Below, one piece after another: positions 1 through 64,000 of a stretch of DNA of 64,000 nucleotides (its first letter is position 1; each line of letters begins with the position of its first letter). The notes beneath the pieces were generated by a model. It had not been told where the DNA came from. It made no database searches and saw only the letters and a list, made by a program, of their open reading frames with translations. Origin of the DNA: Streptomyces sp. NBC_00250 (lineage in GTDB: Bacteria; Actinomycetota; Actinomycetes; Streptomycetales; Streptomycetaceae); assembly GCF_036192275.1 (NCBI RefSeq), contig NZ_CP108088.1, positions 558,001-622,000 on the forward strand, in the 5' to 3' direction. The translations under genes and the position numbers were made by a program.

Positions 1-662
1 CCGGCGCGTTCCACGGTGGGTGCGGCGAACCGCTCCAGGCGCAGTCGGCCTTCCGGGGCACGCTCCTCCACTGCCGCGAGGAGGGGCTCGGGCCCGCACG
101 AGTACACCAGGGCGCCGTCGGGCAGCCGGGTCAGCACCGCGTCCAGGTCGATGTGGCCCAGCTCGTCCTGCGGGACGAGCGTCACCTCACCTCCGAGCAG
201 GGCGAGTTCGGAGGTGAAGGCCATCGAGGCTCGGCTCCGGCCGCCGTAGACCATGCGCCACTCGACGCCCCGGCGGGCGGCCTCGCGGGCCATCGCGAGG
301 AGGGGCGTGATCCCGATGCCGCCGGCGACGAAGACGTACGAGCCGGCGTCCTCCAGGGCGAAGTGGTTGCGCGGTGCGGAGACCGTGACGGACTGGCCGG
401 GACGCAACTTCGTGTGCACGTGGCGCGAACCGCCGCGCGAGGAAGGTTCGTTGAGGACGCCGATCCGGTACGCGCCCTGGTCGTGCGGGTCGCCGCACAG
501 GCTGTACTGGCGGATCTGGCCGCCGACGTGCACGTCGATGTGGGCGCCGGGCGTCCAGGCGGGCAGGGGTTTGCCGTCGGGGTGGGTGAGCTCGACGGAC
601 AGTACGCCCTCGGCCTCCCATGTCATGCGGTGGACGATCAGGTGCAGTGGGTTCTCGCTCAT
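1..662 (-). CDS. Oxygenase reductase, phthalate-dioxygenase-reductase (VanB-like) family, partial
   Basis: Only the first 220 residues are in the window; the C-terminus lies beyond the left edge. The visible part has a flavin-binding barrel with the RxYS motif (R51, Y53, S54), then an NAD-binding domain with AGGIGITPLL (near 113-122) and the closing YSCGPEPLL (near 187-195). Family members end in a plant-type 2Fe-2S ferredoxin domain, which would be encoded off the window. They pass electrons from NAD(P)H to a Rieske or similar oxygenase; no oxygenase is visible, so it may also lie to the left. The ATG follows AAGGAGG by 9 nt. It is the last visible gene of the leftward catabolic operon, 56 bp after the ThDP enzyme. 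Confidence 0.88.
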   Translation of the reverse strand, partial: MSENPLHLIVHRMTWEAEGVLSVELTHPDGKPLPAWTPGAHIDVHVGGQIRQYSLCGDPHDQGAYRIGVLNEPSSRGGSRHVHTKLRPGQSVTVSAPRNHFALEDAGSYVFVAGGIGITPLLAMAREAARRGVEWRMVYGGRSRASMAFTSELALLGGEVTLVPQDELGHIDLDAVLTRLPDGALVYSCGPEPLLAAVEERAPEGRLRLERFAAPTVERA

Positions 663-718
663 GGCCTGGTGCCTCCTTACCGGCGGTCGGGCAGTGCGGG
701 GTGCGGGACGGGACCGGG

Positions 719-2353
719 TTACCTGACCGGGATCCGCACGGGTGGGGTGAACGGGTTCTTCATCGGGCCGAGGGCCGCGAGGTCGACCTCGACGAGCGTC
801 GGCCCGTCCGAGGCGACGGCCTCGGCGATGACCGGTGCCGCGTGTTCCTCGGCGGCGATCCGCAGGTACGGCAGGCCGCAGGCGCGGGCGAGGAGTTCGA
901 AGTCGGGTGTCACCAGGTCGACTCCGGAGCGCCGCTCGCTGTGGCGGTCCTGCATGTTGCGCAGCACGCCGTATCCGCCGTCGTTGAAGACGATCAAGGT
1001 GAGGCGGGGCCGCTCCTGGGCGAGGGTGAGCAGTTCTCCGAGGTGGACGGCGAGCCCGCCGTCACCGGCCATGACGACGGTGGGTGCGTCGGGCCGCGCG
1101 AGCGCCGCACCGATGCCCATGCCGAGGCCCTGGCCGATGCCGCCGCCGCGCGGGAAGACGTTGTCCCGGGGGTCGTACATCTCAAGGAGGCGGTTGCCCC
1201 AGCTGCTGGAGGGGATGGTGACGTCGCGGGCGACGACGGCTTCACGGGGCAGCGCGGCGCGGATCGCGTCGCAGATCGCGGCCTGCGGGCCGATGTTGTC
1301 GTGCAGGGTCGCCCGTACGTCGGCGCGGGCGGCGCGGACTCGTTCGCACCAGCCGTCCTCGGCGGGTGCGGCGTGCCTGATCAGGGCCGTCAGGGTGGGC
1401 GCGGCGTCGCCGTGCAGGGGGTGCGTGACCGGGTAGACGCGGCCGAGCGCCGCCGCGTCGAGGTCGATCTGGATGTGCGCCGGGGGCAGTTCCAGGGTGT
1501 AGTCGGCGGTCTCGTTGGAGCGGAAGTGGGTGCCGATGGTGACGAGCACGTCCGCGTCGGCGAGGAGGCCGCGGACGGCCGGGGTGGTGGCGAAGTTGCC
1601 GATGACCTGCTCGTGGTCCTCGGGCACCGTGCCGCGCCCGGAGTTGGAGGTGAGCAGTCCCGCTCCGGTCGCCTCCAGGAGCCGGGCGAGTTCGCCGCGG
1701 GCTCCGGTCGCGCCGCCGCCGGCCCAGACGAGCGGTCGGCGGGCGGAGGCCAGAAGCGCGCCGGCGGCAGTGAGTTCGCCGTCCGTGGGGGCGGGCACGG
1801 CGGGGTATTCGGGGGCGACGGGGCCGTCGGTCTGGGGCGCGTACTGGAGGTCGATGGGCCATTCCACGCTGGCCGGTCCGCCGGTGCCGCCGGGCCCGCC
1901 GAGCGCGGCGCGCGCCGCCTCGCGCAGGATCTGGCCGGCCCTCTCGGTGTCCGGCACGGTCGCGGCGTGGGCCGACACGGCGCTGAGCATGCCGAGCTGG
2001 TCCTTGGTCTCGTGGATGAACCCGCGTCCGCTGCCGAGGAATTCGCTCTCGATCTGGCCGGTGACGTGCAGGACGGAGCTGCCTGCGCTCAGCGACTCGA
2101 TGAGCGATCCGGCGGCGTTGCCGGCGCCGGTTCCCGTGGAGGTCAGGGCGCAGCCCAGGGAGCCGCGGGCCCGTCCGTAGGCGTCGGCGGCGTTCACGGC
2201 CGATGCCTCGTGGCGTACGGGGACGAAGCGGAGTTCGCGGTCGACGGCTTCGACGAGCGGCAGGTTGTGCACGCTGACGATGCCGAAGACGGTGTCGATG
2301 CCCAGTTCGCGCAGGACGGCGACGAGGAGATCGCCTCCGTTGTCGTATCGCAT
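719..2353 (-). CDS. Thiamine-diphosphate-dependent enzyme, acetolactate synthase / benzoylformate decarboxylase superfamily
   Basis: A 544-residue protein with the three-domain layout of the acetolactate-synthase-like superfamily. The cofactor-activating glutamate is E49 in the segment VRHEASAVNAADAYGRA. The C-terminal ThDP/Mg motif starts with GDGGLAVHLGEL and ends in the conserved Asn of IVFNDGGYG. No small regulatory subunit is nearby, so branched-chain amino acid synthesis is unlikely. Inside an aromatic-type catabolic operon it more likely decarboxylates a 2-oxo acid or makes or breaks a carbon-carbon bond beside a carbonyl. The precise reaction cannot be read from sequence. It starts 9 bp after the SDR gene stop, with GAGGAGA before its ATG, consistent with operon expression. 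Confidence 0.85.
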   Translation of the reverse strand: MRYDNGGDLLVAVLRELGIDTVFGIVSVHNLPLVEAVDRELRFVPVRHEASAVNAADAYGRARGSLGCALTSTGTGAGNAAGSLIESLSAGSSVLHVTGQIESEFLGSGRGFIHETKDQLGMLSAVSAHAATVPDTERAGQILREAARAALGGPGGTGGPASVEWPIDLQYAPQTDGPVAPEYPAVPAPTDGELTAAGALLASARRPLVWAGGGATGARGELARLLEATGAGLLTSNSGRGTVPEDHEQVIGNFATTPAVRGLLADADVLVTIGTHFRSNETADYTLELPPAHIQIDLDAAALGRVYPVTHPLHGDAAPTLTALIRHAAPAEDGWCERVRAARADVRATLHDNIGPQAAICDAIRAALPREAVVARDVTIPSSSWGNRLLEMYDPRDNVFPRGGGIGQGLGMGIGAALARPDAPTVVMAGDGGLAVHLGELLTLAQERPRLTLIVFNDGGYGVLRNMQDRHSERRSGVDLVTPDFELLARACGLPYLRIAAEEHAAPVIAEAVASDGPTLVEVDLAALGPMKNPFTPPVRIPVR

Positions 2354-2362
2354 GGTGTCTCC

Positions 2363-3151
2363 TCAGAGGATGGAGCGGCCGACGCCGCCGCAGACGTCGA
2401 TGCTGGTGCCGGTGATGTACGAGGCGCGGGGCGAGAGGAGGGTGACGACCGCGTACGCGACCTCGTCGGCCCGGCCGAGCCGGCCGAGGGCGACGCCCCG
2501 GTCGGCGGCGAGTTCCGCCTGCCAGTCCTCGTAGCTCGTGCCGGTGGCGGCCGCGGCGTGGCGGCGGGTCCACTGGCCGGTGTCGATGAGGCCCAGGCAC
2601 ACGGAGTTGACCCGGATGCCGTCGCCGGCCAGTTCGACCGACAGGGACTTGGAGAGGTTGAGGATGCCGGCGCGGGCGGCGCTGGTGGTGATGAGCCGGG
2701 GCTCGGGCTGCTTGGCGAGGACCGCGTTGATGTTGACGATGCTCGCCGCGCCGGAGCGGGCGAGGAACGGGCGGGCGGCACGCAGGGGGTTCAGCACCCC
2801 GGCGAACTTGAGCTCCAGTTCGTCGCGCCAGTCCTCGGCGGTCGAGTCGTCGAGGCCCTTCATGCGGGACTGTCCGGCGTTGTTGACGAGTCCGTCGACG
2901 CCGCCGAAGGTGTCGGCGGCGCGTCGTACGAAGCCGTCCACGGCGTCGGCGTCCCGGACGTCGCAGACGCCGGTGAACAGGCGGTCGCGTCCGGCGCCGA
3001 GCCGGGCGGCCGCCTTGGCGAGGCGGTCGGCGTCACGGCCGCAGGTGGCGACACGGGCGCCTTCGTCGAGCAGGGCGCGGACCGTGGCCAGGCCGACGCC
3101 CGAGCTGCCGCCGGTGACCACGATGGTGCGGTCGGCGAGGCCCAGATCCAT
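2363..3151 (-). CDS. SDR-family protein lacking the catalytic Tyr/Lys pair
   Basis: A 262-residue Rossmann protein with the nucleotide motif TGGSSGVG near the N-terminus, the NNAG motif, and a C-terminal glycine-rich end typical of short-chain dehydrogenases. Where most SDRs carry YxxxK, this protein reads ITTSAARAGILNLSK, so the Tyr position is Thr and the Lys position is Arg. I checked this against the DNA at 2650-2700. It may catalyse a reaction that does not use the usual proton relay, or have a binding role. It sits between the second SDR and the ThDP gene in the operon. An AGGAGA sequence 8 nt upstream supports the ATG. Confidence 0.82.
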   Translation of the reverse strand: MDLGLADRTIVVTGGSSGVGLATVRALLDEGARVATCGRDADRLAKAAARLGAGRDRLFTGVCDVRDADAVDGFVRRAADTFGGVDGLVNNAGQSRMKGLDDSTAEDWRDELELKFAGVLNPLRAARPFLARSGAASIVNINAVLAKQPEPRLITTSAARAGILNLSKSLSVELAGDGIRVNSVCLGLIDTGQWTRRHAAAATGTSYEDWQAELAADRGVALGRLGRADEVAYAVVTLLSPRASYITGTSIDVCGGVGRSIL

Positions 3152-3170
3152 AACGGGGTTCTCCTGCTTG

Positions 3171-3926
3171 TCAGTTCATGGTGAATCCGCCGTTGACGGC
3201 GATCACCTGTCCGGTCAGATAGCGGGACTCCTCGCCGAGCAGATAGGAGACGATCCCGGTGAGGTCGTCGGGCTGCTGCGGCCGGGAGACGGCCCGGTTC
3301 AGGCGGTAGAGGTCGTGCCGCTCGGCGGGCACGGTCTCGGTCGCCTCGCATTCGGTGAGTCCGGGGGCGACCGCGTTGACGGTGATCCCCTTGTCGCCGA
3401 GTTCGCGCGCCATGGCCCGGGTGAGGGCGATGACCGCTCCCTTGGAGGCGATGTAGTGAGCGAGGCGCGGGGAGCCGTAGAGGGCGGCGTCCGAGGCGAT
3501 GTTGACGATCCGGCCCGGCTCCGCGAAGAGCGGGTGGAGGGCCTTGGAGACCAGCCAGGGGCCGCGGGCGTTGACCGTCATCAGCCGGTCCCACACCTCG
3601 ATGTCGATGTCCTGGAACTCCTTGCCGCCCACGCCGTTGGCGAGCGCCGCGTTGTTCACCAGGCCGTACAGCGGGCCGAGCTCCCGCACGGCGGCCGCGA
3701 GCGCGGCCACCGATTCCGGGTCGGCGACGTCGCACCGCACGAAGTGGGCGTCGATGCCCTCCGCGCGCAGTTCCGCCGCCGCGTGTTCGCCCCGCTCCCG
3801 CTCCAGTTCGGCGAGGACGACCCGGAAGCCGTCCTCGCCCGCCCGGCGGGCCATGGCCAGTCCCAGGCCACGGCCCGCTCCGGTGACGACGACGGTGCGT
3901 GCGTCGGCAGGGGGCAGGTCAGCCAC
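3171..3926 (-). CDS. SDR-family oxidoreductase (canonical)
   Basis: A 251-residue short-chain dehydrogenase. It has TGAGRGLG at the dinucleotide site, NNAAL in place of NNAG, a Ser in the VNIASDAALYG segment and the canonical YIASK catalytic pair, so it should be active. The C-terminus GQVIAVNGGF is typical of the family. The GTG start overlaps the end of the cupin gene by 8 bp, which indicates translational coupling. In this operon it likely oxidises or reduces an alcohol/ketone or dihydrodiol intermediate. The substrate cannot be inferred, and the canonical active site contrasts with that of the neighbouring SDR. Confidence 0.86.
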   Translation of the reverse strand: MADLPPADARTVVVTGAGRGLGLAMARRAGEDGFRVVLAELERERGEHAAAELRAEGIDAHFVRCDVADPESVAALAAAVRELGPLYGLVNNAALANGVGGKEFQDIDIEVWDRLMTVNARGPWLVSKALHPLFAEPGRIVNIASDAALYGSPRLAHYIASKGAVIALTRAMARELGDKGITVNAVAPGLTECEATETVPAERHDLYRLNRAVSRPQQPDDLTGIVSYLLGEESRYLTGQVIAVNGGFTMN

Positions 3927-4440
3927 GGGTGACGCCGTGCATCGGCGAGTACTCGGGGTAGGTCGGGACCTGCGGCTTCTGCGTGCCGATGACGACGCAG
4001 AAGAGGGCGTCGGTGTCCCCCTCGTTCTTCAGGGAGCGGGTCACGCCGGCCGGGACGACGATCATGTCGCGGTAGCCGAGGGTCCGGTACTCGACCTCGT
4101 CGGGGCCTCGGTGGATGCCGACCTTGACCTCGCCCTCCAGGACGAAGAAGGCCTCTTCGACGTCGTGGTGGGTGTGGGCCGGGCCCTCGGCGCCGGGCGG
4201 AAGCAGCATGTTGGAGAAGGTGAAGCCGCCGGACGGGATGATGCGGCTGTCGCCCTCGTGGTTGCCGGTGGCGCCGGAGCCGACGTAGCGGATCTGGCCG
4301 CGGCGGTACTGCGGGCCGGCCTTCTCCTGGAAGGAGAGGGTGTCGAAGTCGGCGACCCGGGAGGCCTTGGTGGCGATGAGGGAGTCGGTGTACGCGGCGA
4401 GGTCGTCGCCGTTGTCGTACGCGGTGGTGGTCAGAGGCAT
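3919..4440 (-). CDS. Cupin-domain protein
   Basis: A 173-residue single-cupin protein. The core contains the first cupin motif as PAHTHHDVEEAFFVLEGEV (metal ligands HTH and E) and a second motif around YRDMIVVPAGVTRSLKNEG. Such proteins are metal-dependent dioxygenases, isomerases or small-molecule binders; some act on open-ring or phenolic intermediates of aromatic catabolism. The gene starts 12 bp after the alpha/beta-hydrolase stop and overlaps the following SDR start, so it belongs to the same transcript. Enzyme versus binding role is not resolved. Confidence 0.82.
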   Translation of the reverse strand: MPLTTTAYDNGDDLAAYTDSLIATKASRVADFDTLSFQEKAGPQYRRGQIRYVGSGATGNHEGDSRIIPSGGFTFSNMLLPPGAEGPAHTHHDVEEAFFVLEGEVKVGIHRGPDEVEYRTLGYRDMIVVPAGVTRSLKNEGDTDALFCVVIGTQKPQVPTYPEYSPMHGVTRG

Positions 4441-4452
4441 GGGAGACAGCTC

Positions 4453-5259
4453 CTATTCGGGGATGCGTGCGGTGATGCGGAGGTGGGAGAGGACCCAGGC
4501 GTTGAAGCGTCCGGGCTGCTCCTGGTTGGCCAGGTGACCGGCGTCCTTGACGATCACGAAGGCGGTCTTGTGGAGGGCCCCGGCGATGGCCTGACTCGCC
4601 TCGACGCCGGTGACCTCGTCCTGGTCGCCGCAGAGGACGAGCGAGGGCGCGGTGACCGTGGGCAGTTCGGCGCGCAGGTCGGCCGAGGCCATGGACTCGG
4701 CGGCGTACCCGTAGCCCGGGAGCCGTACCGAGGCCGCCATGGTGTCGACGATCCGGCGGACCAGTCCGGCCGGCGCGCCGGGTGACACCAGGCGTGGTCC
4801 GCGGGCCTCGGCGAAGGCGCGCGGGCCGAGTTCGGCGAGCTCGGTGGCGCGGGCCCGCATGCCCGCCGCCTTCGTCTCGTCCGTCCCCGAGCCGGGGCTG
4901 GAGTCGGCGACGATCACCGAGGCGACGAGGTCCGGGTGGCGGGAGGCGAGCCGCAGGGCGATCACACCGCCCCAGGAGACGCCGAGCACATGGGCGCTGC
5001 CGCCGCGCTCCCGGATCAATCGGGCCGCCGTGTCCGCGAAGTCGTCGAGGGTGAGGGCGACTTCGGGGTCGGGCGACCGGGCGTAGCCGGGGGCGTCCCA
5101 GGCGACGACCCGGGCGTACGCGGAGAGTTCGGCGAGCTGCGGGGCGAAGGCGGCCGAAGAGGAGCCGATGCCGTGGAGGCAGAGGAGCAGCGGGCCGTGG
5201 TCGCCGGCTTCCTCGACGTGGACGTCCGTGGACGCCGGGGCGAGGAGGTCGGTGTTCAC
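4453..5259 (-). CDS. Alpha/beta hydrolase, meta-cleavage-product-hydrolase-like
   Basis: A 268-residue alpha/beta hydrolase. It shows the oxyanion motif LHGIGSS, the nucleophile elbow GVSWGG (Ser), an acid in LCGDQDEVT and a late His in AGHLANQEQ. I chose the GTG at 5259 because it overlaps the stop of the upstream gene as GTGA, and because the conserved fold starts soon after; the open frame continues upstream, but that part only covers the other strand's overlap. Hydrolases of this type cleave carbon-carbon bonds in ring-fission products (DmpD/BphD-like) or esters. Its place beside an extradiol dioxygenase and an aldehyde dehydrogenase favours a ring-fission-product hydrolase, but that is inference. 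Confidence 0.83.
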   Translation of the reverse strand: MNTDLLAPASTDVHVEEAGDHGPLLLCLHGIGSSSAAFAPQLAELSAYARVVAWDAPGYARSPDPEVALTLDDFADTAARLIRERGGSAHVLGVSWGGVIALRLASRHPDLVASVIVADSSPGSGTDETKAAGMRARATELAELGPRAFAEARGPRLVSPGAPAGLVRRIVDTMAASVRLPGYGYAAESMASADLRAELPTVTAPSLVLCGDQDEVTGVEASQAIAGALHKTAFVIVKDAGHLANQEQPGRFNAWVLSHLRITARIPE

Positions 5260-6053
5260 AGGATCTGCCCCGTCCGACCGGCCAGCGCGGCAAGACCGCG
5301 CAGCACGGCGTACGGCACCACCTGGCTGGTCGCCGGGTTGCCCGGGTCGGGCAGGTGCGCGACCTCGAAGCGGTACGCCCCGTGCGCGCCGGACGCCTCG
5401 ATCAGATGGCGCGTGTGGTGTGCCGCGGGGTCGGCGACGACCCGGACCCGCACAGCGTCCAGGTCGCCGACGGCCAGCGCGACCGAGGCGGCCACGTTCG
5501 TCGATTTGGGGAACTTCGCCGGGACCTCGCGGGCGGTGCCGGTCATGACCTCGACCGGGCCGGTCGCCGTCCGCATCCGGGCGAGCAACTCCTCGTCCAT
5601 CCAGGGCTGTTCGAGGGTCGAAGGCAGTTTGGTGGTGGTCAGCCGGACCTCGTCCAGGGGCCCGAGCGAGCGGGCGGCCTGGAGCAGGTCGAGTCCGCCG
5701 ACGGCGCCGCCGGTGAAGTACACCCGGCCGGGTCCCGCCGCGAGCAGCCGCTTCGCGAGCTCCTCGTCGGTCATCGCGCCGCTGGAGGCGATGAGCAGGT
5801 CGGTGCCGGAGGCGAGCACGCGCTCCCCCCATTCCCGTACGACTCCCTGGCCGGCGGCCTCCACGATCAGGTCGCAGAGCTCCAGCGCCTCCTCGAAGGG
5901 GACCTGGGGGGCGGGCGCCGCGTCACCGAGCGGACGGTTGTCGACGACGCACACCAGCTCGGCGCCGTCCACCTGCCCGTCGGCGAGGGCGGTGCCGACG
6001 ATCCTGCCGATCGCGCCCCAGCCGACGACTCCGACCTTGCGTGCGGTGCTCAT
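5256..6053 (-). CDS. L-aspartate dehydrogenase-like protein (NadX/DUF108 family)
   Basis: A 265-residue protein with an N-terminal NAD-binding motif GVVGWGAIG and the DUF108 signature region FPKSTNVAASVALA, followed by the conserved NPATS segment near the C-terminus. Family members oxidatively deaminate L-aspartate to iminoaspartate for NAD synthesis. No nadA or nadC is nearby; instead the gene is coupled to an extradiol dioxygenase (ATGA overlap upstream) and a hydrolase (GTGA overlap downstream). I infer a recruited dehydrogenase acting on an amino or hydroxy intermediate of the catabolic pathway. The real start is the ATG at 6053, not an upstream continuation of the frame. Confidence 0.82.
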   Translation of the reverse strand: MSTARKVGVVGWGAIGRIVGTALADGQVDGAELVCVVDNRPLGDAAPAPQVPFEEALELCDLIVEAAGQGVVREWGERVLASGTDLLIASSGAMTDEELAKRLLAAGPGRVYFTGGAVGGLDLLQAARSLGPLDEVRLTTTKLPSTLEQPWMDEELLARMRTATGPVEVMTGTAREVPAKFPKSTNVAASVALAVGDLDAVRVRVVADPAAHHTRHLIEASGAHGAYRFEVAHLPDPGNPATSQVVPYAVLRGLAALAGRTGQIL

Positions 6054-6994
6054 GCGTTGTCCTTCCTGGCGTCGACGGGGGCGAGCGGGCCGGGGTCCGG
6101 CGTGCCCGCCATGTGGCAGCGGATCTCCTTCGACGGCGGACCCGCCGTCCCCCACAGGTCGGAGAGCTCCGGGACCCGTCGCCACACGCGGGCGATCCAG
6201 GCGTCCTCGACGATCTGGGCGACCTCGGAGGTGTACTCGCAGACGAGCCCGGACGGGTCGGTGAAGTAGGAGAAGGTGTTGTTTCCGGGGCCGTGGCGGC
6301 CGGGTCCCCACTGGGGGGTGATGCCGTGGTGGCGGAGCCGGCCGAGTCCGCGCATGAAGTGGTCGACCGAGCTCATCTCGTACGCGACGTGGTTGAGCGA
6401 GGTCCATTCGGCCTGGTTGAAGGCGATGCAGTGGTGGTCGGCGTTGCAGCGCAGGAAGGCCATCTGGTGCTCGGACCAGTCGGAGACGCGCAGTCCCAGC
6501 ACCTCGCGGTAGAAGGCGACGGCGGCGTCGATGTCGACGGTGTTGAGCACGGCGTGGGTGACGCCGACGGGCACGGCGCCGTCCCGTCCACGCGGGACGA
6601 CCGCCTCGACGTGGGCGCTGATCTCGACGAGGCGCCCTTCGGGGTCGGCGAACCGCAGCCCGTATCCGCCGCCCGCCTGGTCGAGCGGGCCGGGGCCGAA
6701 GACGGGCACGATGCCGCGTGCTTCGAGGCGCCGGGCGGCCTCGTCGACCTCGGCGGGGGTGGCGACGGCGAAGGCGAGCCGGCCGAGGCCCACGCGCTCG
6801 CGTTCGGTCAGGTGCAGGACGTGGTGTTCGTCGCCGGTGCCGCGCAGCCACCGCGCGCCGTTGTCTGACTCGACGGTCTCCAGCCCCCAGACCTCCTCGT
6901 AGAAGTCGGCGGCCTCGGTGAAGGCGGGCGTGTGCAGCTCGACGTAGCGCAGGGAGCGGAGCCGGGCGATCGGGCCGGGCGGTGAGGGTTGCAT
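6050..6994 (-). CDS. Type I extradiol ring-cleavage dioxygenase (two VOC domains)
   Basis: A 314-residue, two-domain vicinal-oxygen-chelate protein. The metal ligands of type I extradiol dioxygenases are visible in the C-terminal domain: H147 (VTHAVLN), H202 (LNHVAYE) and E253 (LVCEYTSE), with the preceding GPGNNTFSYFTDPSG loop. This enzyme probably opens a catechol-type ring next to the diol. The ATG at 6994 has GGAGAG 5 nt upstream; the frame extends farther upstream but there only encodes the tandem repeat. It overlaps the aspartate-dehydrogenase-like gene by 4 bp. It is the best single pointer to aromatic catabolism in this operon. Confidence 0.9.
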   Translation of the reverse strand: MQPSPPGPIARLRSLRYVELHTPAFTEAADFYEEVWGLETVESDNGARWLRGTGDEHHVLHLTERERVGLGRLAFAVATPAEVDEAARRLEARGIVPVFGPGPLDQAGGGYGLRFADPEGRLVEISAHVEAVVPRGRDGAVPVGVTHAVLNTVDIDAAVAFYREVLGLRVSDWSEHQMAFLRCNADHHCIAFNQAEWTSLNHVAYEMSSVDHFMRGLGRLRHHGITPQWGPGRHGPGNNTFSYFTDPSGLVCEYTSEVAQIVEDAWIARVWRRVPELSDLWGTAGPPSKEIRCHMAGTPDPGPLAPVDARKDNA

Positions 6995-7016
6995 GGGTCT
7001 CTCCAGTCGGGCGGGC

Positions 7017-7112
7017 GTGCCCGGACGGTTGGCTCGGGGGCCCGGACGGTTGGCCGGGGGCCGGACGGTTGGCCGGGGGCGTGCCCGGACGGTTGGCTCG
7101 GGGGCGTGCCGG
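7017..7112. repeat. Four-copy imperfect tandem repeat, core CCGGACGGTTGGC
   Basis: The 13-bp core CCGGACGGTTGGC occurs at 7021, 7042, 7061 and 7085, separated by G-rich linkers of variable length. The array fills the gap between the aldehyde dehydrogenase stop (7114) and the dioxygenase leader. On the transcribed strand it reads as repeated CCAACCGTCC. The function is unknown. Confidence 0.85.
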
Positions 7113-7113
7113 G

Positions 7114-8598
7114 TCAGCCGGCCCAGGGAAGCGGGGCGTCGGAGGTGCCCCAGTACAGGGACTTCTGTCGCTGGTAGGCGCGGATCGCGTCCCGGCCCTT
7201 CTCCGTGCCGAGGCCGCTGTCCTTCCATCCGCTGAACGGGGTGGCGGCGCTGAACTGCTTGTACGTGTTGATCCAGACGGTGCCCGCCTCGATCCGGCGG
7301 GCGATCCGCCAGGCGGCGCGCAGGTCACGGGTCCAGATGCCGCAGGCGAGGCCGTAGACGGAGTCGTTGGCCTGGCGGACGAGGTCGTCCTCGTCGTCGT
7401 AGGGCAGGGCGACGAGGACCGGGCCGAAGATCTCCTCCCGGCAGGTGCGGGAGGTGTTGGCGAGGCCGTCGAGGACGGTCGGGAGGTAGTAGGCGCCGTC
7501 CTGGTAGCGCTCCCCCGTGGGCGCCGACCCGCCGCACAGCACGCGTGCGTCTTCGGAGCGGGCGAGGTCGACGTAGGCGGCGACGGAGTCGCGGTGGCGG
7601 TGGTGCACCAGCGGGCCGACCTGGGTGGAGGGGTCGGTGCCGGGGCCGACGCGCAGCTTGCGGACCCGCTCCACGAGCTCGCCGACGAAGGTGTCGTAGA
7701 TCTCGCGTGCCACGAAGAGCCGCGAGCCGGCGATGCAGGACTGGCCGCTGGACGAGAAGATCCCGAACAGCACCCCGGCCAACGCCTGCTCGATGTCGGC
7801 GTCGGCGCGCACGATGGTCGGCGACTTGCCGCCGAGCTCCAGCGAGGCGGGGACGAGCTTCTCGCCGGCGATCGCGGCGATGGACCGGCCCGTCTCGGTG
7901 CCCCCGGTGAATCCGATCCGGGCGACGAGGGGGTGGCGCACGAGGGCGTCGCCGACGATCCGGCCGCTGCCGGGCAGGACCGAGAGGAGGGCGGTCGGCA
8001 GGCCGAACTCGTCGAGTGCCCGGGTGATCAGCCGCCCGAGGGCGAGGGAGACCAGGGGGGTCCAGGCGGCGGGCTTGAGGAGGACGGCGTTGCCCGCGGC
8101 GAGTGCGGGGGCGATCTTCTGGGCGTCACTGGCGACCGGGGAGTTCCAGGGGTTGATCGCGCCGACCACGCCGATCGGTTCGTGGACGCTCATGGTGACG
8201 TACGGGCCGCGGGACGGCGTGAGCGTGTCCTCGGCCGTCTCCAGGGAGGCGGCCATGTACCGGAAGGTGCCCGCCGCGCTGAGTGCGAGGGCCCTGGTCT
8301 CGGTGAGGGTCTTGCCGGTGTCGGCGGTCTGTATCGCGGCGAGCTCGGGGGCGGCCTCTTCGGTCAGCTCGGCGATCCGGTACAGGAGGCGAGCGCGCTC
8401 ATGGGCGAGCAGGTCCCGCCAGGCGGGGTCCGCGACCGCCTTCGCCGCGGCCTCGGCCGCCTCGCCGACCTCGGCGGCGGAGGCGGAGTGGACGGTGGCC
8501 AGGACGCGCCCGGTCGCCGGATCGACGGTGTCGACGGGCTCGCCCGCACCGCGTCGCCACTGGCCCGCGATCAGGATGTCGGTGGGAAGGAGCGGCAC
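7114..8598 (-). CDS. NAD(P)-dependent aldehyde dehydrogenase
   Basis: A 494-residue member of the ALDH superfamily. It has the INPWNSP segment, FTGGTETG at the NAD site, the catalytic-base motif LELGGKSP and the nucleophile region FSSSGQSCIAGSR (Cys near residue 295). The GTG at 8598 is preceded by GGAGG 7 nt away and the first residues match the family N-terminus; the frame is open farther upstream but unlike the family. It is the promoter-proximal gene of the leftward operon. With an extradiol dioxygenase downstream it is likely a hydroxymuconic-semialdehyde-type dehydrogenase, which is an inference from context. Confidence 0.88.
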   Translation of the reverse strand: MPLLPTDILIAGQWRRGAGEPVDTVDPATGRVLATVHSASAAEVGEAAEAAAKAVADPAWRDLLAHERARLLYRIAELTEEAAPELAAIQTADTGKTLTETRALALSAAGTFRYMAASLETAEDTLTPSRGPYVTMSVHEPIGVVGAINPWNSPVASDAQKIAPALAAGNAVLLKPAAWTPLVSLALGRLITRALDEFGLPTALLSVLPGSGRIVGDALVRHPLVARIGFTGGTETGRSIAAIAGEKLVPASLELGGKSPTIVRADADIEQALAGVLFGIFSSSGQSCIAGSRLFVAREIYDTFVGELVERVRKLRVGPGTDPSTQVGPLVHHRHRDSVAAYVDLARSEDARVLCGGSAPTGERYQDGAYYLPTVLDGLANTSRTCREEIFGPVLVALPYDDEDDLVRQANDSVYGLACGIWTRDLRAAWRIARRIEAGTVWINTYKQFSAATPFSGWKDSGLGTEKGRDAIRAYQRQKSLYWGTSDAPLPWAG

Positions 8599-8692
8599 GG
8601 GTGGACCTCCGGGCAGGGGCGGAAGGGGAGTTGGCTCCGGGCACGGACGGAGTCCGGCGCGATCCCGAGATCGGAATCGTCGAAGCACTAGA

Positions 8693-8721
8693 AATCTAAG
8701 CGCTTAACTATTTCTCGACAA
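8693..8721 (-). promoter_or_regulatory. Leftward operon promoter with overlapping operator site 1
   Basis: On the minus strand TTGTCG (8716-8721) and TAGATT (8693-8698) are separated by 17 bp, a good housekeeping-type promoter. The spacer and -10 are overlapped by TCTAAGCGCTTAACTAT (8695-8711), which contains the perfect palindrome TAAGCGCTTA (8697-8706). A regulator bound here would block the promoter of the aldehyde dehydrogenase operon. Confidence 0.6.
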
Positions 8722-8809
8722 GACCCCGAGTCGAGATCGTTGCCGAATCGGCCTTGAGCACGCCCTTCGTGAAGCCGATGATGACTACCGGGCCCGCGAG
8801 ACAGAGATC

Positions 8810-8854
8810 TCTAGGCGCTTAACCATTGACCGCTTAGATAAGGACCCCTACTGT
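8810..8854 (+). promoter_or_regulatory. MFS transporter promoter with operator site 2
   Basis: TCTAGGCGCTTAACCAT (8810-8826) matches operator site 1 at 15 of 17 positions and lies 115 bp from it, in the same orientation. It abuts TTGACC (8826-8831), which is followed after 17 bp by TACTGT (8849-8854). A further half-site, CGCTTAGA, lies in the spacer. This fits shared control of both divergent transcripts. Confidence 0.6.
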
Positions 8855-8890
8855 CTCGGCAACTCCCCTGCCCGCGGAAGGACCCCCTCC

Positions 8891-10255
8891 ATGACGACTG
8901 TGGCCGGTAAGCAAGCCCTCGGCTCCGTAGCCGCGCGACTTGAACGGCTTCCGCACTCCCGGTGGCACGTCAAAGTCCGGTTCCTGATCGGCGCCGTCAC
9001 CTTCTTCGAGGCGTTCGACCAGCTCCTCGCCGCGTCCGCGCTGCCCGTCCTGATGAAGGAGTGGCACCTCACCACCGGCCAGGCCACCCTCGCCGTGACC
9101 GCCGCCTCCATCGGGATGCTGCTCGGCGCCCTGGCGGCCGGCTGGCTCGGCGACCGGATCGGCCGCGTCCGCACCGTCGCCCTGGGCGTCGGCATCACCG
9201 GCCTCGCCAGCCTCGCCGTCGCGTTCTCCGGCAGCATCGAGACCTTCTCGCTCTTCCGGTTCGTCCAGGGCCTCGGCATCGGCGGGGTCGTACCCGTCGC
9301 CGCCACGTACATCAACGAGATCGCCCGCTCCGACAAGCGCGGCCGGTTCGTCCTGCTGTACGAGATGATCTTCCCGGCCGGCCTCGCGGCGGCCACCTTG
9401 GTGGCCGTCTGGGTGGTGCCCCACTTCGGCTGGCGCGCGATGTTCGTCATCGGCACGGTCCCGGTACTGCTCGCCGCGGTGCTCCCCCGCCAGGTCGCCG
9501 AGTCCCCGCGCTGGCTGCTGTCCCGCGGACGCGTCCGGGAGGCGGAGGAGGTCATCGCGCGCATCGAGGCGGAGGTCGCACGCTCCACCTCCGAGGCGCT
9601 GCCCGCCCCCGCCGCGGACCTGCCCGACGAGCCGGCCGGCGGCCGCCTGGGCGATCTGTTCCGGGGACGCTACCTCCGGCGGACCGTGGTCGTGTCCGGT
9701 CTGTGGTTCGTCGCCTACTACGTCAACCACGGCATCTCCACCTGGCTGCCCTCGCTCTACACGAAGACCTTCGGCCTGGACCTCACCACCGCCCTCGTCT
9801 ACAGCCTGCTCAGCAATGTGACCGGTCTGCTCGGCACCCTCGTCGTCGCCCTCCTGATCGACCGCGTCGGCCGCAGGCCAGCCCTGGTGGGCGCGCTCGT
9901 CGGCACCGTGCTCTCGCTCGGCGTGCTCGCCCTGGCGGGCGCGACCTCCGGCGGCCAGGTGGCGGTCTTCGCCTCCTGTACGACCTTCTTCCTCTACGCG
10001 ATCAACGCGGGGCTCTACCTGTACTCCCCCGAGCTCTACCCCACCTCCAACCGGGCCAGGGGCGCGTCGTTCGGCGGTGTGTGGAACCGCCTGGGCGTCA
10101 TCCTCGGCCCCATCACCGTCGGCGCGATCATCGGCGCGGGCGGCAGCCTGTCCCTGGTCTTCGCACAGCTCGCGGTCGTGGCGGTCGTCGGTGCGGCGAT
10201 CGCCTGCTTCGCCGTCGAGACCAAGGGCAGGACGCTGGAGGAGCTCAACGCCTGA
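8891..10255 (+). CDS. MFS transporter, metabolite/aromatic acid:H+ symporter-like
   Basis: A 454-residue, roughly 12-helix major facilitator. Signature loops are visible: GWLGDRIGRVRT after helix 2, ESPRWLLSRGR before the central loop, DRVGRRPALVG between helices 8 and 9, and LYSPELYPTSNRARG in the second half, a pattern shared by sugar-porter and aromatic-acid/metabolite symporters. GGAAGG precedes the ATG. Divergent from the catabolic operon and sharing its operator-like sites, it probably imports the substrate. Whether the substrate is an aromatic acid cannot be read directly. Confidence 0.88.
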   Translation: MTTVAGKQALGSVAARLERLPHSRWHVKVRFLIGAVTFFEAFDQLLAASALPVLMKEWHLTTGQATLAVTAASIGMLLGALAAGWLGDRIGRVRTVALGVGITGLASLAVAFSGSIETFSLFRFVQGLGIGGVVPVAATYINEIARSDKRGRFVLLYEMIFPAGLAAATLVAVWVVPHFGWRAMFVIGTVPVLLAAVLPRQVAESPRWLLSRGRVREAEEVIARIEAEVARSTSEALPAPAADLPDEPAGGRLGDLFRGRYLRRTVVVSGLWFVAYYVNHGISTWLPSLYTKTFGLDLTTALVYSLLSNVTGLLGTLVVALLIDRVGRRPALVGALVGTVLSLGVLALAGATSGGQVAVFASCTTFFLYAINAGLYLYSPELYPTSNRARGASFGGVWNRLGVILGPITVGAIIGAGGSLSLVFAQLAVVAVVGAAIACFAVETKGRTLEELNA

Positions 10256-10290
10256 GCCGGCCGGCAAGGCGCGGGGGCCCCGGACTGCAC

Positions 10291-10373
10291 GGGCGCCCGG
10301 AACGGAGAGCGGGGCGCCCTGCGCAGAGCGGGCGCCCCATGGAGAGCGGGCGCCCGGCACACAGCGGGCGCCC
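10291..10373. repeat. Five-copy repeat with palindromic GGGCGCCC core, mostly 18-bp period
   Basis: GGGCGCCC occurs at 10291, 10312, 10330, 10348 and 10366; the last four are spaced exactly 18 bp apart, with AGAGC or ACAGC before the core. The array fills the space between the MFS stop and the marR leader. It could act as a series of hairpins (termination) or a binding array. Confidence 0.85.
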
Positions 10374-10398
10374 GCGCGTTTTCACCTCAGGACTAAGA

Positions 10399-10416
10399 TT
10401 CTCAGTGCTGTGAGAA
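10399..10416. promoter_or_regulatory. Inverted repeat upstream of the marR gene
   Basis: TTCTCA, a 6-bp spacer, then TGAGAA lies 33 bp before the marR ATG. The size and symmetry suit a MarR-dimer operator, so autoregulation is plausible. It does not resemble the GCGCTTA sites in the divergent promoter region. Confidence 0.45.
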
Positions 10417-10448
10417 GTCGGGGGACGAGGCAGGACGAGGGGAAGAGC

Positions 10449-10988
10449 ATGGCTGGATCGAGGCCGTCGGACCATGACGCCGTCGCGCGCGTGATCGAGG
10501 ACTGGGCGCGGGAGAGGCCCGAGCTGGACACCAGCCCGCTGGAGGTCCTCGCCCGCCTCCACCGCTCCTACCTGCGCTACAACACCCGGCTCACCGCTTC
10601 GATCGAACGCCACGGCCTGTCCGTGGCCGGCTTCGACGTCCTCACGGCGCTGCGGCGGGCGGGACACCCCCACCGGCTCACCGCCGGGCAGCTCGCCGAC
10701 TCGGGCCTGGTGTCGTCCGCGGGGGTGACGCTGCGGATCGACCGCCTGGAGAAGGACGGCCTCATCGTCCGGGAACGGGACGACGACGACCGCAGGGTCG
10801 TGTACTCCCGCCTCACCGACAAGGGCCTCGCGACGGTGGACGTGGTGTTCGCCGAGCACCTCGACAACGAGCAGCGGATGCTCGGCGGGCTCTCCCCCTC
10901 CGAACGCCGTCAGCTCGCCCGACTGCTGCGCAAGCTGGAGGTGTCGATCGTCGCCTCCGACGAGGAGCCGACCGACACCACGGCGTAG
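10449..10988 (+). CDS. MarR-family transcriptional regulator
   Basis: A 179-residue winged-helix regulator. The central region TAGQLADSGLVSSAGVTLRIDRLEKDGLIVRERDDDD... is the MarR DNA-binding domain: recognition helix around SSAGVTLRIDRLEKDG and the wing with RDDDDRRVVYSRLTDKG. Helices on either side form the dimer interface. MarR proteins usually repress catabolic or efflux genes and release DNA on binding phenolic ligands. It follows the MFS gene on the same strand and is the obvious candidate regulator of the divergent catabolic region, but also has its own inverted repeat upstream. GGGGAAGAG lies before the ATG. Confidence 0.9.
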   Translation: MAGSRPSDHDAVARVIEDWARERPELDTSPLEVLARLHRSYLRYNTRLTASIERHGLSVAGFDVLTALRRAGHPHRLTAGQLADSGLVSSAGVTLRIDRLEKDGLIVRERDDDDRRVVYSRLTDKGLATVDVVFAEHLDNEQRMLGGLSPSERRQLARLLRKLEVSIVASDEEPTDTTA

Positions 10989-11038
10989 GAGGACGGGCCG
11001 ACCGGGAACCTCCGATCGGGTCGCACGCCGGGGTCGAC

Positions 11039-11153
11039 GGACTCCGCACACATGCCGCGCTCCGCGGACTCCACGCACACGCCGGGTCCGGCGGACTCCA
11101 CACAGGCGCCGGGCTCGGTGGACTCCCCGCGGTCGCCAAGGTCAGCGGACTCC
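11039..11153. repeat. Five-copy tandem repeat, exact 27-bp period
   Basis: GGACTCC recurs at 11039, 11066, 11093, 11120 and 11147, exactly 27 bp apart, with related CACACGCCGGG-like sequence between. The array fills the gap between the convergent marR and alkB-like genes and runs into the alkB-like stop codon. The period is a multiple of three, yet neither strand gives a credible protein here. Confidence 0.88.
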
Positions 11154-11789
11154 CCGCGGGCGGAACTGAACGCTGATGCGGGGCCCGACCGCACGGCTCG
11201 TCTTGGGGACGGCATGGTCCCAGGTGCGCTGACAGGAACCGCCCATCACCACGAGGTCTCCGTGGCCGAGCGGGAGACGCAGAGCCGTGGGGCCGCCGGA
11301 GCGCGGGCGGAAGGCGAGGTCGCGGGGATCGCCGAGGGAGAGGATCGCGACCATCGTGTCGTGGGCGGCGGAGCGGCCGGTGCGATCGCCGTGCCAGGCC
11401 ACGCTGTCCCGGCCGTCGCGGTAGAGGCAGAGGCCGGCGGAGACGAAGGGTTCACCGAGTTCGGGGCCGTAGTGGGAGCCGAGGGTCCGCCTCGCCTCGG
11501 TGAGGGCGGGGTGCGGGAGGGGGACGCCCTCGCCGTAGTGGGCCAGGAGCCGGGGCACGGCGACCACGTTGTCGTACATCGGCCGCTCCTCGGCCCGCCA
11601 GGGCACCCCGGCGACCAGCTCCTCGAACAGCGCGTCGGAGCCCTGCAGCCAGCCGGGGAGGTGGTCGACCCAGGCGCCGCCGTCCAGCACGGTCCGCCGG
11701 AGGCCGTCCAGTGGGCCGAACCGGATGTCGTCGCCCTGGTCGAAGAGGGAGCCCTGGAGTCCGGGCAGGGCGGGTCGCGCTGCGCTCAT
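11142..11789 (-). CDS. AlkB-family 2-oxoglutarate/Fe(II) dioxygenase (alkylated nucleic acid repair)
   Basis: A 215-residue protein of the AlkB family, whose members oxidatively remove alkyl groups from DNA or RNA bases. The iron ligands H133 and D135 (AWHGDRTG) and H192 (TWDHAVPK) and the oxoglutarate-binding arginine pair R204/R210 (PRISVQFR) are all present. I chose the ATG at 11789 because conserved sequence begins soon after (LQGSLFDQ); an earlier in-frame ATG would add 24 uncharacteristic residues. The gene converges on marR, with a 27-bp repeat array between. No adaptive-response gene is nearby. Confidence 0.88.
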   Translation of the reverse strand: MSAARPALPGLQGSLFDQGDDIRFGPLDGLRRTVLDGGAWVDHLPGWLQGSDALFEELVAGVPWRAEERPMYDNVVAVPRLLAHYGEGVPLPHPALTEARRTLGSHYGPELGEPFVSAGLCLYRDGRDSVAWHGDRTGRSAAHDTMVAILSLGDPRDLAFRPRSGGPTALRLPLGHGDLVVMGGSCQRTWDHAVPKTSRAVGPRISVQFRPRGVR

Positions 11790-11841
11790 GGGTCCAGCGT
11801 AACCAATAACCGAACACATGAGCGAACAGAATCGCCGCGAC

Positions 11842-11857
11842 CGGCCCTGAGGGGCCG
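11842..11857 (-). terminator. Short hairpin terminator after the esterase gene
   Basis: CGGCCC and GGGCCG flank a TGAG tetraloop, 8 bp beyond the esterase stop codon. There is no U-tract, as is common in actinomycetes. Confidence 0.45.
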
Positions 11858-11864
11858 ACACCGC

Positions 11865-12527
11865 TCAGGACGTCACACGGCCACCCGGGGCGCGCGGCGG
11901 CGCGGTCGCCAGGAAGTCGTGGATGTCCCGGAGCTCCTGGACGGAGACGCCGTGCCCCATGCCCGGATAGGTCCGCTCGCGCAGGTCGGCTCCGGACCGC
12001 TCCCGCAGCCATGTGCCGGTACGCGCGACCAGATCGGCGGGGATCACGGCGTCCGCGGTGTCGCGCCCCCAGAAGAGAGGGAGTCCGGCGAGCCGGTCGG
12101 TCTCCTCGGAGAGACCGGCGTCCCAGGGCAGGGTGCCGGACAGCAGCACCGCGGCGGAGAAGCGCCCGGGTTCGGCCAGGACGAGGCCGCCCGCCATGGC
12201 CATTCCTCCGGAGAACCCGAGCACGGCCACGGAGGAGTGCCGCGCCTCCACCGTGTCCAGCCAGCCGAAGAGCCGGTCGGACGTCTCGGCGAGGGAGTCC
12301 GGCAGCGGGCGTCCGACACCGCGGTTGGCGAACCAGGCGTAGCCGCCGCCCTCCGGGATGGGCGCCCTGACGGAGGCGACGGTCGTCCCGGACGGGAGGT
12401 GCGGGGCGAGGCCGGCGAAGGACCGCTCGTCGGCGCCGCGGCCGTGCAGGGCGACGACCAGCGGAGTGCCGGCGCGCTCCCCCTCGTCGGCCGACCAACG
12501 AATGACGGGGAAAGGCTGGTTGGGCAC
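11865..12527 (-). CDS. Carboxylesterase / lysophospholipase-like alpha/beta hydrolase
   Basis: A 220-residue small alpha/beta hydrolase of the phospholipase/carboxylesterase type. It has the early oxyanion motif LHGRGADERS, the nucleophile elbow GFSGGMA (Ser), the acid in RDTADAVIP and the His in MGHGVS. The GTG at 12527 is preceded by AAAGGAA 7 nt upstream; the frame remains open much farther but that part has no hydrolase features. It lies downstream of doxX on the same strand with a 62-bp gap, so the two may be co-transcribed and jointly controlled by the divergent MarR protein. The likely substrate is a small ester or lysolipid. Confidence 0.85.
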   Translation of the reverse strand: MPNQPFPVIRWSADEGERAGTPLVVALHGRGADERSFAGLAPHLPSGTTVASVRAPIPEGGGYAWFANRGVGRPLPDSLAETSDRLFGWLDTVEARHSSVAVLGFSGGMAMAGGLVLAEPGRFSAAVLLSGTLPWDAGLSEETDRLAGLPLFWGRDTADAVIPADLVARTGTWLRERSGADLRERTYPGMGHGVSVQELRDIHDFLATAPPRAPGGRVTS

Positions 12528-12589
12528 GCTCGGTTCCTTTCTGAGGGGCGGGGGCTCGGCGCGGATCGCCGACGACCCGGAGGCGGCCG

Positions 12590-13129
12590 TCAGCCGCGCA
12601 CCAGCAGGACGACGCCGGCCGCGACCGCCCCGAGCACCACGGCGAGGACGCCGTGGGCGAGGCGGTGCGAGCGGAGCCCGGGCAGGAAGCGGTCGACGGC
12701 GTAGCGGCCGGGCCCGGTCAGGGCGAGCACGACGGCGGCGACGGTCAGGAGCAGCTCGTACTCCACTCCCTGAGGGGCGAAGAAGGAGAAGCCCGCGTCC
12801 GTCTTCACCGCCAGGGCGTTGACCAGGGTGCCGACGAGGCCGGCGGCCACCAGCGGGGTGAGCAGCCCCAGGGCGAGTCCGAGCCCGCCCAGGGTCTCGG
12901 TGAGGCCGGCCACGACGGCCATCGCCTTCCCCGCGGGGTAGCCGACCGAGGCGAAGAACTGCGCGGTGCCGTCGATGCCCCCGCCCCCGAACCAGCCGAA
13001 CAGCTTCTGGCTGCCGTGGACGGCCACGGTGAGACCGAGGGCCACGCGCAGGACCAGGAGTCCGATGTCGTACGTGTGCGGGGACGGCGCCGCGGCGGTG
13101 GGGGTGCGGTCGATCGCGGGGGAAGTCAC
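12590..13129 (-). CDS. DoxX-family membrane protein
   Basis: A 179-residue integral membrane protein with four or five hydrophobic helices. The DoxX hallmark region is LRVALGLTVAVHGSQKLFGWFGGGG followed by GLTETLGGLGLALGLLTPL. DoxX proteins associate with respiratory or redox-stress functions and are often paired with MarR-type repressors, as here. I chose the GTG at 13129, preceded by AAGGAACC; an ATG at 13171 would add 14 residues with no clear ribosome-binding site. The promoter region carries two MarR-type palindromes. Confidence 0.84.
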   Translation of the reverse strand: MTSPAIDRTPTAAAPSPHTYDIGLLVLRVALGLTVAVHGSQKLFGWFGGGGIDGTAQFFASVGYPAGKAMAVVAGLTETLGGLGLALGLLTPLVAAGLVGTLVNALAVKTDAGFSFFAPQGVEYELLLTVAAVVLALTGPGRYAVDRFLPGLRSHRLAHGVLAVVLGAVAAGVVLLVRG

Positions 13130-13214
13130 GGGGTGGTTCCTTCGTGTCGAGAGGCAGGTGGTGTGCGTCATGGGGTCCGCCCCGGTTCGCTACGACCACA
13201 CGGAAAGACAGGTA

Positions 13215-13263
13215 GTTCAAATTTGAACCGGCCACGACTGTACATATTGATTCGAATTTGAAC
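13215..13263. promoter_or_regulatory. Paired MarR operators between doxX and marR
   Basis: GTTCAAATTTGAAC at 13215-13228 is a perfect 14-bp palindrome. A second copy, ATTCGAATTTGAAC at 13250-13263, differs at two positions. Centre-to-centre spacing is 35 bp. Both lie in the short intergenic region of the divergent doxX and marR genes, in AT-rich sequence that stands out from its surroundings. They are strong candidates for binding sites of the adjacent MarR protein. Confidence 0.75.
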
Positions 13264-13283
13264 AACCGAGGTAGAGTGGCCCC

Positions 13284-13775
13284 ATGGACGAACCGCGCTG
13301 GCTGAACCAGGTCGAGATGCGCGCCTGGCAGGGCTTCCTCGTGGCGAGCAGCCTGATGTCGCGCCGCGTCGAGCAGCAGCTCAAGAGCGACGAGGGCCTC
13401 TCCCACCCCCAGTACGAGGTGCTCGTGCGACTGTCGGCGACACCCGACGGCGAGCTGCGCATGACGGAGCTCGCCGATGCCGTGCTCACCTCCAAGAGCG
13501 GCCTCACCTACCAGATCACCCAGCTGGAGAAGGCCGGCCTGGTACGCCGCCGCACCTGCCCCACCGACGTACGCGGAACCTTCGCCGTACTGACGGAGGA
13601 GGGGCGCCAGGCCCTCCACCACGCCGCCCCCGGGCACGTCGCCCTCGTCCGCGAGCTGTTCGTCGACGCCCTCGAACCCGAGCAGATCGCCCTGCTCGCC
13701 GACGCCCTGGAGACCGTGGGACACCGACTGCGCGGGGACGACCCGTCAGCCCCCGGAGACCGCCCCGCGCGGTGA
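13284..13775 (+). CDS. MarR-family repressor divergent from doxX
   Basis: A 163-residue MarR protein. The DNA-binding winged helix spans roughly residues 50-105: MTELADAVLTSKSGLTYQIT holds the recognition helix and RRRTCPTDVRGTFAVLTEEG the wing. A cysteine in the wing (RRTCPTD) could allow redox sensing, though many MarR proteins sense ligands instead. The ATG is only 7 bp after a possible -10 (TAGAGT, 13272-13277), so the mRNA may be near-leaderless. Being divergent from doxX over paired palindromes, it probably represses both itself and the doxX-esterase unit. Confidence 0.9.
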   Translation: MDEPRWLNQVEMRAWQGFLVASSLMSRRVEQQLKSDEGLSHPQYEVLVRLSATPDGELRMTELADAVLTSKSGLTYQITQLEKAGLVRRRTCPTDVRGTFAVLTEEGRQALHHAAPGHVALVRELFVDALEPEQIALLADALETVGHRLRGDDPSAPGDRPAR

Positions 13776-14023
13776 CGGACAGACCCCGGAGCAGTCGGGG
13801 GCAGGCGCATCGGGCGCCGGAGTCCCGCGATCGACGTACCGGCTCCAGCCCGGCAGGTTAAAGAACAAGCCAAGCTCTGCCGGCCCAACAGCGGCGGGCT
13901 GACCCGGAGTTGGCGGTTCCGGCAGCCTCGCGAACTGCCGTCACCACAGGTCACGACGCATGTCTCCACCGTGAGGGCTCCACCGGGCGGTCACCCTTCG
14001 GTGGATCAACCTTCAAAGGTTCA

Positions 14024-14036
14024 GCACAAATTGTGC
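14024..14036. promoter_or_regulatory. Palindrome GCACAA-A-TTGTGC
   Basis: A 6+1+6 perfect inverted repeat in a locally AT-rich stretch upstream of the exopolysaccharide locus, immediately before a small hairpin and a possible -10 TAGATT (14067-14072). It could be an operator for the locus; no regulator can be matched to it. Confidence 0.4.
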
Positions 14037-14187
14037 ACATCCCTCTTCAGAGGGTCTCCGATGCTCTAGATTGACCGTGCTTCACAAGCTCGGACACCAG
14101 GCGACAAATGATGATCTTTCGATCCAGCGCTATGGACGGCCAGTAGTAGCGTCCCCGGCGCCAGACGTGGGGGTGATCGATTCTTGG

Positions 14188-14253
14188 AGCCCGACTGGGG
14201 CTTCGGGTGTGGGGAGCACCCGAAACTCCGACAGGTTCCGGCACACCTCGGAG
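14188..14253 (+). promoter_or_regulatory. Three consecutive stem-loops in the exopolysaccharide leader
   Basis: Stem 1 is AGCCC/GGGCT (14188-14202), stem 2 is TTCGGGTG/CACCCGAA with a 7-nt loop (14202-14224), and stem 3 is CTCCGA/TCGGAG with a 16-nt loop (14226-14253). They are packed with at most one base between them, about 190 nt before the first start codon. Attenuator, riboswitch expression platform or protein-binding leader are all possible. Confidence 0.5.
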
Positions 14254-14440
14254 CTCTGGCAGGACACACGAGTCCGCCGTCGCCTGAGTGAGGGTGTTCA
14301 TGTAGCGCTGCAACGGTCGGTACGTCATGCACGGGGTGGGCGTGTGCCTCCCGGAGACAGGAACAGCGCGGCGCGCAGGGGCGGGGGCCCCTGAGGGGAG
14401 GAACAGCGCGGGGGGCGGGGGCCTCCCGGGGGGAGGAACC

Positions 14441-15964
14441 GTGTGGAGCCAACACGTCGAGACCACTGGCGCCCTGGGGGGGACCGTGCAGCAGGGGGAA
14501 TTAGTCAGCCCGTTTCCATCGACCCACGGTCGGCTGGAGAACGGGGCGATCAGCCGGGCCGACGTCGACTGGGAGCAGCGGTACCGCCGGGCAGTGATCA
14601 CCAGCGACATCGTGGTCACCGCCGTCCTCGTGGCGGCCATCGGCAGCTTCTTCGGGGTCCGGGACGCGGCCAACTGGCACGAGAAGTGGAGGATTCTCGC
14701 CTTCGGCACCGAACTTCTGGTGCTGGGAGCGCTTGCGGTGAGCCGGTCATGGGCTCCGGCCGTGCTCGGCCAGGGCGCCGAGGAATTCCGCCGGCTCGGA
14801 CGCTCGCTGTGTACGGCGGCCGTCGTACTGGCGCTCCTCGGGATCGCTCTCACCTCGCGCAACATCAAGCTCTGGATCTTCGTCGCGATCCCGGTGATCG
14901 CCCTCGTCACCATGACCGAGCGGTATCTGCTGCGCCTCTGGCTGCACAAGCAGCGGAAGGAAGGACGGTGCCTGCGCCCGGTGCTCGCCGCCGGCAGCCC
15001 GGCCACCGTGCGTGACCTGATCACCCGCACCCGCAAGTTCCCGCACCTCGGCTGGCGGGTGGAGGCGGTGTGCACGGCGGACAGTCCCGGGCTCGACGGT
15101 GACCAGGTGGACGGAGTGCCGGTGGTCGGCCGGCTGGCCGACGTCGCGGGCCACGTCCGTCACAACGGCTACCGTGTCGTCGCGGTCACACCGGACCCGC
15201 ACTGGTCACCGGACCGGCTGCAGCGGCTGGCCTGGAACCTCGAAGGCAGCGATGCCGAGATGGTCGTGGCTCCCGTGCTGATGGAGGTGGCCGGCCCGCG
15301 ACTGCACGTCGACGCGGTGCTCGGGATCCCCCTGCTGCGGGTCAGCATGCCGACCTTCACCGGGGGCCGCCGGGCGGTCAAGGAGGTCGTCGACCGGATG
15401 GGCGCGGCGGTCCTGTTGATGCTGCTCGCGCCGCTGATGCTCCTCGTCGGGCTGCTCGTGCTGGTGGACAGCCGGGGCGGGGCGGTCTACCGCCAGCGCA
15501 GGGTCGGCAAGGACGGCCGCGAGTTCACCATTCTCAAGTTCCGCACCATGGTCGTCGGGGCCGACGCGGCACGGGCCGAGCTGGCCCACCGCAACGAGGG
15601 CGCCGGCCTGCTGTTCAAGCTCCGCCGGGATCCACGGGTGACCCGGGTGGGAGCGGTGCTGCGCCGGTACTCGCTCGACGAGCTCCCGCAGCTGTTCAAC
15701 GTACTCACCGGCTCGATGTCTCTGGTCGGTCCGCGGCCTCCGTTGCCGGAGGAGTCCGCCGCGTACGGCCCGGACATCCGGCGGCGGCTGCTCGTCAAGC
15801 CCGGTCTCACCGGCCTGTGGCAGATCAGCGGACGAAGCGACCTGCCGTGGGACGAGGCGGTGCGGCTGGACCTGCGGTACGTGGAGGACTGGTCGCTCGC
15901 ACTGGACGCGGTGATTCTGTGGAAGACGCTGCGAGCGGTGTTCTACGGGCAGGGGGCCTACTGA
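14441..15964 (+). CDS. Exopolysaccharide priming polyprenyl glycosylphosphotransferase (WbaP/WcaJ type)
   Basis: A 507-residue membrane protein that would start polysaccharide synthesis by transferring a sugar-1-phosphate to undecaprenyl phosphate. Several N-terminal helices (roughly 50-170) and a Rossmann-like central domain precede the catalytic bacterial sugar transferase domain. That domain shows KFRTMVVGAD, the RRYSLDELPQLFNVLTG segment, SLVGPRPPLPEE and KPGLTGLWQISGRSD. The GTG at 14441 has GGAGG just upstream; a GTG at 14486 is an alternative. A rare TTA codon lies at 14501-14503, near the N-terminus. It is the first gene of the locus. Confidence 0.9.
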   Translation: MWSQHVETTGALGGTVQQGELVSPFPSTHGRLENGAISRADVDWEQRYRRAVITSDIVVTAVLVAAIGSFFGVRDAANWHEKWRILAFGTELLVLGALAVSRSWAPAVLGQGAEEFRRLGRSLCTAAVVLALLGIALTSRNIKLWIFVAIPVIALVTMTERYLLRLWLHKQRKEGRCLRPVLAAGSPATVRDLITRTRKFPHLGWRVEAVCTADSPGLDGDQVDGVPVVGRLADVAGHVRHNGYRVVAVTPDPHWSPDRLQRLAWNLEGSDAEMVVAPVLMEVAGPRLHVDAVLGIPLLRVSMPTFTGGRRAVKEVVDRMGAAVLLMLLAPLMLLVGLLVLVDSRGGAVYRQRRVGKDGREFTILKFRTMVVGADAARAELAHRNEGAGLLFKLRRDPRVTRVGAVLRRYSLDELPQLFNVLTGSMSLVGPRPPLPEESAAYGPDIRRRLLVKPGLTGLWQISGRSDLPWDEAVRLDLRYVEDWSLALDAVILWKTLRAVFYGQGAY

Positions 15965-16037
15965 TGCGCGGGGGGCGTCGTCAGTTCGGCTCAGGGACGG
16001 CAGGCCACAAGGGCCTGCCCAGGGGGAGGAACGGGTC

Positions 16038-17354
16038 ATGAGAGTCAGCGTCTTCGGGCTCGGCTACGTGGGCTGCGTGTCGGCCGCGTGCCTGGCCAGC
16101 CTCGGTCACGAGGTCATCGGGGTGGACGTGAACCAGGTGAAGGTCGACCTGGTCAACGACGGCAAGGCGCCGGTGGTCGAGGAGCGGATCGGCGAGCTCA
16201 TCGCCGAGGTCGTGCGGAGCGGAGCATTACGCGCCACCACCGACGTCCGCGAGGCGATCGCGGGCAGCGAGGTGTCGCTCATCTGCGTGGGCACCCCGTC
16301 GGAGCCCAACGGCAGCCTGTGCACCACGTACTTGGAGCGGGTCACCGAGGAGATCGGTGCCGCGGTGGCCGAGCGGGGCGGGCGGCAGACCATCGTGTTC
16401 CGCAGCACCATGCTCCCGGGCACCTGCCTGAACCTGCTGGTGCCGATCCTGGAGAAGTACGTCGGCGGCACGGCCGGGGTGGACTTCGGGGTCGCGGTCA
16501 ACCCGGAGTTCCTGCGGGAGGGCACCAGCGTGCTGGACTTCTTCGACCCGCCCAAGACCGTCATCGGCGAGCTCGACCCGGCGAGCGGCGACGTGGTGGC
16601 GGCGCTGTACGACGGATTGCCCGGCGAGGTGTTCCGGGTGCCGGTCCCGACGGCCGAGGCGATCAAGTACGCGGACAACGCCTTCCACGGCCTCAAGATC
16701 GGCTTCGCGAACGAGCTGGGCGCGGTGTGCCAGGCGCTCGGGGTGGACTCGCACCAGGTGATCGACGTGTTCCTGGCCGACCGCAAGCTGAACATCAGTC
16801 CCGCCTACCTGCGGCCGGGCTTCGCGTTCGGTGGCTCCTGCCTGCCCAAGGACCTGCGCAGCCTGGTCCACGCGGCGCAGCGGGCCGACGTCTCGGTGCC
16901 CATCCTCGCCCATGTGCTGCCCTCCAACTCCGATCATCTGCAGCGCGCGGTGGAGTTGGTCGAGCGCACCGGCAAGCGCCGGGTGGGCCTCTTCGGCCTG
17001 TCGTTCAAGCCCGGCACCGACGACCTTCGCGAGAGCCCGCTCGTCGAGCTGGCGGAGAGGCTCTTCGGCAAGGGGTACGACCTGCGGATCTACGACCCCA
17101 ACGTGAACCTCTCCCGGCTGCTCGGTGCGAACCGCGAGTACATCGAGACCCGGCTGCCGCACCTCGCGCAGCTGCTCTCGGACTCCGTCGCCGAAGTGCT
17201 CGACCATGCCGAGGTGTGCCTGGTCGGGACAAGGGATCCGGCCGTGCTTTCGGCGCTGCCCCATGGCGACGGCCCGGTGATCGTCGACCTCATCCACCTT
17301 CCCGACGCCGACGTGCGCCGGGCCGAACCGGGGTACGTGGGCCTTGCTTGGTGA
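16038..17354 (+). CDS. GDP-mannose 6-dehydrogenase-like nucleotide-sugar dehydrogenase (AlgD type)
   Basis: A 438-residue UDP-glucose/GDP-mannose dehydrogenase. It opens with the NAD motif FGLGYVG, continues with ICVGTPS, VNPEFLREGT and VIGELD, and has the catalytic cysteine C268 in GGSCLPKD. By memory of the family, length and detailed sequence are closest to Pseudomonas AlgD, including the cysteine position, so GDP-mannuronate is the likely product rather than UDP-glucuronate. GGGGGAGGAACG precedes the ATG. A TTA leucine codon sits at 16227-16229 (residue 64). The enzyme supplies a uronic acid for the polymer. Confidence 0.9.
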   Translation: MRVSVFGLGYVGCVSAACLASLGHEVIGVDVNQVKVDLVNDGKAPVVEERIGELIAEVVRSGALRATTDVREAIAGSEVSLICVGTPSEPNGSLCTTYLERVTEEIGAAVAERGGRQTIVFRSTMLPGTCLNLLVPILEKYVGGTAGVDFGVAVNPEFLREGTSVLDFFDPPKTVIGELDPASGDVVAALYDGLPGEVFRVPVPTAEAIKYADNAFHGLKIGFANELGAVCQALGVDSHQVIDVFLADRKLNISPAYLRPGFAFGGSCLPKDLRSLVHAAQRADVSVPILAHVLPSNSDHLQRAVELVERTGKRRVGLFGLSFKPGTDDLRESPLVELAERLFGKGYDLRIYDPNVNLSRLLGANREYIETRLPHLAQLLSDSVAEVLDHAEVCLVGTRDPAVLSALPHGDGPVIVDLIHLPDADVRRAEPGYVGLAW

Positions 17355-18609
17355 TACGACCAGTGGCGCCGGGCCGACCCGGCGCGCGCTGATCCTGGTG
17401 GAGAACCTGTCGGTGCCGTTCGATCGGCGGGTGTGGCAGGAGTGCACGACGCTGCGCGACGCGGGCTGGGAGGTGCACGTCATCTGTCCCCGAGGGGAGA
17501 AGCGGGACACGGAACCGGAGGCGGTGATCGACGGGGTGCGGATCCACCGCTACCCGTTGCGCGCGGCCACCGGAGGGCCGGCCGGCTACCTGCGGGAGTA
17601 CGGATCGGCGCTGTGGCACACGATCCGGCTGGCCCGCGAGGTCGGCCCGGTCGACGTGGTCCACGCCTGCAACCCGCCGGACCTGCTGTTCCTGCCGGCC
17701 CGGTGGCTCAAGCGGCGCGGGGCGCGGTTCGTCTTCGACCAGCACGACCTGGTGCCCGAGCTGTACCTCTCGCGGTTCGACCGCGGCGAGGACCTCCTCT
17801 ACCGCGCCGTGTGCGCGCTGGAACGGATGACCTACCGGGCCGCGGACGTCGTGCTCGCCACGAACGAGAGCTACCGGGACGTCGCGCTGCGCCGTGGCGG
17901 CCGACGGCCGGAGGACGTCTTCGTGGTGCGCAGCGCCCCCGACATCGAGCGGTTCCACCCGGTGCCGCCGGAGCCGGAACTGAAGCGCGGCAAGCCTCAT
18001 CTGCTGTGCTACCTCGGTGTCATGGGGCCGCAGGACGGCGTCGACTACGCCCTGCGGGCCCTCGCGAAGCTGCGCGACGAGCTCGGGCGGACCGACTGGC
18101 ACGCGGTGTTCGTCGGCGCCGGCGACGCCTTCGACGCGATGGTCGAGCTGTCCCGGCAGCTCGGGCTCTCGGAGCAGGTGCAGTTCACCGGTCGCATTCC
18201 CGACGCGGACCTGGTGCGCTACCTGTCCACCGCGGACGTGTGCCTCTCCCCCGACCCGCGCAATCCGCTCAACGACGTGTCGACCATGAACAAGGTCCTG
18301 GAATACATGGTGATGGGCAGGCCCATCGTCTCGTTCGACCTCCGGGAGGCGCGTGTCTCCGCCGGTGACGCCGCCGTCTACGCGCCCGCCAACGACGAGG
18401 CCGAGTTCGCCCGGCTCATCGCGCTGCTCCTCGACGATCCGGAGGAGCGGGCCCGGATGGGCAAGACCGGTCAGGAGCGGATCAGCGGGCAGCTCTCCTG
18501 GCGGCACTCGCAGCAATCACTGCTGGCCGCCTACGCCGCCGCCTGCCGTGACCGCACTCCCGTGTCGTCGGCCGGTCAGGGCCGGGCAGGGAGAAGGCCG
18601 CACCGTTGA
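17344..18609 (+). CDS. Glycosyltransferase family 4 protein
   Basis: A 421-residue GT-B glycosyltransferase. The N-terminal domain starts with ENLSVPFDRRVWQECTTL and contains HACNPPDLLFLPARWLK and FDQHDLVPEL. The C-terminal nucleotide-sugar domain has LCYLGVMGPQDGVDYAL and the donor-binding stretch STMNKVLEYMVMGRPIVSFD, where E is the family catalytic glutamate region. The TTG start overlaps the dehydrogenase gene by 11 bp; no better in-frame start precedes the fold. It adds a sugar to the lipid-linked repeat unit in the cytoplasm. Donor and acceptor are not readable. Confidence 0.86.
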   Translation: MLGDTTSGAGPTRRALILVENLSVPFDRRVWQECTTLRDAGWEVHVICPRGEKRDTEPEAVIDGVRIHRYPLRAATGGPAGYLREYGSALWHTIRLAREVGPVDVVHACNPPDLLFLPARWLKRRGARFVFDQHDLVPELYLSRFDRGEDLLYRAVCALERMTYRAADVVLATNESYRDVALRRGGRRPEDVFVVRSAPDIERFHPVPPEPELKRGKPHLLCYLGVMGPQDGVDYALRALAKLRDELGRTDWHAVFVGAGDAFDAMVELSRQLGLSEQVQFTGRIPDADLVRYLSTADVCLSPDPRNPLNDVSTMNKVLEYMVMGRPIVSFDLREARVSAGDAAVYAPANDEAEFARLIALLLDDPEERARMGKTGQERISGQLSWRHSQQSLLAAYAAACRDRTPVSSAGQGRAGRRPHR

Positions 18610-20084
18610 GCGACGACACCATACGTCTGGTCACGATCGGACGGATCATCCGTCGGCGCCGACGGCTTCTCGTCATCCTCGTGGTGATGGGTGCGCTGGT
18701 CGGCTACGGCACCTCGCTGCTGCTTCCACCGCGGTACACGACATCGGCGTCGGTTCTGCTGCCGGGGGCGTGGGAGGAGCGCGAGCTGCTGACCCAGGCG
18801 GAGATCGCGACCACGTCGGTGGTGGTGGACCGCGCGGCCGCCGCTCTGGGCTGGCCCGGGGTCGATGGCAACGAGCTGCGGGAGCAGCTGAGCGCCAAGG
18901 CCGCGGACGGGAACATCATCAAGATCTCGGGGACGGCCGACACCCCGGCGCGCGCCCAGCGCCTCGCCGACCAGGTGGCCGAGGAGTTCGTCGCCTTCGC
19001 CGCGCAGATCTCGGGCGACAGCACCGACCCCGAAGCGGCCGGGCAGCCCGAGGCGCTGCGGCAGCTGGTGGAGCGGACCAGCCGCCGCATCACCGAGCTG
19101 GCCGACGAGGCCGGGTCGGGGAAGAGCGTGGAGAGCGTGCAGACCCGCACCGAGCTCGCGAAGCTGCGCACCGCGCTGCAGGAGGCCGTGGACAAGCTGG
19201 ACAAGGCCGAGCCGGCCGCCGGAAGGGCGAGCATGGTCGTGCTGGGACCGGCGGCCCGGCCGACCGGCGAGGCACCGCCGACGAGGACGCAGCTCGTCGT
19301 CGCCGGAGCGCTGCTGTCCTTCGTGCTCGCGGTCCTCGGTCATCTCGCGGCCGCGCGGGTGAGCCGCCGACTGCGCACCGAGCCGGAGATCACCGCGGCG
19401 CTGGGCTCCACGCTGCTCGGCACCGTCGACGTACCCGCGCAGTGGCCCGAGCACCGGCCCGGGGGCCGTGGCCCGCGGGCCCGGATCCGCCGACTGCTCG
19501 GCGTCGACGTCCGGTGGGACATACCGACCCCGCAGCGCTCCGGCGACGAGGCGAGCAGGCAGATCCGCTACCGGCGGGTGTACGCCCGCCTCCGGGACCG
19601 ACTGCCCTCCTCCAGAGGGCTGTTGGTCGTGGTTCCGGATGGTGACGAGGTCGCCCGCCGGGCCGCCGATCAGCTCGTCACCGAGGCCGGGAGCGCTCCT
19701 TCCCCGAGCTCTTCGAACGGGGCTCGCCCGCTGCTGCGGGTGATGGAGGTATCGGTGTCCCGGCCGATGGTGCCGGACCCCGACGACGAGTCCGGTGCCG
19801 TGGTCGTGCTCAGCGCGGGCAGCTGGACCGCCGGGGAGCTCGCCGGCATCGCCGAGGCGTGTACCGACGCCCGGCACGAGGTCGTCGGCATCGTCCTGGC
19901 CGGCACGGTCTGGGCCCGTCCGACGCGGCCGGCCGGCCGTGCCCGGCAAGCCGCCGCGGGGAAGCGCAAGGCGGACGACACCACTCCGACGCTCGCGGCG
20001 GACGACCCTTCGCCGACGCTCGCGGCGGACGACACCACACCGGCGCTCGCAGTGGGCGACGACGCGCCAGGAGGTAAAGGGTGA
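18606..20084 (+). CDS. Wzz-like polysaccharide co-polymerase with degenerate ATPase-like tail (1)
   Basis: A 492-residue protein. A basic N-terminus (RRRRRL) precedes a transmembrane helix (about 20-42), then a periplasmic Wzz-type region with coiled-coil character (about 45-210) and a second helix (about 222-245). The cytoplasmic tail has an alpha/beta pattern, RGLLVVVPDGDEVARR ... GAVVVLSAGSW, resembling the BY-kinase fold, but no Walker A GK[ST] is present. The C-terminus has three 9-residue repeats of the ADDTTPTLA type. Expected role: control of polymer chain length with Wzy. It overlaps both neighbours by 4 bp (TTG and GTG starts). Confidence 0.78.
   Translation: MSDDTIRLVTIGRIIRRRRRLLVILVVMGALVGYGTSLLLPPRYTTSASVLLPGAWEERELLTQAEIATTSVVVDRAAAALGWPGVDGNELREQLSAKAADGNIIKISGTADTPARAQRLADQVAEEFVAFAAQISGDSTDPEAAGQPEALRQLVERTSRRITELADEAGSGKSVESVQTRTELAKLRTALQEAVDKLDKAEPAAGRASMVVLGPAARPTGEAPPTRTQLVVAGALLSFVLAVLGHLAAARVSRRLRTEPEITAALGSTLLGTVDVPAQWPEHRPGGRGPRARIRRLLGVDVRWDIPTPQRSGDEASRQIRYRRVYARLRDRLPSSRGLLVVVPDGDEVARRAADQLVTEAGSAPSPSSSNGARPLLRVMEVSVSRPMVPDPDDESGAVVVLSAGSWTAGELAGIAEACTDARHEVVGIVLAGTVWARPTRPAGRARQAAAGKRKADDTTPTLAADDPSPTLAADDTTPALAVGDDAPGGKG
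19971..20051 (+). repeat. Three-copy 27-bp coding repeat (ADDTTPTLA-type)
   Basis: Units at 19971-19997, 19998-20024 and 20025-20051 encode ADDTTPTLA, ADDPSPTLA and ADDTTPALA at the acidic, flexible C-terminus of the first Wzz-like protein. Near-identity of the DNA copies indicates recent slippage or expansion. Confidence 0.9.
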
Positions 20085-21598
20085 CGACGCGTACGACGTC
20101 GGAGCCGTCGGCCACGCCGCTGATCGACCTGCAGTCGCTGGTGGTGGCGGTACGGAGACGGCGCCGCCTCTGGTCCGCCATGGCAGTGCTCGGCCTGGTC
20201 GGCGGCACGGCGGTGGCCGTCCTGCTGCCGCCGCCGCCGACCGCGGTGACCAAGGTGCTGGTCGCGCACCAGGAGGACCAGCCGAACGACCCCGGAACGC
20301 TGATCCGCACCGACGCCGCGCTGCTGCACACCACCCGGATCGCCGGCAGCGCCCTGCGGTCCCTCAAGTCCTCGGAGAAACCGGAGGACTTCATGAAGGA
20401 GTACGAAGGTGTCGGCTTGACCAACAACCTGCTGCAGATCGATGTGACAGGTGACAGCGACGCGGAGGCGGTGGCCCGCGCCAAGGCACTGGCCGACGCG
20501 TTCGTCGCGGACCATGTCAGGCGGATACGGGAAGCGGCGGACGCCGAGGCCAAGGCCTTGCTCGACCAGCGTGACCGGCTGCGGGACGACCTCGCCGAGG
20601 TCAACAGGGCGATCGGGGAAGGATCGTCCGAGAACGGTCCGAAGGCATCGGCGAACATGGAGTCGCTCTTCGCCCGCCGCGCCGAACTCACCTCGCAGAT
20701 ATCCGACTTCGGCCAGCGCGCCGCCGAGGCGCGCATCGGCACGCCTCACCTCGTCGCCCGCACCCAGGTCGTGGACGCCCCACGCGCGGTGCGGCACTCC
20801 CTGCCCAAGGCCGCGGCAACCAACGGCGGGATCGGGATCGCCCTCGGACTAGCCCTCGGACTCGCGGTGGCCGCGGTCGGCGCGGTGGTGGCGGACCGCC
20901 CGGTGCTGCGCCGGGAGATCGCGGCGAACCTCGGCGCCTCGGTCATCGCCGAGCTGCCACGCGGGACGGGCGGGTGGTGGCGGCGCCGACGGACCCGGGC
21001 GGCACGGGCGAGGCTCGCTTCGTCCCTGGCCCGCACCATGCGCGGCTCCGCCGAACCGATGTCGCTGCTGGAACTGGGCAGTGAGCACAGCACGAGCATG
21101 ATCGCCCTGGACCTCGCCGGAACGCTGGCGGACGAGGGGCCCGTGGTGATCGTCGACGGTCTCCCCGGCCTGCGGCTCGCCGACCGCCGCCCGAAGCCGG
21201 GTGATCCGACCGTGGTCAGCGGAGACGATGCCGCGGCCGTCCCGTACCAGGAGCGCCGGATCGGCGTCGGCTCGGTGGCGCCCGGCGCGGCGTGGACCGA
21301 CCTGCACCACCTCGGCACCCGGACGGTGCTCGTCGTACGGGCCGGGCACGGCAGCACCGCGTGGCTGCACACCGTGGCGCGGCAGCTCGCGGACCAGCGC
21401 ATCGCGGTGATCGGTGTGGTGCTGATCGACCCCGATCCGCGTGACCGGACCGACGGAACGCTGTGGGCCGGGGCGCCCGCCTCGCCGCGCGGCCGGAGCG
21501 AGGGGCCGGCCCGGCGGAACGGGACGGGACGGCGGGGAACGGAGCGGGTGCCGATGTGGGTGTCACAGGTCCCGGACAGCGACCAGGACGGGCGGTAG
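20081..21598 (+). CDS. Wzz-like polysaccharide co-polymerase with degenerate ATPase-like tail (2)
   Basis: A 505-residue paralogue-like partner of the preceding gene. Its layout is: basic N-terminus, transmembrane helix (about 30-50), extracytoplasmic coiled-coil region (about 55-250), second helix (about 250-272) and cytoplasmic domain. The tail reads LLELGSEHSTSMIALDLAGTLADEGPVVIVDG, which lines up with a BY-kinase/MinD nucleotide-binding site: the VVIVD strand is kept but the Walker A lysine is absent. It probably binds no ATP, or binds it atypically. The GTG start overlaps the upstream stop. Two such proteins in tandem may form a hetero-oligomeric length regulator. Confidence 0.78.
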   Translation: MTTRTTSEPSATPLIDLQSLVVAVRRRRRLWSAMAVLGLVGGTAVAVLLPPPPTAVTKVLVAHQEDQPNDPGTLIRTDAALLHTTRIAGSALRSLKSSEKPEDFMKEYEGVGLTNNLLQIDVTGDSDAEAVARAKALADAFVADHVRRIREAADAEAKALLDQRDRLRDDLAEVNRAIGEGSSENGPKASANMESLFARRAELTSQISDFGQRAAEARIGTPHLVARTQVVDAPRAVRHSLPKAAATNGGIGIALGLALGLAVAAVGAVVADRPVLRREIAANLGASVIAELPRGTGGWWRRRRTRAARARLASSLARTMRGSAEPMSLLELGSEHSTSMIALDLAGTLADEGPVVIVDGLPGLRLADRRPKPGDPTVVSGDDAAAVPYQERRIGVGSVAPGAAWTDLHHLGTRTVLVVRAGHGSTAWLHTVARQLADQRIAVIGVVLIDPDPRDRTDGTLWAGAPASPRGRSEGPARRNGTGRRGTERVPMWVSQVPDSDQDGR

Positions 21599-21601
21599 GA
21601 C

Positions 21602-23536
21602 ATGTGTGGCATCGCAGGCACGTACCGATGGCCGGACGGGAAGGTCGTGGCCGACCGGCTCACCGACACGCTCGCCCACCGCGGGCCGGACGGGGCGGGC
21701 CGGTACAGCCATCCCGTCGGTGACGGCGAGGTGCACCTCGGGCACCGTCGGCTGGCCATCGTCGACCTGTCCGAGACCGGCGCCCAGCCGATGGCCTCGG
21801 GCGGCCTCGTCCTGACGTACAACGGCGAGCTGTACAACGCCCCTGAACTGCGTGCCGAGTTGACGGCCGCGGGGGTGCGTTTCCGGGGTACCTCCGACAC
21901 CGAGGTGCTGCTCGAAGCCTGGCGGCGCTGGGGCACGGACTGCCTGCCCCGGCTGCGCGGCATGTTCGCGTTCGGGATCTTCGACGAGCGCACCGGTGAG
22001 CTGGTGCTCGCCCGCGACCAGCTCGGCATCAAGCCGCTGTTCCTGCTCCGGCGCGGTGCGGGCCTGGTGTTCGCCTCCGAGCTCAAGGCGCTCGCCGCCG
22101 CCACCGGCGGTTCGCTGGAGGTGGACCACGCGGCGCTGGTGGCCTCGCTCCTCTATTACTGGGTGCCGGACTCGCGGTGCGCGTTCCGCGAGGCGGAGAA
22201 GCTGCCGCCGGGGAGCTGGCTCCGGTTCCGGCCCGACGGCGGGGTGGAGCGCGGCCGGTTCTGGGACCTCCGGGACGTCGCCGCCGAGGGCCGGGAGCGG
22301 GCCAGGAGCGGCGAACTGCCGGACGTGGCCGCCGTCGTCGAGGAGTCGACGCGACGCCACCTGCTCTCCGACGTACCGGTGGCGACCTTCCTCTCCGGCG
22401 GTCTGGACTCCAGCTACCTGACCGCGCTGGCCGCCCGCGACCGACCGGGGATCTCCGCCTACACGATCGGGTTCCGCGCCGAGGACGCAAAGTTCGAGGC
22501 GATGCCGGACGACCTGCGCTATGCCCGGCAGGTGGCCGAGCGGTTCGGCGTCGACCTGCACGAGATCGAGATCGCCCCGAACGTGCTCGACCTGCTGCCG
22601 CAGATGACGTACCACCTGGACGAGCCGATCGGCGACCCCGCCGCGATCAACACGTTCCTCATCTGCCAGGCCGCCCGGGAGGCCGGGGTCAAGGTGATGC
22701 TCTCGGGGATGGGTGCCGACGAGCTGTTCGCCGGCTACCGCAAGCACCTGGCCAACCTGATCGCGCTGCGCTACCAGCGCGTCCCGCGGCTCCTGCGGCG
22801 CGGTCTGTCCACTGCCGTGGACCGGCTGCCGGTCGCCTCGGCCCGCCGGGGGTACCGTTCGGTGCGCTTCGCGAAGCGGTTCCTCTCCTTCGCCGACCTG
22901 CCGGAGGAGACCGCCTTCCGGCGCAGCTACACCATGTACGACCAGGACGAGCTGCTCGCCCTGGTCGATCCGGACCTGGCCGGGACGGTCGACGACGTAC
23001 TGACCGAGCACACGGACGTCTACCAGGACAACGACCTCGACGACTTCGTCAACCGCATGTGCCTGGGCGACGCCCGGATGTTCCTGCCGGGCCTGAACCT
23101 CGCTTACACGGACCGGTCGAGCATGGCCGCGTCGACCGAGGTGCGGGTGCCGTACGTGGACGTCGAGGTGGTCAAGGCGGCGTTCGCGGTGCCCGGCGAC
23201 CGCAAGATCGTGGGGCGGCAGGGCAAGGCCGTCCTCAAGGAGGCGGCCACCTCGATCCTGCCCCGGGAGATCGTGTACCGGCCCAAGGGCCTGTTCAGCG
23301 CCCCGCTGCGGGCCTGGATGAGCCGGGATCTGGCACCGCTGGTGCGCGAGGTGGTGAACGACGGCGTGCTCGTCCGGAACGGCTTCCTGCGCCGCGACGC
23401 GCTGGCGCGCATGGTCGCCGAGGACGCCGCGGGGCAGCGGGACTTCTCCAAGCATCTCTGGCATGTGCTGACCCTGGAGTACTGGTATCGCGGCGCGACC
23501 TCCGGGTCCGGCCGGGATACGCACGAGAAGGCTTAG
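21602..23536 (+). CDS. asnB: Glutamine-hydrolysing asparagine-synthase-type amidotransferase
   Basis: A 644-residue class II amidotransferase/AsnB protein. The nucleophile is Cys2 (MCGIAGTY), glutamine-binding motifs HRGPDGAG and the YNGELYN segment follow, and the synthase half has the pyrophosphate loop LSGGLDSSYLTAL. All known catalytic parts are present and length is normal. In exopolysaccharide loci such proteins often amidate sugar carboxylates rather than aspartate. With a GDP-mannuronate-type dehydrogenase in the same operon, a uronamide is a reasonable prediction. The start ATG is fixed by the need for Cys2 after Met removal; it begins 3 bp after the upstream stop. Confidence 0.9.
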   Translation: MCGIAGTYRWPDGKVVADRLTDTLAHRGPDGAGRYSHPVGDGEVHLGHRRLAIVDLSETGAQPMASGGLVLTYNGELYNAPELRAELTAAGVRFRGTSDTEVLLEAWRRWGTDCLPRLRGMFAFGIFDERTGELVLARDQLGIKPLFLLRRGAGLVFASELKALAAATGGSLEVDHAALVASLLYYWVPDSRCAFREAEKLPPGSWLRFRPDGGVERGRFWDLRDVAAEGRERARSGELPDVAAVVEESTRRHLLSDVPVATFLSGGLDSSYLTALAARDRPGISAYTIGFRAEDAKFEAMPDDLRYARQVAERFGVDLHEIEIAPNVLDLLPQMTYHLDEPIGDPAAINTFLICQAAREAGVKVMLSGMGADELFAGYRKHLANLIALRYQRVPRLLRRGLSTAVDRLPVASARRGYRSVRFAKRFLSFADLPEETAFRRSYTMYDQDELLALVDPDLAGTVDDVLTEHTDVYQDNDLDDFVNRMCLGDARMFLPGLNLAYTDRSSMAASTEVRVPYVDVEVVKAAFAVPGDRKIVGRQGKAVLKEAATSILPREIVYRPKGLFSAPLRAWMSRDLAPLVREVVNDGVLVRNGFLRRDALARMVAEDAAGQRDFSKHLWHVLTLEYWYRGATSGSGRDTHEKA

Positions 23537-23552
23537 AAACAAGGGGACTTCG

Positions 23553-25727
23553 GTGAAACAGGTTGTACAGAACTACAAGACCGGCGAACTCGCGGTGCTC
23601 GACGTGCCGGTACCGGGGTGCAAGCCGGGCGGTGTGCTCGTCCGCACCTCCTACTCCCTGATATCGACCGGGACCGAGCTCATGAAGGTCTCCGAGGCCG
23701 GCATGTCGATGCTGGGCAAGGCCCGCTCCCGGCCGGACCAGGTGGCCAAGGTCATGCAGAGCGTGGCCACCAACGGGATACCCGCCACCTACCAGAAGGT
23801 GATGGGCAAGCTGGACTCCTACACCCCGCTGGGTTACTCGCTGTGCGGGGTGGTCGAGCAGGTCGGCCCCGGCGTCGACGACGTGAAGGTCGGCGACCTC
23901 GTGGCCTGCGCGGGCAACGAGCACGCCCTGCACGCCGAACTGAACTGGGTGCCGAAGAACCTCTACGCCAAGGTGCCGGACGGCCTCGCGCCGCGGCACG
24001 CGGCGTTCGGCACCGTCGGCTCGATCGCGATGCAGGGCGTCCGGCAGGGCGAGCCGCAGCTCGGCGAGGTGGCGCTCGTCATCGGTCTCGGACTGATCGG
24101 GCAGCTGGTCGTACAGCTCCTCGCCGCCGCGGGCGTCCGCGTCGTCGGGGCCGACCCCGACCCGGCGCGCTGCGAGCTCGCCGAGCGCCTGGGCGCCGTG
24201 GCCTGCGGCGATCCCGCTTCCACGGCCGTGGAGGCCGCCGTCGCCGAACTCACCGACGGCCACGGCGTGGACCAGGTGTACCTGGCCGCCGGCGGCGGTA
24301 GCAACCAGCCCGTGGAGCTGGCCGCCCGGCTGTGCCGCGACCGCGGCCGGGTCGTCGACATCGGCAAGTGCCGTCTGGACCTGCCGTGGAACGCGTACTA
24401 CGAGAAGGAGCTGGACGTCCGCTTCTCCCGCTCGTACGGCCCCGGGCGCTACGACCCGGCGTACGAGCTCGAAGGGCGGGACTACCCGATCGGGTACGTC
24501 CGGTGGACCGAGCGCCGCAACCTGGCGTGCTTCCTCGACCTCATGGCACGCGGCCGGGTCGACGTGGAGCCCCTGGTGTCGCACGTCGCCGACTTCGACG
24601 ACGCCGTCGACACGTACCGGCGGCTGAAGGACGGCGACCTGAAGGCCGTGGCGGTGCTGTTCCGCTACCCCGAGGAGAAGGCCGAGGCACCGGCCCCGAC
24701 GGTGGCCGTGCCCGCGGTACGACGCGGTGGCGCGGCCCCGGCCCGGCCGGTGAAGAGCCCGGTGCGCCTCGCGTTCGTCGGCGCGGGGAACTACGCGACG
24801 TCGATGCTGCTGCCGCACCTGGCCAAGCGGGAGGGCGTCGAGCTGTCCACCGTCGTCACCACGACGGCACTGTCCGCGGCCAACGCGCAGCGGAAGTTCG
24901 GCTTCGCCGAGGCGACCACCGATCTCGACGCCGTGCTCGGCGACACCTCCGTCGACGCGGTGTTCGTCGTCACCCGGCACAGCTCGCACGCCGAACTGAC
25001 CCGCAAGGCGCTCCTCGCCGGCAAGACGGTGTTCGTGGAGAAGCCCCTCGCCCTCTCCGAGGACGAGCTGGCCGGGGTCCTCGCGGCGGTGGAGGAGTCC
25101 GGCAACGACCGGCTCCAGGTCGGCTTCAACCGCCGGTTCGCGCCGCTGCTGCAGCAGGCCACGGGGCAGTTCGGCGTCCGGACGGGCCCGGCGAACCTCC
25201 GCTACCTGGTCAACGCGGGTCGGCTGCAGCACGGCAGCTGGTACCTCCAACAGGGCACCGAGGGCTCGCGGTTCGCCGGCGAGGGCGGCCACTTCATCGA
25301 CACGGCGAGCCGGCTGCTCGGGGCGGACCCCGTCTCGGTGTACGCGGTCGCCACGTCCGGCAACGACGACCTGCAGGTCGTGCTGCGCTACCCGGACGGG
25401 TCCACCGCCACCATCAGCTACGTCACCACCGGCCCGTCGAGCTTCCCGAAGGAGACGCTGGACCTCGTCGCGGACGGCAAGGTGCTGCGGCTCGACGACT
25501 TCGTCCGCGCCTCGGTCTACGGGAGCAAGCGCTGGGTCAGCTCGCGGCTGCCCCAGGCCCGCGACAAGGGACAGAACGCCGAACTGGCCGCGTTCGTCAA
25601 GGCCGTGCGGACCGGCGGTCCGATGCCGGTCCCGCTGGAGTCGCTCGTGGCCACGACGGCGGCCACCCTCGCCGTACAGGCCTCTCTGGTCGGCGGCGTG
25701 CCGGTGACGCTGGCGGGGGCTCGATGA
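23553..25727 (+). CDS. Fused zinc-type alcohol dehydrogenase / Gfo-Idh-MocA oxidoreductase
   Basis: A 724-residue natural fusion. Residues 1-380 form a medium-chain dehydrogenase (quinone-reductase-like) with GYSLCGVVEQVGPGVDDVKVGD and nucleotide motif GLGLIGQLVVQLL. Residues 405-724 form a Gfo/Idh/MocA domain with FVGAGNYATSMLLPHL and the catalytic-site motif VEKPLAL. Bi-domain proteins of this kind occur next to heparinase II/III proteins in polysaccharide loci, as here (4-bp overlap downstream). The likely task is oxidation/reduction of a sugar intermediate handed between the two sites. AAGGGGA precedes the GTG start. Confidence 0.87.
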   Translation: MKQVVQNYKTGELAVLDVPVPGCKPGGVLVRTSYSLISTGTELMKVSEAGMSMLGKARSRPDQVAKVMQSVATNGIPATYQKVMGKLDSYTPLGYSLCGVVEQVGPGVDDVKVGDLVACAGNEHALHAELNWVPKNLYAKVPDGLAPRHAAFGTVGSIAMQGVRQGEPQLGEVALVIGLGLIGQLVVQLLAAAGVRVVGADPDPARCELAERLGAVACGDPASTAVEAAVAELTDGHGVDQVYLAAGGGSNQPVELAARLCRDRGRVVDIGKCRLDLPWNAYYEKELDVRFSRSYGPGRYDPAYELEGRDYPIGYVRWTERRNLACFLDLMARGRVDVEPLVSHVADFDDAVDTYRRLKDGDLKAVAVLFRYPEEKAEAPAPTVAVPAVRRGGAAPARPVKSPVRLAFVGAGNYATSMLLPHLAKREGVELSTVVTTTALSAANAQRKFGFAEATTDLDAVLGDTSVDAVFVVTRHSSHAELTRKALLAGKTVFVEKPLALSEDELAGVLAAVEESGNDRLQVGFNRRFAPLLQQATGQFGVRTGPANLRYLVNAGRLQHGSWYLQQGTEGSRFAGEGGHFIDTASRLLGADPVSVYAVATSGNDDLQVVLRYPDGSTATISYVTTGPSSFPKETLDLVADGKVLRLDDFVRASVYGSKRWVSSRLPQARDKGQNAELAAFVKAVRTGGPMPVPLESLVATTAATLAVQASLVGGVPVTLAGAR

Positions 25728-27691
25728 CCATGAGCGCGGGCTGGTACCTGCGGCGGTTGTCCCGGATGGGACCGCGGGAGGTCGGCGGCCGGGTGGGCGA
25801 CACGGTACGCAGGCGCCGGTGGCGGTCGGCGCCGCCGGACTGCCCGAGGGTGACCGGCGCCCGGTTCACCGCGGCACTGCCCGCCGGGACGATCGCCGCG
25901 ATACCTCCGGACGCCGCGAAACGGCTCGTCGCCGAGGCGGACCGGCTGATGGCCGGGCACGCCGAGTACTTCGGGGTGGTCCGCGACGACCTGGCCGACC
26001 CGGACTGGTGGTACGACCCGAAGACCGGGCGCCGGGCGCCGTCGGGATACGCCTTCGACGTGCCGTACCGGAACGAGGACGCGGCGGGGGACGTCAAGCA
26101 GATCTGGGAGCTCTCCCGGCACCAGTACCTCACGGTGCTCGCCGCCGCCTACGCGATCACCGGGGACGAGCGGTACGCCGAGCGCGTGGCCGAGCACCTG
26201 CGGTCGTGGTGGACGGGCAACCCGCCGCTGCGCGGCGTGCACTGGATCAGCGGCATCGAGCTGGGCATCCGGCTGCTGTCCTGGGTGTGGATCCGCCGGC
26301 TGCTCGACGGCTGGCCGGGCGCGGCCGGTCTGTTCGAGGACAACCCGGTGGCGGTGAACCAGGTGTGGCACCACCAGCGCTGGCTGGCCGCCTTCCCCAG
26401 CCGGGGTTCGTCGGCCAACAACCACGTCATCGCCGAGGCCGCCGGGCAGTTCGCAGCGGCCTGCGCGTTCGCCTGGTTCCCCTCCTCGGCGCGTTGGCGC
26501 TTCGGCGCGCTGCGGTCCCTCGAGCGGCATCTGCGCGAGAACACCTTCCACTCCGGCCTCAACCGCGAGCTGGCCACCGAATATCACGGGCTCGTCCTCG
26601 AACTCGGTCTGGCCGCGGTGGCCGAGGCGGATGCCGCCGCCGTGCCGGTCCCCGCGTCGGTCCGACTGGTGCTGCTGCGGATGACCGACGCGCTCGCGGC
26701 CGTCGTGGACAGCCGGTTACGGCCGCCGCGCCAGGGCGACGCGGACGACGGGCACGGACTCGTCGTGGACGGCACGGGCACCGACCGCTGGGCCTCGCTC
26801 CTCGCCACCGGCGACGCCGTGTTCGGCCGGCTCGACTGGTGGCCGACGGTGACCGGCACCGACGTGCGCACCCCGCTGCTCGCCGCGCTCATCCGGCCTT
26901 TCGCGAAGATCACGACCGCACCGGCCGTGACCCGCCCGGCGAGCCGGCCGGCGCATTTCGCCGACGCGGGCATGACGATCCTGCGCGGTCCGGGAGAGAT
27001 CTGGTGCCGCTGCGACGGTGGTCCGCACGGCTTCCTGTCCATCGCCGCGCACGCCCATGCGGACGCGCTGTCCGTGGAGGTCCGGCACGACGGTGTCGAT
27101 GTGCTCGCCGACCCGGGGACGTACTGCTACCACGGACAGCCGGAGTGGCGGCGGTACTTCCGGTCGACCCTCGGCCACAACACCCTGCAATGGGACGGCG
27201 GTGACCAGTCCGTCTCGGGTGGCCCGTTCCTGTGGACCCGGCACGCCCGCACCCGCGTCCTGGTCGCGGACACGTCCGGCGCCTCCGACGGGGGGACCGT
27301 CCGCTGGTGCGCCGAGCACGACGGATACCAGCGTTCCGTGCACCGCCGACGGGTGGAGCTGACCGCCGCGAGCCAGGAGCTGCGCGTGGTCGACGAGGTC
27401 CACGGCGAGCGCGGGCCCGTGCGCCTGGCGTTCCACCTCGGCCCGGCGATCGCCGCGGACCTGGTGGGGAACCGGGCGGTGCTCAGCTGGACCCTGGACG
27501 GCGAGGACCGCTCCGCCGTGCTCGACCTGCCCGGGCAGCTGTCCTGGCGGGCGCACCGCGGCGAGACGGCTCCGCCGCTGGGCTGGTACTCCGCCGGTTT
27601 CGGGCGCAAGGAACCCACCACCACGCTGGTCGGCACGGGCTTCGCCGACGGTGTGGAGGGGTTCACCACCGTGCTCGGGTTCCGCGGCTAG
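25724..27691 (+). CDS. Heparinase II/III family protein (uronate polysaccharide lyase-like)
   Basis: A 655-residue protein with an N-terminal alpha/alpha toroid (about 30-350) and a C-terminal beta-sheet domain. Conserved heparinase II/III features include the SSANNHVIAEAAGQF segment, EYHGLVLELGL, and the AHAHADALSVEVRHDG ... DPGTYCYHG region with candidate catalytic Asn/His/Tyr residues. No signal peptide is visible, so it may act in the cytoplasm, unlike secreted lyases; a biosynthetic role is possible. The ATG overlaps the upstream TGA; the frame is open far upstream only as a shadow of the fusion gene. A TTA codon occurs at 26717-26719 (residue 332). Confidence 0.86.
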   Translation: MTMSAGWYLRRLSRMGPREVGGRVGDTVRRRRWRSAPPDCPRVTGARFTAALPAGTIAAIPPDAAKRLVAEADRLMAGHAEYFGVVRDDLADPDWWYDPKTGRRAPSGYAFDVPYRNEDAAGDVKQIWELSRHQYLTVLAAAYAITGDERYAERVAEHLRSWWTGNPPLRGVHWISGIELGIRLLSWVWIRRLLDGWPGAAGLFEDNPVAVNQVWHHQRWLAAFPSRGSSANNHVIAEAAGQFAAACAFAWFPSSARWRFGALRSLERHLRENTFHSGLNRELATEYHGLVLELGLAAVAEADAAAVPVPASVRLVLLRMTDALAAVVDSRLRPPRQGDADDGHGLVVDGTGTDRWASLLATGDAVFGRLDWWPTVTGTDVRTPLLAALIRPFAKITTAPAVTRPASRPAHFADAGMTILRGPGEIWCRCDGGPHGFLSIAAHAHADALSVEVRHDGVDVLADPGTYCYHGQPEWRRYFRSTLGHNTLQWDGGDQSVSGGPFLWTRHARTRVLVADTSGASDGGTVRWCAEHDGYQRSVHRRRVELTAASQELRVVDEVHGERGPVRLAFHLGPAIAADLVGNRAVLSWTLDGEDRSAVLDLPGQLSWRAHRGETAPPLGWYSAGFGRKEPTTTLVGTGFADGVEGFTTVLGFRG

Positions 27692-27702
27692 GGGGGGCAG
27701 GG

Positions 27703-29268
27703 GTGGGGATCAAGGGACGGGAGTGGGCGTTGGCGTGCGCGCTGCTGGTGGCGACCGGTTGCACGAGCGCGCCGGATGCCCCAGCGAAGCCGTCCGTGGC
27801 GCCCGCCACCTCCGACGCTTCCGGCGGGCACGGGCACGCCACGCCCGATGCGTCCGGGGCGCCCGCCACGTCCCCCGCCCGCGTGTGCTCCAAGCCCGCC
27901 GCCGGGCCCGCGAAAGCACCGCCGGGCGCGGTGACGGTCGACCCCGCGGTGGTCGGCGACCTGGCCGCGAAGACCGAGAGCAGCCCCCCGAACACCACGT
28001 TCTGGCTCCGGCCGGGCACGCACCGGCTGGAGCCGGACCCGTATGCCCAGGTCATCGCCAAGGAGGGGAACCGCTACCTCGGCGCGCCGGGCGCCGTGCT
28101 GGACGGCCGGAAGGTCAACCAGTACGCGTTCGGCGGGACCGCCCGCGACGTCTCCATCCGCCACCTGACCGTGGAGCGTTTCGTCGCGCCGCACGACGAG
28201 GGGGTCGTCAATCACGACATGGCCGACGCGTGGGTGATCGAGCACGCGACGATCCAGTACAACTCAGGTGCCGGGCTGATGGCCGGTGCTCGCCAGCAGG
28301 TCCGCGCCAGCTGCCTGCGCGGCAACGGACAGTACGGAATGAACGCGTACAAGACCGGTGACTCCATCCGTGGCCTGGTGGTCGAGGGCAACGAGATCGT
28401 GGGCAACAACACCGACGACTGGGAGCGGCGGCAGCCGGGCTGCGGCTGCACCGGGGGCATCAAGTTCTGGGCCGTCGACGGCGCCGACGTTCGCGGCAAC
28501 TGGGTGCACGACAACCGCGGGGCCGGGTTGTGGGCCGACAACAACAACAACGACTTCCGCATCGAGGACAACCTGCTGGAGGCCAACGACGGTGCCGCGC
28601 TCATCTACGAGACCAGCTACAACGCGGTCATCCGGAACAACACGCTCCGGCGGAACAACTGGGTCGAGGGCCGCGCGGGCGCCAAGGACGGCGACGACTT
28701 CCCGTACGCGACGGTCTATGTCTCCGAGGCCGGCGGCGAGCCACGGATCCGCGCACGCACGGACAGGATCGAGATCTACGGGAACGTGCTGGAGAACAAC
28801 TGGAACGGGATCACCCTGTGGGAGAACGCCGACCGGTTCTGCAACAGCCCGGCCAACACGTCGACCGGTTACTGCACGTTGCTGGTGAAGGACACCGGCC
28901 GCTGCGCACCACCGGCGATCGCGACCGCGCCGCTCTACACCGACTGCCGGTGGAAGACCCAGCGGGTGGACATCCACGGCAACCGCTTCGTCCTCGACCC
29001 GTCCGTCGTCGGATGTACGGCGGAATGCGCACGCATGGCGGTCTTCGCGAACGACGGCACCTCTCCGGACTGGTCACCGTACAAGGGCAGGCGGGTCGCC
29101 GACGCCATCACCCATCAGCAGCAGAACCGCTGGCACGACAACGTCTACCGCGGACCGTGGAGCTTCGTCGCCGGCGACCGGAGCCGGACCCTCTCCTCCG
29201 GACAGTGGCAGGGCACGCCGTACCGCCAGGACACGGGCAGCACCTTCGTCCCACGGGCCGGTGGTTGA
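27703..29268 (+). CDS. Putative lipoprotein with right-handed parallel beta-helix
   Basis: A 521-residue secreted protein. The N-terminus is a short basic-hydrophobic signal ending in VATGC, with Cys20 as the likely lipidated residue, followed by a Ser/Pro/Ala/Gly-rich linker. From about residue 85 the sequence has regularly spaced G-N-x-I/V and NN turns (VEGNEIVGNNT, VRGNWVHDN, IEDNLLEAN, IRNNTLRRNN, IYGNVLENN), typical of a pectate-lyase-like beta-helix. Such proteins cleave, epimerise or bind polysaccharides; AlgG/AlgE-type epimerases share the fold. The GTG at 27703 follows a G-rich ribosome site. It probably acts on the exported polymer. Confidence 0.8.
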   Translation: MGIKGREWALACALLVATGCTSAPDAPAKPSVAPATSDASGGHGHATPDASGAPATSPARVCSKPAAGPAKAPPGAVTVDPAVVGDLAAKTESSPPNTTFWLRPGTHRLEPDPYAQVIAKEGNRYLGAPGAVLDGRKVNQYAFGGTARDVSIRHLTVERFVAPHDEGVVNHDMADAWVIEHATIQYNSGAGLMAGARQQVRASCLRGNGQYGMNAYKTGDSIRGLVVEGNEIVGNNTDDWERRQPGCGCTGGIKFWAVDGADVRGNWVHDNRGAGLWADNNNNDFRIEDNLLEANDGAALIYETSYNAVIRNNTLRRNNWVEGRAGAKDGDDFPYATVYVSEAGGEPRIRARTDRIEIYGNVLENNWNGITLWENADRFCNSPANTSTGYCTLLVKDTGRCAPPAIATAPLYTDCRWKTQRVDIHGNRFVLDPSVVGCTAECARMAVFANDGTSPDWSPYKGRRVADAITHQQQNRWHDNVYRGPWSFVAGDRSRTLSSGQWQGTPYRQDTGSTFVPRAGG

Positions 29269-29269
29269 G

Positions 29270-30562
29270 ATGGGCGGAGACCTGAGGCGCGGCGGGCCGC
29301 CGGGCGGACCGGACACGGCGGGCACACCCTCCGCCACCGATCCACGCCCCGTCGGCACCCCGAAGACCGTCGGCATCGTCTGGGCGTTGCTGGGCCTCAA
29401 CACGCTCGGCTCCGCCGGGGCGAAGACCGTCGTCGCCCTGCCCCGCTCCCTCATCCAGATGGCCACCATGGGGGCGCTGGTCGCCGCGTTCGCGCTGGCG
29501 CTCGCGCTCAATCCCCGGCTGCGCATCCGGGCCAGCGCCTTCCTGTTCCTGCTCACCCTGCTGCTGGTGCCGAGCGTGATCGCCAGCGTGCAGGTGGACG
29601 TCGGGTTCGGCGCGCTGTTCCGCTGCGCCCGGCTGGCTCTCTTCGTGGGCACGCTGTGGCTGCTCAGCCGCTGGTGGGACGGCAGCCTGACGTTCGTCCG
29701 GTACCACATCCGGATGTACTTCGCGGTGCTCGTACTGGTGGCCGTCGGCCTGGTCGTCGCACCGGGCACGGCGCTGCCCGAGTACTACGGTGGGCGCCTC
29801 GTCGGCGCGTTGTGGCCGCTCACCCCGCCGCAGATCGGGCAGTACGCGGCGGTGGTCATCGGGCTCACCGTGCTGCTCGTGCTGGGGCGCCGGGCCGACA
29901 GGACCAGTGCGGTGGTGGTCATCGTGCCGTCGCTCGTCCTGCTCGCGTTCACCCATACCCGGACGGCCACGCTGGGGCTGCTCATCGGGTTGGTCCTGGC
30001 CATCGGTTCGCTCATCCTGACCAGCGCCGCCGCCCGCCGGTTCTTCGCCTGGGCGGTGCTGTGCGCCACGGTGGCCGCCGTGGTGTTCAGCTCCGCGCTG
30101 CGGGCGTGGTTCCTGCGCGGACAGAGCCAGCAGAACTTCGCCAACCTCACCGGTCGGGCCAAGGTCTGGGACGCCCTCCTCGCGGAGCCCCGGTCGACCG
30201 GGGAGAAGGTGTTCGGCACGGGCCTGGGCGACAAGTCCTTCGACGGGCTGCCGATCGACAACAGCTGGCTGGCCGTCTACGACGAGCAGGGTCTGATCGG
30301 CGTCACCATCGTGGCGGCCGTCATCGCCGTGCTGGGCGGGGTCGCGTTGCTGCGGCCACCGTCGCTGCCGAGGGCCTGCGCGATCTTCCTGATCAGCTAC
30401 TGCGCGATCTCGTCGTACACCGAGGTCGGGCTCGGTGACGCCTCGGCGTATCTGCTCCATCTGGCCCTGGCCGCCTCGCTCCTGGTGGCACCGGCACCGG
30501 CGACGCCGCTCCCTACGGCCGAAATCCCCCGACGACGTATCCCGCGATGGGCCAGGAGGTGA
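29270..30562 (+). CDS. Wzy-type O-antigen/exopolysaccharide polymerase
   Basis: A 430-residue integral membrane protein with about ten predicted helices and a large extracytoplasmic loop before the last third (RGQSQQNFANLTGRAKVWDALL...FGTGLGDKSFDGLPIDNSWL), a pattern of the O-antigen ligase/polymerase family. It would join lipid-linked repeat units outside the membrane, with length set by the two Wzz-like proteins. The ATG at 29270 has GGTGG 5 nt upstream and lies 1 bp after the previous stop; a GTG at 29261 overlapping that stop is also possible. Sequence identity in this family is low, so assignment rests on topology and context. Confidence 0.78.
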   Translation: MGGDLRRGGPPGGPDTAGTPSATDPRPVGTPKTVGIVWALLGLNTLGSAGAKTVVALPRSLIQMATMGALVAAFALALALNPRLRIRASAFLFLLTLLLVPSVIASVQVDVGFGALFRCARLALFVGTLWLLSRWWDGSLTFVRYHIRMYFAVLVLVAVGLVVAPGTALPEYYGGRLVGALWPLTPPQIGQYAAVVIGLTVLLVLGRRADRTSAVVVIVPSLVLLAFTHTRTATLGLLIGLVLAIGSLILTSAAARRFFAWAVLCATVAAVVFSSALRAWFLRGQSQQNFANLTGRAKVWDALLAEPRSTGEKVFGTGLGDKSFDGLPIDNSWLAVYDEQGLIGVTIVAAVIAVLGGVALLRPPSLPRACAIFLISYCAISSYTEVGLGDASAYLLHLALAASLLVAPAPATPLPTAEIPRRRIPRWARR

Positions 30563-30569
30563 CCTGAGC

Positions 30570-31847
30570 ATGCATGTCCTTGTGGTGCACAACCGATACT
30601 CGTCGGCGCAGCCGAGCGGGGAGAACAGGGTCGTCGACGAAGAGGTGGGGCTGCTGCGCGCGGCCGGCCACCGGGTCGACGTCTTCGAGCGGCGCAGCGA
30701 CGACATCGCCGCCCGGTCCCTGCTCGGGAAGGCCGCGGTGCCGCTGCTGGTGCCGTGGAACCCGGGGGTCCGCACGGAGCTCGCCGCCCGGCTGCGCGCC
30801 GACCGGCCTGACGTGGTGCACGTCCACAACGTCTTCCCGCTGCTGTCCCCCGCGGTCCTCGCGGCCTGCGCCGACGTCGGTGTGCCCGTCGTCGCCACGC
30901 TGCACAACTACACCCAGGTCTGCCCGCCCGGCACGCTGCACAGGGACGGCCGGCAGTGCACCGAGTGCGTCGGATCGAAGGCGTCGCTGCCCGCGGTCCG
31001 GCACGGCTGCTACCGGAACTCCCGGCTGGCGACGGTTCCGCTCGCGGTCAGCCTGTCGGTCAACCGGCGGCGGTGGTGGTCAGGGGTGGAGCGGTTCTTC
31101 TGCATCTCGGCGGCACAGCGCGACGTCCTGGTCCGGTCCGGCATGCCGTCCGAGCGGCTGGTGGTCAAGCACAACTTCGTGCCCGACCCGGGCACCCGCC
31201 GCGACGGCGCCGGCGAGCACCTGCTCTTCCTCGGTCGGCTCGCGGAGGCCAAGGGGGTGCGGCTGCTCATGGCCGCGTGGGACGAGATCGCCGCGGACGG
31301 CGGGGTGGGCGTGCCGCTCGTGATCGCCGGCGCGGGGCCGCTGGAGCGAGAGGTGACCGCCTGGGCGGCGGGCCGGGACGACGTGCGGTACGCCGGGCTC
31401 TGGGACCCGGCGGAGTGCCGGCAGGGCGTCGCGCGGTCGGTCGCCGTGGTGGCTCCCTCGATGGCCCTGGAGACGTTCGGTCTGGTGGTCGCGGAGGCGA
31501 TGGCGGCGGGGGTCCCGGCCATCGCCGCCGGTCACGGCGCCTTCGTCGAACTCGTCGACGAAGGGGTGACCGGGCTGCTGCACCAGCCGGGCGACCCCGC
31601 CTCGCTCGCGTCCCGCATGCGCCGGGTCGTGACCGAGCCGGGCCTCAACCGGGAGATGGGCGAGGCGGCCAGGCGCCGGTACGAGCAGGGGTTCAGCCCG
31701 GCCGTCGGGCTTGAGCGCCTGGTGGAGGAGTACCGCACCGCGATCGCGGGGCGGTCCGGCGGCGGGCGCGGCGCGCCGCCGGTAGGGAACGAAGACACTG
31801 GCTCGCGGCGGGTCACCCGCGCGAGCAGGGATGGGGGCAGTAGATGA
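30570..31847 (+). CDS. Glycosyltransferase family 4 protein
   Basis: A 425-residue GT-B glycosyltransferase. N-terminal features are VVHNRYSSAQPSGENRVVDEEV and DVVHVHNVFPLLSP, with a Cys-rich stretch (QVCPPGTLHRDGRQCTEC) typical of one GT4 subgroup. The C-terminal domain has LLFLGRLAEAKGVRLLM and the donor-site stretch SMALETFGLVVAEAMAAGVPAIA (catalytic Glu pair). The ATG at 30570 has a strong AGGAGGT 9 nt upstream, the best ribosome-binding site in the locus, so translation may restart here. The next gene begins inside its stop codon. Confidence 0.88.
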   Translation: MHVLVVHNRYSSAQPSGENRVVDEEVGLLRAAGHRVDVFERRSDDIAARSLLGKAAVPLLVPWNPGVRTELAARLRADRPDVVHVHNVFPLLSPAVLAACADVGVPVVATLHNYTQVCPPGTLHRDGRQCTECVGSKASLPAVRHGCYRNSRLATVPLAVSLSVNRRRWWSGVERFFCISAAQRDVLVRSGMPSERLVVKHNFVPDPGTRRDGAGEHLLFLGRLAEAKGVRLLMAAWDEIAADGGVGVPLVIAGAGPLEREVTAWAAGRDDVRYAGLWDPAECRQGVARSVAVVAPSMALETFGLVVAEAMAAGVPAIAAGHGAFVELVDEGVTGLLHQPGDPASLASRMRRVVTEPGLNREMGEAARRRYEQGFSPAVGLERLVEEYRTAIAGRSGGGRGAPPVGNEDTGSRRVTRASRDGGSR

Positions 31848-33079
31848 CTGGTTGCCGACTCTGCGGTTCGGCGGCGCTGGCCGGCGTCGTCGATCTGGGG
31901 GCGACCCCGCCGTGCGAGAGCTTTCTCGCCGCGGACCAACTGGACCAGCCGGAGCCCGCGTACCCGCTGCACCTGCGGGTCTGCACCGATTGCTGGCTCG
32001 CGCAGATACCGCCGCTGATCACGCCGGAGGATACGTTCAGCGAGTACGCGTACTTCTCCTCCTTCTCCACCTCCTGGGTGGAGCACGCGCGCGTGTTCGT
32101 CTCCGAGGCCGTGGAGCGGGTGGGGCTCGGCCCCGAGGCCTTCGTGGTCGAGGTCGCGAGCAACGACGGCTATCTGCTGCGGCACGTGGTGGACCGGGGG
32201 ATCCGCTGCCTCGGCATCGAGCCGTCGGTGAACGTCGGTGCCACGGCGCGCGACGCGGGTGTGCCCACGCTCACGGAGTTCCTGTCCCCGGACACCGGTG
32301 CGGCCGTCCGCGCCGAGCACGGTCCGGCGGATCTGGTCGTGGCCAACAACGTGTACGCGCACATCCCCGATGTGGTCGGCTTCACCGAGGGCCTGCGCGC
32401 CCTGGTCGCCGACGACGGCTGGGTCTCCATCGAGGTGCAGCACCTGCTGACCCTGATCGAGGAGAACCAGTACGACACGATCTACCACGAGCACTTCCAG
32501 TACTACACGGTCGCGTCCGCGATCCGTGCGCTCGCGAGCGGCGGACTCGCGCTCGTGGACGTCGAGTTGCTGCCCACGCACGGCGGCTCCATCCGGCTGT
32601 GGGCCCGGCCGGCCGAGGTGGCCGGTGAGCCGACCACGAGGGTGGCCGACGTACTGGCCCGGGAGAAGGCCGCCGGGCTGCAGGAGCTGTCCGGCTACAC
32701 CGAGTTCTCCGCCCGGGTGGCCAAGGTGCGCCGGGACCTCCTGCGGTTCCTCATCGAGGCGGCAGAACGCGGCGAGACGGTCGTCGGCTACGGCGCCCCG
32801 GGCAAGGGCAACACCCTGCTCAACCATTGCGGCATCCGGCCCGACCTGCTCGCCTACACGGTCGACCGCAACCCCTACAAGCACGGCAGGTTCACGCCGG
32901 GCACCCGCATCCCGATCCTGCCGCCCGAGCGGATAGCCGCCGACAGGCCCGACTACGTCCTCGTTCTCCCGTGGAACCTGCGGGACGAGCTGATCGAGCA
33001 GCTGTCCTTCGTGCACGAGTGGGGCGGCCGGCTGGTCTTCCCCATCCCGGAACTGAGCGTTGTCGAGGTGAAGGCATGA
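31844..33079 (+). CDS. SAM-dependent sugar C-methyltransferase (TylC3/NovU-type)
   Basis: A 411-residue three-part methyltransferase. It has an N-terminal zinc-binding domain with C4, C7, C47 and C50 (CRLC ... CTDC), a SAM site VVEVASNDGYLL (about 101-112), the catalytic stretch YHEHFQYYT (214-222, residues H215/E216/H217), and a C-terminal Rossmann-like domain with GYGAPGKGNTLLN. Characterised relatives methylate C-3 of 4-keto-deoxysugars bound to a nucleotide. Here it opens a five-gene module with a nucleotidyltransferase, a deacetylase, an epimerase and a DUF4910 protein, all coupled by 4-bp overlaps or tiny gaps. Confidence 0.87.
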   Translation: MTGCRLCGSAALAGVVDLGATPPCESFLAADQLDQPEPAYPLHLRVCTDCWLAQIPPLITPEDTFSEYAYFSSFSTSWVEHARVFVSEAVERVGLGPEAFVVEVASNDGYLLRHVVDRGIRCLGIEPSVNVGATARDAGVPTLTEFLSPDTGAAVRAEHGPADLVVANNVYAHIPDVVGFTEGLRALVADDGWVSIEVQHLLTLIEENQYDTIYHEHFQYYTVASAIRALASGGLALVDVELLPTHGGSIRLWARPAEVAGEPTTRVADVLAREKAAGLQELSGYTEFSARVAKVRRDLLRFLIEAAERGETVVGYGAPGKGNTLLNHCGIRPDLLAYTVDRNPYKHGRFTPGTRIPILPPERIAADRPDYVLVLPWNLRDELIEQLSFVHEWGGRLVFPIPELSVVEVKA

Positions 33080-33870
33080 AGGTCGTCCTGTTCTGCGGCG
33101 GTTACGGGATGCGGATGCGCAACGGCACCTCCGACGACGTGCCCAAGCCGATGGCGATGGTCGGCCCGCGGCCGCTGATCTGGCACGTGATGCGCTACTA
33201 CGCGCACTACGGGCACACCGAGTTCGTCCTGTGCCTCGGGTACGGCGCGCACCACATCAAGGACTTCTTCCTCAACTACGAGGAGACGACGTCCAACGAC
33301 TTCGTGCTGCGGGGCGGGCGGACCGAGCTGCTGTCCACCGACATATCCGACTGGACGATCACGTTCGCGCAGACCGGCATCGAGTCGCCGATCGGGGAGC
33401 GGCTGCGCCGGGTCCGGCACCATCTGGACGGCGACGAGATGTTCCTCGCCAACTACGCCGACGTGCTCACCGACGCCCCGCTGCCGGAGATGATCGACCG
33501 TTTCGCGCAGCGCGACGCCGGCGCGTCGATGATGGTGGTGCCGCCGCAGCAGTCGTTCCACTGCGTGGACCTGGGCGAGGACGGCCTGGTCGGGGGCATC
33601 ACCGCGGTGAGCGACATGCCGCTGTGGGAGAACGGCGGCTACTTCGTGCTCCGCCAGGAGGTCTTCGACCACATACCCGAGAACGGGGACCTGGTCGCCG
33701 ACGGCTGTGCCCAACTGGCCAAGCGCGGGAGGCTGTCGGCCTTCCAGCACCGCGGCTTCTGGAAGCCGACCGACACCGTGAAGGAGCGGGCGGCGCTCGA
33801 CGCCTCCTACGCCCGGGGCGACCGCCCCTGGGCCGTGTGGGAGCGGGACACCGCGGGAGCGACCGCGTGA
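33076..33870 (+). CDS. Glucose-1-phosphate cytidylyltransferase-like nucleotidyltransferase (RfbF family)
   Basis: A 264-residue sugar nucleotidyltransferase. The N-terminal signature reads CGGYGMRMR in place of the more usual GGxGTR, followed by KPMAMVGPRPLIWHVMRYY, LCLGYGAHHIKDFF and NYADVLTD, the strand with the metal-binding Asp. This is closest to RfbF-type enzymes making CDP-glucose, but specificity for CTP is not certain from sequence. It overlaps the C-methyltransferase stop (ATGA) and should supply the activated sugar for the modified-sugar module. There is no CDP-glucose 4,6-dehydratase in the window, so a downstream oxidation must be done by another enzyme. Confidence 0.85.
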   Translation: MKVVLFCGGYGMRMRNGTSDDVPKPMAMVGPRPLIWHVMRYYAHYGHTEFVLCLGYGAHHIKDFFLNYEETTSNDFVLRGGRTELLSTDISDWTITFAQTGIESPIGERLRRVRHHLDGDEMFLANYADVLTDAPLPEMIDRFAQRDAGASMMVVPPQQSFHCVDLGEDGLVGGITAVSDMPLWENGGYFVLRQEVFDHIPENGDLVADGCAQLAKRGRLSAFQHRGFWKPTDTVKERAALDASYARGDRPWAVWERDTAGATA

Positions 33871-34514
33871 TCCGGCTCGGCGCCGGGCGCCTGGAGCGGA
33901 TCGTCGCAGTCGGGGCGCACTGCGACGACATCGCCATCGGCGCCGGCGGCACGCTGCTGACGCTGTGCCTCGCCCGGCCGGGTGTGCGGGTCGACGCGCT
34001 GGTGCTCTCCGGCGGTGGCAGCGAGCGCGAGGAGGAGGAGCGGGCCGCGCTCGCCGCCTTCTGTCCGGGCGCCGACCTGCGGCTGACCGTGCTCAAGCTG
34101 CCGGACGGCCGGATGCCCACCCACTGGGAGGAGGCCAAGGCCGCGGTCGAGGAGCTGCGCGGGCAGACCGATCCGGATCTGGTCCTCGCGCCCCGCACCG
34201 ATGACGCGCACCAGGACCACCGCGGCCTGGCGCGGCTGATGCCCACCGCGTTCCGCGACCACCTGGTGCTCGGCTACGAGATCGTCAAGTGGGACGGCGA
34301 TCTCGGCCGTCCTTCGGCGTACCAGCCGCTCTCGCCGGAGATCGCCGAAGAGAAGGTGCGGCTGTTGCAGGAGCACTACCCCTCGCAACGGCACCGGCCC
34401 TGGTACGACCGGGAGGCCTTCCTCGGCCTCGCACGCATCCGCGGAATCGAATGCCACGCACGCTACGCCGAGGCGTTCGCCGTCACCAAACTCACTCTCG
34501 ACCTGGGGGAATGA
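33867..34514 (+). CDS. PIG-L/LmbE-family deacetylase
   Basis: A 215-residue zinc hydrolase. The N-terminal zinc/catalytic motif is VGAHCDDIAIGAGGTLL (AHxDD) and the second zinc site is AHQDHRG. Family members remove acetyl from N-acetylglucosamine conjugates and related amide-linked groups. The GTG start overlaps the preceding stop (GTGA). In a module with a C-methyltransferase and nucleotidyltransferase it could deacetylate an amino sugar, but there is no obvious aminotransferase within the five genes; the class III aminotransferase lies at the end of the locus. Substrate unknown. Confidence 0.86.
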   Translation: MIRLGAGRLERIVAVGAHCDDIAIGAGGTLLTLCLARPGVRVDALVLSGGGSEREEEERAALAAFCPGADLRLTVLKLPDGRMPTHWEEAKAAVEELRGQTDPDLVLAPRTDDAHQDHRGLARLMPTAFRDHLVLGYEIVKWDGDLGRPSAYQPLSPEIAEEKVRLLQEHYPSQRHRPWYDREAFLGLARIRGIECHARYAEAFAVTKLTLDLGE

Positions 34515-34517
34515 ACC

Positions 34518-35552
34518 TTGCGCGTACTGCTGACCGGACACCAGGGCTACCTGGGCACCGTGATGGCTCCCGTCCTCGCGGCCGCCGGACACGAGGTCGT
34601 CGGCCTCGACTCGGGCCTGTTCGCGGACTGCGTCCTCGGCCCGCCGCCCGCGGACCCGTCCGGGCACCGGGTGGACCTGCGCGACGTCACGGCCGAGCAC
34701 CTGGCCGGGGTGGACGCCGTGATCCATCTGGCCGCGCTCTCCAACGACCCGCTGGGATCGCTGGCGCCCGACCTCACCTACGACATCAACCACCACGCCT
34801 CCGTACGGCTGGCCGAGCTGGCCCGCGACGCCGGAGTGCGACGCTACCTGTACGCGTCCACCTGCTCGGTCTACGGCGCCTCGGGCGACCCCGACTTGTC
34901 GAACTTGGTGAACGAGGACGCCCCGCTGCGCCCGGTGACGCCGTACGCGGAGTCCAAGGTGCGGGTCGAGGACGACCTGCACGCGCTCGCCGACGGCGAC
35001 TTCACCCCGGTGTACATGCGCAACGCCACCGCGTTCGGCTTCTCACCCCGGTTGCGCGCCGACATCGTGCTGAACAACCTGGTGGGTCACGCGCTGCTGT
35101 CCGGCGAAGTGCTCGTGATGTCCGACGGCACCCCGTGGCGCCCGCTGGTGCACGCCGCCGACATCGCACGGGCCTTCACGGCCGCGCTGACCGCGCCGCG
35201 TGAAGCGGTGCACGACCGGGCGTTCAACATCGGCAGCGAGATCAACAACGTCACGGTCGCCGAGATCGCCGAGCAGGTCGCCGAGGCGGTGTCCGGCTCG
35301 AAGGTGGTGATCACCGGGGAGACCGGTGCCGATCCGCGGTCGTACCGGGTGGACTTCGCCCGGTTCCGCGCCGCGATCCCCGACTTCGACTGCGAGTGGA
35401 CGGTGAAGCAGGGTGCGCTCGAACTCGCCGACGCCTACCGGAAGTTCGGGCTGACCCAGGAGGACTTCGCGCGGCGCTTCACCCGTCTCGCCGTGCTGCG
35501 CGCGGCGTCCGAGGCCGGCGCCGTCGACAGCACCCTGCGGTGGCGCCGATGA
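34518..35552 (+). CDS. NAD-dependent epimerase/dehydratase (extended SDR)
   Basis: A 344-residue extended SDR with the N-terminal motif LLTGHQGYLGTV, HLAALSNDPLG, STCSVYG (catalytic Ser/Thr) and the YAESK catalytic pair, then the substrate-side NIGSEINNVTV region. It is expected to oxidise or epimerise the nucleotide sugar made in the module. The TTG start is preceded by GGGGGAATGAACC and lies 3 bp after the deacetylase stop. It could provide the 4-keto intermediate needed by the C-methyltransferase; dehydratase versus epimerase is unresolved. Confidence 0.87.
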   Translation: MRVLLTGHQGYLGTVMAPVLAAAGHEVVGLDSGLFADCVLGPPPADPSGHRVDLRDVTAEHLAGVDAVIHLAALSNDPLGSLAPDLTYDINHHASVRLAELARDAGVRRYLYASTCSVYGASGDPDLSNLVNEDAPLRPVTPYAESKVRVEDDLHALADGDFTPVYMRNATAFGFSPRLRADIVLNNLVGHALLSGEVLVMSDGTPWRPLVHAADIARAFTAALTAPREAVHDRAFNIGSEINNVTVAEIAEQVAEAVSGSKVVITGETGADPRSYRVDFARFRAAIPDFDCEWTVKQGALELADAYRKFGLTQEDFARRFTRLAVLRAASEAGAVDSTLRWRR

Positions 35553-36823
35553 CCTCGATCGGTGAGGAGATGCACGCGCTGGTGGAGCGGTTGTACCCGC
35601 TGTGCCGGAGCATCACGGGCGACGGTGTGCGCGCCACCCTGGAGATCATCGGCGAGTACGTTCCGCTTGAGGTGCACGAGGTGCCGACCGGGACGCAGGT
35701 GCTCGACTGGACGGTGCCGCAGGAGTGGAACATCCGGGACGCGTACGTCGCCGACACCGCCGGCAACCGGGTGGTCGACTTCGCCGCGTCCAGCCTGCAC
35801 GTACTCGGCTACAGCGTGCCGGTGTCGCGGACGATGCCACTGGCCGAGCTGCGCGAACATCTGCACACCCTGCCGGACCACCCGAGCTGGGTGCCGTACC
35901 GCACCAGTTACTACACGCCGGATTGGGGGTTCTGCCTGGCCCAGGAGACCTTGGACGCGCTGCCGGACGGCGAGTACGAGGTGCGCATCGACTCCACGCT
36001 CGCGGACGGGCACCTCACCTACGCCGAGCACGTGGTCCCCGGGCAGGTCCCCGACGAGGTGATCGTCTCCTGCCACGTCTGCCACCCGTCCTTGGCCAAC
36101 GACAACCTGGCGGGCATCGCGGTGGCGACGTTCCTGGCCAGGGCGCTGGCGCAGGGGACGCCGTACTACACCTACCGGTTCATCTACGCGCCCGGCACCA
36201 TCGGGGCGATCACCTGGCTGGCCCGCAACGCGGAGCGGATCGAGCGGGTCAAGCACGGGCTCGTACTGGCCTGCGCGGGCGACTCGGGCCGGCTGACGTA
36301 CAAGCAGAGCAGACGCGGCGACGCGGAGATCGACCAGGTGATGAGGCATGTCCTCGCCGCCACCGAACGCCCGCACCACGTCACCGAGTTCACTCCGTAC
36401 GGCTACGACGAGCGGCAGTACTGCTCGCCCGGGTTCGATCTCGGTGTGGGATCGCTCAGCCGGACCCCGTACGCCGGGTATCCCGAGTACCACACCTCGG
36501 CCGACAACCCGGACTTCGTCTCCCCGGCGGCGATGGCGGACACGCTCGACGTCTGCCGCGAGGCGTTCGCCGTCCTCGACCGCAACCGGCGGTACCTCAA
36601 CCTCAGCCCCTACGGCGAACCGCAGCTGGGACGGCGGGGGTTGTACGAGTCGCTCGGCGGCCGCAGCGACGCCAAGCAGGCCCAGATGGCCATGCTCTGG
36701 GTGCTCAGCCTCTCCGACGGCGAGCACGGTCTGCTCGACGTCGCCGAGCGGTCCGGGCTGCCGTTCGACACGGTCGTCGTCGCGGCCGATGCCCTGGGTG
36801 CCGCCGGGCTGATCAAGGCATGA
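35549..36823 (+). CDS. DUF4910/M28-like zinc peptidase-fold protein
   Basis: A 424-residue protein of the DUF4910 type, which couples an aminopeptidase-like zinc domain to a C-terminal winged-helix-like domain. Candidate metal ligands are in SCHVCHPSLANDNLAG and late in EYHTSADNPDFVSP; a basic patch (KQSRRGDAEID) lies between. Proteins of this type are repeatedly placed in polysaccharide loci next to PIG-L and C-methyltransferase genes, but I know of no proven reaction. The ATG overlaps the epimerase stop. An amide or peptide bond in the modified sugar or a transient protecting group is a possible substrate. Confidence 0.8.
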   Translation: MTSIGEEMHALVERLYPLCRSITGDGVRATLEIIGEYVPLEVHEVPTGTQVLDWTVPQEWNIRDAYVADTAGNRVVDFAASSLHVLGYSVPVSRTMPLAELREHLHTLPDHPSWVPYRTSYYTPDWGFCLAQETLDALPDGEYEVRIDSTLADGHLTYAEHVVPGQVPDEVIVSCHVCHPSLANDNLAGIAVATFLARALAQGTPYYTYRFIYAPGTIGAITWLARNAERIERVKHGLVLACAGDSGRLTYKQSRRGDAEIDQVMRHVLAATERPHHVTEFTPYGYDERQYCSPGFDLGVGSLSRTPYAGYPEYHTSADNPDFVSPAAMADTLDVCREAFAVLDRNRRYLNLSPYGEPQLGRRGLYESLGGRSDAKQAQMAMLWVLSLSDGEHGLLDVAERSGLPFDTVVVAADALGAAGLIKA

Positions 36824-38121
36824 CGCCGATGACCACCGAAGGGGAGACGACGACACCGGCGGAGCGGCGGACCGCCAAGCGGGCCGTCGCGGGCCGGCTG
36901 TCCTGGGGACTGGCCGACCAGGCGGCCTCCAGCGTGTCCAACTTCGCGGTGGGGATCTACGTGGCGCGCTCGCTGGGGCTGACCGCGTTCGGCGTGTTCA
37001 GCCTGGCCTGGGTGACCTACGGCGTGGTGCTCAACGTCTCCCGCGGGCTGGCCACCGATCCGCTCGTGGTGCGCTTCAGCGGCGTGTCGGCCGGGTCCTG
37101 GCGCGCGGCGGTGGCCCGGTCGTCGGGCACCGCGCTCGGCGTCGGCGCCGCCCTCGGCGCGGTGTCGCTGGTGGCCGGCCTCGCTGTCGGCGGCCGGGTG
37201 GGGACCGCGCTCGCCTGTCTCGGCGTCGTCCTGCCGGGACTGCTGCTGCAGGACGCGTGGCGGTTCGCGTTCTTCGCCGCCGGCGCCGGGCGGAAGGCGT
37301 TCGTCAACGACATGGTGTGGGGCGTCGCGCTCGTCCCCGCCCTGGTGGTGGCGGCCCGGGTGGGCAGCGTGGCCGCCTTCGTGCTCGCCTGGGGCGCGTC
37401 CGCCGGGGTGGCCGCGGTGTACGGCTGCCTCCAGTCCGGCATCCGGCCCCGGCCGACCGGGGCGCGCGAGTGGCTGGGCAAGCACCGCGACCTCGGCTCC
37501 CGGTACCTGGTCGAGAACGTCACCAACAGCGGCGCGAGCCAGCTGCGGGCGTACGGGCTCGGCGTGATCGTCGGCGTCGGCGCGGTGGGGGTGATCCGCG
37601 GCGCCGAGCTCCTGCTCGGCCCGTTCCTCGCCGTGCTGATGGGTCTGTCCCTGGTCACCGTCGCGGAGGCGGCGCGGGTGCTGCGGCGCTCCCCGCACCG
37701 CCTCGGCGCCTTCTGCCTCCTGCTGGGCGGCGGGCAGGCCGCCGCCGCAGTGCTCTGGGGCGGGGCGCTGCTGCTCGTTCCGGACCGGTTCGGCGAGCTC
37801 GTGCTCGGCGGCGTCTGGAGCGCCGCATCGGAGCTCATCGTGCCGGTCACGGTCGGCGTCGCGGGCGCCGGCCTCGGCACCGGCGCGGCGGCCGGGCTGC
37901 GCGCGCTCGGCGCGGCCCGGCGCAGCCTGCGCAGCCAGCTGGTCGCCTCCGCCTGTTACGTCGTCGGCGGGCTCGGCGGCGCGGCGGCGGCCGGCACGGT
38001 CGGCTCGGCCTGGGGCGTCGCCGCCGCGACGGTCTGCGGCTCGGCCGTGTGGTGGCTGCACTTGCGCTCCGCCCTGCGCGAGCACCACCGGAACCCCCTT
38101 CCCGAAGTGAGGACCTCATGA
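36820..38121 (+). CDS. Wzx-like polysaccharide flippase
   Basis: A 433-residue membrane protein with about twelve hydrophobic helices, starting LSWGLADQAASSVSNFAVGIYVARSLG, the typical opening of polysaccharide exporters in the MATE/MOP superfamily. It would move the lipid-linked repeat across the membrane for polymerisation by the Wzy-like protein. The ATG overlaps the DUF4910 stop (ATGA); a second ATG three codons later is possible. The mid and C-terminal halves are extremely Ala/Gly/Val-rich, as often seen in high-GC membrane proteins. Confidence 0.82.
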   Translation: MTPMTTEGETTTPAERRTAKRAVAGRLSWGLADQAASSVSNFAVGIYVARSLGLTAFGVFSLAWVTYGVVLNVSRGLATDPLVVRFSGVSAGSWRAAVARSSGTALGVGAALGAVSLVAGLAVGGRVGTALACLGVVLPGLLLQDAWRFAFFAAGAGRKAFVNDMVWGVALVPALVVAARVGSVAAFVLAWGASAGVAAVYGCLQSGIRPRPTGAREWLGKHRDLGSRYLVENVTNSGASQLRAYGLGVIVGVGAVGVIRGAELLLGPFLAVLMGLSLVTVAEAARVLRRSPHRLGAFCLLLGGGQAAAAVLWGGALLLVPDRFGELVLGGVWSAASELIVPVTVGVAGAGLGTGAAAGLRALGAARRSLRSQLVASACYVVGGLGGAAAAGTVGSAWGVAAATVCGSAVWWLHLRSALREHHRNPLPEVRTS

Positions 38122-39068
38122 CCGCCCGACCCCGGCTCAGCATCGGCCTGCCCGTGTACAACGGCGAGGAGTACCTCGCCGAATCGCTCGACGCCCTGCT
38201 GGGCCAGACGTACGAGGACTTCGAACTGGTCATCTCCGACAACGCCTCGACCGACGGTACGCAGGACATCGCCCGCCGGTACGCCGACAAGGACTCACGC
38301 ATCCGGTACATCCGGCTGCCCCGGAACATCGGCGCGGCACCGAACCACAACTACGTGTTCACCGAGTGCCGCGGCGAGCTGTTCAAGTGGGCCTCCCACG
38401 ACGACCTGTACGCCCGGGATCTGCTGCGGCGCTGCGTGGAGGCGCTGGACGAGCGGCCGGAGGTGATCCTCGCGCACGCCGACCAGGCCGTCATCGACGG
38501 CGAAGGGCAGGTGAAGGTCCCCTACGAGTACACGCTCGCCACCAGCTCCCGGCACGCGCCGGAGCGCTTCCGCAGCATGCTGTTCGAGCCCGGCGGCGAC
38601 GACTTCTACGGGGTGATGCGGGCCGACGTGCTGCGCCGGGTGAAGCCGCACGACAGCTACCACCACGCGGACCGCACGTTCGTCTCCGAGATCGGCCTGC
38701 ACGGGCCCTTCCACCAGGTGCCCGAGCTGCTGTACTTCCGCCGCGACCACCCCACCCGCGCCGAGCGGGCCAACCCTTCCAAGCGCTCCCGGTGCGTCAA
38801 CCTGGACCCTCGCCGGGCGGGCCTCCTGCACCCGACGCCCCGGCTGCTCGCCGAGTACGTCTGGGGCTTCGTCTCGGCGATCCGGCGGGCGCCGCTGTCC
38901 GCCGCCGACCGCCGCGCGTGCTACGGGCACCTGGCCGCGTGGGCGACCAGCCGGGTCCGGCCGGGTGCCGGCGAGCGGGTCGAGGACCGCGCCCCGGTCG
39001 ACCCGGCCCGCCTCACCGTCTCGGTCGACGCCCTGGTCGCCGGCCGCGAGGGGAGGCGGCAGGCATGA
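38118..39068 (+). CDS. Glycosyltransferase family 2 protein
   Basis: A 316-residue GT-A transferase. The N-terminal nucleotide-sugar domain reads LSIGLPVYNGEEYLAESLDA, then ELVISDNASTDGTQDIA, and a metal-site stretch KWASHDDLYARD replaces the classical DxD with HDD. The C-terminal half is less conserved, with a helix near the end that may contact the membrane. The ATG overlaps the flippase stop. It is the third glycosyltransferase in the locus, so with the priming sugar the repeat unit probably has at least four sugars if each enzyme adds one. Confidence 0.87.
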   Translation: MTARPRLSIGLPVYNGEEYLAESLDALLGQTYEDFELVISDNASTDGTQDIARRYADKDSRIRYIRLPRNIGAAPNHNYVFTECRGELFKWASHDDLYARDLLRRCVEALDERPEVILAHADQAVIDGEGQVKVPYEYTLATSSRHAPERFRSMLFEPGGDDFYGVMRADVLRRVKPHDSYHHADRTFVSEIGLHGPFHQVPELLYFRRDHPTRAERANPSKRSRCVNLDPRRAGLLHPTPRLLAEYVWGFVSAIRRAPLSAADRRACYGHLAAWATSRVRPGAGERVEDRAPVDPARLTVSVDALVAGREGRRQA

Positions 39069-40348
39069 CGTCGGCGGACGGAACCCCGGTACGTGTCGGG
39101 GTGTTCGGCCTGCTCGGCTCCGGCAACCTCGGCAACGACGGGTCGCTGGAGGCCGTGCTCGGATACCTCCGCGCACGGCACCCGAGGGCGGTCGTGGACG
39201 CGCTGTGCGGCGGACCCGAGGTCGTGAAGGCACGGTACGGGATCCCCGCGACGCGACTGCACTGGTACCGGGGGGAGTACCGGACCGCGTCACGCGCGGG
39301 CGCGGTCGCGGGGAAGGGCCTGGGAAAGCTGGTCGACGCCTTCCGCACCGCCTCCTGGGTGCGCCGGCACGACGTGGTGATCGTGCCGGGGATGGGCGTC
39401 CTGGAGGCCACGCTGCCGTTGCGGCCCTGGGGCTTCCCGTACGCCCTGTTCCTGCTCTGCGCGTCCGGCCGCCTCTTCGGGACTCGGGTCGCGCTGGTCG
39501 GCGTCGGCGCCGCGCCGATCGGCAATCGGGCGACCCGGGCCTTGGTCGGCTGGTCGGCGCGGCTGGCCACGTACCGGTCGTACCGGGACGCCCAGTCCCG
39601 CGACGCCCTACGGGCGATGGGCGTGGACACCGCGCGCGACGAGGTCCACCCGGACCTCGCCTTCGCCCTGCCGTCGCTGCCGCCCCCCGGGCTCTCGGCC
39701 CCGCCCGGGCAGGGAGGCACCCCCCTCGCGCCCTCGGGTCCGCCGGGTCCGGTCTGCGTCGGCGTCATGGCCTTCCACGGCGGCGACGACGACCGCGCCC
39801 GGGCCGAGGAGATCCACCGGCGCTACCTCGACGGGACGACCCGCTTCGTCCGGGCGCTGGTCGAGGAGGGCAGGCCGGTCCGGCTGCTCACCGGCGACGA
39901 GGCCGACGGCTCGGTGGTCTCCGCGATCCTCGACGCGGTGGACTCCCCGCTGGTCACCGCCGCCGAAGCGGCCTCGCTGGCCGACCTGATGAAGGAGATG
40001 GCGGCTGCCGACACCGTGGTGGCGACCCGCTACCACAACCTGGTCTGCGCCCTGAAGGTCGGCGTGCCGACGCTCGCGCTCAGCTACGCCGCGAAGAGCG
40101 ACGCCCTCATGACCGAGATGGGCCTCGCCCCGTACTGCCACCCGGCTCGCGAGGTCGACGCCGACCGGCTGCTCGATCAGTTCCGGGCGCTGGAGCGGCG
40201 CGCGGCGGAGCTGCGGCGGACCCTCACCGAGCGGAACCTGACCGCCACCCGACGTCTCGAAGGCCAGTTCACCGCCTTGACGGCGGCCCTGTTCCCGACG
40301 ACCGACCCGACCCACGCCGACGCCCACGCCTTGCGGGAGACCCCATGA
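39065..40348 (+). CDS. Polysaccharide pyruvyl transferase family protein
   Basis: A 427-residue GT-B-like protein with the family opening GVFGLLGSGNLGNDGSLEAVL, the central VIVPGMGVLEA segment and the C-terminal ATRYHNLVCALKVGVPTLALSY containing the conserved RYHNL. Members transfer pyruvate from phosphoenolpyruvate to form ketals on exopolysaccharide sugars, adding negative charge. A Pro/Gly-rich insert (about 210-235) separates the two halves. The ATG overlaps the GT2 stop. A ketal on the repeat unit is expected, though some members have other transferase roles. Confidence 0.86.
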   Translation: MTSADGTPVRVGVFGLLGSGNLGNDGSLEAVLGYLRARHPRAVVDALCGGPEVVKARYGIPATRLHWYRGEYRTASRAGAVAGKGLGKLVDAFRTASWVRRHDVVIVPGMGVLEATLPLRPWGFPYALFLLCASGRLFGTRVALVGVGAAPIGNRATRALVGWSARLATYRSYRDAQSRDALRAMGVDTARDEVHPDLAFALPSLPPPGLSAPPGQGGTPLAPSGPPGPVCVGVMAFHGGDDDRARAEEIHRRYLDGTTRFVRALVEEGRPVRLLTGDEADGSVVSAILDAVDSPLVTAAEAASLADLMKEMAAADTVVATRYHNLVCALKVGVPTLALSYAAKSDALMTEMGLAPYCHPAREVDADRLLDQFRALERRAAELRRTLTERNLTATRRLEGQFTALTAALFPTTDPTHADAHALRETP

Positions 40349-40893
40349 AAGCGATCGAAGTCCCGGAGATCGACGGCGCGTACCTCTTCGAGCCGACACC
40401 GTACGCCGACGAGCGCGGCTTCTTCTGCCGCACCTTCGACGCCGAGGTGGTCCGCTCGGTGGGCCTCGACCCGGACGCCTTCGTCCAGGACAGCCTGTCC
40501 CGCTCGGCCAGGGGCGTGCTGCGCGGCATGCACCTGCGCTCCGGCGCCGGTGAGTCCAAGCTGGTGCGCTGCTCGTACGGGAAGGTCTTCGACGTCGTCG
40601 TCGACCTGCGGCGCGACTCGCCGACCTACCGCAACCGGGCCTTCTTCGAGCTGTCCGGCGAGACGCAGGTGACCCTGTACATCCCCGCGGGGTGCGCGCA
40701 CGGCTTCCAGGCGCTGACCGAGACCGCCGACACCTCGTACCGGATCGACCGCCCGCACGATCCGGCCGAGGACGTGACGATCGCCTTCGACGACCCGGAG
40801 CTCGCCATCCCATGGCCGCTGCCGGCCGTATCGATGTCCCAGCGGGACCGGGAGGCGCCGGGACTCGCCGAGGCCTTGAAGCGGAGCCTCTGA
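40345..40893 (+). CDS. dTDP-4-dehydrorhamnose 3,5-epimerase family protein (RmlC-like)
   Basis: A 182-residue cupin-fold epimerase. Conserved features are ERGFFCRTFD, the catalytic histidine H63 in LRGMHLRSG, KVFDVVVDLRRDSPTY, LYIPAGCAHGFQAL and the DTSYRIDRPHDPA segment. It inverts C-3 and/or C-5 of 4-keto-6-deoxysugars. No rmlA, rmlB or rmlD is nearby, so it probably serves the modified sugar of this locus, perhaps using the product of the nucleotidyltransferase, epimerase and C-methyltransferase set. The ATG overlaps the pyruvyltransferase stop. Confidence 0.87.
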   Translation: MKAIEVPEIDGAYLFEPTPYADERGFFCRTFDAEVVRSVGLDPDAFVQDSLSRSARGVLRGMHLRSGAGESKLVRCSYGKVFDVVVDLRRDSPTYRNRAFFELSGETQVTLYIPAGCAHGFQALTETADTSYRIDRPHDPAEDVTIAFDDPELAIPWPLPAVSMSQRDREAPGLAEALKRSL

Positions 40894-40929
40894 ACCAAGC
40901 CCTGAAGCACAAGGAGAGATGAAGTCAGC

Positions 40930-42255
40930 GTGGACACCGAAGAGTTCCCCCTCCCCCGGTCGCGGCAGGCGAACGAGCGGCTGCACGCCCTGATCCCCGG
41001 GGGCGCGCACACCTACGCCAAGGGCGACGACCAGTACCCCGAGAACCTGGCCCCGGTCATCAGCCACGGCCTCGGCGCCCACGTGTGGGACGTCGACGGC
41101 AACCGCTACATCGAGTACGGGTCAGGGCTGCGGTCGGTCAGCCTCGGTCACGCCCACCCAGGTGTGCTGGAGGCGGTACGGCGGGAGATCGACCGCGGCA
41201 GCAACTTCGTCCGGCCGTCCATCGTGGAGGTCGAGGCCGCGGAACGCTTCCTGGCCACCGTACCGACCGCCGAGATGGTCAAGTTCGCGAAGAACGGCTC
41301 CGATGTCACCACCGCCGCGGTGCGCCTCGCCCGCGCGGTCACCGGGCGCCCCCGGGTGGCCGTCTGCGGCGACCATCCGTTCTTCTCCGTCGACGACTGG
41401 TTCATCGGCACCACACCGATGTCCGCCGGCATTCCCGCGTCGACCACCGAGCTCACCGTGGCGTTCCCCTACGGGGACCTGGCCGCCACGGAGGAACTGC
41501 TCACCCGGTACCAGGACGAGGTCGCCTGTCTGATCCTCGAACCCGCCGGCCACGCCGAGCCGCCGCCGGGGTACCTCGCCGGCCTGCGCGAACTGGCCGA
41601 CCGGCACGGCTGCGTACTGGTCTTCGACGAGATGATCACCGGCTTGCGCTGGTCCGAGGCGGGCGCCCAGGGTCTGTACGGCGTCGTCCCCGACCTCTCC
41701 ACGTTCGGCAAGGCGCTGGGCAACGGGTTCGCCGTCTCCGCGCTGGCCGGGCGCCGCGATCTGATGGAGTGGGGCGGGCTGCGGCACTCCGGCGACCGGG
41801 TGTTCCTGCTGTCCACCACGCACGGTGCGGAGACGCACTCGCTGGCCGCGGCGATGGCCGTGCAGACGACCTACGTCGAGGAGGGCGTCACCGCGCGGCT
41901 GCACGCCCTCGGCGAGCGGTTGGCCGCCGGGGTCCGCGAGGCCGCGGCCGCCATGGGCGTCGGCGACCACCTCGTCGTCCGTGGCCGGGCCAGCAACCTG
42001 GTCTTCGCCACCCTCGACGAGAACCGGCAGCCGTCGCAGGAGTACCGCACCCTGTTCCTGGGCCGACTCCTGGCGGGTGGGGTCCTCGCCCCGTCGTTCG
42101 TGGTGAGCAGCGCGCTCGACGACGCCGACATCGACCGCACCGTCGACGTGGTGGCCCAGGCGTGTGCGGTGTACCGGAAGGCACTGGACGCCTCCGACCC
42201 CACCCCGTGGCTGTCCGGGAGGCCGGTGAAGCCGGTGTTCCGCCGCCTGGTGTGA
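40930..42255 (+). CDS. Class III aminotransferase, glutamate-1-semialdehyde aminomutase-like
   Basis: A 441-residue PLP enzyme of the class III family. The N-terminal LIPGGAHTYAKGDDQYP and the catalytic stretch STFGKALGNGFAVSAL, with the PLP lysine at K261, are characteristic. VFDEMITGLRW holds the cofactor Asp. Although the sequence resembles HemL, no haem genes are nearby and it lies in line with the exopolysaccharide genes (36-bp gap, same strand), so a sugar- or acyl-group aminotransferase or aminomutase is more likely. AAGGAGAG precedes the GTG. It is the last gene of the locus before a shared terminator. Confidence 0.85.
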   Translation: MDTEEFPLPRSRQANERLHALIPGGAHTYAKGDDQYPENLAPVISHGLGAHVWDVDGNRYIEYGSGLRSVSLGHAHPGVLEAVRREIDRGSNFVRPSIVEVEAAERFLATVPTAEMVKFAKNGSDVTTAAVRLARAVTGRPRVAVCGDHPFFSVDDWFIGTTPMSAGIPASTTELTVAFPYGDLAATEELLTRYQDEVACLILEPAGHAEPPPGYLAGLRELADRHGCVLVFDEMITGLRWSEAGAQGLYGVVPDLSTFGKALGNGFAVSALAGRRDLMEWGGLRHSGDRVFLLSTTHGAETHSLAAAMAVQTTYVEEGVTARLHALGERLAAGVREAAAAMGVGDHLVVRGRASNLVFATLDENRQPSQEYRTLFLGRLLAGGVLAPSFVVSSALDDADIDRTVDVVAQACAVYRKALDASDPTPWLSGRPVKPVFRRLV

Positions 42256-42257
42256 CA

Positions 42258-42275
42258 TGACGTGACCTCACGTCA
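42258..42275. terminator. Bidirectional terminator between aminotransferase and PAP2 genes
   Basis: TGACGTGA and TCACGTCA form a perfect 8-bp inverted repeat with a 2-bp centre. It lies 2 bp after the aminotransferase stop and includes the stop codon of the convergent PAP2 gene, so it marks the end of the exopolysaccharide transcript. The symmetry could alternatively be a protein site. Confidence 0.55.
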
Positions 42276-42947
42276 GCGGCGCTGCCACCGACCGTGGCCG
42301 GAGATCCGGTCGACCAGCCACGCGGTCGCCGGAACGACCGCCAGCGCGGTGCACCAGCCGCCGAGGACGTCGGTCGGGTAGTGGGCGCCCAGGACGACCT
42401 GCGCCCAGCCCATGGCGGCACCGGCGGCCAGCGCCGCCGCGAGCACGAGCGAGACGCCGGCCGTCCTGCCGAGGCCGAACCGGCCGGTCGCGAGCAGCGC
42501 CACCGCGAGGGCGAGCGCGGTGAGGAAGCCGGTGTGCCCGCTCGGGTAGGACAGGTTCTCCTCGCCGTGGATGGTGCGTCCCACCAGGTGCTTGAGGAGC
42601 CTCGTCGTCGCCACGGTGATGCCGACACCGGCGACGACGAGCACCGCCGCGCGAGGACGCCGCAGCAGCAGGCAGCCCGTCACGGTGGCCGCGACCAGCG
42701 CCGCGGCTCCCATGGGTTCGCCCAGGAAGTCCGTGGCCAGGGCGACCTGCCGCCCCCTCGGCCCCACACCCTCCACCGCCGCCACGATCCGCGCGTCCAC
42801 CGTGCCGGACCGGCCGGCGTCGGCGTACAGGACTCCGAGCACGACGACGACCAGTGCGCCGAGGACAGCGGTCAGCCCGAGCCACGCGCGCAACGACGGG
42901 AGCAGCACCACGGGTGCGGGCCGGTCCCCTTCGGCCAGGCGTTCCAA
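42273..42947 (-). CDS. PAP2-family membrane phosphatase
   Basis: A 224-residue membrane protein with about five or six helices and the three lipid-phosphatase motifs: KHLVGRTIHGEE (approximate KxxxxxxRP site), YPSGHTGF (PSGH) and AHYPTDVLGG (SRxxxxxHxxxD-type site). Members dephosphorylate undecaprenyl pyrophosphate, phosphatidic acid or similar lipids. Convergent with the exopolysaccharide locus, it could recycle the polyprenyl carrier, but this is only proximity. The start is a TTG with a G-run upstream; a later start would trim the cytoplasmic N-terminus only. Confidence 0.85.
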   Translation of the reverse strand: MERLAEGDRPAPVVLLPSLRAWLGLTAVLGALVVVVLGVLYADAGRSGTVDARIVAAVEGVGPRGRQVALATDFLGEPMGAAALVAATVTGCLLLRRPRAAVLVVAGVGITVATTRLLKHLVGRTIHGEENLSYPSGHTGFLTALALAVALLATGRFGLGRTAGVSLVLAAALAAGAAMGWAQVVLGAHYPTDVLGGWCTALAVVPATAWLVDRISGHGRWQRR

Positions 42948-43034
42948 TGCGAGCCCCCCGTCGTGTCCGGCCGTCGTGGCCGGCCCACCCTCCGGCGACC
43001 ATATACCGCGGGCGGGGCCGGATTCGGGCCGATC

Positions 43035-43074
43035 TCCTCTCCTCCCCCAGGGCTTCGTCCGGGGGAGGAGAGGA
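43035..43074 (-). terminator. Strong hairpin terminator after the secreted hydrolase gene
   Basis: A perfect 14-bp stem, arms TCCTCTCCTCCCCC and GGGGGAGGAGAGGA, with a 12-nt loop lies 19 bp beyond the hydrolase stop. It also separates this gene from PAP2 on the same strand. Confidence 0.75.
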
Positions 43075-43092
43075 CTCGGAGTCAGCGCGGAG

Positions 43093-44370
43093 TCAGCGAC
43101 GGGCGGCGGCCGTCACATCGACGCGGGCGATGGGGGCCAGGGGGTGCCGCTTGCCGGTCAGCATCCCGTCGAACCGCTTGTCGTCGGTGAGGTACCGCCG
43201 GAAGAAGGCTTCGACGTAGGCCGCGCCGACCTGGCGTTGGGCGGACTCGGTCAGTTGCGGCGCAAAGGCGGAGCCACCGGGTTCGGTGCACTGGCCGGGG
43301 TGGTCGTCGTCGTGGCCGGCGTCGTCGCCGGCGGCGACCTCTCCGCTCTCCGGCGACCACTCTGTGTTGAAGTAGTTGTGATTCGCGCCGTGTACCGCGA
43401 CCTGGTGGAATCCGGCGGAGCTCCGGGCGGTCGCGTCGGCGGCGAAGGAGAAGACCTCACGGCCGACATGGCCGTCGCAGGTCCCGCGCAGCACGGCCAC
43501 GGGGGTCTTCGTGATCTCGTACGCGGTCATGTCCTCGGTCATGACGTTGTAGGCGGGAGCCAAGGCCATGACCGCCCTGACCTTGACTCCGGCGGGCCAC
43601 TGGGTCTTGTGGCGGTCGGCCGCCTGCCAGGTCACGCCTGCGCCGCCGCGGGAGTGGCCCATGGTGCCGACGTTGTTCAGGTCGACGTGGTTCCTGAAGT
43701 CGACGGGCTGGGATCCACCCGTGGCCGCGTCGCGGAAGGCGCCGACGAGACCGCCGCGGCCCGAGGCGCTGAGCTGCTGCCACAGGGCCAGGTGTCTGTT
43801 GATCAGGTCGGCCCGCACGGAGGCGTTCGCGTCTCCCTCCGACGACGAGGCGTTGATGCCGTTGGCACGGATCGACACGACGACGAAGCCGCGGCGGGCC
43901 AGTTCCTCGCCGAGGTAGTCGTAGCCGCGGTCGTTGGCGATGGGGCGGGTGCCGGGGGCGCAGGGCCAGCTGAACAGCTTCAGGCTGGCGGCCTCGTACG
44001 CGTCCCAGTCCTGGGCGAGTTCGGCGGCGCGGAGGGCTTCCGCTGCCTCCCGGTCCGCGCACGTCTCGTGCAAGCCGTGCAGTTGGACGATGAGGGGCCG
44101 CGGCGTGGAGCCGAGATCCTTCGGGTAGTGCACGGTCGCGGCGATCTCGACCGGCTCCCCGGTGCCCGGCAGCCGATAGGCCTGGTCGCCCAGGTTGTAG
44201 GTGACGGCGGCGACGCCCTGCGGCCCCTCGGCCCGAGCGAGGGGGGTCGCGGCGGCCACGGGGCTCCCCGCCAGGGCCTGCGGCACGAAGAGGGCCGCCG
44301 CGGAGGCGGCGACGGTGCAGGCCCGAAGCAGGCGGCGGCGAGCGGCCGGGGGTGTGTCGTGGTGATTCAA
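43093..44370 (-). CDS. Secreted alpha/beta hydrolase, Tat or Sec exported
   Basis: A 425-residue protein with an N-terminal ARRRLLRACTVAASAAALFVPQALA export signal (twin Arg followed by a hydrophobic core). The mature part has the oxyanion motif LIVQLHGLHETC, the nucleophile elbow GHSRGGAG and a late His in GANHNYFN, as in alpha/beta hydrolases of the dienelactone/lipase type. I prefer the TTG at 44370, which has GGAG 8 nt upstream; a GTG at 44427 would put extra residues ahead of the signal. It is divergent from the erythromycin-esterase-like gene across 268 bp. The substrate is unknown; size fits esterases and depolymerases. Confidence 0.8.
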   Translation of the reverse strand: MNHHDTPPAARRRLLRACTVAASAAALFVPQALAGSPVAAATPLARAEGPQGVAAVTYNLGDQAYRLPGTGEPVEIAATVHYPKDLGSTPRPLIVQLHGLHETCADREAAEALRAAELAQDWDAYEAASLKLFSWPCAPGTRPIANDRGYDYLGEELARRGFVVVSIRANGINASSSEGDANASVRADLINRHLALWQQLSASGRGGLVGAFRDAATGGSQPVDFRNHVDLNNVGTMGHSRGGAGVTWQAADRHKTQWPAGVKVRAVMALAPAYNVMTEDMTAYEITKTPVAVLRGTCDGHVGREVFSFAADATARSSAGFHQVAVHGANHNYFNTEWSPESGEVAAGDDAGHDDDHPGQCTEPGGSAFAPQLTESAQRQVGAAYVEAFFRRYLTDDKRFDGMLTGKRHPLAPIARVDVTAAARR

Positions 44371-44638
44371 GGAACGGTCTCCATGAGCGGTGAAGGTGGC
44401 GCCGGAAGCAGCTCCCGAGCGCCACACGATGGCTTCATTCCGACAGACGTCCGAGAAGGCCCGCGGTTGCCGGTCCCCTCACGACTTCGCGTCGGCGGGC
44501 AGACGGGTGCGGAGCCCCGGCCCGGCCGTGCAGCCGGGGGGTGTCCCCCGGAGCAAGTCGGTGGGTCGCCCCAGCGCGGTCCGCGTCACGGCGAACGAAG
44601 ATCACTTCAAAGGCTCGGGGAGCCACCGCACACAAGGA

Positions 44639-46102
44639 GTGATCAGGATCCACAGGTACAGCAAGACGACCGGCCGACGAGGGTTCCTCGTCCTCACGGG
44701 AGCACTCGCCGCCACGACACTGGCCACCCCTCTGGCCGCCGCGGCACCGGCCGGACGGGCACCCTCGGGCGCACCCGACGCCTCCGCCGCATCGACCCTG
44801 TCCGCCGAATCCGGCACGGCGAACGGGAGAACAGCCCTCGTACGGTCTCTGGAACGGGCCGCTCACCCGCTGGGTTCCACGGAGCCCGGCGGCAGGACCG
44901 GTGACCTGCGGGCGCTGAGCACCATGGTCGGCGATGCGAAGGTGGTGGGTCTCGGCGAGGCCACGCACGGTTCGCACGAGTTCTTCGCCATGAAGGAACG
45001 CGTCTTCCGGCACCTCGTCGAGGAGCGCGGCTTCACCGCCTTCGCCCTGGAGATGAGCTGGTCGGCAGGGCTCAGGATCGACGAGTACCTCCAGGGCGGT
45101 CCCGGAGACCCACGGACGATCGCGGAGGAGACGCTGGCCGGATCCCCGTGGGAGCGCGAGGAGTTCGTCAGCCTGATCGGCTGGATGCGGGAGTACAACC
45201 GCCGCCACCCCGGCCACCGGGTCCACTTCATGGGGGACGATCTGGGGGCGCCGAAGCTCGGCGACCACGTCTTCGCGCGCGTGCTGTCGTCCGTCGGCGA
45301 GACCCGGCCCCAGGTACTCCCCCGGCTCACCGAGCTGTACGCCGGGCTGCGCCCCTTCGACGACATCTTCGCCCACCTGCGCAAACCCGTCGCGGAACGC
45401 GAGGAGTACGCGGCGCGCGCCCAGGAGGCACTCGACCTGGTGGCCGAGCACCAGGAGTCCGGCGGCACGGACTACGCGTGGACGGTGCGGCACGCCCGGA
45501 ACATCGCGCAGACCTTCGCCTTCGCCACCGTCGACCTCGCCGACCCGGCCTCGGTCACCGCCGCCGAGCGGCTGCGCGACCAGGCCATGGCCGACAACGT
45601 GCTGTGGTGGCAGCGCCACACCGGCCACAAGATGCTGCTGTCGGCCCACAACGGCCACGTCGGATACCTCTCGACCCACCCGGACATGTACCCGCGGACC
45701 CAGGGCGCCGTGCTGCGCGACCGCCTGGGCGACGGCTACGCCGCCATCGGCTTCAGCTTCGCCGGCGGCTCCTTCCTCACCAAGGACACCTCCCTCGCAG
45801 GGGAGTGGAAGCCGGTCACCGTCCCGGCAGCACGCCCCGGCATGAACGAACACGTCCTGGACCGGGTCGGGTACCGGGACTTCTACCTCGACCTGCGAAC
45901 CGCTCCCGCCGCTGCCCGCGCCTGGCTCGACCGTGCCCGGCCGGTCTACGACGCGGGCTCGACCTTCACCCCCGATCCCTTGCCCACCATCGCCCTCGGC
46001 CGGGCCTACGACATCCTCATCCACCTCCATCGGGTCCGGGCGGCCGACGAACTCCGACCGCCGGCACGTGGATCGGCCGCCGCGCCACGCGTGAGGGTCT
46101 GA
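44639..46102 (+). CDS. Tat-exported erythromycin-esterase-family protein
   Basis: A 487-residue protein of the erythromycin esterase (EreA/B-like) superfamily. The N-terminus has a twin-arginine signal TTGRRGFLVLTG followed by a hydrophobic core, so export is likely. The mature domain opens with the signature LGEATHGSHEFFAMKERVF and ALEMSW (catalytic His/Glu region), and later HNGHVGYLS. Intracellular resistance enzymes lack such a signal, so this member may not be a macrolide esterase. The start is uncertain: the GTG at 44639 gives the right signal length, but its SD-like AAGGAG overlaps the start codon. Confidence 0.78.
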   Translation: MIRIHRYSKTTGRRGFLVLTGALAATTLATPLAAAAPAGRAPSGAPDASAASTLSAESGTANGRTALVRSLERAAHPLGSTEPGGRTGDLRALSTMVGDAKVVGLGEATHGSHEFFAMKERVFRHLVEERGFTAFALEMSWSAGLRIDEYLQGGPGDPRTIAEETLAGSPWEREEFVSLIGWMREYNRRHPGHRVHFMGDDLGAPKLGDHVFARVLSSVGETRPQVLPRLTELYAGLRPFDDIFAHLRKPVAEREEYAARAQEALDLVAEHQESGGTDYAWTVRHARNIAQTFAFATVDLADPASVTAAERLRDQAMADNVLWWQRHTGHKMLLSAHNGHVGYLSTHPDMYPRTQGAVLRDRLGDGYAAIGFSFAGGSFLTKDTSLAGEWKPVTVPAARPGMNEHVLDRVGYRDFYLDLRTAPAAARAWLDRARPVYDAGSTFTPDPLPTIALGRAYDILIHLHRVRAADELRPPARGSAAAPRVRV

Positions 46103-46173
46103 CGGTCGCCCGGGCTTCATGTGAGACTTGCCGGATGGACCAAGGGCGCGAGTCGCGGTGGGAGAAGGACGCC

Positions 46174-46389
46174 ATGACGGTGGAGATCATGTTCGCCCTG
46201 GTGACGGCCGGTGTGCTGGCCGCGCTCGTCTTCGGTGTGCTCCTGGTGCCGGCGATGGTCGTCGGTGTCTCCGAGCCTGCGGGGAAGGGCCTGCTCGTGG
46301 TGGGGGCCGTGCTGGCCGGTGCCGCCGCGGTGTGGCGTGTGGTGCGCGTGCTGCTCCGGTTCGACGCACGTCGGCGTCAGGGCCGTTGA
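46174..46389 (+). CDS. Small two-helix membrane protein, unknown function
   Basis: A 71-residue protein with two hydrophobic segments (about 5-27 and 35-57) and an Arg-rich C-terminus (RFDARRRQGR). I do not recognise a family. The ATG at 46174 has GGAGAAGGA 4 nt upstream; an in-frame ATG at 46135 would add 13 charged residues. Codon third positions are GC-rich as in real genes, and a strong terminator begins at its stop. It lies 71 bp after the erythromycin-esterase-like gene and may be co-transcribed. Confidence 0.55.
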   Translation: MTVEIMFALVTAGVLAALVFGVLLVPAMVVGVSEPAGKGLLVVGAVLAGAAAVWRVVRVLLRFDARRRQGR

Positions 46390-46424
46390 CCCGCGGAGCG
46401 CATCGGGGTGACGCGCTCCGCGGG
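46390..46424 (+). terminator. Strong hairpin terminator at the end of the small membrane protein gene
   Basis: A perfect 12-bp stem, CCCGCGGAGCGC and GCGCTCCGCGGG, with an 11-nt loop starts directly after the stop codon. Confidence 0.75.
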
Positions 46425-46578
46425 CGCCCCGTCGACGTCAGGGTTTCCTGCGGGCGTCGTGACGCGGACGGGGCTGTCGGGCATGGGACGTGCTTCCTTC
46501 CGGCAACGGGACGGCCTGCGGGGACGGCGGGGGCACGGCGGGCGGCGGCTCGACCCACGAGCCGCTTCGGATCCGGGT

Positions 46579-46851
46579 TCAGGACAGGAAGAGCGCCGCG
46601 ATGCCCGCACCGGCGAGCAGGCTCTCGATCTGCGTGCGGCTGAGTCCCGGCGCGGTGGGGGGCGGGGAGGGTTCAGGGGCGGGGAAGGCCGCGACCAGCG
46701 CGTACGGCGCGATGCGCGCCCCGAAGGGCCCCGGCGACAGCGGGCGTTCGCGCGCCGCGGCGGCGACGAGGCGGGCCGCCCGTACCGCTCCGGCGACGTC
46801 GTCGCTTCTACTCCGTGCGGTGGGAAAACGGCACCGATCGGGATTGATCAC
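46579..46851 (-). pseudogene. Possible coding fragment of unknown gene
   Basis: The leftward frame has GC-rich third positions across its last 70 or so codons and reads as an Ala/Pro-rich protein ending LSRTQIESLLAGAGIAALFLS. The first 18 codons have poorer codon use, and no ribosome-binding site is clear at the start. I recognise no family. It may be a short hypothetical gene, the remnant of a longer gene, or chance. It lies in a 694-bp stretch (46390-47083) that otherwise holds only two terminators. Confidence 0.3.
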
Positions 46852-46985
46852 CGGCCGGTGTTTTCGGCGCGAGCTCCGCCCCTGCGGGCGAGCGCACGCG
46901 CCGGCCGGAGGTTGTGCGCCGGGGCGCTCCCCCGACCCGGTCCGGCCATGTCGTGGCTACGGAATCACGGGCGGGCGGTGTCGTG

Positions 46986-47021
46986 GCGCACCCCCGGGAA
47001 GGCTCCTTCCCGGGGGTGCGC
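46986..47021 (-). terminator. Strong hairpin terminator after the lysyl oxidase gene
   Basis: Arms GCGCACCCCCGGGAA and TTCCCGGGGGTGCGC form a perfect 15-bp stem with a GGCTCC loop, 62 bp beyond the lysyl oxidase stop. It should work in both directions. Confidence 0.8.
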
Positions 47022-47083
47022 GACTGCCTGGGCTCTGCCGAACTCAGGGCGGCTCGGCAGGTGTTCCGGTAGGCGGTGTGTGA

Positions 47084-48853
47084 TCAGTTCGCGTTCACGA
47101 GGTCGTGCGCGGGGACGGTCACGGTCCGATTGCCGGGGGTGCCGCCGAGGACGACCTTCCGCAGGGCACTGTTGTTGTCGAGGTTGGTCTCCTTCAGCCG
47201 CTTGGCCGGGTTGGCCAGCACCTGGATGTAGTAGGTGCCGTTGGGCACGTCCGTGATGTCGAACGACTGCCCCGGCAGGTCCTGGGTGTAGGTGTCACCG
47301 GAGCCGACGTCCAGCACCTCGCGGACGGAGATGGAGTTCTCCTGGCCGCAGGCGGTGGAGAGGTCGGTGTTGAAGGGGTGCCAGTTGGCGTTCTTCACCG
47401 TGTAGTCGACGGCGTCGGTGTTGGCGAGGCAGAAGGCCTCCTTGCCGCTGCGCACCGCTTCCTTCTTGTCGGCCTTCAGCAGCCGGTAGCTGGCGAAGTC
47501 GGTGAAGTGCCAGTGCACGTGGCCGGGACGCGGGTCCCACTCCATGGTGCCGGTCGGGGTGTACCCGACCTGCTTGCCGTTGGCGTCGTAGAAGTACTGG
47601 TAGGCGTCCATCTTGGCCTTGCCGGGCGAACGGAAGCCGTCCACCACGAGCTGAGCCGGGCCGGCGTTCCAGACGTTGGCGCTGAAGGCCAGGTAGTCCT
47701 TGCCGGGAATGTTCTGGGCACCGTCGCTGATGGTGATGCCGTAGGCCGGCAGCGACCGCAGGTCGGGCTTGGGGACGGCCGGGACGGAGGGCGTGCCGGT
47801 GGGCCGCTTGGCCTGCGGGGTGAGGGCGGGTGCCTTGCGCGAGCCGTCGGTCTGCCCGGCGGCGTCACCGGCCTGCAGGTCCTGCACGTCCTGCGCGTCG
47901 GCGCGCTCGGCCTGCTGCTTCTTCGTGGCCCACGGCAGGGCCGGCGGCGCGGCCTTCAGCGGCCCGTGGCCCACGTTGTACGAGGGGCCCGCGCCGCTGG
48001 TCACCGGTGCGGCGGCCTGGACGGGCGTCGGACCGTGCCCCGGACCGTGCCCGGCGTGACCGGTCGGAGCCTGGTGGGCGCTGCCGTGCGCGGCGTGCTC
48101 CCCGGCGGTGGCCGGCTTGGCGGCCGAGACACCGGGTCCCTCCTCCCAGCTGCGCTCCTGGACGGTGACCTTCACGGTCGCCGGCTTGTCGGCGATCCCG
48201 AAGAGGTCCCGGTACTTCTTGGCGACCCCGACCTTGGCGGTGTACGTGCCGACGGGGAGCTTCACCGGCTGGGTGTAGGACCCGGCGTAGGTGTTGGCGG
48301 CCCACCCCTTCTCGACGCCCCACACCGAGCCGAGGGTGAACGCGTTGGTGGGGCAGCTCTCCGGATACTTCGAGGTGGAGGGCGCATCGGGTCGGACCCG
48401 TCCGCTGGCGTTGTTCGGACAGAAGCTCTCCGTCCGGCTGACGACCTTCTTGCCCGTCTTGTCGGTGACGGTGATCTCCGCGAAGCCGGGCAGCCCGGAG
48501 AAGTCCTTCACGGTGCCCAGGGGCAGCGCCTTGGCCTTGGCCTTGCCGCCCTCGTAGACGGTCTGGGTGATGGTCACCGGGTCCTTGTAGGACTTCCGGT
48601 TCACCTTGAGCTCCAGCGGTGTGCCCTCCGCGGTGAGGTAGGTGCCCAGGTCGAGGTAGACCCCCGGCTCCTCCTTCCAGGAGGTGAGCGTGACCGAGTC
48701 GGTCGCCGCGATGAGACTCAGCTTGGGCCCCGTCGCGGCCTTCGCCTGCTCCGGCGTCGCGGCCATGATGCCGGCCGTCACTGCCATGACGGCGACGGCC
48801 GTGGAACCGGCGAGCAGCGGACGCCGCAGCCGGGTGGTGCGCGTGGTGGTCAT
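47084..48853 (-). CDS. Secreted lysyl oxidase family protein with His-rich linker
   Basis: A 589-residue exported protein. The signal peptide (LRRPLLAGSTAVAVMAVTAGIMAA..., cleavage likely after QAKA) leads to a beta-rich N-terminal domain (about 45-250) with two Cys pairs (SFCPNN, ESCPTN). A linker rich in His and Gly (AAHGSAHQAPTGHAGHGPGH) follows, then the C-terminal lysyl oxidase domain with the copper motif PGHVHWHFTDFASYRLL. The family oxidises amines with copper and a quinone cofactor. I chose the ATG at 48853, since the preceding in-frame residues lack signal-peptide character. The His-rich linker may gather copper. Confidence 0.85.
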   Translation of the reverse strand: MTTTRTTRLRRPLLAGSTAVAVMAVTAGIMAATPEQAKAATGPKLSLIAATDSVTLTSWKEEPGVYLDLGTYLTAEGTPLELKVNRKSYKDPVTITQTVYEGGKAKAKALPLGTVKDFSGLPGFAEITVTDKTGKKVVSRTESFCPNNASGRVRPDAPSTSKYPESCPTNAFTLGSVWGVEKGWAANTYAGSYTQPVKLPVGTYTAKVGVAKKYRDLFGIADKPATVKVTVQERSWEEGPGVSAAKPATAGEHAAHGSAHQAPTGHAGHGPGHGPTPVQAAAPVTSGAGPSYNVGHGPLKAAPPALPWATKKQQAERADAQDVQDLQAGDAAGQTDGSRKAPALTPQAKRPTGTPSVPAVPKPDLRSLPAYGITISDGAQNIPGKDYLAFSANVWNAGPAQLVVDGFRSPGKAKMDAYQYFYDANGKQVGYTPTGTMEWDPRPGHVHWHFTDFASYRLLKADKKEAVRSGKEAFCLANTDAVDYTVKNANWHPFNTDLSTACGQENSISVREVLDVGSGDTYTQDLPGQSFDITDVPNGTYYIQVLANPAKRLKETNLDNNSALRKVVLGGTPGNRTVTVPAHDLVNAN

Positions 48854-49067
48854 CGTTCCCTCGTTCTCCGGATGCTGTGAGAAGGAAGCGGGCAGCGGGC
48901 CACCCGGCCGACGGGACTGCACGAGCCGTCCGTCCGGCACGGTGAGAGGCACTCGCTGCGCCCGTGGGGTGAGAGGAGGGGACCGGATCCCCGGTTGTCC
49001 CGGGAGCCGAAATCGTCAGGATGTTGGCCTGATAGTGCTGTTGTGGTGGGGCATTCGGCGGCACGTC

Positions 49068-50114
49068 TCAGGCGTCGCGCTTCGGGGCGAGCGCCCGGTC
49101 CGTACGGCGGAAGGCGGCGCGGTAGGCGCTCGGGCGGTGGCCGGTGTGGCGGGCGAAGAGGGCGGCGAAGGTGCCGGGGTCCTGGTAGCCGACGGCCGCG
49201 GCGACGGCGGCGACGGTGCGGTCGGTGGCCTCCAGGAGGTGGCGGGCGCGGCGGATCCGGGAGGCCTGCAGATGGGCCAGCGGGCTGCGTCCGGTCTCCT
49301 CGGCGAAGCGGCGCAGCAGCGTGCGGGTGCTGACCCGGAAGATGTCCGCGAGCGCGGCCAGGTCGTATCGCTCGGCGAGGTTCTGGTCGAGCCGCCTCAT
49401 GACCCGTTGGGAGAACGCTCCGCCGGGCTGCGGCAGGAGTCGCGGGTCGACGTACGGGGTCTGTGAGGTCCGCGCGTCGTCGACGAGCGCCACCCGCGCG
49501 GTGGCCCGGGCCACCCGGGCGCCGCTGTGCCGGCGGATCAGGTCCAGCGCGAAGTCCCACATGGCGCTGAAGGCGGCCGTGGTCGTCACGCCCGCGTCGG
49601 TGACGACCAGGTGCTCGGGCCGGACGTCGGCCTCCGGGCAGCGCCTCGCCAGTGCGTCGGCGTACAGCCAGGACGTGGTGGCCCGGCGCCCGTCGAGCAG
49701 CCCGGCGTCGGCGAGCAGGAACGCGCCGACGCACAGGGAGACGACCGCGGTGCCGGCGGCGGCCTGCGCGCGGATCGCGGCGATCTCGGGGGCCAGCCCG
49801 GCGAGGTGTGCGTCGAGGTCCGTGGCCGGGGCCAGTTCGAAGCCGGGGACGACGAGGACGTCGACCTCGCGCAGCGGACGCACGTCCAGGCTCGCGCCGC
49901 CCGAGGCGGTGACCCGGCGGCGGGGCGAGACGACGGACACCCGGTAGCCGGGCGCGTCGGGTCCTGCCACGTGTGCGGCCATGGTCAACAGGTCGGGGAC
50001 TCCGAAGACTTCGGACGCGAAGCAGCCCGGGTGGGCGAGGACACCGACCCGCAAGGCACCCGCCTCGGCACCCGGGCGTCCGTGTACCTCCGCCCGCCCC
50101 GTCGCCTCCGTCAT
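49068..50114 (-). CDS. GlxA-type AraC-family regulator with DJ-1/PfpI domain
   Basis: A 348-residue regulator. Residues about 20-190 form a DJ-1/PfpI-like domain (VLAHPGCFASEVFGVPDLLTM, VVSLCVGAFLLADAGLLDGRRAT with the nucleophile-elbow cysteine). The C-terminal 100 residues are a double AraC helix-turn-helix (LAALADIFRVSTRTLLRRFAEETG ... VAAVAAAVGYQDPGTFAALFARHTG). The ligand is unknown. Divergent, 149 bp away, is a dienelactone-hydrolase-like gene that it may control. Confidence 0.87.
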   Translation of the reverse strand: MTEATGRAEVHGRPGAEAGALRVGVLAHPGCFASEVFGVPDLLTMAAHVAGPDAPGYRVSVVSPRRRVTASGGASLDVRPLREVDVLVVPGFELAPATDLDAHLAGLAPEIAAIRAQAAAGTAVVSLCVGAFLLADAGLLDGRRATTSWLYADALARRCPEADVRPEHLVVTDAGVTTTAAFSAMWDFALDLIRRHSGARVARATARVALVDDARTSQTPYVDPRLLPQPGGAFSQRVMRRLDQNLAERYDLAALADIFRVSTRTLLRRFAEETGRSPLAHLQASRIRRARHLLEATDRTVAAVAAAVGYQDPGTFAALFARHTGHRPSAYRAAFRRTDRALAPKRDA

Positions 50115-50263
50115 CGCCCCCGTACCTCCGTCGTCCTCGTGCCTCCGTCGCCGTCCCGTACCGCTCCTCGCCGCGTGGCGCGCCTCGTCGCGTGGCGAGA
50201 TTACCTTCGAGCTTGGCGATCCGGCCCCTCAACGCACCGCCGGGCACGGGCCACGCTGTCCTC

Positions 50264-51073
50264 ATGACCGATGATCCGATCACCGATTTCACCCGCCGGA
50301 GCGTGGCCGTGGAGGGGGTGACGAAGACCGTGTACGTGGCCGGGGCCGGACCCGCCGTCGTGGTGCTGCCCGAGATGCCGGGCATCAGTCCCGACGTCCT
50401 GCGGCTCGCCCGTTGGGTGCGGGACGCGGGCTTCACCGTCCATGTGCCCTCCCTGTTCGGGACGGACGGCGCCTTCCCCACGGTCGCGGGCGGCCGGGAA
50501 GTCGTCCGCCGCGCCTGCGTCAGCGCGGAGTTCCGCGCCTTCGCCGGCGGCGGCACCAGCCCGGTGACGGTGTGGCTGCGGGGTCTCGCGCGCCAGGCCC
50601 ACGAGGCTTGCGGCGGGCCCGGGGTGGGCGCGATCGGCCTGTGCTTCACCGGCAATTTCGCCCTCGCCATGGCCCTGGAACCGGCGGTGATCGCCCCCGT
50701 GGTCAACCACCCGTCACTCCCCCTCGACGACCCCGGCGGACTCGAACTCGACGCGGCGGACGCGCGTGCGGTGCGTGACCGGATCGCCCGCGACGGACTC
50801 ACCGTCCTCGCCTACCGCTTCGAGGGCGACCGCTGGTGCACGGGGCAGCGGTTCGCCGCCTACCGCGCGCTCCTCGGCGACGCCTTCGACGGGCGCGTCC
50901 TCCCGGACGACGCCGCGAACCCGGCCCCACCGCCCTTCTTCGCCGACCTGGTCGGCACCCCGCACAGCGTCGTCACCGCCCATCTCGTCGACGAGGCGGG
51001 CCACCCCACCGTCCGGGCCCGCGACGAGATCCTCGCCTTCCTCACCGACCGCCTGCACCCGCCCGGAGAGTGA
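50264..51073 (+). CDS. Dienelactone-hydrolase-family protein
   Basis: A 269-residue alpha/beta hydrolase of the dienelactone hydrolase type, in which the nucleophile is cysteine: AIGLCFTGNFALAM carries that Cys. Other family points are VVLPEMPGISPDVLR near the N-terminus, and an acid and His toward the C-terminus (DEAGHPTV). The ATG at 50264 fits the start of conserved sequence; the frame upstream is open only as overlap with the regulator's leader. It is divergent from the GlxA-type regulator gene. A small lactone or ester substrate is likely. Confidence 0.84.
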   Translation: MTDDPITDFTRRSVAVEGVTKTVYVAGAGPAVVVLPEMPGISPDVLRLARWVRDAGFTVHVPSLFGTDGAFPTVAGGREVVRRACVSAEFRAFAGGGTSPVTVWLRGLARQAHEACGGPGVGAIGLCFTGNFALAMALEPAVIAPVVNHPSLPLDDPGGLELDAADARAVRDRIARDGLTVLAYRFEGDRWCTGQRFAAYRALLGDAFDGRVLPDDAANPAPPPFFADLVGTPHSVVTAHLVDEAGHPTVRARDEILAFLTDRLHPPGE

Positions 51074-51109
51074 CACGTCGTCCACCTGCCCTTCTGCCAC
51101 CATGGGCCG

Positions 51110-51754
51110 GTGAACGACACAGAGGCGGAGAAGGACCCCGGACGTGCGGACACCGGCGGGCGGGGGCGACGCCGGCGGGACCCGGAGTGGACGTACGCGG
51201 CGCTGCTCGACGCGCTGCTCGGGCTGGTCTCGGAGGAGGGCAGGGAGCCCACCCGGAAGGCGATCGCGGAGCGGGCGGGAGTCTCCGAGCGGACGGTGTT
51301 CGTGCACTTCGCCGACCGCGAGGCACTGTTCGTGGCGGCCGCCCGGCGGCAGGCCGAGCGGTGGCGCGCCCATGCGGAACCGGTGCCGCCCGCGTGGCGG
51401 ACGGCACGCAAGGTGGAGGCGCTGCTCGCACAGCGCGGCCGGATGTACGAGGTGATGACGCCGATCCGGAAGATCGGGCTCGGTCTGGAACCGGATTCGC
51501 CGGGCCTGCGCGGGGTGATGGCCGAGGGGGACGCCTGGTTCCGGGCGGACCTCGCCGAGGTGTTCGCGCCGGAGCTGGGCAGGGTGCCCGACGCGGAAGA
51601 GGCCGGCGGACTGCTGGACGCTCTGGAGGCCGCCTCGTCGTGGGCGGTCTGGGACCACCTGCGCTCCCGCCGGGGGCTGGACGGGACGGCGGCGCGTGCG
51701 GCGATCGACCGCACGCTCCGGGCGCTCCTGGGGGTCGGGCCGCACACCTCTTGA
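51110..51754 (+). CDS. TetR-family transcriptional regulator
   Basis: A 214-residue TetR protein. After a charged leader (about 1-24) comes the DNA-binding helix-turn-helix PTRKAIAERAGVSERTVFVHFADREALF; the remaining helices form the ligand pocket. The GTG start is 36 bp after the hydrolase stop. Directly downstream is the promoter of an alkyl-sulfatase gene with a perfect 21-bp palindrome, so the most likely target is that gene, and TetR may respond to a long-chain sulfate ester or alcohol. Confidence 0.9.
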   Translation: MNDTEAEKDPGRADTGGRGRRRRDPEWTYAALLDALLGLVSEEGREPTRKAIAERAGVSERTVFVHFADREALFVAAARRQAERWRAHAEPVPPAWRTARKVEALLAQRGRMYEVMTPIRKIGLGLEPDSPGLRGVMAEGDAWFRADLAEVFAPELGRVPDAEEAGGLLDALEAASSWAVWDHLRSRRGLDGTAARAAIDRTLRALLGVGPHTS

Positions 51755-51780
51755 CTCGTATTGCAGTCAGACTGCAATAG
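51751..51780 (+). promoter_or_regulatory. Alkyl-sulfatase promoter with 21-bp palindromic operator
   Basis: A -35 TTGACT (51751-51756) overlaps the end of the tetR gene. Arms TATTGCAGT (51759-51767) and ACTGCAATA (51771-51779) around CAG form a perfect inverted repeat filling the whole promoter spacer. A -10 such as CAATAG (51775-51780, 18-bp spacer) lies inside its right arm. Binding here would directly block RNA polymerase. Confidence 0.7.
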
Positions 51781-51814
51781 TGGGCGTCCTCACCGAGAAG
51801 GGCGTGACACTGCC

Positions 51815-53791
51815 ATGACTTCGATGAACCGGCGCGGCTTCGTCGCGGCGGCCGCCGCGATGGGCGCCGCGGCCGCCTCCGTCTCCCTCAACCCGCAGAC
51901 CGCCCAGGCGCTCGCCGGGCACCTGCCCCAGAAGGTGCGGACCCCGACGCGGACCGACGGGCTCCCGTACGACGACGAGACCGACTTCGCCGACGCGGAA
52001 CGCGGCTTCATCGCCGCGTTCACCGGCGGACCGATCACCACAGCCGCCGGGAAGACCGTCTGGGACCCCGACGCCTACCGATTCCTCGCCGAGTCGGCGA
52101 GCGGCCGAGGCGACCGGGACGAGCGTGAGGTCCCCGACACCGTCGACCCCAGCCTGTGGCGGCAGGCGCGGCTCCTGTCGCGCCAGGGCCTGTACCGGGT
52201 CACCGACCGGATCTACCAGGTCAGGGGCCTGGACCTGTCCAATATGACGATCGTCGAGGGCGACACCGGCATCATCGTCATCGACCCGCTCATCTCCGCC
52301 GAGACCGCCGCCGCGGCCCTCCGGCTGTACCGCACACACCGCGGCGACCGTGCCGTCCGGGCGATGATCTACACCCATCCGCACGTCGACCACTTCGGCG
52401 GCTGCCGGGGAGTGCTGCCGGACGGCGGCGGGGACGTACCCGTCCTCGCTCCGAAGGGCTTCATGGAGCACGCGGTCAGCGAGAACGTGTACGTCGGCAC
52501 CGCGATGGCCCGCCGCGCCGCCTATATGTACGGCTCCACGCTCCCCAAGAACGCGAGCGCACAGGTCGGCTGCGGGCTCGGACTGACGGTCTCGCTCGGC
52601 ACCGTCGGGCTCATCGCCCCCACCCAGCACATCGGCACCACGGGAGAGGAGGTCGTCCTCGACGGGGTGCGGATCCGGTTCCAGATGACCCCGGGCACCG
52701 AGTGCCAGGAGGAGATGAACTTCCTCTTCCCCGACCTGCGCGCGGTGTGCATGGCGGAGAACGCCACCCACACCATGCACAACATCCTCACCCTGCGCGG
52801 CGCCCAGGTGCGCGACGCCCACGCCTGGGCCGGCTACCTCACCGAATCGATCGGCCTCTACGACGGCACCGCCGACGTCGCCTTCGCCTCGCACCACTGG
52901 CCCACCTGGGGCAACGACGCCATCGTCGACCTCCTCACCCACCAGCGGGACCTGTACGGCTACCTGCACGACCAGACCGTCCGGCTGATCAACCGGGGCC
53001 TGACCGGCATCGAGATCGCGGAGTCCTTCCGGCTCCCGCCCCAGTTGGAGGGCGTCTGGGCCAATCGCGGCTACTACGGCTCGCTCAGCCACAACGTCAA
53101 GGCGGTCTACCAGCGGTACATGGGCTGGTTCGACGGCAACCCGGCCCATCTCTGGGAACACCCGCCCGCCGAGGAGGCCCGCCTCTGGGTGGAGTCCCTC
53201 GGCGGCCAGGCCGCGGTCCGCGCCCGCGCCCGGCACTACGCCGACCGGGGCGAGCTGCGCTTCGCCGTCACCCTGCTCAACCACGCCGTCTTCAACGACC
53301 CCCGGGACAGCCGCGCCAGGCATCAACTCGCCGCGCTCTACACCCGCCTGGGACAGGCCGTCGAGAACGCCGTCTGGCGGAACTTCTACCTCACCGGCGC
53401 CCAGGAACTCCTCCACGGCATCACACCCCACGCCACCGCCGCGCTCGGCCCCGACATGTACCTGGCCCTGACCGTCGGCCAGATCATCGACAGCCTCGCC
53501 GTCCGCGTCGACGGCCCGAAGGCCTGGTCGCTACGGATCACCATGGACTGGCACATCGGCGCCGACCACTGGCACCTGCGCCTCGCCAACGGCCTGCTCA
53601 CCTGGACCAAGGACACCCGCCCCGCCGCCGACGCGGGCCTGACCATGACGATGACCAAGCCCCAGCTCCTCACCCTGCTGGCCGGAAAGGGCACCGCCGG
53701 CATCACCATGACCGGCGACCGCGCGCTCCTGCCCCGGCTGCTCGCGGTCCTCGAAACCCCCGAGCCGGAGTTCCCGATCGTGACTCCGTGA
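51815..53791 (+). CDS. Tat-exported alkyl sulfatase (SdsA1-type metallo-beta-lactamase fold)
   Basis: A 658-residue class III sulfatase, the same size as SdsA1. A twin-arginine signal MNRRGFVAAAAAMGAAAAS begins the protein. The metallo-beta-lactamase zinc motif is THPHVDHFGG (H188, H190, D192, H193), followed by a GTECQEEMNFLFP and NATHTMHNI metal-site region, a helical dimerisation part and a C-terminal SCP2-like lipid-binding domain (about 530-658). It should hydrolyse long-chain alkyl sulfates such as dodecyl sulfate to alcohols. The ATG at 51815 fits the signal; the in-frame extension upstream encodes the operator. Confidence 0.9.
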   Translation: MTSMNRRGFVAAAAAMGAAAASVSLNPQTAQALAGHLPQKVRTPTRTDGLPYDDETDFADAERGFIAAFTGGPITTAAGKTVWDPDAYRFLAESASGRGDRDEREVPDTVDPSLWRQARLLSRQGLYRVTDRIYQVRGLDLSNMTIVEGDTGIIVIDPLISAETAAAALRLYRTHRGDRAVRAMIYTHPHVDHFGGCRGVLPDGGGDVPVLAPKGFMEHAVSENVYVGTAMARRAAYMYGSTLPKNASAQVGCGLGLTVSLGTVGLIAPTQHIGTTGEEVVLDGVRIRFQMTPGTECQEEMNFLFPDLRAVCMAENATHTMHNILTLRGAQVRDAHAWAGYLTESIGLYDGTADVAFASHHWPTWGNDAIVDLLTHQRDLYGYLHDQTVRLINRGLTGIEIAESFRLPPQLEGVWANRGYYGSLSHNVKAVYQRYMGWFDGNPAHLWEHPPAEEARLWVESLGGQAAVRARARHYADRGELRFAVTLLNHAVFNDPRDSRARHQLAALYTRLGQAVENAVWRNFYLTGAQELLHGITPHATAALGPDMYLALTVGQIIDSLAVRVDGPKAWSLRITMDWHIGADHWHLRLANGLLTWTKDTRPAADAGLTMTMTKPQLLTLLAGKGTAGITMTGDRALLPRLLAVLETPEPEFPIVTP

Positions 53792-53981
53792 GACCGGTGC
53801 GGCCGGTGCCCGCCCTCGGGCCGCGCACGCTTCAGGTCAGCGCGCCGCGGTCGAACCGGGGGCGGCTCGACCTGCTGGCGCGACCGACGCCGGCGTCGTG
53901 GCCCTCAGACCCCGGCGGGCGACCCCGCCCGCGGCCTGATCACGGCGGGAAGGGCGCGGATGCGTTGAGTGCGGGGCGTGG

Positions 53982-55157
53982 TCATCCCAGCGGGGGCCAG
54001 GTGAGGACCGCTTCGTTCTGGCTGGTGAACTTGGACATGGGCGCGAACCGGAAGTAGAGGTCGCGCATCCGCGAGGAGAACGGGCCGTCCAGCTGCTCGT
54101 TCTCGCTGAGCGCACGGGCCGCGGCGACCAGTGCCTCGGTCCGCGGGCGACGCTCGTCCTCGTAACCGCGCAGGGCCGCAGGCAGGTCCGTCGCGTCCTT
54201 GAGGTGCTCGGCGAGGACGACGGCGTCCTCGATGGCGAGCGCCGCGCCCTGGCCGAGGCTCACCAGCATCGGGTGCGCAGCGTCCCCGAGCAGGGTCGTG
54301 CGTCCCGTGCCCCATCGCTGCAGGAACGGTCGGTCCTGGGCGGTGATGGTGACGATCGTCTCCTCGGGGGTGACCCTGATCGCCTCCTGTACCTCGTCGG
54401 CCCAGCCGGCGAAGACGCCGGCGATCTTCTCCTTGCCGAGGCGCGGGGTCCCGGAAACCCAGTCGGGGACGTTCTTCGTCCCCCACCAGTACGCGCGGCC
54501 GTGGCCGATGTCGGCGAGGCCGAAACGCTGGCCGCGCCCCCAGTAGTGCGCGGCGTACCCCTTGGTCAGCCGCGGATGGCTGAAGGGTACGGTCGCCAGC
54601 CAGCACACGTAGTTGCCGGACCGCGGCTCCTCGGCGCCCGCCACCTGCCGCCGGATCGCGGAGTTGAAGCCGTCCGCGCCGATCAGGACGTCGCCGGAGG
54701 CCTTCCGCCCGTCCTCGAAGGTGACCTCGACCCCGTCGTCGCCGGTGACGAACCCCGTGGCCGCGGCGTTCACTTCGATGACCTGGTCGTCCCCGAGCGC
54801 GTCGAGGAGCGTCTGCTGGAGGTCGGCGCGGTGGACGGCGTGGTTCGACGCGCCCAGCCGGTCCGCGAGTTCGCGGAACGGAAGGGCCCTGATCAGCCGG
54901 CCGCGCTTGGTGAGGAACTTCAGTTCGTCGAAGACCTCACCGCGCTTGTCCAGGCCCGGGGCGATGTCGATGCCCTGGGTGCGCAGCGCCAGGACGGCGT
55001 TGGACATCAGGGAGACCGCCGTGGTCCCCGGTCGCAGCTCGGGAGCCCGTTCGAAGATCTGGACCTCGACACCGGCTCGGCGCAGCGTGGCCGCGGCCGC
55101 CAGTCCGCCGATCCCGGCCCCGATGACGAGGGCCTTGCGTGTGGAGTGCTGCGTCAT
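53982..55157 (-). CDS. FAD-dependent monooxygenase (group A, UbiH/zeaxanthin-epoxidase-like)
   Basis: A 391-residue flavoprotein. It has the FAD motif VIGAGIGGLAAAATLRRAG with the ribose-binding Glu in IFERAPELRPG, the DG motif VLIGADGFNSAIRRQ, and GDAAHPMLVSLGQGAALAIEDA for flavin binding. Group A monooxygenases hydroxylate, epoxidise or do Baeyer-Villiger reactions on small molecules. The ATG has AGGAG 6 nt upstream and overlaps the stop of a thioesterase-tail relic (ATGA). Located in an NRPS cluster with a Ser-type first module and possible Pro-type second module, it recalls the monooxygenases of pyrrolizidine pathways (PxaB/LgnB); that link is inference. Confidence 0.88.
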   Translation of the reverse strand: MTQHSTRKALVIGAGIGGLAAAATLRRAGVEVQIFERAPELRPGTTAVSLMSNAVLALRTQGIDIAPGLDKRGEVFDELKFLTKRGRLIRALPFRELADRLGASNHAVHRADLQQTLLDALGDDQVIEVNAAATGFVTGDDGVEVTFEDGRKASGDVLIGADGFNSAIRRQVAGAEEPRSGNYVCWLATVPFSHPRLTKGYAAHYWGRGQRFGLADIGHGRAYWWGTKNVPDWVSGTPRLGKEKIAGVFAGWADEVQEAIRVTPEETIVTITAQDRPFLQRWGTGRTTLLGDAAHPMLVSLGQGAALAIEDAVVLAEHLKDATDLPAALRGYEDERRPRTEALVAAARALSENEQLDGPFSSRMRDLYFRFAPMSKFTSQNEAVLTWPPLG

Positions 55158-55297
55158 TTCCCGCTCCTATCGGCCGGCCGCCGATCGAGGCGGCCGGCCA
55201 TCGCTTCTGCGACCTTCTGGGCGACGACGTTCACGTGCGATTTCTCCGGGAGGACCACGTGGTCACCGGGAACGTGCCGAGGACCAGGTGCGTGGAC
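55154..55297 (-). pseudogene. C-terminal thioesterase relic (47 codons) ahead of the monooxygenase
   Basis: Directly after the O-methyltransferase stop, in the same frame, the minus strand encodes 47 codons containing HVPGDHVVLPEKSHVNVVA and ending in a TGA that overlaps the monooxygenase ATG. The segment matches the end of NRPS/PKS thioesterases, including the catalytic-His PGDH motif; against the NRPS thioesterase in this window I count 16 identities in 24 aligned residues. No start codon precedes it. A hairpin (GGCCGGCCGCC/GGCGGCCGGCC, 55172-55199) falls within it. It appears to be the tail of a lost NRPS or thioesterase gene. Confidence 0.72.
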
Positions 55298-56353
55298 TCA
55301 GCCGTCCAGGGGCTTGCGGGCGCGGAGGATGACGTCGAACCGCCCGGGGTACTGGCGATCCATCGGCTCGAAGCCCACTTCGGTGTACCACCGCTCGAAT
55401 TCCTGCGGCGTGTAGGTGCGGCCCTCGGGCGACGCGACCGTGTGGAGGTACGCCGACATGAACGCGGCGTGGGCGGGACCGGTCTCGTCGTCCTCCTGGG
55501 CGACGGCGACGATCACCATGTGACCGCCCGGCTCCAACGCCCGGTAGGTCTTCGCGAAGAGCTCGCGGACCTGCTCCGGGGACCAGATTTCGAGGAACCG
55601 GGAGTACACGACGCAGTCGTGGGACGACGTGGGGAACTCGTCCTGCAGGATGTCGGTTCCGATCGCGCGGACCCGCTCGGACAGGCCGGCCTCGGCGATC
55701 CGGTCGTTCGCCATCTTCGCCACGTTCGGCAGTTCGAGGATGGTCGCCTGGAGCTGCGGCCAGCGCTGGGCGAAGCTGATGGCGTTGGTTCCGGTGCCTC
55801 CGCCGACGTCCAGTACGCGCTGGTACGACGAGAAGTCCACGGTGTCGACGAAGTCCTCGACCACCGAGCGGCTCTGGTGCTCCATCATGGCGGTGAACAC
55901 CTTCTCGAGGTTCTCGTCCTCGCCGAGGAGCTCGTAGAGCGTGGTCGCCGACGATCCGGCGAGCAGCTCGCGGTGCAGCCCCAGGTTCTCGTTCTTCACC
56001 AGCGATTCGTACAGCCAGCCCACCGGCCGGTACAGCATCTCCTGCGTGTAGCGGATGATGACGGGCATGAAGGCGTCAGGATCGCCCGCCAGGAGATCGG
56101 TGGCGGCGGTGTTGTGATATCCCTCGCCGTCCTTGCGCACGAGGTCGAACGCGGAACACCCCAGCAGCAGCACGTGTCCCGCGCGTTCTTCGAGCCCCAG
56201 TTCGGCGGTGATCTCTTCGAGGGTGCTGCCCGGCCGCTCCTTGAGGAAGGTGAACAATTCCAGGCGTTGCGCGGCATGCAGGAACGGGAACCGGAAACTG
56301 CCGTACACCATATTCCACAGGTCGTCCAGGGCGGTCGCCGACGGTTCGGTCAT
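55298..56353 (-). CDS. SAM-dependent O-methyltransferase (COMT-like, Methyltransf_2)
   Basis: A 351-residue methyltransferase with an N-terminal winged-helix dimerisation domain (about 1-100, with the GLEERAGHVLLLGCSAFDLV region) and a C-terminal SAM domain with the motif VLDVGGGTGTNAISFAQRWP. Typical substrates are phenols, enols or hydroxy acids of specialised metabolites. The ATG has AAGGGGA 5 nt upstream. It is divergent from the NRPS across 472 bp and probably decorates its product. Directly downstream, in frame after the stop, lies a thioesterase relic. Confidence 0.88.
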   Translation of the reverse strand: MTEPSATALDDLWNMVYGSFRFPFLHAAQRLELFTFLKERPGSTLEEITAELGLEERAGHVLLLGCSAFDLVRKDGEGYHNTAATDLLAGDPDAFMPVIIRYTQEMLYRPVGWLYESLVKNENLGLHRELLAGSSATTLYELLGEDENLEKVFTAMMEHQSRSVVEDFVDTVDFSSYQRVLDVGGGTGTNAISFAQRWPQLQATILELPNVAKMANDRIAEAGLSERVRAIGTDILQDEFPTSSHDCVVYSRFLEIWSPEQVRELFAKTYRALEPGGHMVIVAVAQEDDETGPAHAAFMSAYLHTVASPEGRTYTPQEFERWYTEVGFEPMDRQYPGRFDVILRARKPLDG

Positions 56354-56825
56354 GATGATCCCCTTCACGGAATCGCGGGCCTCCGGCGTATGCCTTCGGC
56401 CGAGTCGTGGTGAAGTCCGGCATCGTCCGGTTCTGCCGATCGATGGCCCATGGGGCGCAGGCAGCGGAAGCCGGCGCCGCGGATCGCCATCCGCGGCCGG
56501 CTTCCACGACGAATACCGCCGCCCGACAGGCCTGAGCGGGCTTCGGTGCAACAGAGGCAACAACAAACTCCGGTGGTCACACAAGGCCCCTCATGCGGCG
56601 ATGATCACTGTGGGTGGCGTGAATCGTGCGGTGCACTCTTCCGCATCCCTTCACTTGAGGCCGCCGGAGCCCCGAAGACGCTCGAAATACTTTTGTTTAC
56701 AAGGCCGAAAACCACCCAGTCAACCAAGTACTGCGACTACCAGGATCCCTGCGTTCTGGATGCGTTCCGCTCGTCCGTGCAAGATCGGCCGCGGATCAGC
56801 AGACTTGTGCGAGGGGACCAAGCTT
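56354..56825. other. 472-bp divergent control region between O-methyltransferase and NRPS
   Basis: No convincing gene is present. It holds a very strong hairpin (56466-56505) and a locally AT-rich stretch (about 56690-56745, including CTTTTGTTTACAAGG) that likely contains the NRPS promoter; I could not fix -35/-10 elements with confidence. Confidence 0.5.
56466..56505. promoter_or_regulatory. Long hairpin in the divergent region
   Basis: Left arm GGAAGCCGG-CG-CCGCGGAT pairs with ATCCGCGGCCGGCTTCC around a CGCC tetraloop: 17 paired bases with one 2-nt bulge (CG). It could be an attenuator in one transcript or a cruciform/protein site. Confidence 0.55.
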
Positions 56826-59800
56826 GTGAATGCCATTGCGCGTACCCCACTGACGGCATATCAGCGTGACGTGTGGGCGGCCAACGCCAATTTCCCGGAA
56901 AACCCCCAGTTCAACTGCCAGATCTACGACAGCTTCCAGGGCTCCGCCGACCTCGGCCTACTGGCGGACTGCCTGCACCGGGCGGCCGAGGCGTCCGACG
57001 CGTTCCGGCTGCGTTTCGGCGAGGTGGAGGGCACGCCCCACCAGTGGCTCGCCGACGTGCCGGAGGTCCGCACGGTCGATCTGAGCGCCGAGCCCGATCC
57101 GGCGGCGGCCTGTCGCCGATGGATACGCGACTCCTTCGACCGGCCCTTCGATCTGCGCGGGGGACGGACGTCCGAACTGACCCTCCTCGTGGAGTCCGGT
57201 TCCGTCGTCCACGCGCACGTCAAGGCCCACCACATCGTCGCCGACGCCTGGGGCCTCAACCTGTTCATGACACGGGTCCGTGCCGACTACGAGCACGTCC
57301 TGCGCACCGGTGCACCGCTCACGGCCGAAGCCCCGCAGTACGTCGACTTCGTGCGCACCGAGGGCGACTACCGCGCCTCGCGGGAGCACGAGGCGGACCG
57401 GGACTTCTTCCGCGCGTCCATGGCGGGCGTCGTCCCCGAGTTCTTCCCCCGCAAGGAGGCCAGCGGCGCCCGGCGCAGCGCCCGCCACAGCTTCGTCGTC
57501 GAGCGGGCCCTGGTGAACCGGATCCGCGAGCGCGGCGAGTCGGTCTTCGCCTTCGTCTCGGCCGCCTTCTCCGTCTACCTCTCCCGCGTGCTGCGCACCG
57601 AGGAGATCGTGCTCGGCGTCCCGCTGCTCAACCGGCCCACCGACGAACAGCGGCGGACGGTCGGTCACTTCGCCAACACCCTGCCGCTGCTCGCACGTCC
57701 GTCGGGCGACAAGACCATGGGCGAGCTCGTGGCGGAGATCCGGGGCGCCACCCGCGCCCTCAAGCCGCACGAGCGGCTGGCCCTGGGCGACGTGCTGCGG
57801 GACGTCTCCCTGCACAGCAGCGACGGGCCACGCCGCCTGTTCGACGTGACCATCGCCCACCTGCGCTGGCCGCGGCAGCTGGAGCTCCCCGGCCTGTCCT
57901 ACGGGACCGTGGTGCAGGCCCGTGCCCACGACACGGACGCGCTGGCGGTCGTCGTCAACGAGCTCGACGACGTCGGCGACCTCCTCGTCGACGTGGACTA
58001 CGGCTGCGACGTCTTCGACGAGGACTTCCCCGTCGAGGCGGTGGGCCGCCATCTCAAGGCCCTCATCGAGCGCACCCTCGACGACCCGGACCTGCCGCTC
58101 GCCGGGATCTCCATGCTGGCCGCCGACGAGCGGGCCGCGCTGGTGGACGGCTGCAACAAGACGGCCGTGGAGTACGCCGCGGACCGGACGCTGCACGGGC
58201 TGTTCGAGGAGCAGGTCGCCCGTACCCCGGACCGCACGGCCGTCGTCGACGACGCCACCGGGGAATCGTTCACGTTCGCCGCGCTCGACGAGCGGGCCAA
58301 CCGCATCGCGCGGGTGCTGCGGGAGCGGGGGGTGCGACCCGGTGACCGCGTCGCGGTGCTGATGGACCGCTGCCTGGCCATGCCGGCCGCCGTCCTCGGC
58401 GTACTGAAGTCGGGCGGTGCCTATACGCCGGTGGCCCCGGACTACCCGGCGGAGCGGATCCGGTTCCTCATCGAGGACTCGGGCGCCAAGGCCGTCCTGG
58501 TGGCGGGCGGCGGCGAAGCCCACGGGCCGGCCGGCGGCGGGGTGCCCGTCCTGGACGTGGAGGAGCTGCCGCAGGCCTCCGGCGCACCCCTGGAGCCGGC
58601 CGCCGGCCCGCGCGACCCCGCCTACGTCATCTACACCTCGGGTTCCACGGGGAAGCCCAAGGGGGTGGTCGTCGAGCACCGTTCGGTGATCAACCGTCTG
58701 GCGTGGATGCAGAGCCGCTACCCCGTCGGCGAGGGCGACGTCCTGCTGCAGAAGACGCCGATCTCCTTCGACGTCTCGGTGTGGGAGCTGTTCTGGTGGG
58801 CCGTCGAGGGTGCCTCCCTCGCCCTGCTGCCGCCGGGCGGCGAGAAGGACCCCCGGGAGATCCTGCGTACGATCGCCCGCCGCCGGGTCGGCGTCGTCCA
58901 CTTCGTGCCGTCGATGTTCGCCGGCTTCCTGGACCTCCTGGAGGACGCCCCCGGGCTGGTCGACGACGCCCGGTCGCTGCACCACGTCTTCTGCAGCGGC
59001 GAGGCGCTCCCGCCCGCCCTGGTGGACCGATTCAACCGGGTCTTCGCCGGGCGGGCGGCACCCCGGCTCGTCAACCTGTACGGGCCGACCGAGGCCACCG
59101 TCGACGTCTCGTTCTTCGACTGCCCCGCCGACCCCGCACGGCCGGTGGGCCGCGTGCCGATCGGCCGGCCCATCGACAACATCCGTCTGTACGTGCTGGA
59201 CGAGGACGGCGGCCCGCAGCCGGTCGGCGCGCCCGGCGAGCTGTGCATCGCGGGTGTCGGCGTGGCCCGCGGCTATCTGAACCGGCCGGAGCTGACCCGG
59301 GAGAAGTTCGCCGACGACCCGTTCGTACCCGGCGGCCGCATGTACCGCACCGGCGACCTCGTGCGCCGCCTGGCGGACGGGGACATCGAGTACCTGGGCC
59401 GGATCGACGGACAGGTGAAGATCCGCGGCAACCGCGTCGAACTCGGCGAGGTGCAGGACCGCCTGGCGACCTGCCCCGGCGTCCGGACCGCGGCCGTCAC
59501 CGACCACCGGTCGGCCGACCGAGGCACCTACCTCGTCGGCTACTACACCGCAGACGAGGAACTGGACGCGGCGGTGCTGCGCGGTCATCTGGCCGCCGCC
59601 CTCCCCGGGTACATGATCCCGGCCCACTTCCAGCGGCTGGACGAGCTCCCGCTGACCCCGAACGGCAAGACCGACCGTCGCAGGCTCCCGGCGCCCGAGC
59701 TGTCCGCGACCGGTGACGAGGCACCGCGCGACGAGGTCGAGGCGGCACTGGCCGCCATCTGGTCCGAGGTGCTGGGCGTGGAGCGGGTGGGGGTGCACCA

Positions 59801-62800
59801 GAACTACTACGCCCTGGGCGGCGACTCCATCCTCATGCTGCGCATCCGCGCCCTGGCGGAGAAGCAGGGCATCCGCTTCGCCCTGGCCGACCTGGTGCTC
59901 AACCCCACCGTGGCCGGTCTCGCCGGACGGGTGCGCACCTCCGCCGCCCCGGCGGACGCGGCGGAGCCGGCGCCCTTCGCCCTCGTGCCGACCGTCGACC
60001 GGGCCCGGCTGACCGGCCTGGCCGACGCCTACCCCGCGACCCGCCTCCAGCTCGGCCTGCTCTACCACAGCCGCGAGCACGAGAACTCGGCCGTCTACCA
60101 CGACGTCTTCCACTACTCGCTCCGGCTGCCGTGGGACGAGCAGGCGCTGCGCACGGCGTTCGCCCGGCTCACGGTGCGGCACCCGGTGCTGCGCTCCGGC
60201 TTCTCGCTGGCCGGCTTCTCCGAACCCCTGCAGACCGTCCGCCCGCAGGTCGACGGCGGGCTGGAGGTCGTCGACCTGCGCGAGGCCGGTGCCGGAGAGG
60301 CCGAGGCCGTCATCGGGGCGCACATCGAGGAACGCCGCCACCACGCCTATGACTTCGACAACCCGCCGCTCTATCTCTTCCGCGCCCACGCCCTGCGGGA
60401 CTCGGTGGAGCTCGTCCTCAGCTTCCACCACGCGATCCTCGACGGCTGGAGCGTGGCGACCCTGGTCCGGGAGCTGCTGCAGGACTACCTGCACGAGACC
60501 GGGCAGGACGTGGAGCCCGTCGCGGACGGCCCGCTGCCGTCCGCCGCGCACTATGTGCTCGACGAGCGGCGTGCCCTGGCCTCCGAGGCCGGACGGGCTT
60601 TCTGGCGGCACAAGCTCGCCGGGGCGGAGCCCGTACAGTTCGACGGCTTCCGGCCGTACGAGGCGCCGGGCTCCGAGGGCGTCTTCGCGCACCGGGTGGA
60701 GCTCCCCGACGGTCTCGGGGAGGCGCTGCGCCGCTTCACCCGGGAGCGGTCCGTTCCCATCAAGTCCGTGCTGTTCGCCGCGCACTGCCTGCTGCTGCGG
60801 CTGTTCGGCGGCACCGACGACGTGGTCACCGGCCTCGTCATGCACGGGCGGCCGGAGCTCGCCGGTGCCGAGCGCGTCACGGGCCTGTTCCTCGGTACGA
60901 CGCCCATCCGCATCGGTCCGGGCCACCGCAGCTGGCTGGACGTGGTGCGCGAGGCCCATCTGCAGGAGCAGGAGGCGCACCCGCACCGCCACTACCCCCT
61001 GAGCGCCGTCCAGGAGGACCTCGGCGGCGACACCGTGATCGAGTCGGCCTTCAACTACGTCAACCCGCGTGTCCTCAGCGAGCTGCTGCAGAACACCGGT
61101 GTGGAGCTGACGGACTTCCGCACCTACGAGGAGACGAACTTCAAGCTCCTGGTCAACGCGGTCGTCGACCCGGCCGACAAGCGGATCTGGCTGCGCATGG
61201 ACCACGACGGCCGCGTCTTCACCCGGTCGCAGGCCGACCGGTTCGGCCGTGTCTACCTGGATCTGCTGCGCCGGATCGTCGAACGGCCCGACGAGCCCGT
61301 CGGTTTCGGTTTCCTCGCCCCGGCGGTCGCCCCAGCGCCCCGTACGGAGCTGCCCGCCCTGGTCACCGACCGTTTCGACGAGCGGGTCGCCGCGACACCG
61401 GACGCGATCGCCGTGGCCTTCGAGGACCAGCGGTGGACGTACCGGCGGCTGGGCGAGGCCGCCGACCGGGTGGCCCGCAGGCTGGTGCGGCTGGGTGCGG
61501 GCGCCGGTTCCCACATCGGCCTGGCGATGGACCGCTCCCCCGAGGTCGTGGCGGCGCTGCTGGGCATCGCCAAGGCCGGCGCGGCCTGCGTGCCCATGGA
61601 CGTGACGTACCCGCCGGACCGGCTCGCGCTGATGGTCGATCGCGCGGATCCCTTCCGGGTGCTCGCTCCCGAGCGTCACGCCGCTCTGTTCCCCGGCGCC
61701 CGAGTGCTTCCGCTGGACGAGGCGCTCGCGGCGGACGACGGCCCGGAACCGGTGGCGCTGCCCACCGTCACCGGGGAGACGACCGCGTACATCCTCTTCA
61801 CCTCCGGGTCGACCGGTGAGCCCAAGGGCGTCGTGCTGCCGCACCGGACGCTGGCCAACTACATGGAGTGGCAGATTCCCGCCGCGAGCGGGGCGGCCGG
61901 TGGCAAGACGCTGCAGTTCGCACCGCTGAGCTTCGACGTCTCCTTCCAGGAGATCTTCTCGACGCTGTGCGGCGGCGGCACGCTCCAGCTGGTCCGCGAG
62001 GACGAGCGGCGGGACATGCCCGCACTGCTGCGACTCCTCGACCGGGAGGCGGTCGAGCGGGTCTTCCTGCCGTACGTCGCGCTGCAGCAACTCGCCGAGG
62101 CCTCCGAGGCCCTCGGCATCCGCCCGGCCGCGCTGCGCGTGATCATCTCCTCCGGTGAGCAGCTGCGCGTCACCGACGAGATCCGCCGCTTCTGCGCCGC
62201 GGTGCCGGGAACGGTGCTGGAGAACCAGTACGGCCCCACCGAGACCCACCTCCTCACCAGCTTCACCATGTCCGGTGACCCGGCGGAGTTCCCGGCACTG
62301 CCGCCCATCGGCAGGCCCCTGGACGGCATCGACCTGTACGTGCTCGACGCCGACATGCGGCCCGTACCGCCCGGCGCGAAGGGCATCATCCACATCGGCG
62401 GCGTCTGCCTGGCCCACGGCTACCTGGGGCGGCCCGACCTCACCGACGAGCGCTTCGTCCCCCATCCCTTCGGGGAGCCCGGCGAACGCCTCTACCGCAC
62501 GGGCGACCTGGCCCGCCTCCTGCCGGGCGGCGACCTCGTCTGGCTCGGCCGGGAGGACTCCCAGGTCAAGGTGCGCGGCTTCCGCGTCGAACTCGCCGAG
62601 GTGGAACTGGCACTGACCAAGCTGGCCGACGAGTACCCCGGTGTCCGCGAGGTCGCGGTCGTGGCCCGCCACCGTGACGGCGCCGACGCCTTCCTCGCGG
62701 CCTTCCTCGTCGGCGAGGTGGGCGCGGCACCGGTCGAGGACCTCAGGGCGCGGCTGCGCGGGCTCCTGCCCGACTACATGGTGCCCTCGCACTTCGAGTG

Positions 62801-64000
62801 GCTGCCCGCGCTGCCGCTGACCCCCAGCGGGAAGCGGGACGACGCACGGCTGCGCCGCACGGCCCTGGCCTCCCGGGTGAGCGCCGACCGGGTGGCGCCG
62901 CGCGACGCCCAGGAACGCGCGCTGGCCGGAGTGCTGGCCGAGCTCCTGCAGGTGCCGGAGGTCGGGGTGCACGACGACTTCTTCGCGCTCGGCGGCACCT
63001 CGCTGACGGCGATGCGGCTCGTGGTGACGATCGAGAAGCTCTTCGGGGTCAACGTCCCGCTGTCGGCGCTCATCGGCACCCCCACCGTCGCCGGGCTCGC
63101 CGAGCGGCTGCGGGAGCGGGAGGCGGGCGTGGCCTACGACCCGGTCGTCCCGATCCGGACGACGGGCAGCCGCCCGCCGATGTTCCTCGTCCACCCGCTG
63201 GGCGGCAACGTGCTCTGCTACCTGGGCCTGGCCAAGCACCTGCCCGAGGACCAGCCGGTGTACGCGCTGCAGGCCGCCGGCACCCACCCGGGCGTCGAAC
63301 CGTCCGACTCCATACCCGAGATCGCCGCCCGCTACCTGGAGGCCGTCCGGCGGGCACGGCCCGACGGCCCGTACGTCATCGGCGGCTGGTCGTTCGGCGG
63401 CTTCATCGCGTTCGAGATGGCCCGGCAGCTGCGCCGTACCCATCCCGAGGACGTCGCCTCGCTGATCCTCATCGACCCGATCGCGGTCGCCCCCGGGGAC
63501 CGGCCGAGCATCGCCGACGGCTCCCTCCTGGAGTGGTTCTTCTGGGAACTGCTGTGGATGGAGCGCGGTGGGCAGACCCCGCTGGAGGCCATCCCCGAGG
63601 GCCTCGACGCCGACGGCAAGTTCGGCTTCGTCGTGGAGCGCGCCACGGCGGCGGGCATCCTGCCGGCGGAGGGGTCGCAGAGCGCGGTGCGCCGCCTCTT
63701 CGCGATGTTCAAGGCGCACTGGCACGCGCTGCTGACCTACCGGCCCGAGCGGGCCGACGAGGACCTCGTGCTGCTGCGGGCCGACGCTCCCCTGCCCAAG
63801 GTGCTCGAACCGATGCACGGTGCGGCCAGCAGCCTCCACGAGGACCCGTCGAACGGCTGGCGGGAGATGACCACCGGCCGGGTCGAGGTGGTCGACGTGC
63901 CCGGCGACCACTTGGTGCTTCTGGAGGAGCCGCACGTCGCCGTCGTCGCCGAGCATGTGGCACGGGCCGCTGAACGCCCCTTCCGGGAGGGAACTTCGGG
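56826..64000 (+). CDS. Two-module NRPS, C-A(Ser)-T-C-A-T-TE, partial at right edge
   Basis: At least 2,391 residues in one uninterrupted frame. C1 (about 5-440) has HHIVADA (H135, H136, D140), with Ala where HHxxxDG has Gly. A1 (about 456-950) has YTSGSTGKPKG and the specificity code D-V-W-H-F-S-L-V-D-K, the same as EntF, so L-serine. T1 carries S1001 (LGGDSI). C2 (about 1068-1500) has HHAILDG (H1201/H1202/D1206). A2 (about 1513-2005) reads D-V-Q-F-I-S-Q-L-L-K: DVQ is proline-like, the rest unassigned. T2 has S2059 (LGGTSL). The TE (about 2110 on) has GWSFGG (S2189) and GDH (H2362). GTG with GAGGGG 9 nt upstream. The C-terminus is probably within a few residues of the edge. Confidence 0.93.
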   Translation, partial: MNAIARTPLTAYQRDVWAANANFPENPQFNCQIYDSFQGSADLGLLADCLHRAAEASDAFRLRFGEVEGTPHQWLADVPEVRTVDLSAEPDPAAACRRWIRDSFDRPFDLRGGRTSELTLLVESGSVVHAHVKAHHIVADAWGLNLFMTRVRADYEHVLRTGAPLTAEAPQYVDFVRTEGDYRASREHEADRDFFRASMAGVVPEFFPRKEASGARRSARHSFVVERALVNRIRERGESVFAFVSAAFSVYLSRVLRTEEIVLGVPLLNRPTDEQRRTVGHFANTLPLLARPSGDKTMGELVAEIRGATRALKPHERLALGDVLRDVSLHSSDGPRRLFDVTIAHLRWPRQLELPGLSYGTVVQARAHDTDALAVVVNELDDVGDLLVDVDYGCDVFDEDFPVEAVGRHLKALIERTLDDPDLPLAGISMLAADERAALVDGCNKTAVEYAADRTLHGLFEEQVARTPDRTAVVDDATGESFTFAALDERANRIARVLRERGVRPGDRVAVLMDRCLAMPAAVLGVLKSGGAYTPVAPDYPAERIRFLIEDSGAKAVLVAGGGEAHGPAGGGVPVLDVEELPQASGAPLEPAAGPRDPAYVIYTSGSTGKPKGVVVEHRSVINRLAWMQSRYPVGEGDVLLQKTPISFDVSVWELFWWAVEGASLALLPPGGEKDPREILRTIARRRVGVVHFVPSMFAGFLDLLEDAPGLVDDARSLHHVFCSGEALPPALVDRFNRVFAGRAAPRLVNLYGPTEATVDVSFFDCPADPARPVGRVPIGRPIDNIRLYVLDEDGGPQPVGAPGELCIAGVGVARGYLNRPELTREKFADDPFVPGGRMYRTGDLVRRLADGDIEYLGRIDGQVKIRGNRVELGEVQDRLATCPGVRTAAVTDHRSADRGTYLVGYYTADEELDAAVLRGHLAAALPGYMIPAHFQRLDELPLTPNGKTDRRRLPAPELSATGDEAPRDEVEAALAAIWSEVLGVERVGVHQNYYALGGDSILMLRIRALAEKQGIRFALADLVLNPTVAGLAGRVRTSAAPADAAEPAPFALVPTVDRARLTGLADAYPATRLQLGLLYHSREHENSAVYHDVFHYSLRLPWDEQALRTAFARLTVRHPVLRSGFSLAGFSEPLQTVRPQVDGGLEVVDLREAGAGEAEAVIGAHIEERRHHAYDFDNPPLYLFRAHALRDSVELVLSFHHAILDGWSVATLVRELLQDYLHETGQDVEPVADGPLPSAAHYVLDERRALASEAGRAFWRHKLAGAEPVQFDGFRPYEAPGSEGVFAHRVELPDGLGEALRRFTRERSVPIKSVLFAAHCLLLRLFGGTDDVVTGLVMHGRPELAGAERVTGLFLGTTPIRIGPGHRSWLDVVREAHLQEQEAHPHRHYPLSAVQEDLGGDTVIESAFNYVNPRVLSELLQNTGVELTDFRTYEETNFKLLVNAVVDPADKRIWLRMDHDGRVFTRSQADRFGRVYLDLLRRIVERPDEPVGFGFLAPAVAPAPRTELPALVTDRFDERVAATPDAIAVAFEDQRWTYRRLGEAADRVARRLVRLGAGAGSHIGLAMDRSPEVVAALLGIAKAGAACVPMDVTYPPDRLALMVDRADPFRVLAPERHAALFPGARVLPLDEALAADDGPEPVALPTVTGETTAYILFTSGSTGEPKGVVLPHRTLANYMEWQIPAASGAAGGKTLQFAPLSFDVSFQEIFSTLCGGGTLQLVREDERRDMPALLRLLDREAVERVFLPYVALQQLAEASEALGIRPAALRVIISSGEQLRVTDEIRRFCAAVPGTVLENQYGPTETHLLTSFTMSGDPAEFPALPPIGRPLDGIDLYVLDADMRPVPPGAKGIIHIGGVCLAHGYLGRPDLTDERFVPHPFGEPGERLYRTGDLARLLPGGDLVWLGREDSQVKVRGFRVELAEVELALTKLADEYPGVREVAVVARHRDGADAFLAAFLVGEVGAAPVEDLRARLRGLLPDYMVPSHFEWLPALPLTPSGKRDDARLRRTALASRVSADRVAPRDAQERALAGVLAELLQVPEVGVHDDFFALGGTSLTAMRLVVTIEKLFGVNVPLSALIGTPTVAGLAERLREREAGVAYDPVVPIRTTGSRPPMFLVHPLGGNVLCYLGLAKHLPEDQPVYALQAAGTHPGVEPSDSIPEIAARYLEAVRRARPDGPYVIGGWSFGGFIAFEMARQLRRTHPEDVASLILIDPIAVAPGDRPSIADGSLLEWFFWELLWMERGGQTPLEAIPEGLDADGKFGFVVERATAAGILPAEGSQSAVRRLFAMFKAHWHALLTYRPERADEDLVLLRADAPLPKVLEPMHGAASSLHEDPSNGWREMTTGRVEVVDVPGDHLVLLEEPHVAVVAEHVARAAERPFREGTS

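Follow-up and report, generated by a model that had tools for sequence, protein, structure and literature searches.

A candidate bohemamine-type NRPS cluster of Streptomyces sp. NBC_00250 with an adjoining clpP pair and a putative role of that pair in self-resistance

The lga gene cluster encodes an NRPS for serine and proline or 5-methylproline, an LgnC-like enzyme, the methyltransferase LgaA and a branched-chain keto-acid dehydrogenase; 5-methylproline has been proposed for the described relatives, and C-7 methylation has been proposed for LgaA (PMC7820566). LgnC-type monooxygenases carry the signature motifs GxGxxG, YWWxTKN and GDAAH (PMC7820566), and His200, Arg207, Tyr219 and Trp221 are given as important residues of LgnC in excerpts of PMC11457151. 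In the legonmycin system, the same excerpts name LgnC, not LgnB, as the monooxygenase and describe an NRPS split into LgnB and LgnD. Metaze B, a bicyclic carbamate of this family, forms covalent adducts with ClpP1 as well as ClpP2 of M. tuberculosis (PMC13386464). In Streptomyces, full proteolysis remains in the ClpP2 S131A variant and ClpP2 docks the ATPases, therefore ClpP2 catalysis is dispensable in this genus (PMC9765437). The locus presented here lies in a stretch of 64,000 nucleotides of Streptomyces sp. NBC_00250 (NZ_CP108088.1, positions 558,001 to 622,000; the window), and its features are collected in Table 1.

Table 1. Features of the locus in window coordinates; those of the right flank equal L009 coordinates plus 63000
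Feature	Coordinates	Strand	Basis
LgnC-type FAD monooxygenase (Baeyer-Villiger), 391 aa; H204, R211, Y223, W225	53982-55157	-	Pfam, motifs, tree
SAM methyltransferase of bohemamine-type subfamily, SibL-like	55298-56350	-	Pfam, nearest solved chain, cassette
Divergent intergenic region, methyltransferase/NRPS	56351..56825	.	gene coordinates
Bimodular NRPS C-A-T-C-A-T-TE, 2396 aa, extends to 64016	56826..64000	+	frame, Pfam, motifs
C1, putative acylating starter condensation domain, HHIVADA 57228-57248; ends approximate	56844..58100	+	ObiF1 E 2e-23, 7c1k 1e-22
A1, serine, DVWHFSLVDK	58203..59681	+	Pfam, code
T1 carrier, GGDSI at 59817; ends approximate	59730..59930	+	Pfam, motif
C2, putative dehydrating condensation domain (Ser to Dha), HHAILDG 60426-60446	60024..61301	+	McyA C 1e-75, AmbE C2 1e-48
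A2, Pro-like code DVQVISQLLK; ends approximate	61344..62843	+	code, motifs
T2 carrier, GGTSL	62919..63110	+	Pfam, motifs
TE, GWSFGG; proposed C-C cyclising release	63177..63962	+	Pfam, motifs
Regulator, MmyB-like	64799-65470	+	right of window
clpP2*	65597-66265	-	right of window
clpP1*	66323-66967	-	right of window
Dienelactone-hydrolase-like	67543-68361	+	right of window
SDR	69283-70023	+	right of window
SIS	70101-71204	+	right of window

The NRPS, the monooxygenase and their relatives

The frame of the NRPS opens with a GTG codon and its stop ends 16 bases to the right of the window; this start is a choice, and a simple gene caller favoured 56871. An earlier, sequence-only reading had placed the locus between 56826 and 64000, which holds for the NRPS, while the genes of the flavoprotein and the methyltransferase lie to the left of that range. 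Two Condensation, two AMP-binding and two PP-binding domains and one Thioesterase domain were found by Pfam, and together with the motif positions they give the domain order that this reading had described. The serine code of A1, DVWHFSLVD(K), was also re-read without change, and by this code reading the 25 A1 rows compared all share it. As to the proposal that C1 is an acylating starter, the nearest solved chains were ObiF1 (86 bits) and the 7c1k series (84), which we take to be starter C domains, ahead of Txo2 (69) by a modest lead, and C1 is regarded here as a putative acylating starter domain. The best relatives of C2 among solved chains were the C domain of McyA and the dehydrating C2 of AmbE, which places it nearest to the dehydrating (CmodAA) C domains, dehydration itself being putative. 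EntF was also among the solved relatives, and an EntF/DhbF-like siderophore reading of C1-A1 was considered at first but abandoned in view of the monooxygenase signature and of C2, which indicate a different pathway.

The second adenylation domain had been called partly proline-like and, at the same time, left without an assignable code. Its code is a variation on the common Pro-like code of the family, and the specificity read from it may be for proline or a proline analogue. It departs from the family code in Leu330 and Leu331, which were seen in 7 of 45 rows, all of this subfamily, and could mean an amino acid other than proline.

The flavoprotein contains all three signature motifs of the LgnC type and the equivalents of the four important LgnC residues, in agreement with the group A monooxygenase that had been likened to the Pxa and Lgn systems. 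Genomic contexts were fetched for 31 of its 32 matches, the omitted one being the window's own; 24 of these relatives have the key residues and adjoin the same type of NRPS, a co-occurrence beyond what chance would give, and the remaining seven have neither the residues nor such an NRPS beside them. In the tree, all 42 NRPS-linked rows, of which 41 are distinct, have the H/R/Y/W set, and none of the seven others has it. In the monooxygenase tree, whose rows are other than PxaB, BraC and LgnC, the window's copy groups with the NRPS-linked rows on one side of a 100/100 branch, as do the monooxygenases of Xenorhabdus hominickii and of G506a, a locus of the legonmycin architecture, and the seven NRPS-less relatives stand on the opposite side. 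From 80 further loci listed, eight were used (L080-L087, 45-55% identical) and L088-L159 were left out; L063 and L083 come from one genome, and L046 belongs to the window's species.

The conserved cassette and the clpP pair

The methyltransferase had been described as an O-methyltransferase and as an extra of this locus, and neither description was borne out. Its nearest solved chain is SibL, which, along with the reaction proposed for LgaA, makes C-methylation more likely than O-methylation. It is not an extra, because all seven genomes that have it pair it with the same cassette, composed of the NRPS, the monooxygenase, the methyltransferase, an SDR, an SIS and a P2-like clpP. These genomes represent six species of two genera, and their gene orders differ. 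The SDR and SIS proteins might, as a guess, supply an unusual proline. In three of the six species (G162, G516 and G568) genes for E1a, E1b and E2 of a 2-oxo-acid dehydrogenase adjoin the cluster, the E1a being labelled by NCBIfam as a pyruvate dehydrogenase subunit and not a branched-chain one. Neither such a dehydrogenase nor a P450 of the relatives' kind was found in 103 kb of the window's genome, therefore the product may be simpler than bohemamine. For the same reason, the lack of a branched-chain keto-acid dehydrogenase in these 103 kb, we speak of a bohemamine-type subfamily and not of a bohemamine cluster. Since the methyltransferase is SibL-like, a kynurenine/methyl-anthranilate route was also considered; it was rejected, as no tryptophan-pathway family occurred among the 30 flanking genes scanned. 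A search of a plasmid collection gave a single match, 50% identical.

The DNA to the right of the window, to which the sequence-only reading had pointed, was read and holds a pair of clpP genes (clpP2* and clpP1*) 1.6 kb beyond the NRPS. In the genus sample, three of 25 NRPS-linked genomes, many of them drafts with short contigs, have a clpP gene within 20 kb on the same contig, and this linkage is limited to only some subfamilies. In the tree, the pair forms clades with other cluster-linked copies, and these are closer to clpP1P2 than to either P3P4 or P5; ClpP2* joins housekeeping ClpP2 with a support of 93/89, which is below the threshold, and ClpP1* stands among P1 and P3P4 partners at a fork without resolution. 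ClpP1* keeps its catalytic triad and has an active-site neighbour changed from Ala to Cys. ClpP2* has Gln at the position of the catalytic His; the position of its catalytic Asp is taken from the usual pattern of the family and from the housekeeping rows. Triad residues are lost in five of the six species of the subfamily, the triad of G516 being intact, as it also is in the ClpP2* of G299 and G289. The ClpP2* of G568 shows a distance of 0 in the tree to P0248, which bears the name S. spinoverrucosus, a species for which titles cited in the reference list of PMC8748450 refer to bohemamine-type alkaloids.

The ClpP2* tree comprised 50 rows, that is eight cluster copies, six housekeeping copies and 36 of 120 listed database proteins. 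These 36 were the 29 shorter than 235 aa among the first 39, and seven chosen for altered or related states, and some of them are copies of the same genes. Because the rows were selected, the share of dead copies in this tree is not a frequency. In the unselected 120, a list biased by a query that itself has no His, 13 proteins are without His and 17 carry a change in one or more triad residues; two more have a gap at Asp, and some of the 120 are long fused proteins. The dN/dS values of 0.11-0.28 among four His-less copies indicate that the ClpP2* gene is under purifying selection. In wider pairs, the ratio reaches 0.48 for ClpP2* and 0.27 for ClpP1*, therefore ClpP2* is under weaker constraint.

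Proposed pathway, self-resistance and alternative readings

The gene content, signatures, codes, phylogeny, co-conservation and triad loss observed here support a pyrrolizidine/bicyclic-carbamate pathway. The main reading, to which we give a probability of about 70%, is a cluster of the bohemamine/legoncarbamate type that makes a bicyclic carbamate, with the ClpP1*P2* core as a self-resistance to acylation of ClpP. The substrates, the order of reactions, the product, the inhibition of ClpP and the resistance would be as follows. C1 would acylate serine on T1 using a short acyl-CoA, C2 would convert acyl-Ser to acyl-Dha and couple it to proline or an analogue on T2, and the TE would release a 5+6 indolizidine as the enamide carbon of Dha attacks the thioester. 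Oxygen insertion by the flavoprotein would then give a 5+7 cyclic carbamate; this may be trapped, or it may collapse and leave a pyrrolizidine. The bicycle would be C-methylated by the methyltransferase. The carbamate is predicted to acylate the catalytic serines of ClpP, from which the producer would be protected by a second, cluster-linked core. In this core ClpP1*, with its triad and the Cys neighbour, would stay active, and ClpP2* would escape acylation because its general base is lost with the change of His to Gln, still serving as the ATPase-docking ring. Since a described subfamily fits, a wholly new product, which had been thought possible, is less likely.

A broader form of this proposal, offered tentatively and at slightly less than even odds, would hold for bohemamine-type clusters as a group. 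They would encode a replacement core, ClpP1*P2*, where repeated loss of ClpP2* triad residues prevents labelling by a serine-acylating product and ClpP1* with its changed site carries proteolysis, and the alkaloids or their 5+7 carbamate precursors would be ClpP inhibitors. The alkaloid family itself is already known. If the clpP pair is a self-resistance, a target and a reactive intermediate could be assigned to a group known mostly from stable end products, and nature would offer a case of resistance through a hetero-oligomeric target with one catalytically dead subunit type. The triad state of ClpP2*, the A2 positions 278/330/331 and the cassette genes provide rules for sorting such clusters. 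The literature search, with Culp 2022 and Liu 2020 outside its scope, returned no paper naming both bohemamine and ClpP and no earlier report of triad loss in ClpP2*.

The same alkaloid cluster might by chance adjoin an ordinary popR-clpP3P4 backup locus, as a regulator stands next to the pair and the genome has five clpP genes, a common number in the genus sample. The identities speak against this, since clpP1* and clpP2* are 75% and 68% identical to the genome's own clpP1 and clpP2 and only 56-60% and 50-56% identical to P3P4 rows, and the tree groups them with cluster-linked copies. Moreover, the P2-like gene recurs beside the cassette in all seven genomes in varied gene orders, and the regulator is MmyB-like and recurs near the related clusters of G516, G299 and G045. 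The popR-clpP3P4 identity was accordingly rejected, and a chance neighbourhood is very improbable. Still less credit is given to a cluster of the clipibicyclene/azetidomonamide kind, in which A2 would take azetidine-2-carboxylate and the product would be an azabicyclene. In its favour, the A2 tree shows the subfamily as sister (98/96) to a group of five rows, four of which have the code DVQWISQIAK; the genomes of these four also carry an extra clpP1P2-like pair. The monooxygenase tree leaves this sister relation unsettled. Against it, all four of these W278 genomes have a protein homologous to the solved AZE synthases (8ryd, E 2e-49; 8ryg, 3e-16), whereas none was found in the eight other genomes searched, among them the window's own (E <= 1e-10), nor does the latter have a homologue of the AZE synthase of G299. 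No PKS family occurs among the 30 flanking genes scanned, whereas G299 has one. A small methyltransferase (L009:5452-6120) was tried as an AZE synthase and discarded, 8ryd and 8ryg being absent from its listed solved matches; it had no match in the other subfamily loci. The azetidine type is set aside because the genome has no AZE synthase homologue.

A more serious objection, although we consider it unlikely, is that the alkaloid is made and the ClpP2* triad was lost by neutral drift, in a subunit whose catalysis was never of consequence, or that the pair is regulatory and not protective. Drift would be tolerated where ClpP2 catalysis is dispensable (PMC9765437), G516 has kept its triad, and ClpP2* evolves somewhat faster than ClpP1* in the wide pairs. 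Nevertheless, housekeeping ClpP2, which is equally dispensable in catalysis, retains all three triad residues (Ser, His, Asp) and the Ala that precedes Ser in six of six rows, and this Ala is changed also in three of three triad-intact cluster copies (G516, G289 and G299).

Comparison with described systems

The likeness to PxaA/PxaB and LgnA/LgnB that had been proposed stands for the architecture of PxaA but not for the legonmycin pair, LgnB not being a monooxygenase. Because the legonmycin NRPS is split, the architecture here is closer to that of PxaA, BraB and LgaD. Pyrrolizixenamide (PxaA/PxaB) and brabantamide (BraB/BraC) share with this locus a bimodular NRPS, one BVMO and the same proposed chemistry, according to excerpts of PMC11177316 and PMC11794875. 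The monooxygenase of Xenorhabdus hominickii is 45% identical to the window's, and its 21-kb locus contains no clpP match. Legonmycin (LgnA-D) has an LgnC-type enzyme and a dehydrating C2, as is proposed here, but its NRPS is divided into A-T and C-T-C-A-T-TE and uses Thr. The clusters for clipibicyclene (cac, S. cattleya), metaze and azetidomonamide resemble the present one in the types of NRPS and monooxygenase and in a cluster-linked clpP. They differ in the AZE synthase, the W278 code of A2, the PKS of G299 and the intact ClpP2* triad of G299 and G289; their carbamate acylates ClpP, an activity that is here presumed. An accessory clpP near a biosynthetic cluster also serves as self-resistance in the ADEP producer S. 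hawaiiensis, where, as excerpts of PMC12607617 describe, a single extra ClpP (ClpP_ADEP) replaces ClpP1 and works with ClpP2, whereas the present locus has two, one P1-like and one P2-like, and the P2-like subunit has no catalytic His.

Two described clusters, lga of Streptomyces sp. CT37 (legoncarbamate, bohemamines) and the one for bohemamines in Streptomyces sp. CB02009, have, as here, a C-A-T-C-A-T-TE NRPS, an LgnC-type enzyme and a methyltransferase, a likeness drawn from their descriptions; their NRPS is for Ser plus Pro or 5-MePro, for which the present one is a candidate. The 2-oxo-acid dehydrogenase genes that adjoin the relatives are missing from the 103 kb here, and a clpP pair adjoins this cluster, whereas the main text of PMC7820566 does not mention ClpP for lga. 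Of all the systems compared, the bohemamine/legoncarbamate clusters fit the locus best.

Core genes and extent of the cluster

In the 9.27 Mb genome that holds the window, the cluster is built around a bimodular NRPS and extends past the window's right end. Pfam assigns two Condensation, two AMP-binding and two PP-binding domains and one Thioesterase domain to the NRPS, and the motif positions give the order C-A-T-C-A-T-TE.

Cluster genes and other features along the contig (window numbering; values above 64000 lie to the right of the window; L009 position + 63000 = window numbering)
Feature	Position	Strand relative to NRPS	Remark
Exopolysaccharide-type locus	16038-42255		side observation; genes on one strand
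Lysyl-oxidase-domain protein, bacterial	47084-48853		side observation; 589 aa
FAD monooxygenase	53982-55157	opposite	left of NRPS
Methyltransferase	55298-56350	opposite	left of NRPS
Bimodular NRPS	56826-64016		2396 aa; GTG start, stop beyond window end
MmyB-like regulator	64799-65470		right of NRPS
clpP gene	65597-66265	opposite	
clpP gene	66323-66967	opposite	
Dienelactone-hydrolase-like protein			right of NRPS
Small methyltransferase			right of NRPS
SDR	69283-70023		right of NRPS
SIS-domain protein	70101-71204		right of NRPS
Aminotransferase			right of NRPS
Radical-SAM protein	L009:11764-14298		side observation; right of cluster; ~844 aa, no further Pfam domain found

The cluster methyltransferase was detected in five of the 392 genomes of the genus (E ≤ 1e-120; G000, which is the window's own, G004, G162, G568 and G607), and the family search also met it in G409, from another genus, and in G516. 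All seven genomes, representing six species, hold the NRPS, monooxygenase, methyltransferase, SDR and SIS genes together. Both clpP genes are present in six of them; G409 has only the P2-like one, where its contig begins. In G162 the clpP pair, hydrolase, methyltransferase, SDR, SIS, NRPS and monooxygenase genes lie within ~18 kb in a different order. Across the six species the hydrolase occurs in 5/6, a P450 in 4/6 and 2-oxo-acid dehydrogenase genes in 3/6; the latter two were not found in 103 kb of the window's genome. A protein search listed 25 further methyltransferases, matched at the protein level, at ≥76% identity before identity fell to 50%. The genes to the left of the monooxygenase (alkyl-sulfatase-like, TetR, esterase) were excluded from the cluster because, among the compared contexts, they matched the same species only; the alkyl-sulfatase-like and esterase proteins had no match in the six subfamily loci searched either.

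MmyB-like regulators, 40-58% identical, recur close to NRPS clusters of this kind: besides the window's own (L009:1799-2470), at L181:5601-6257 and in the G516 and G299 loci. Within the exopolysaccharide-type locus, the part of the genes scanned includes UDP-glucose dehydrogenase, Wzz-like, asparagine-synthase-like and heparinase-like proteins, glycosyltransferases, a polysaccharide pyruvyl transferase and a class III aminotransferase.

Monooxygenase type and NRPS specificity

Enzymes of the type of LgnC, the legonmycin monooxygenase, are described by the signatures GxGxxG, YWWxTKN and GDAAH (PMC7820566). LgnC activity is abolished in H200A and W221A, 95% lost in Y219F and about half retained in R207Q (PMC11457151). 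The window enzyme carries H204, R211, Y223 and W225, together with YWWGTKN and GDAAH, and is by its residues assigned to the LgnC type. Searching 295 genomes of the genus (E ≤ 1e-60) gave 32 genomes with a match. NRPS domains adjoin the enzyme in 24 of the 31 fetched contexts and are absent beside it in seven; the H/R/Y/W set is present in all 24 of the former and in 0/7 of the latter. The four residues are a better marker than YWWxTKN, since the strict motif occurs in only 16 of 25 enzymes (the 24 and the window's own). With further loci added, including 8 of 80 from a named-genome scan, the set was found in 42/42 NRPS-linked rows (41 distinct) and in 0/7 others, and a branch with 100/100 support sets the 42 rows apart. 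One locus of legonmycin architecture was also observed, in G506 (L195:7221-16592: a C-T-C-A-T-TE NRPS, an LgnC-type enzyme, a separate A-T protein and a type II thioesterase-like protein); this genome holds a second copy, of ordinary bimodular form.

The serine code of A1 is identical in 25/25 rows compared. For A2, the 45 rows give DVQx[IVL]SQV[VA](K) in 26 cases and DVQWISQIA(K) in four; eight carry other codes, including DVQIISQVI(K) in Xenorhabdus hominickii, and the seven rows of the window's subfamily (six species) read DVQ[VA]ISQLL(K). Proline is the substrate of PxaA from X. stockiae, of the same genus as the X. hominickii locus (PMC11794875). Each genome that contributes one of the four W278 rows also encodes a homologue of solved azetidine-2-carboxylate (AZE) synthases, which supports reading the A2 positions as substrate-linked; one of these genomes, G299, also has a PKS. 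That the window holds an azetidine-type cluster, resembling those of clipibicyclene or azetidomonamide, is very improbable. The AZE synthase homologue of G299 lies next to genes for ARD, a HAD hydrolase, a phosphorylase and an IF-2B/aldolase protein (together L191:4912-9515), and these neighbours look like methylthioadenosine salvage for the synthase by-product.

Among solved chains, C2 is nearest to McyA and then AmbE C2, the bacitracin, surfactin and tyrocidine C domains being further; AmbE C2 and LgnD-C2 are classed with dehydrating C domains, and microcystin and bleomycin are named for CmodAA (PMC10880069). The T1 motif is GGDSI, which an excerpt of the same source, one that does not include the subject of the passage, contrasts with the GGHSL of LCL donors (PMC10880069). 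For C1 the nearest matches are ObiF1 and the 7c1k series, with a modest lead.

The clpP pair and loss of the catalytic triad

The window's genome has five clpP genes. The cluster pair shares 75% and 68% identity with the clpP1 and clpP2 of this genome, and 56-60% and 50-56% with P3P4 rows. In a tree of 44 ClpP proteins, the cluster-linked copies from the window, G162, G516 and G289 contig 75 form a P1-like clade (99/98) and, with G409, a P2-like clade (93/91), both separate from P3P4 and P5. Support is 93/89 for the join of the P2-like clade to housekeeping ClpP2; the P1-like clade lies at a fork between housekeeping P1 and P3P4 partners whose order the tree does not settle. Of the 25 NRPS-linked genomes in the genus sample, three (G000, G004, G162) have clpP on the same contig at a distance of up to 20 kb. 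G299 has a pair ~23 kb beyond the NRPS on the same contig. In G289, G423 and G541 an additional P1P2-like pair lies on a different contig, and of these three pairs that of G289 was placed in the tree. From these occurrences the pair goes with two subfamilies, which are sisters in the A2 tree (98/96), a relation that the monooxygenase tree leaves unresolved. In G254, two equally scoring clpP3P4-like pairs lie near opposite chromosome ends (C1:759677-760830 and 10780000-10781153), the arrangement that a terminal inverted repeat would produce.

The window's cluster-linked ClpP2-like protein (ClpP2*) keeps serine S120, preceded by Asn rather than Ala, and has Gln145 in place of the catalytic His. 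The His is replaced by Gln in G409, by Ser in G568, and by Gln together with Asp to Ala in G162 and G607; the triad is intact in G516, G289 and G299, and in 6/6 housekeeping ClpP2 rows. The His is absent in 13 of the 120 closest database proteins. On the ClpP2* tree, with gains and losses weighed alike, the altered state needs four changes, and well-supported branches force at least three of these. The ClpP1-like partner (ClpP1*) retains both Ser and His; its motif is GFCASMG in 7/7 cluster copies versus G[ML]AASMG in 8/8 housekeeping copies.

These proteins likely serve ClpP self-resistance. Metaze B, a carbamate of the same family, inhibits mycobacterial ClpP1/P2:C1 and adds ~262 Da to ClpP1 and ClpP2 alike (PMC13386464). 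In Streptomyces, the ClpP1 triad performs proteolysis while ClpP2 docks the ATPases, and ClpP2 S131A retains full activity (PMC9765437); therefore, a producer could afford a triad-less ClpP2*. Such a subunit would leave a ring that is not open to acylation, and ClpP1* would itself have to resist, presumably through its altered pocket. A role of the triad loss itself is a testable idea. The loss may instead be neutral drift, or the pair regulatory, and the wider pairs, in which dN/dS reaches 0.48 for ClpP2* (0.27 for ClpP1*), speak for drift. Among the His-less copies (window, G162, G607, G568), Nei-Gojobori dN/dS is 0.11-0.28; in those genomes ClpP1* gives similar values (0.16-0.24), as does the monooxygenase (0.14-0.28), which indicates that these genes are not decaying. 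Drift or a regulatory role is rather unlikely, and self-resistance is the preferred reading of the pair.

Proposed pathway and relation to bohemamine-type clusters

Following the chemistry described for the family (PMC10880069, PMC11457151, PMC11177316), the NRPS would build acyl-Dha-Pro (Dha, dehydroalanine), and the TE domain would promote enamide attack to give an indolizidine. Baeyer-Villiger insertion by the monooxygenase would then yield a 5+7 carbamate, which may be trapped or contracted.

Membership of the LgnC/PxaA-type pathway family is close to certain. The described lga cluster has a C-A-T-C-A-T-TE NRPS for Ser and Pro/5-methylproline, the LgnC-like LgaE, a branched-chain keto-acid dehydrogenase and LgaA, a methyltransferase proposed to act at C-7 (PMC7820566). 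By NCBIfam naming the E1a of the window's relatives would be a pyruvate dehydrogenase subunit, as opposed to the branched-chain enzyme of lga. A database protein named S. spinoverrucosus lies at distance 0 from the G568 ClpP2*, and titles among the references of PMC8748450 report bohemamine-type alkaloids from that species. The name bohemamine-type subfamily was chosen because of this match and the likeness to lga, with lga and bhm compared by published description. The window cluster, which shares with lga, as described, the NRPS architecture, the LgnC-type enzyme and a methyltransferase, probably belongs to this subfamily.
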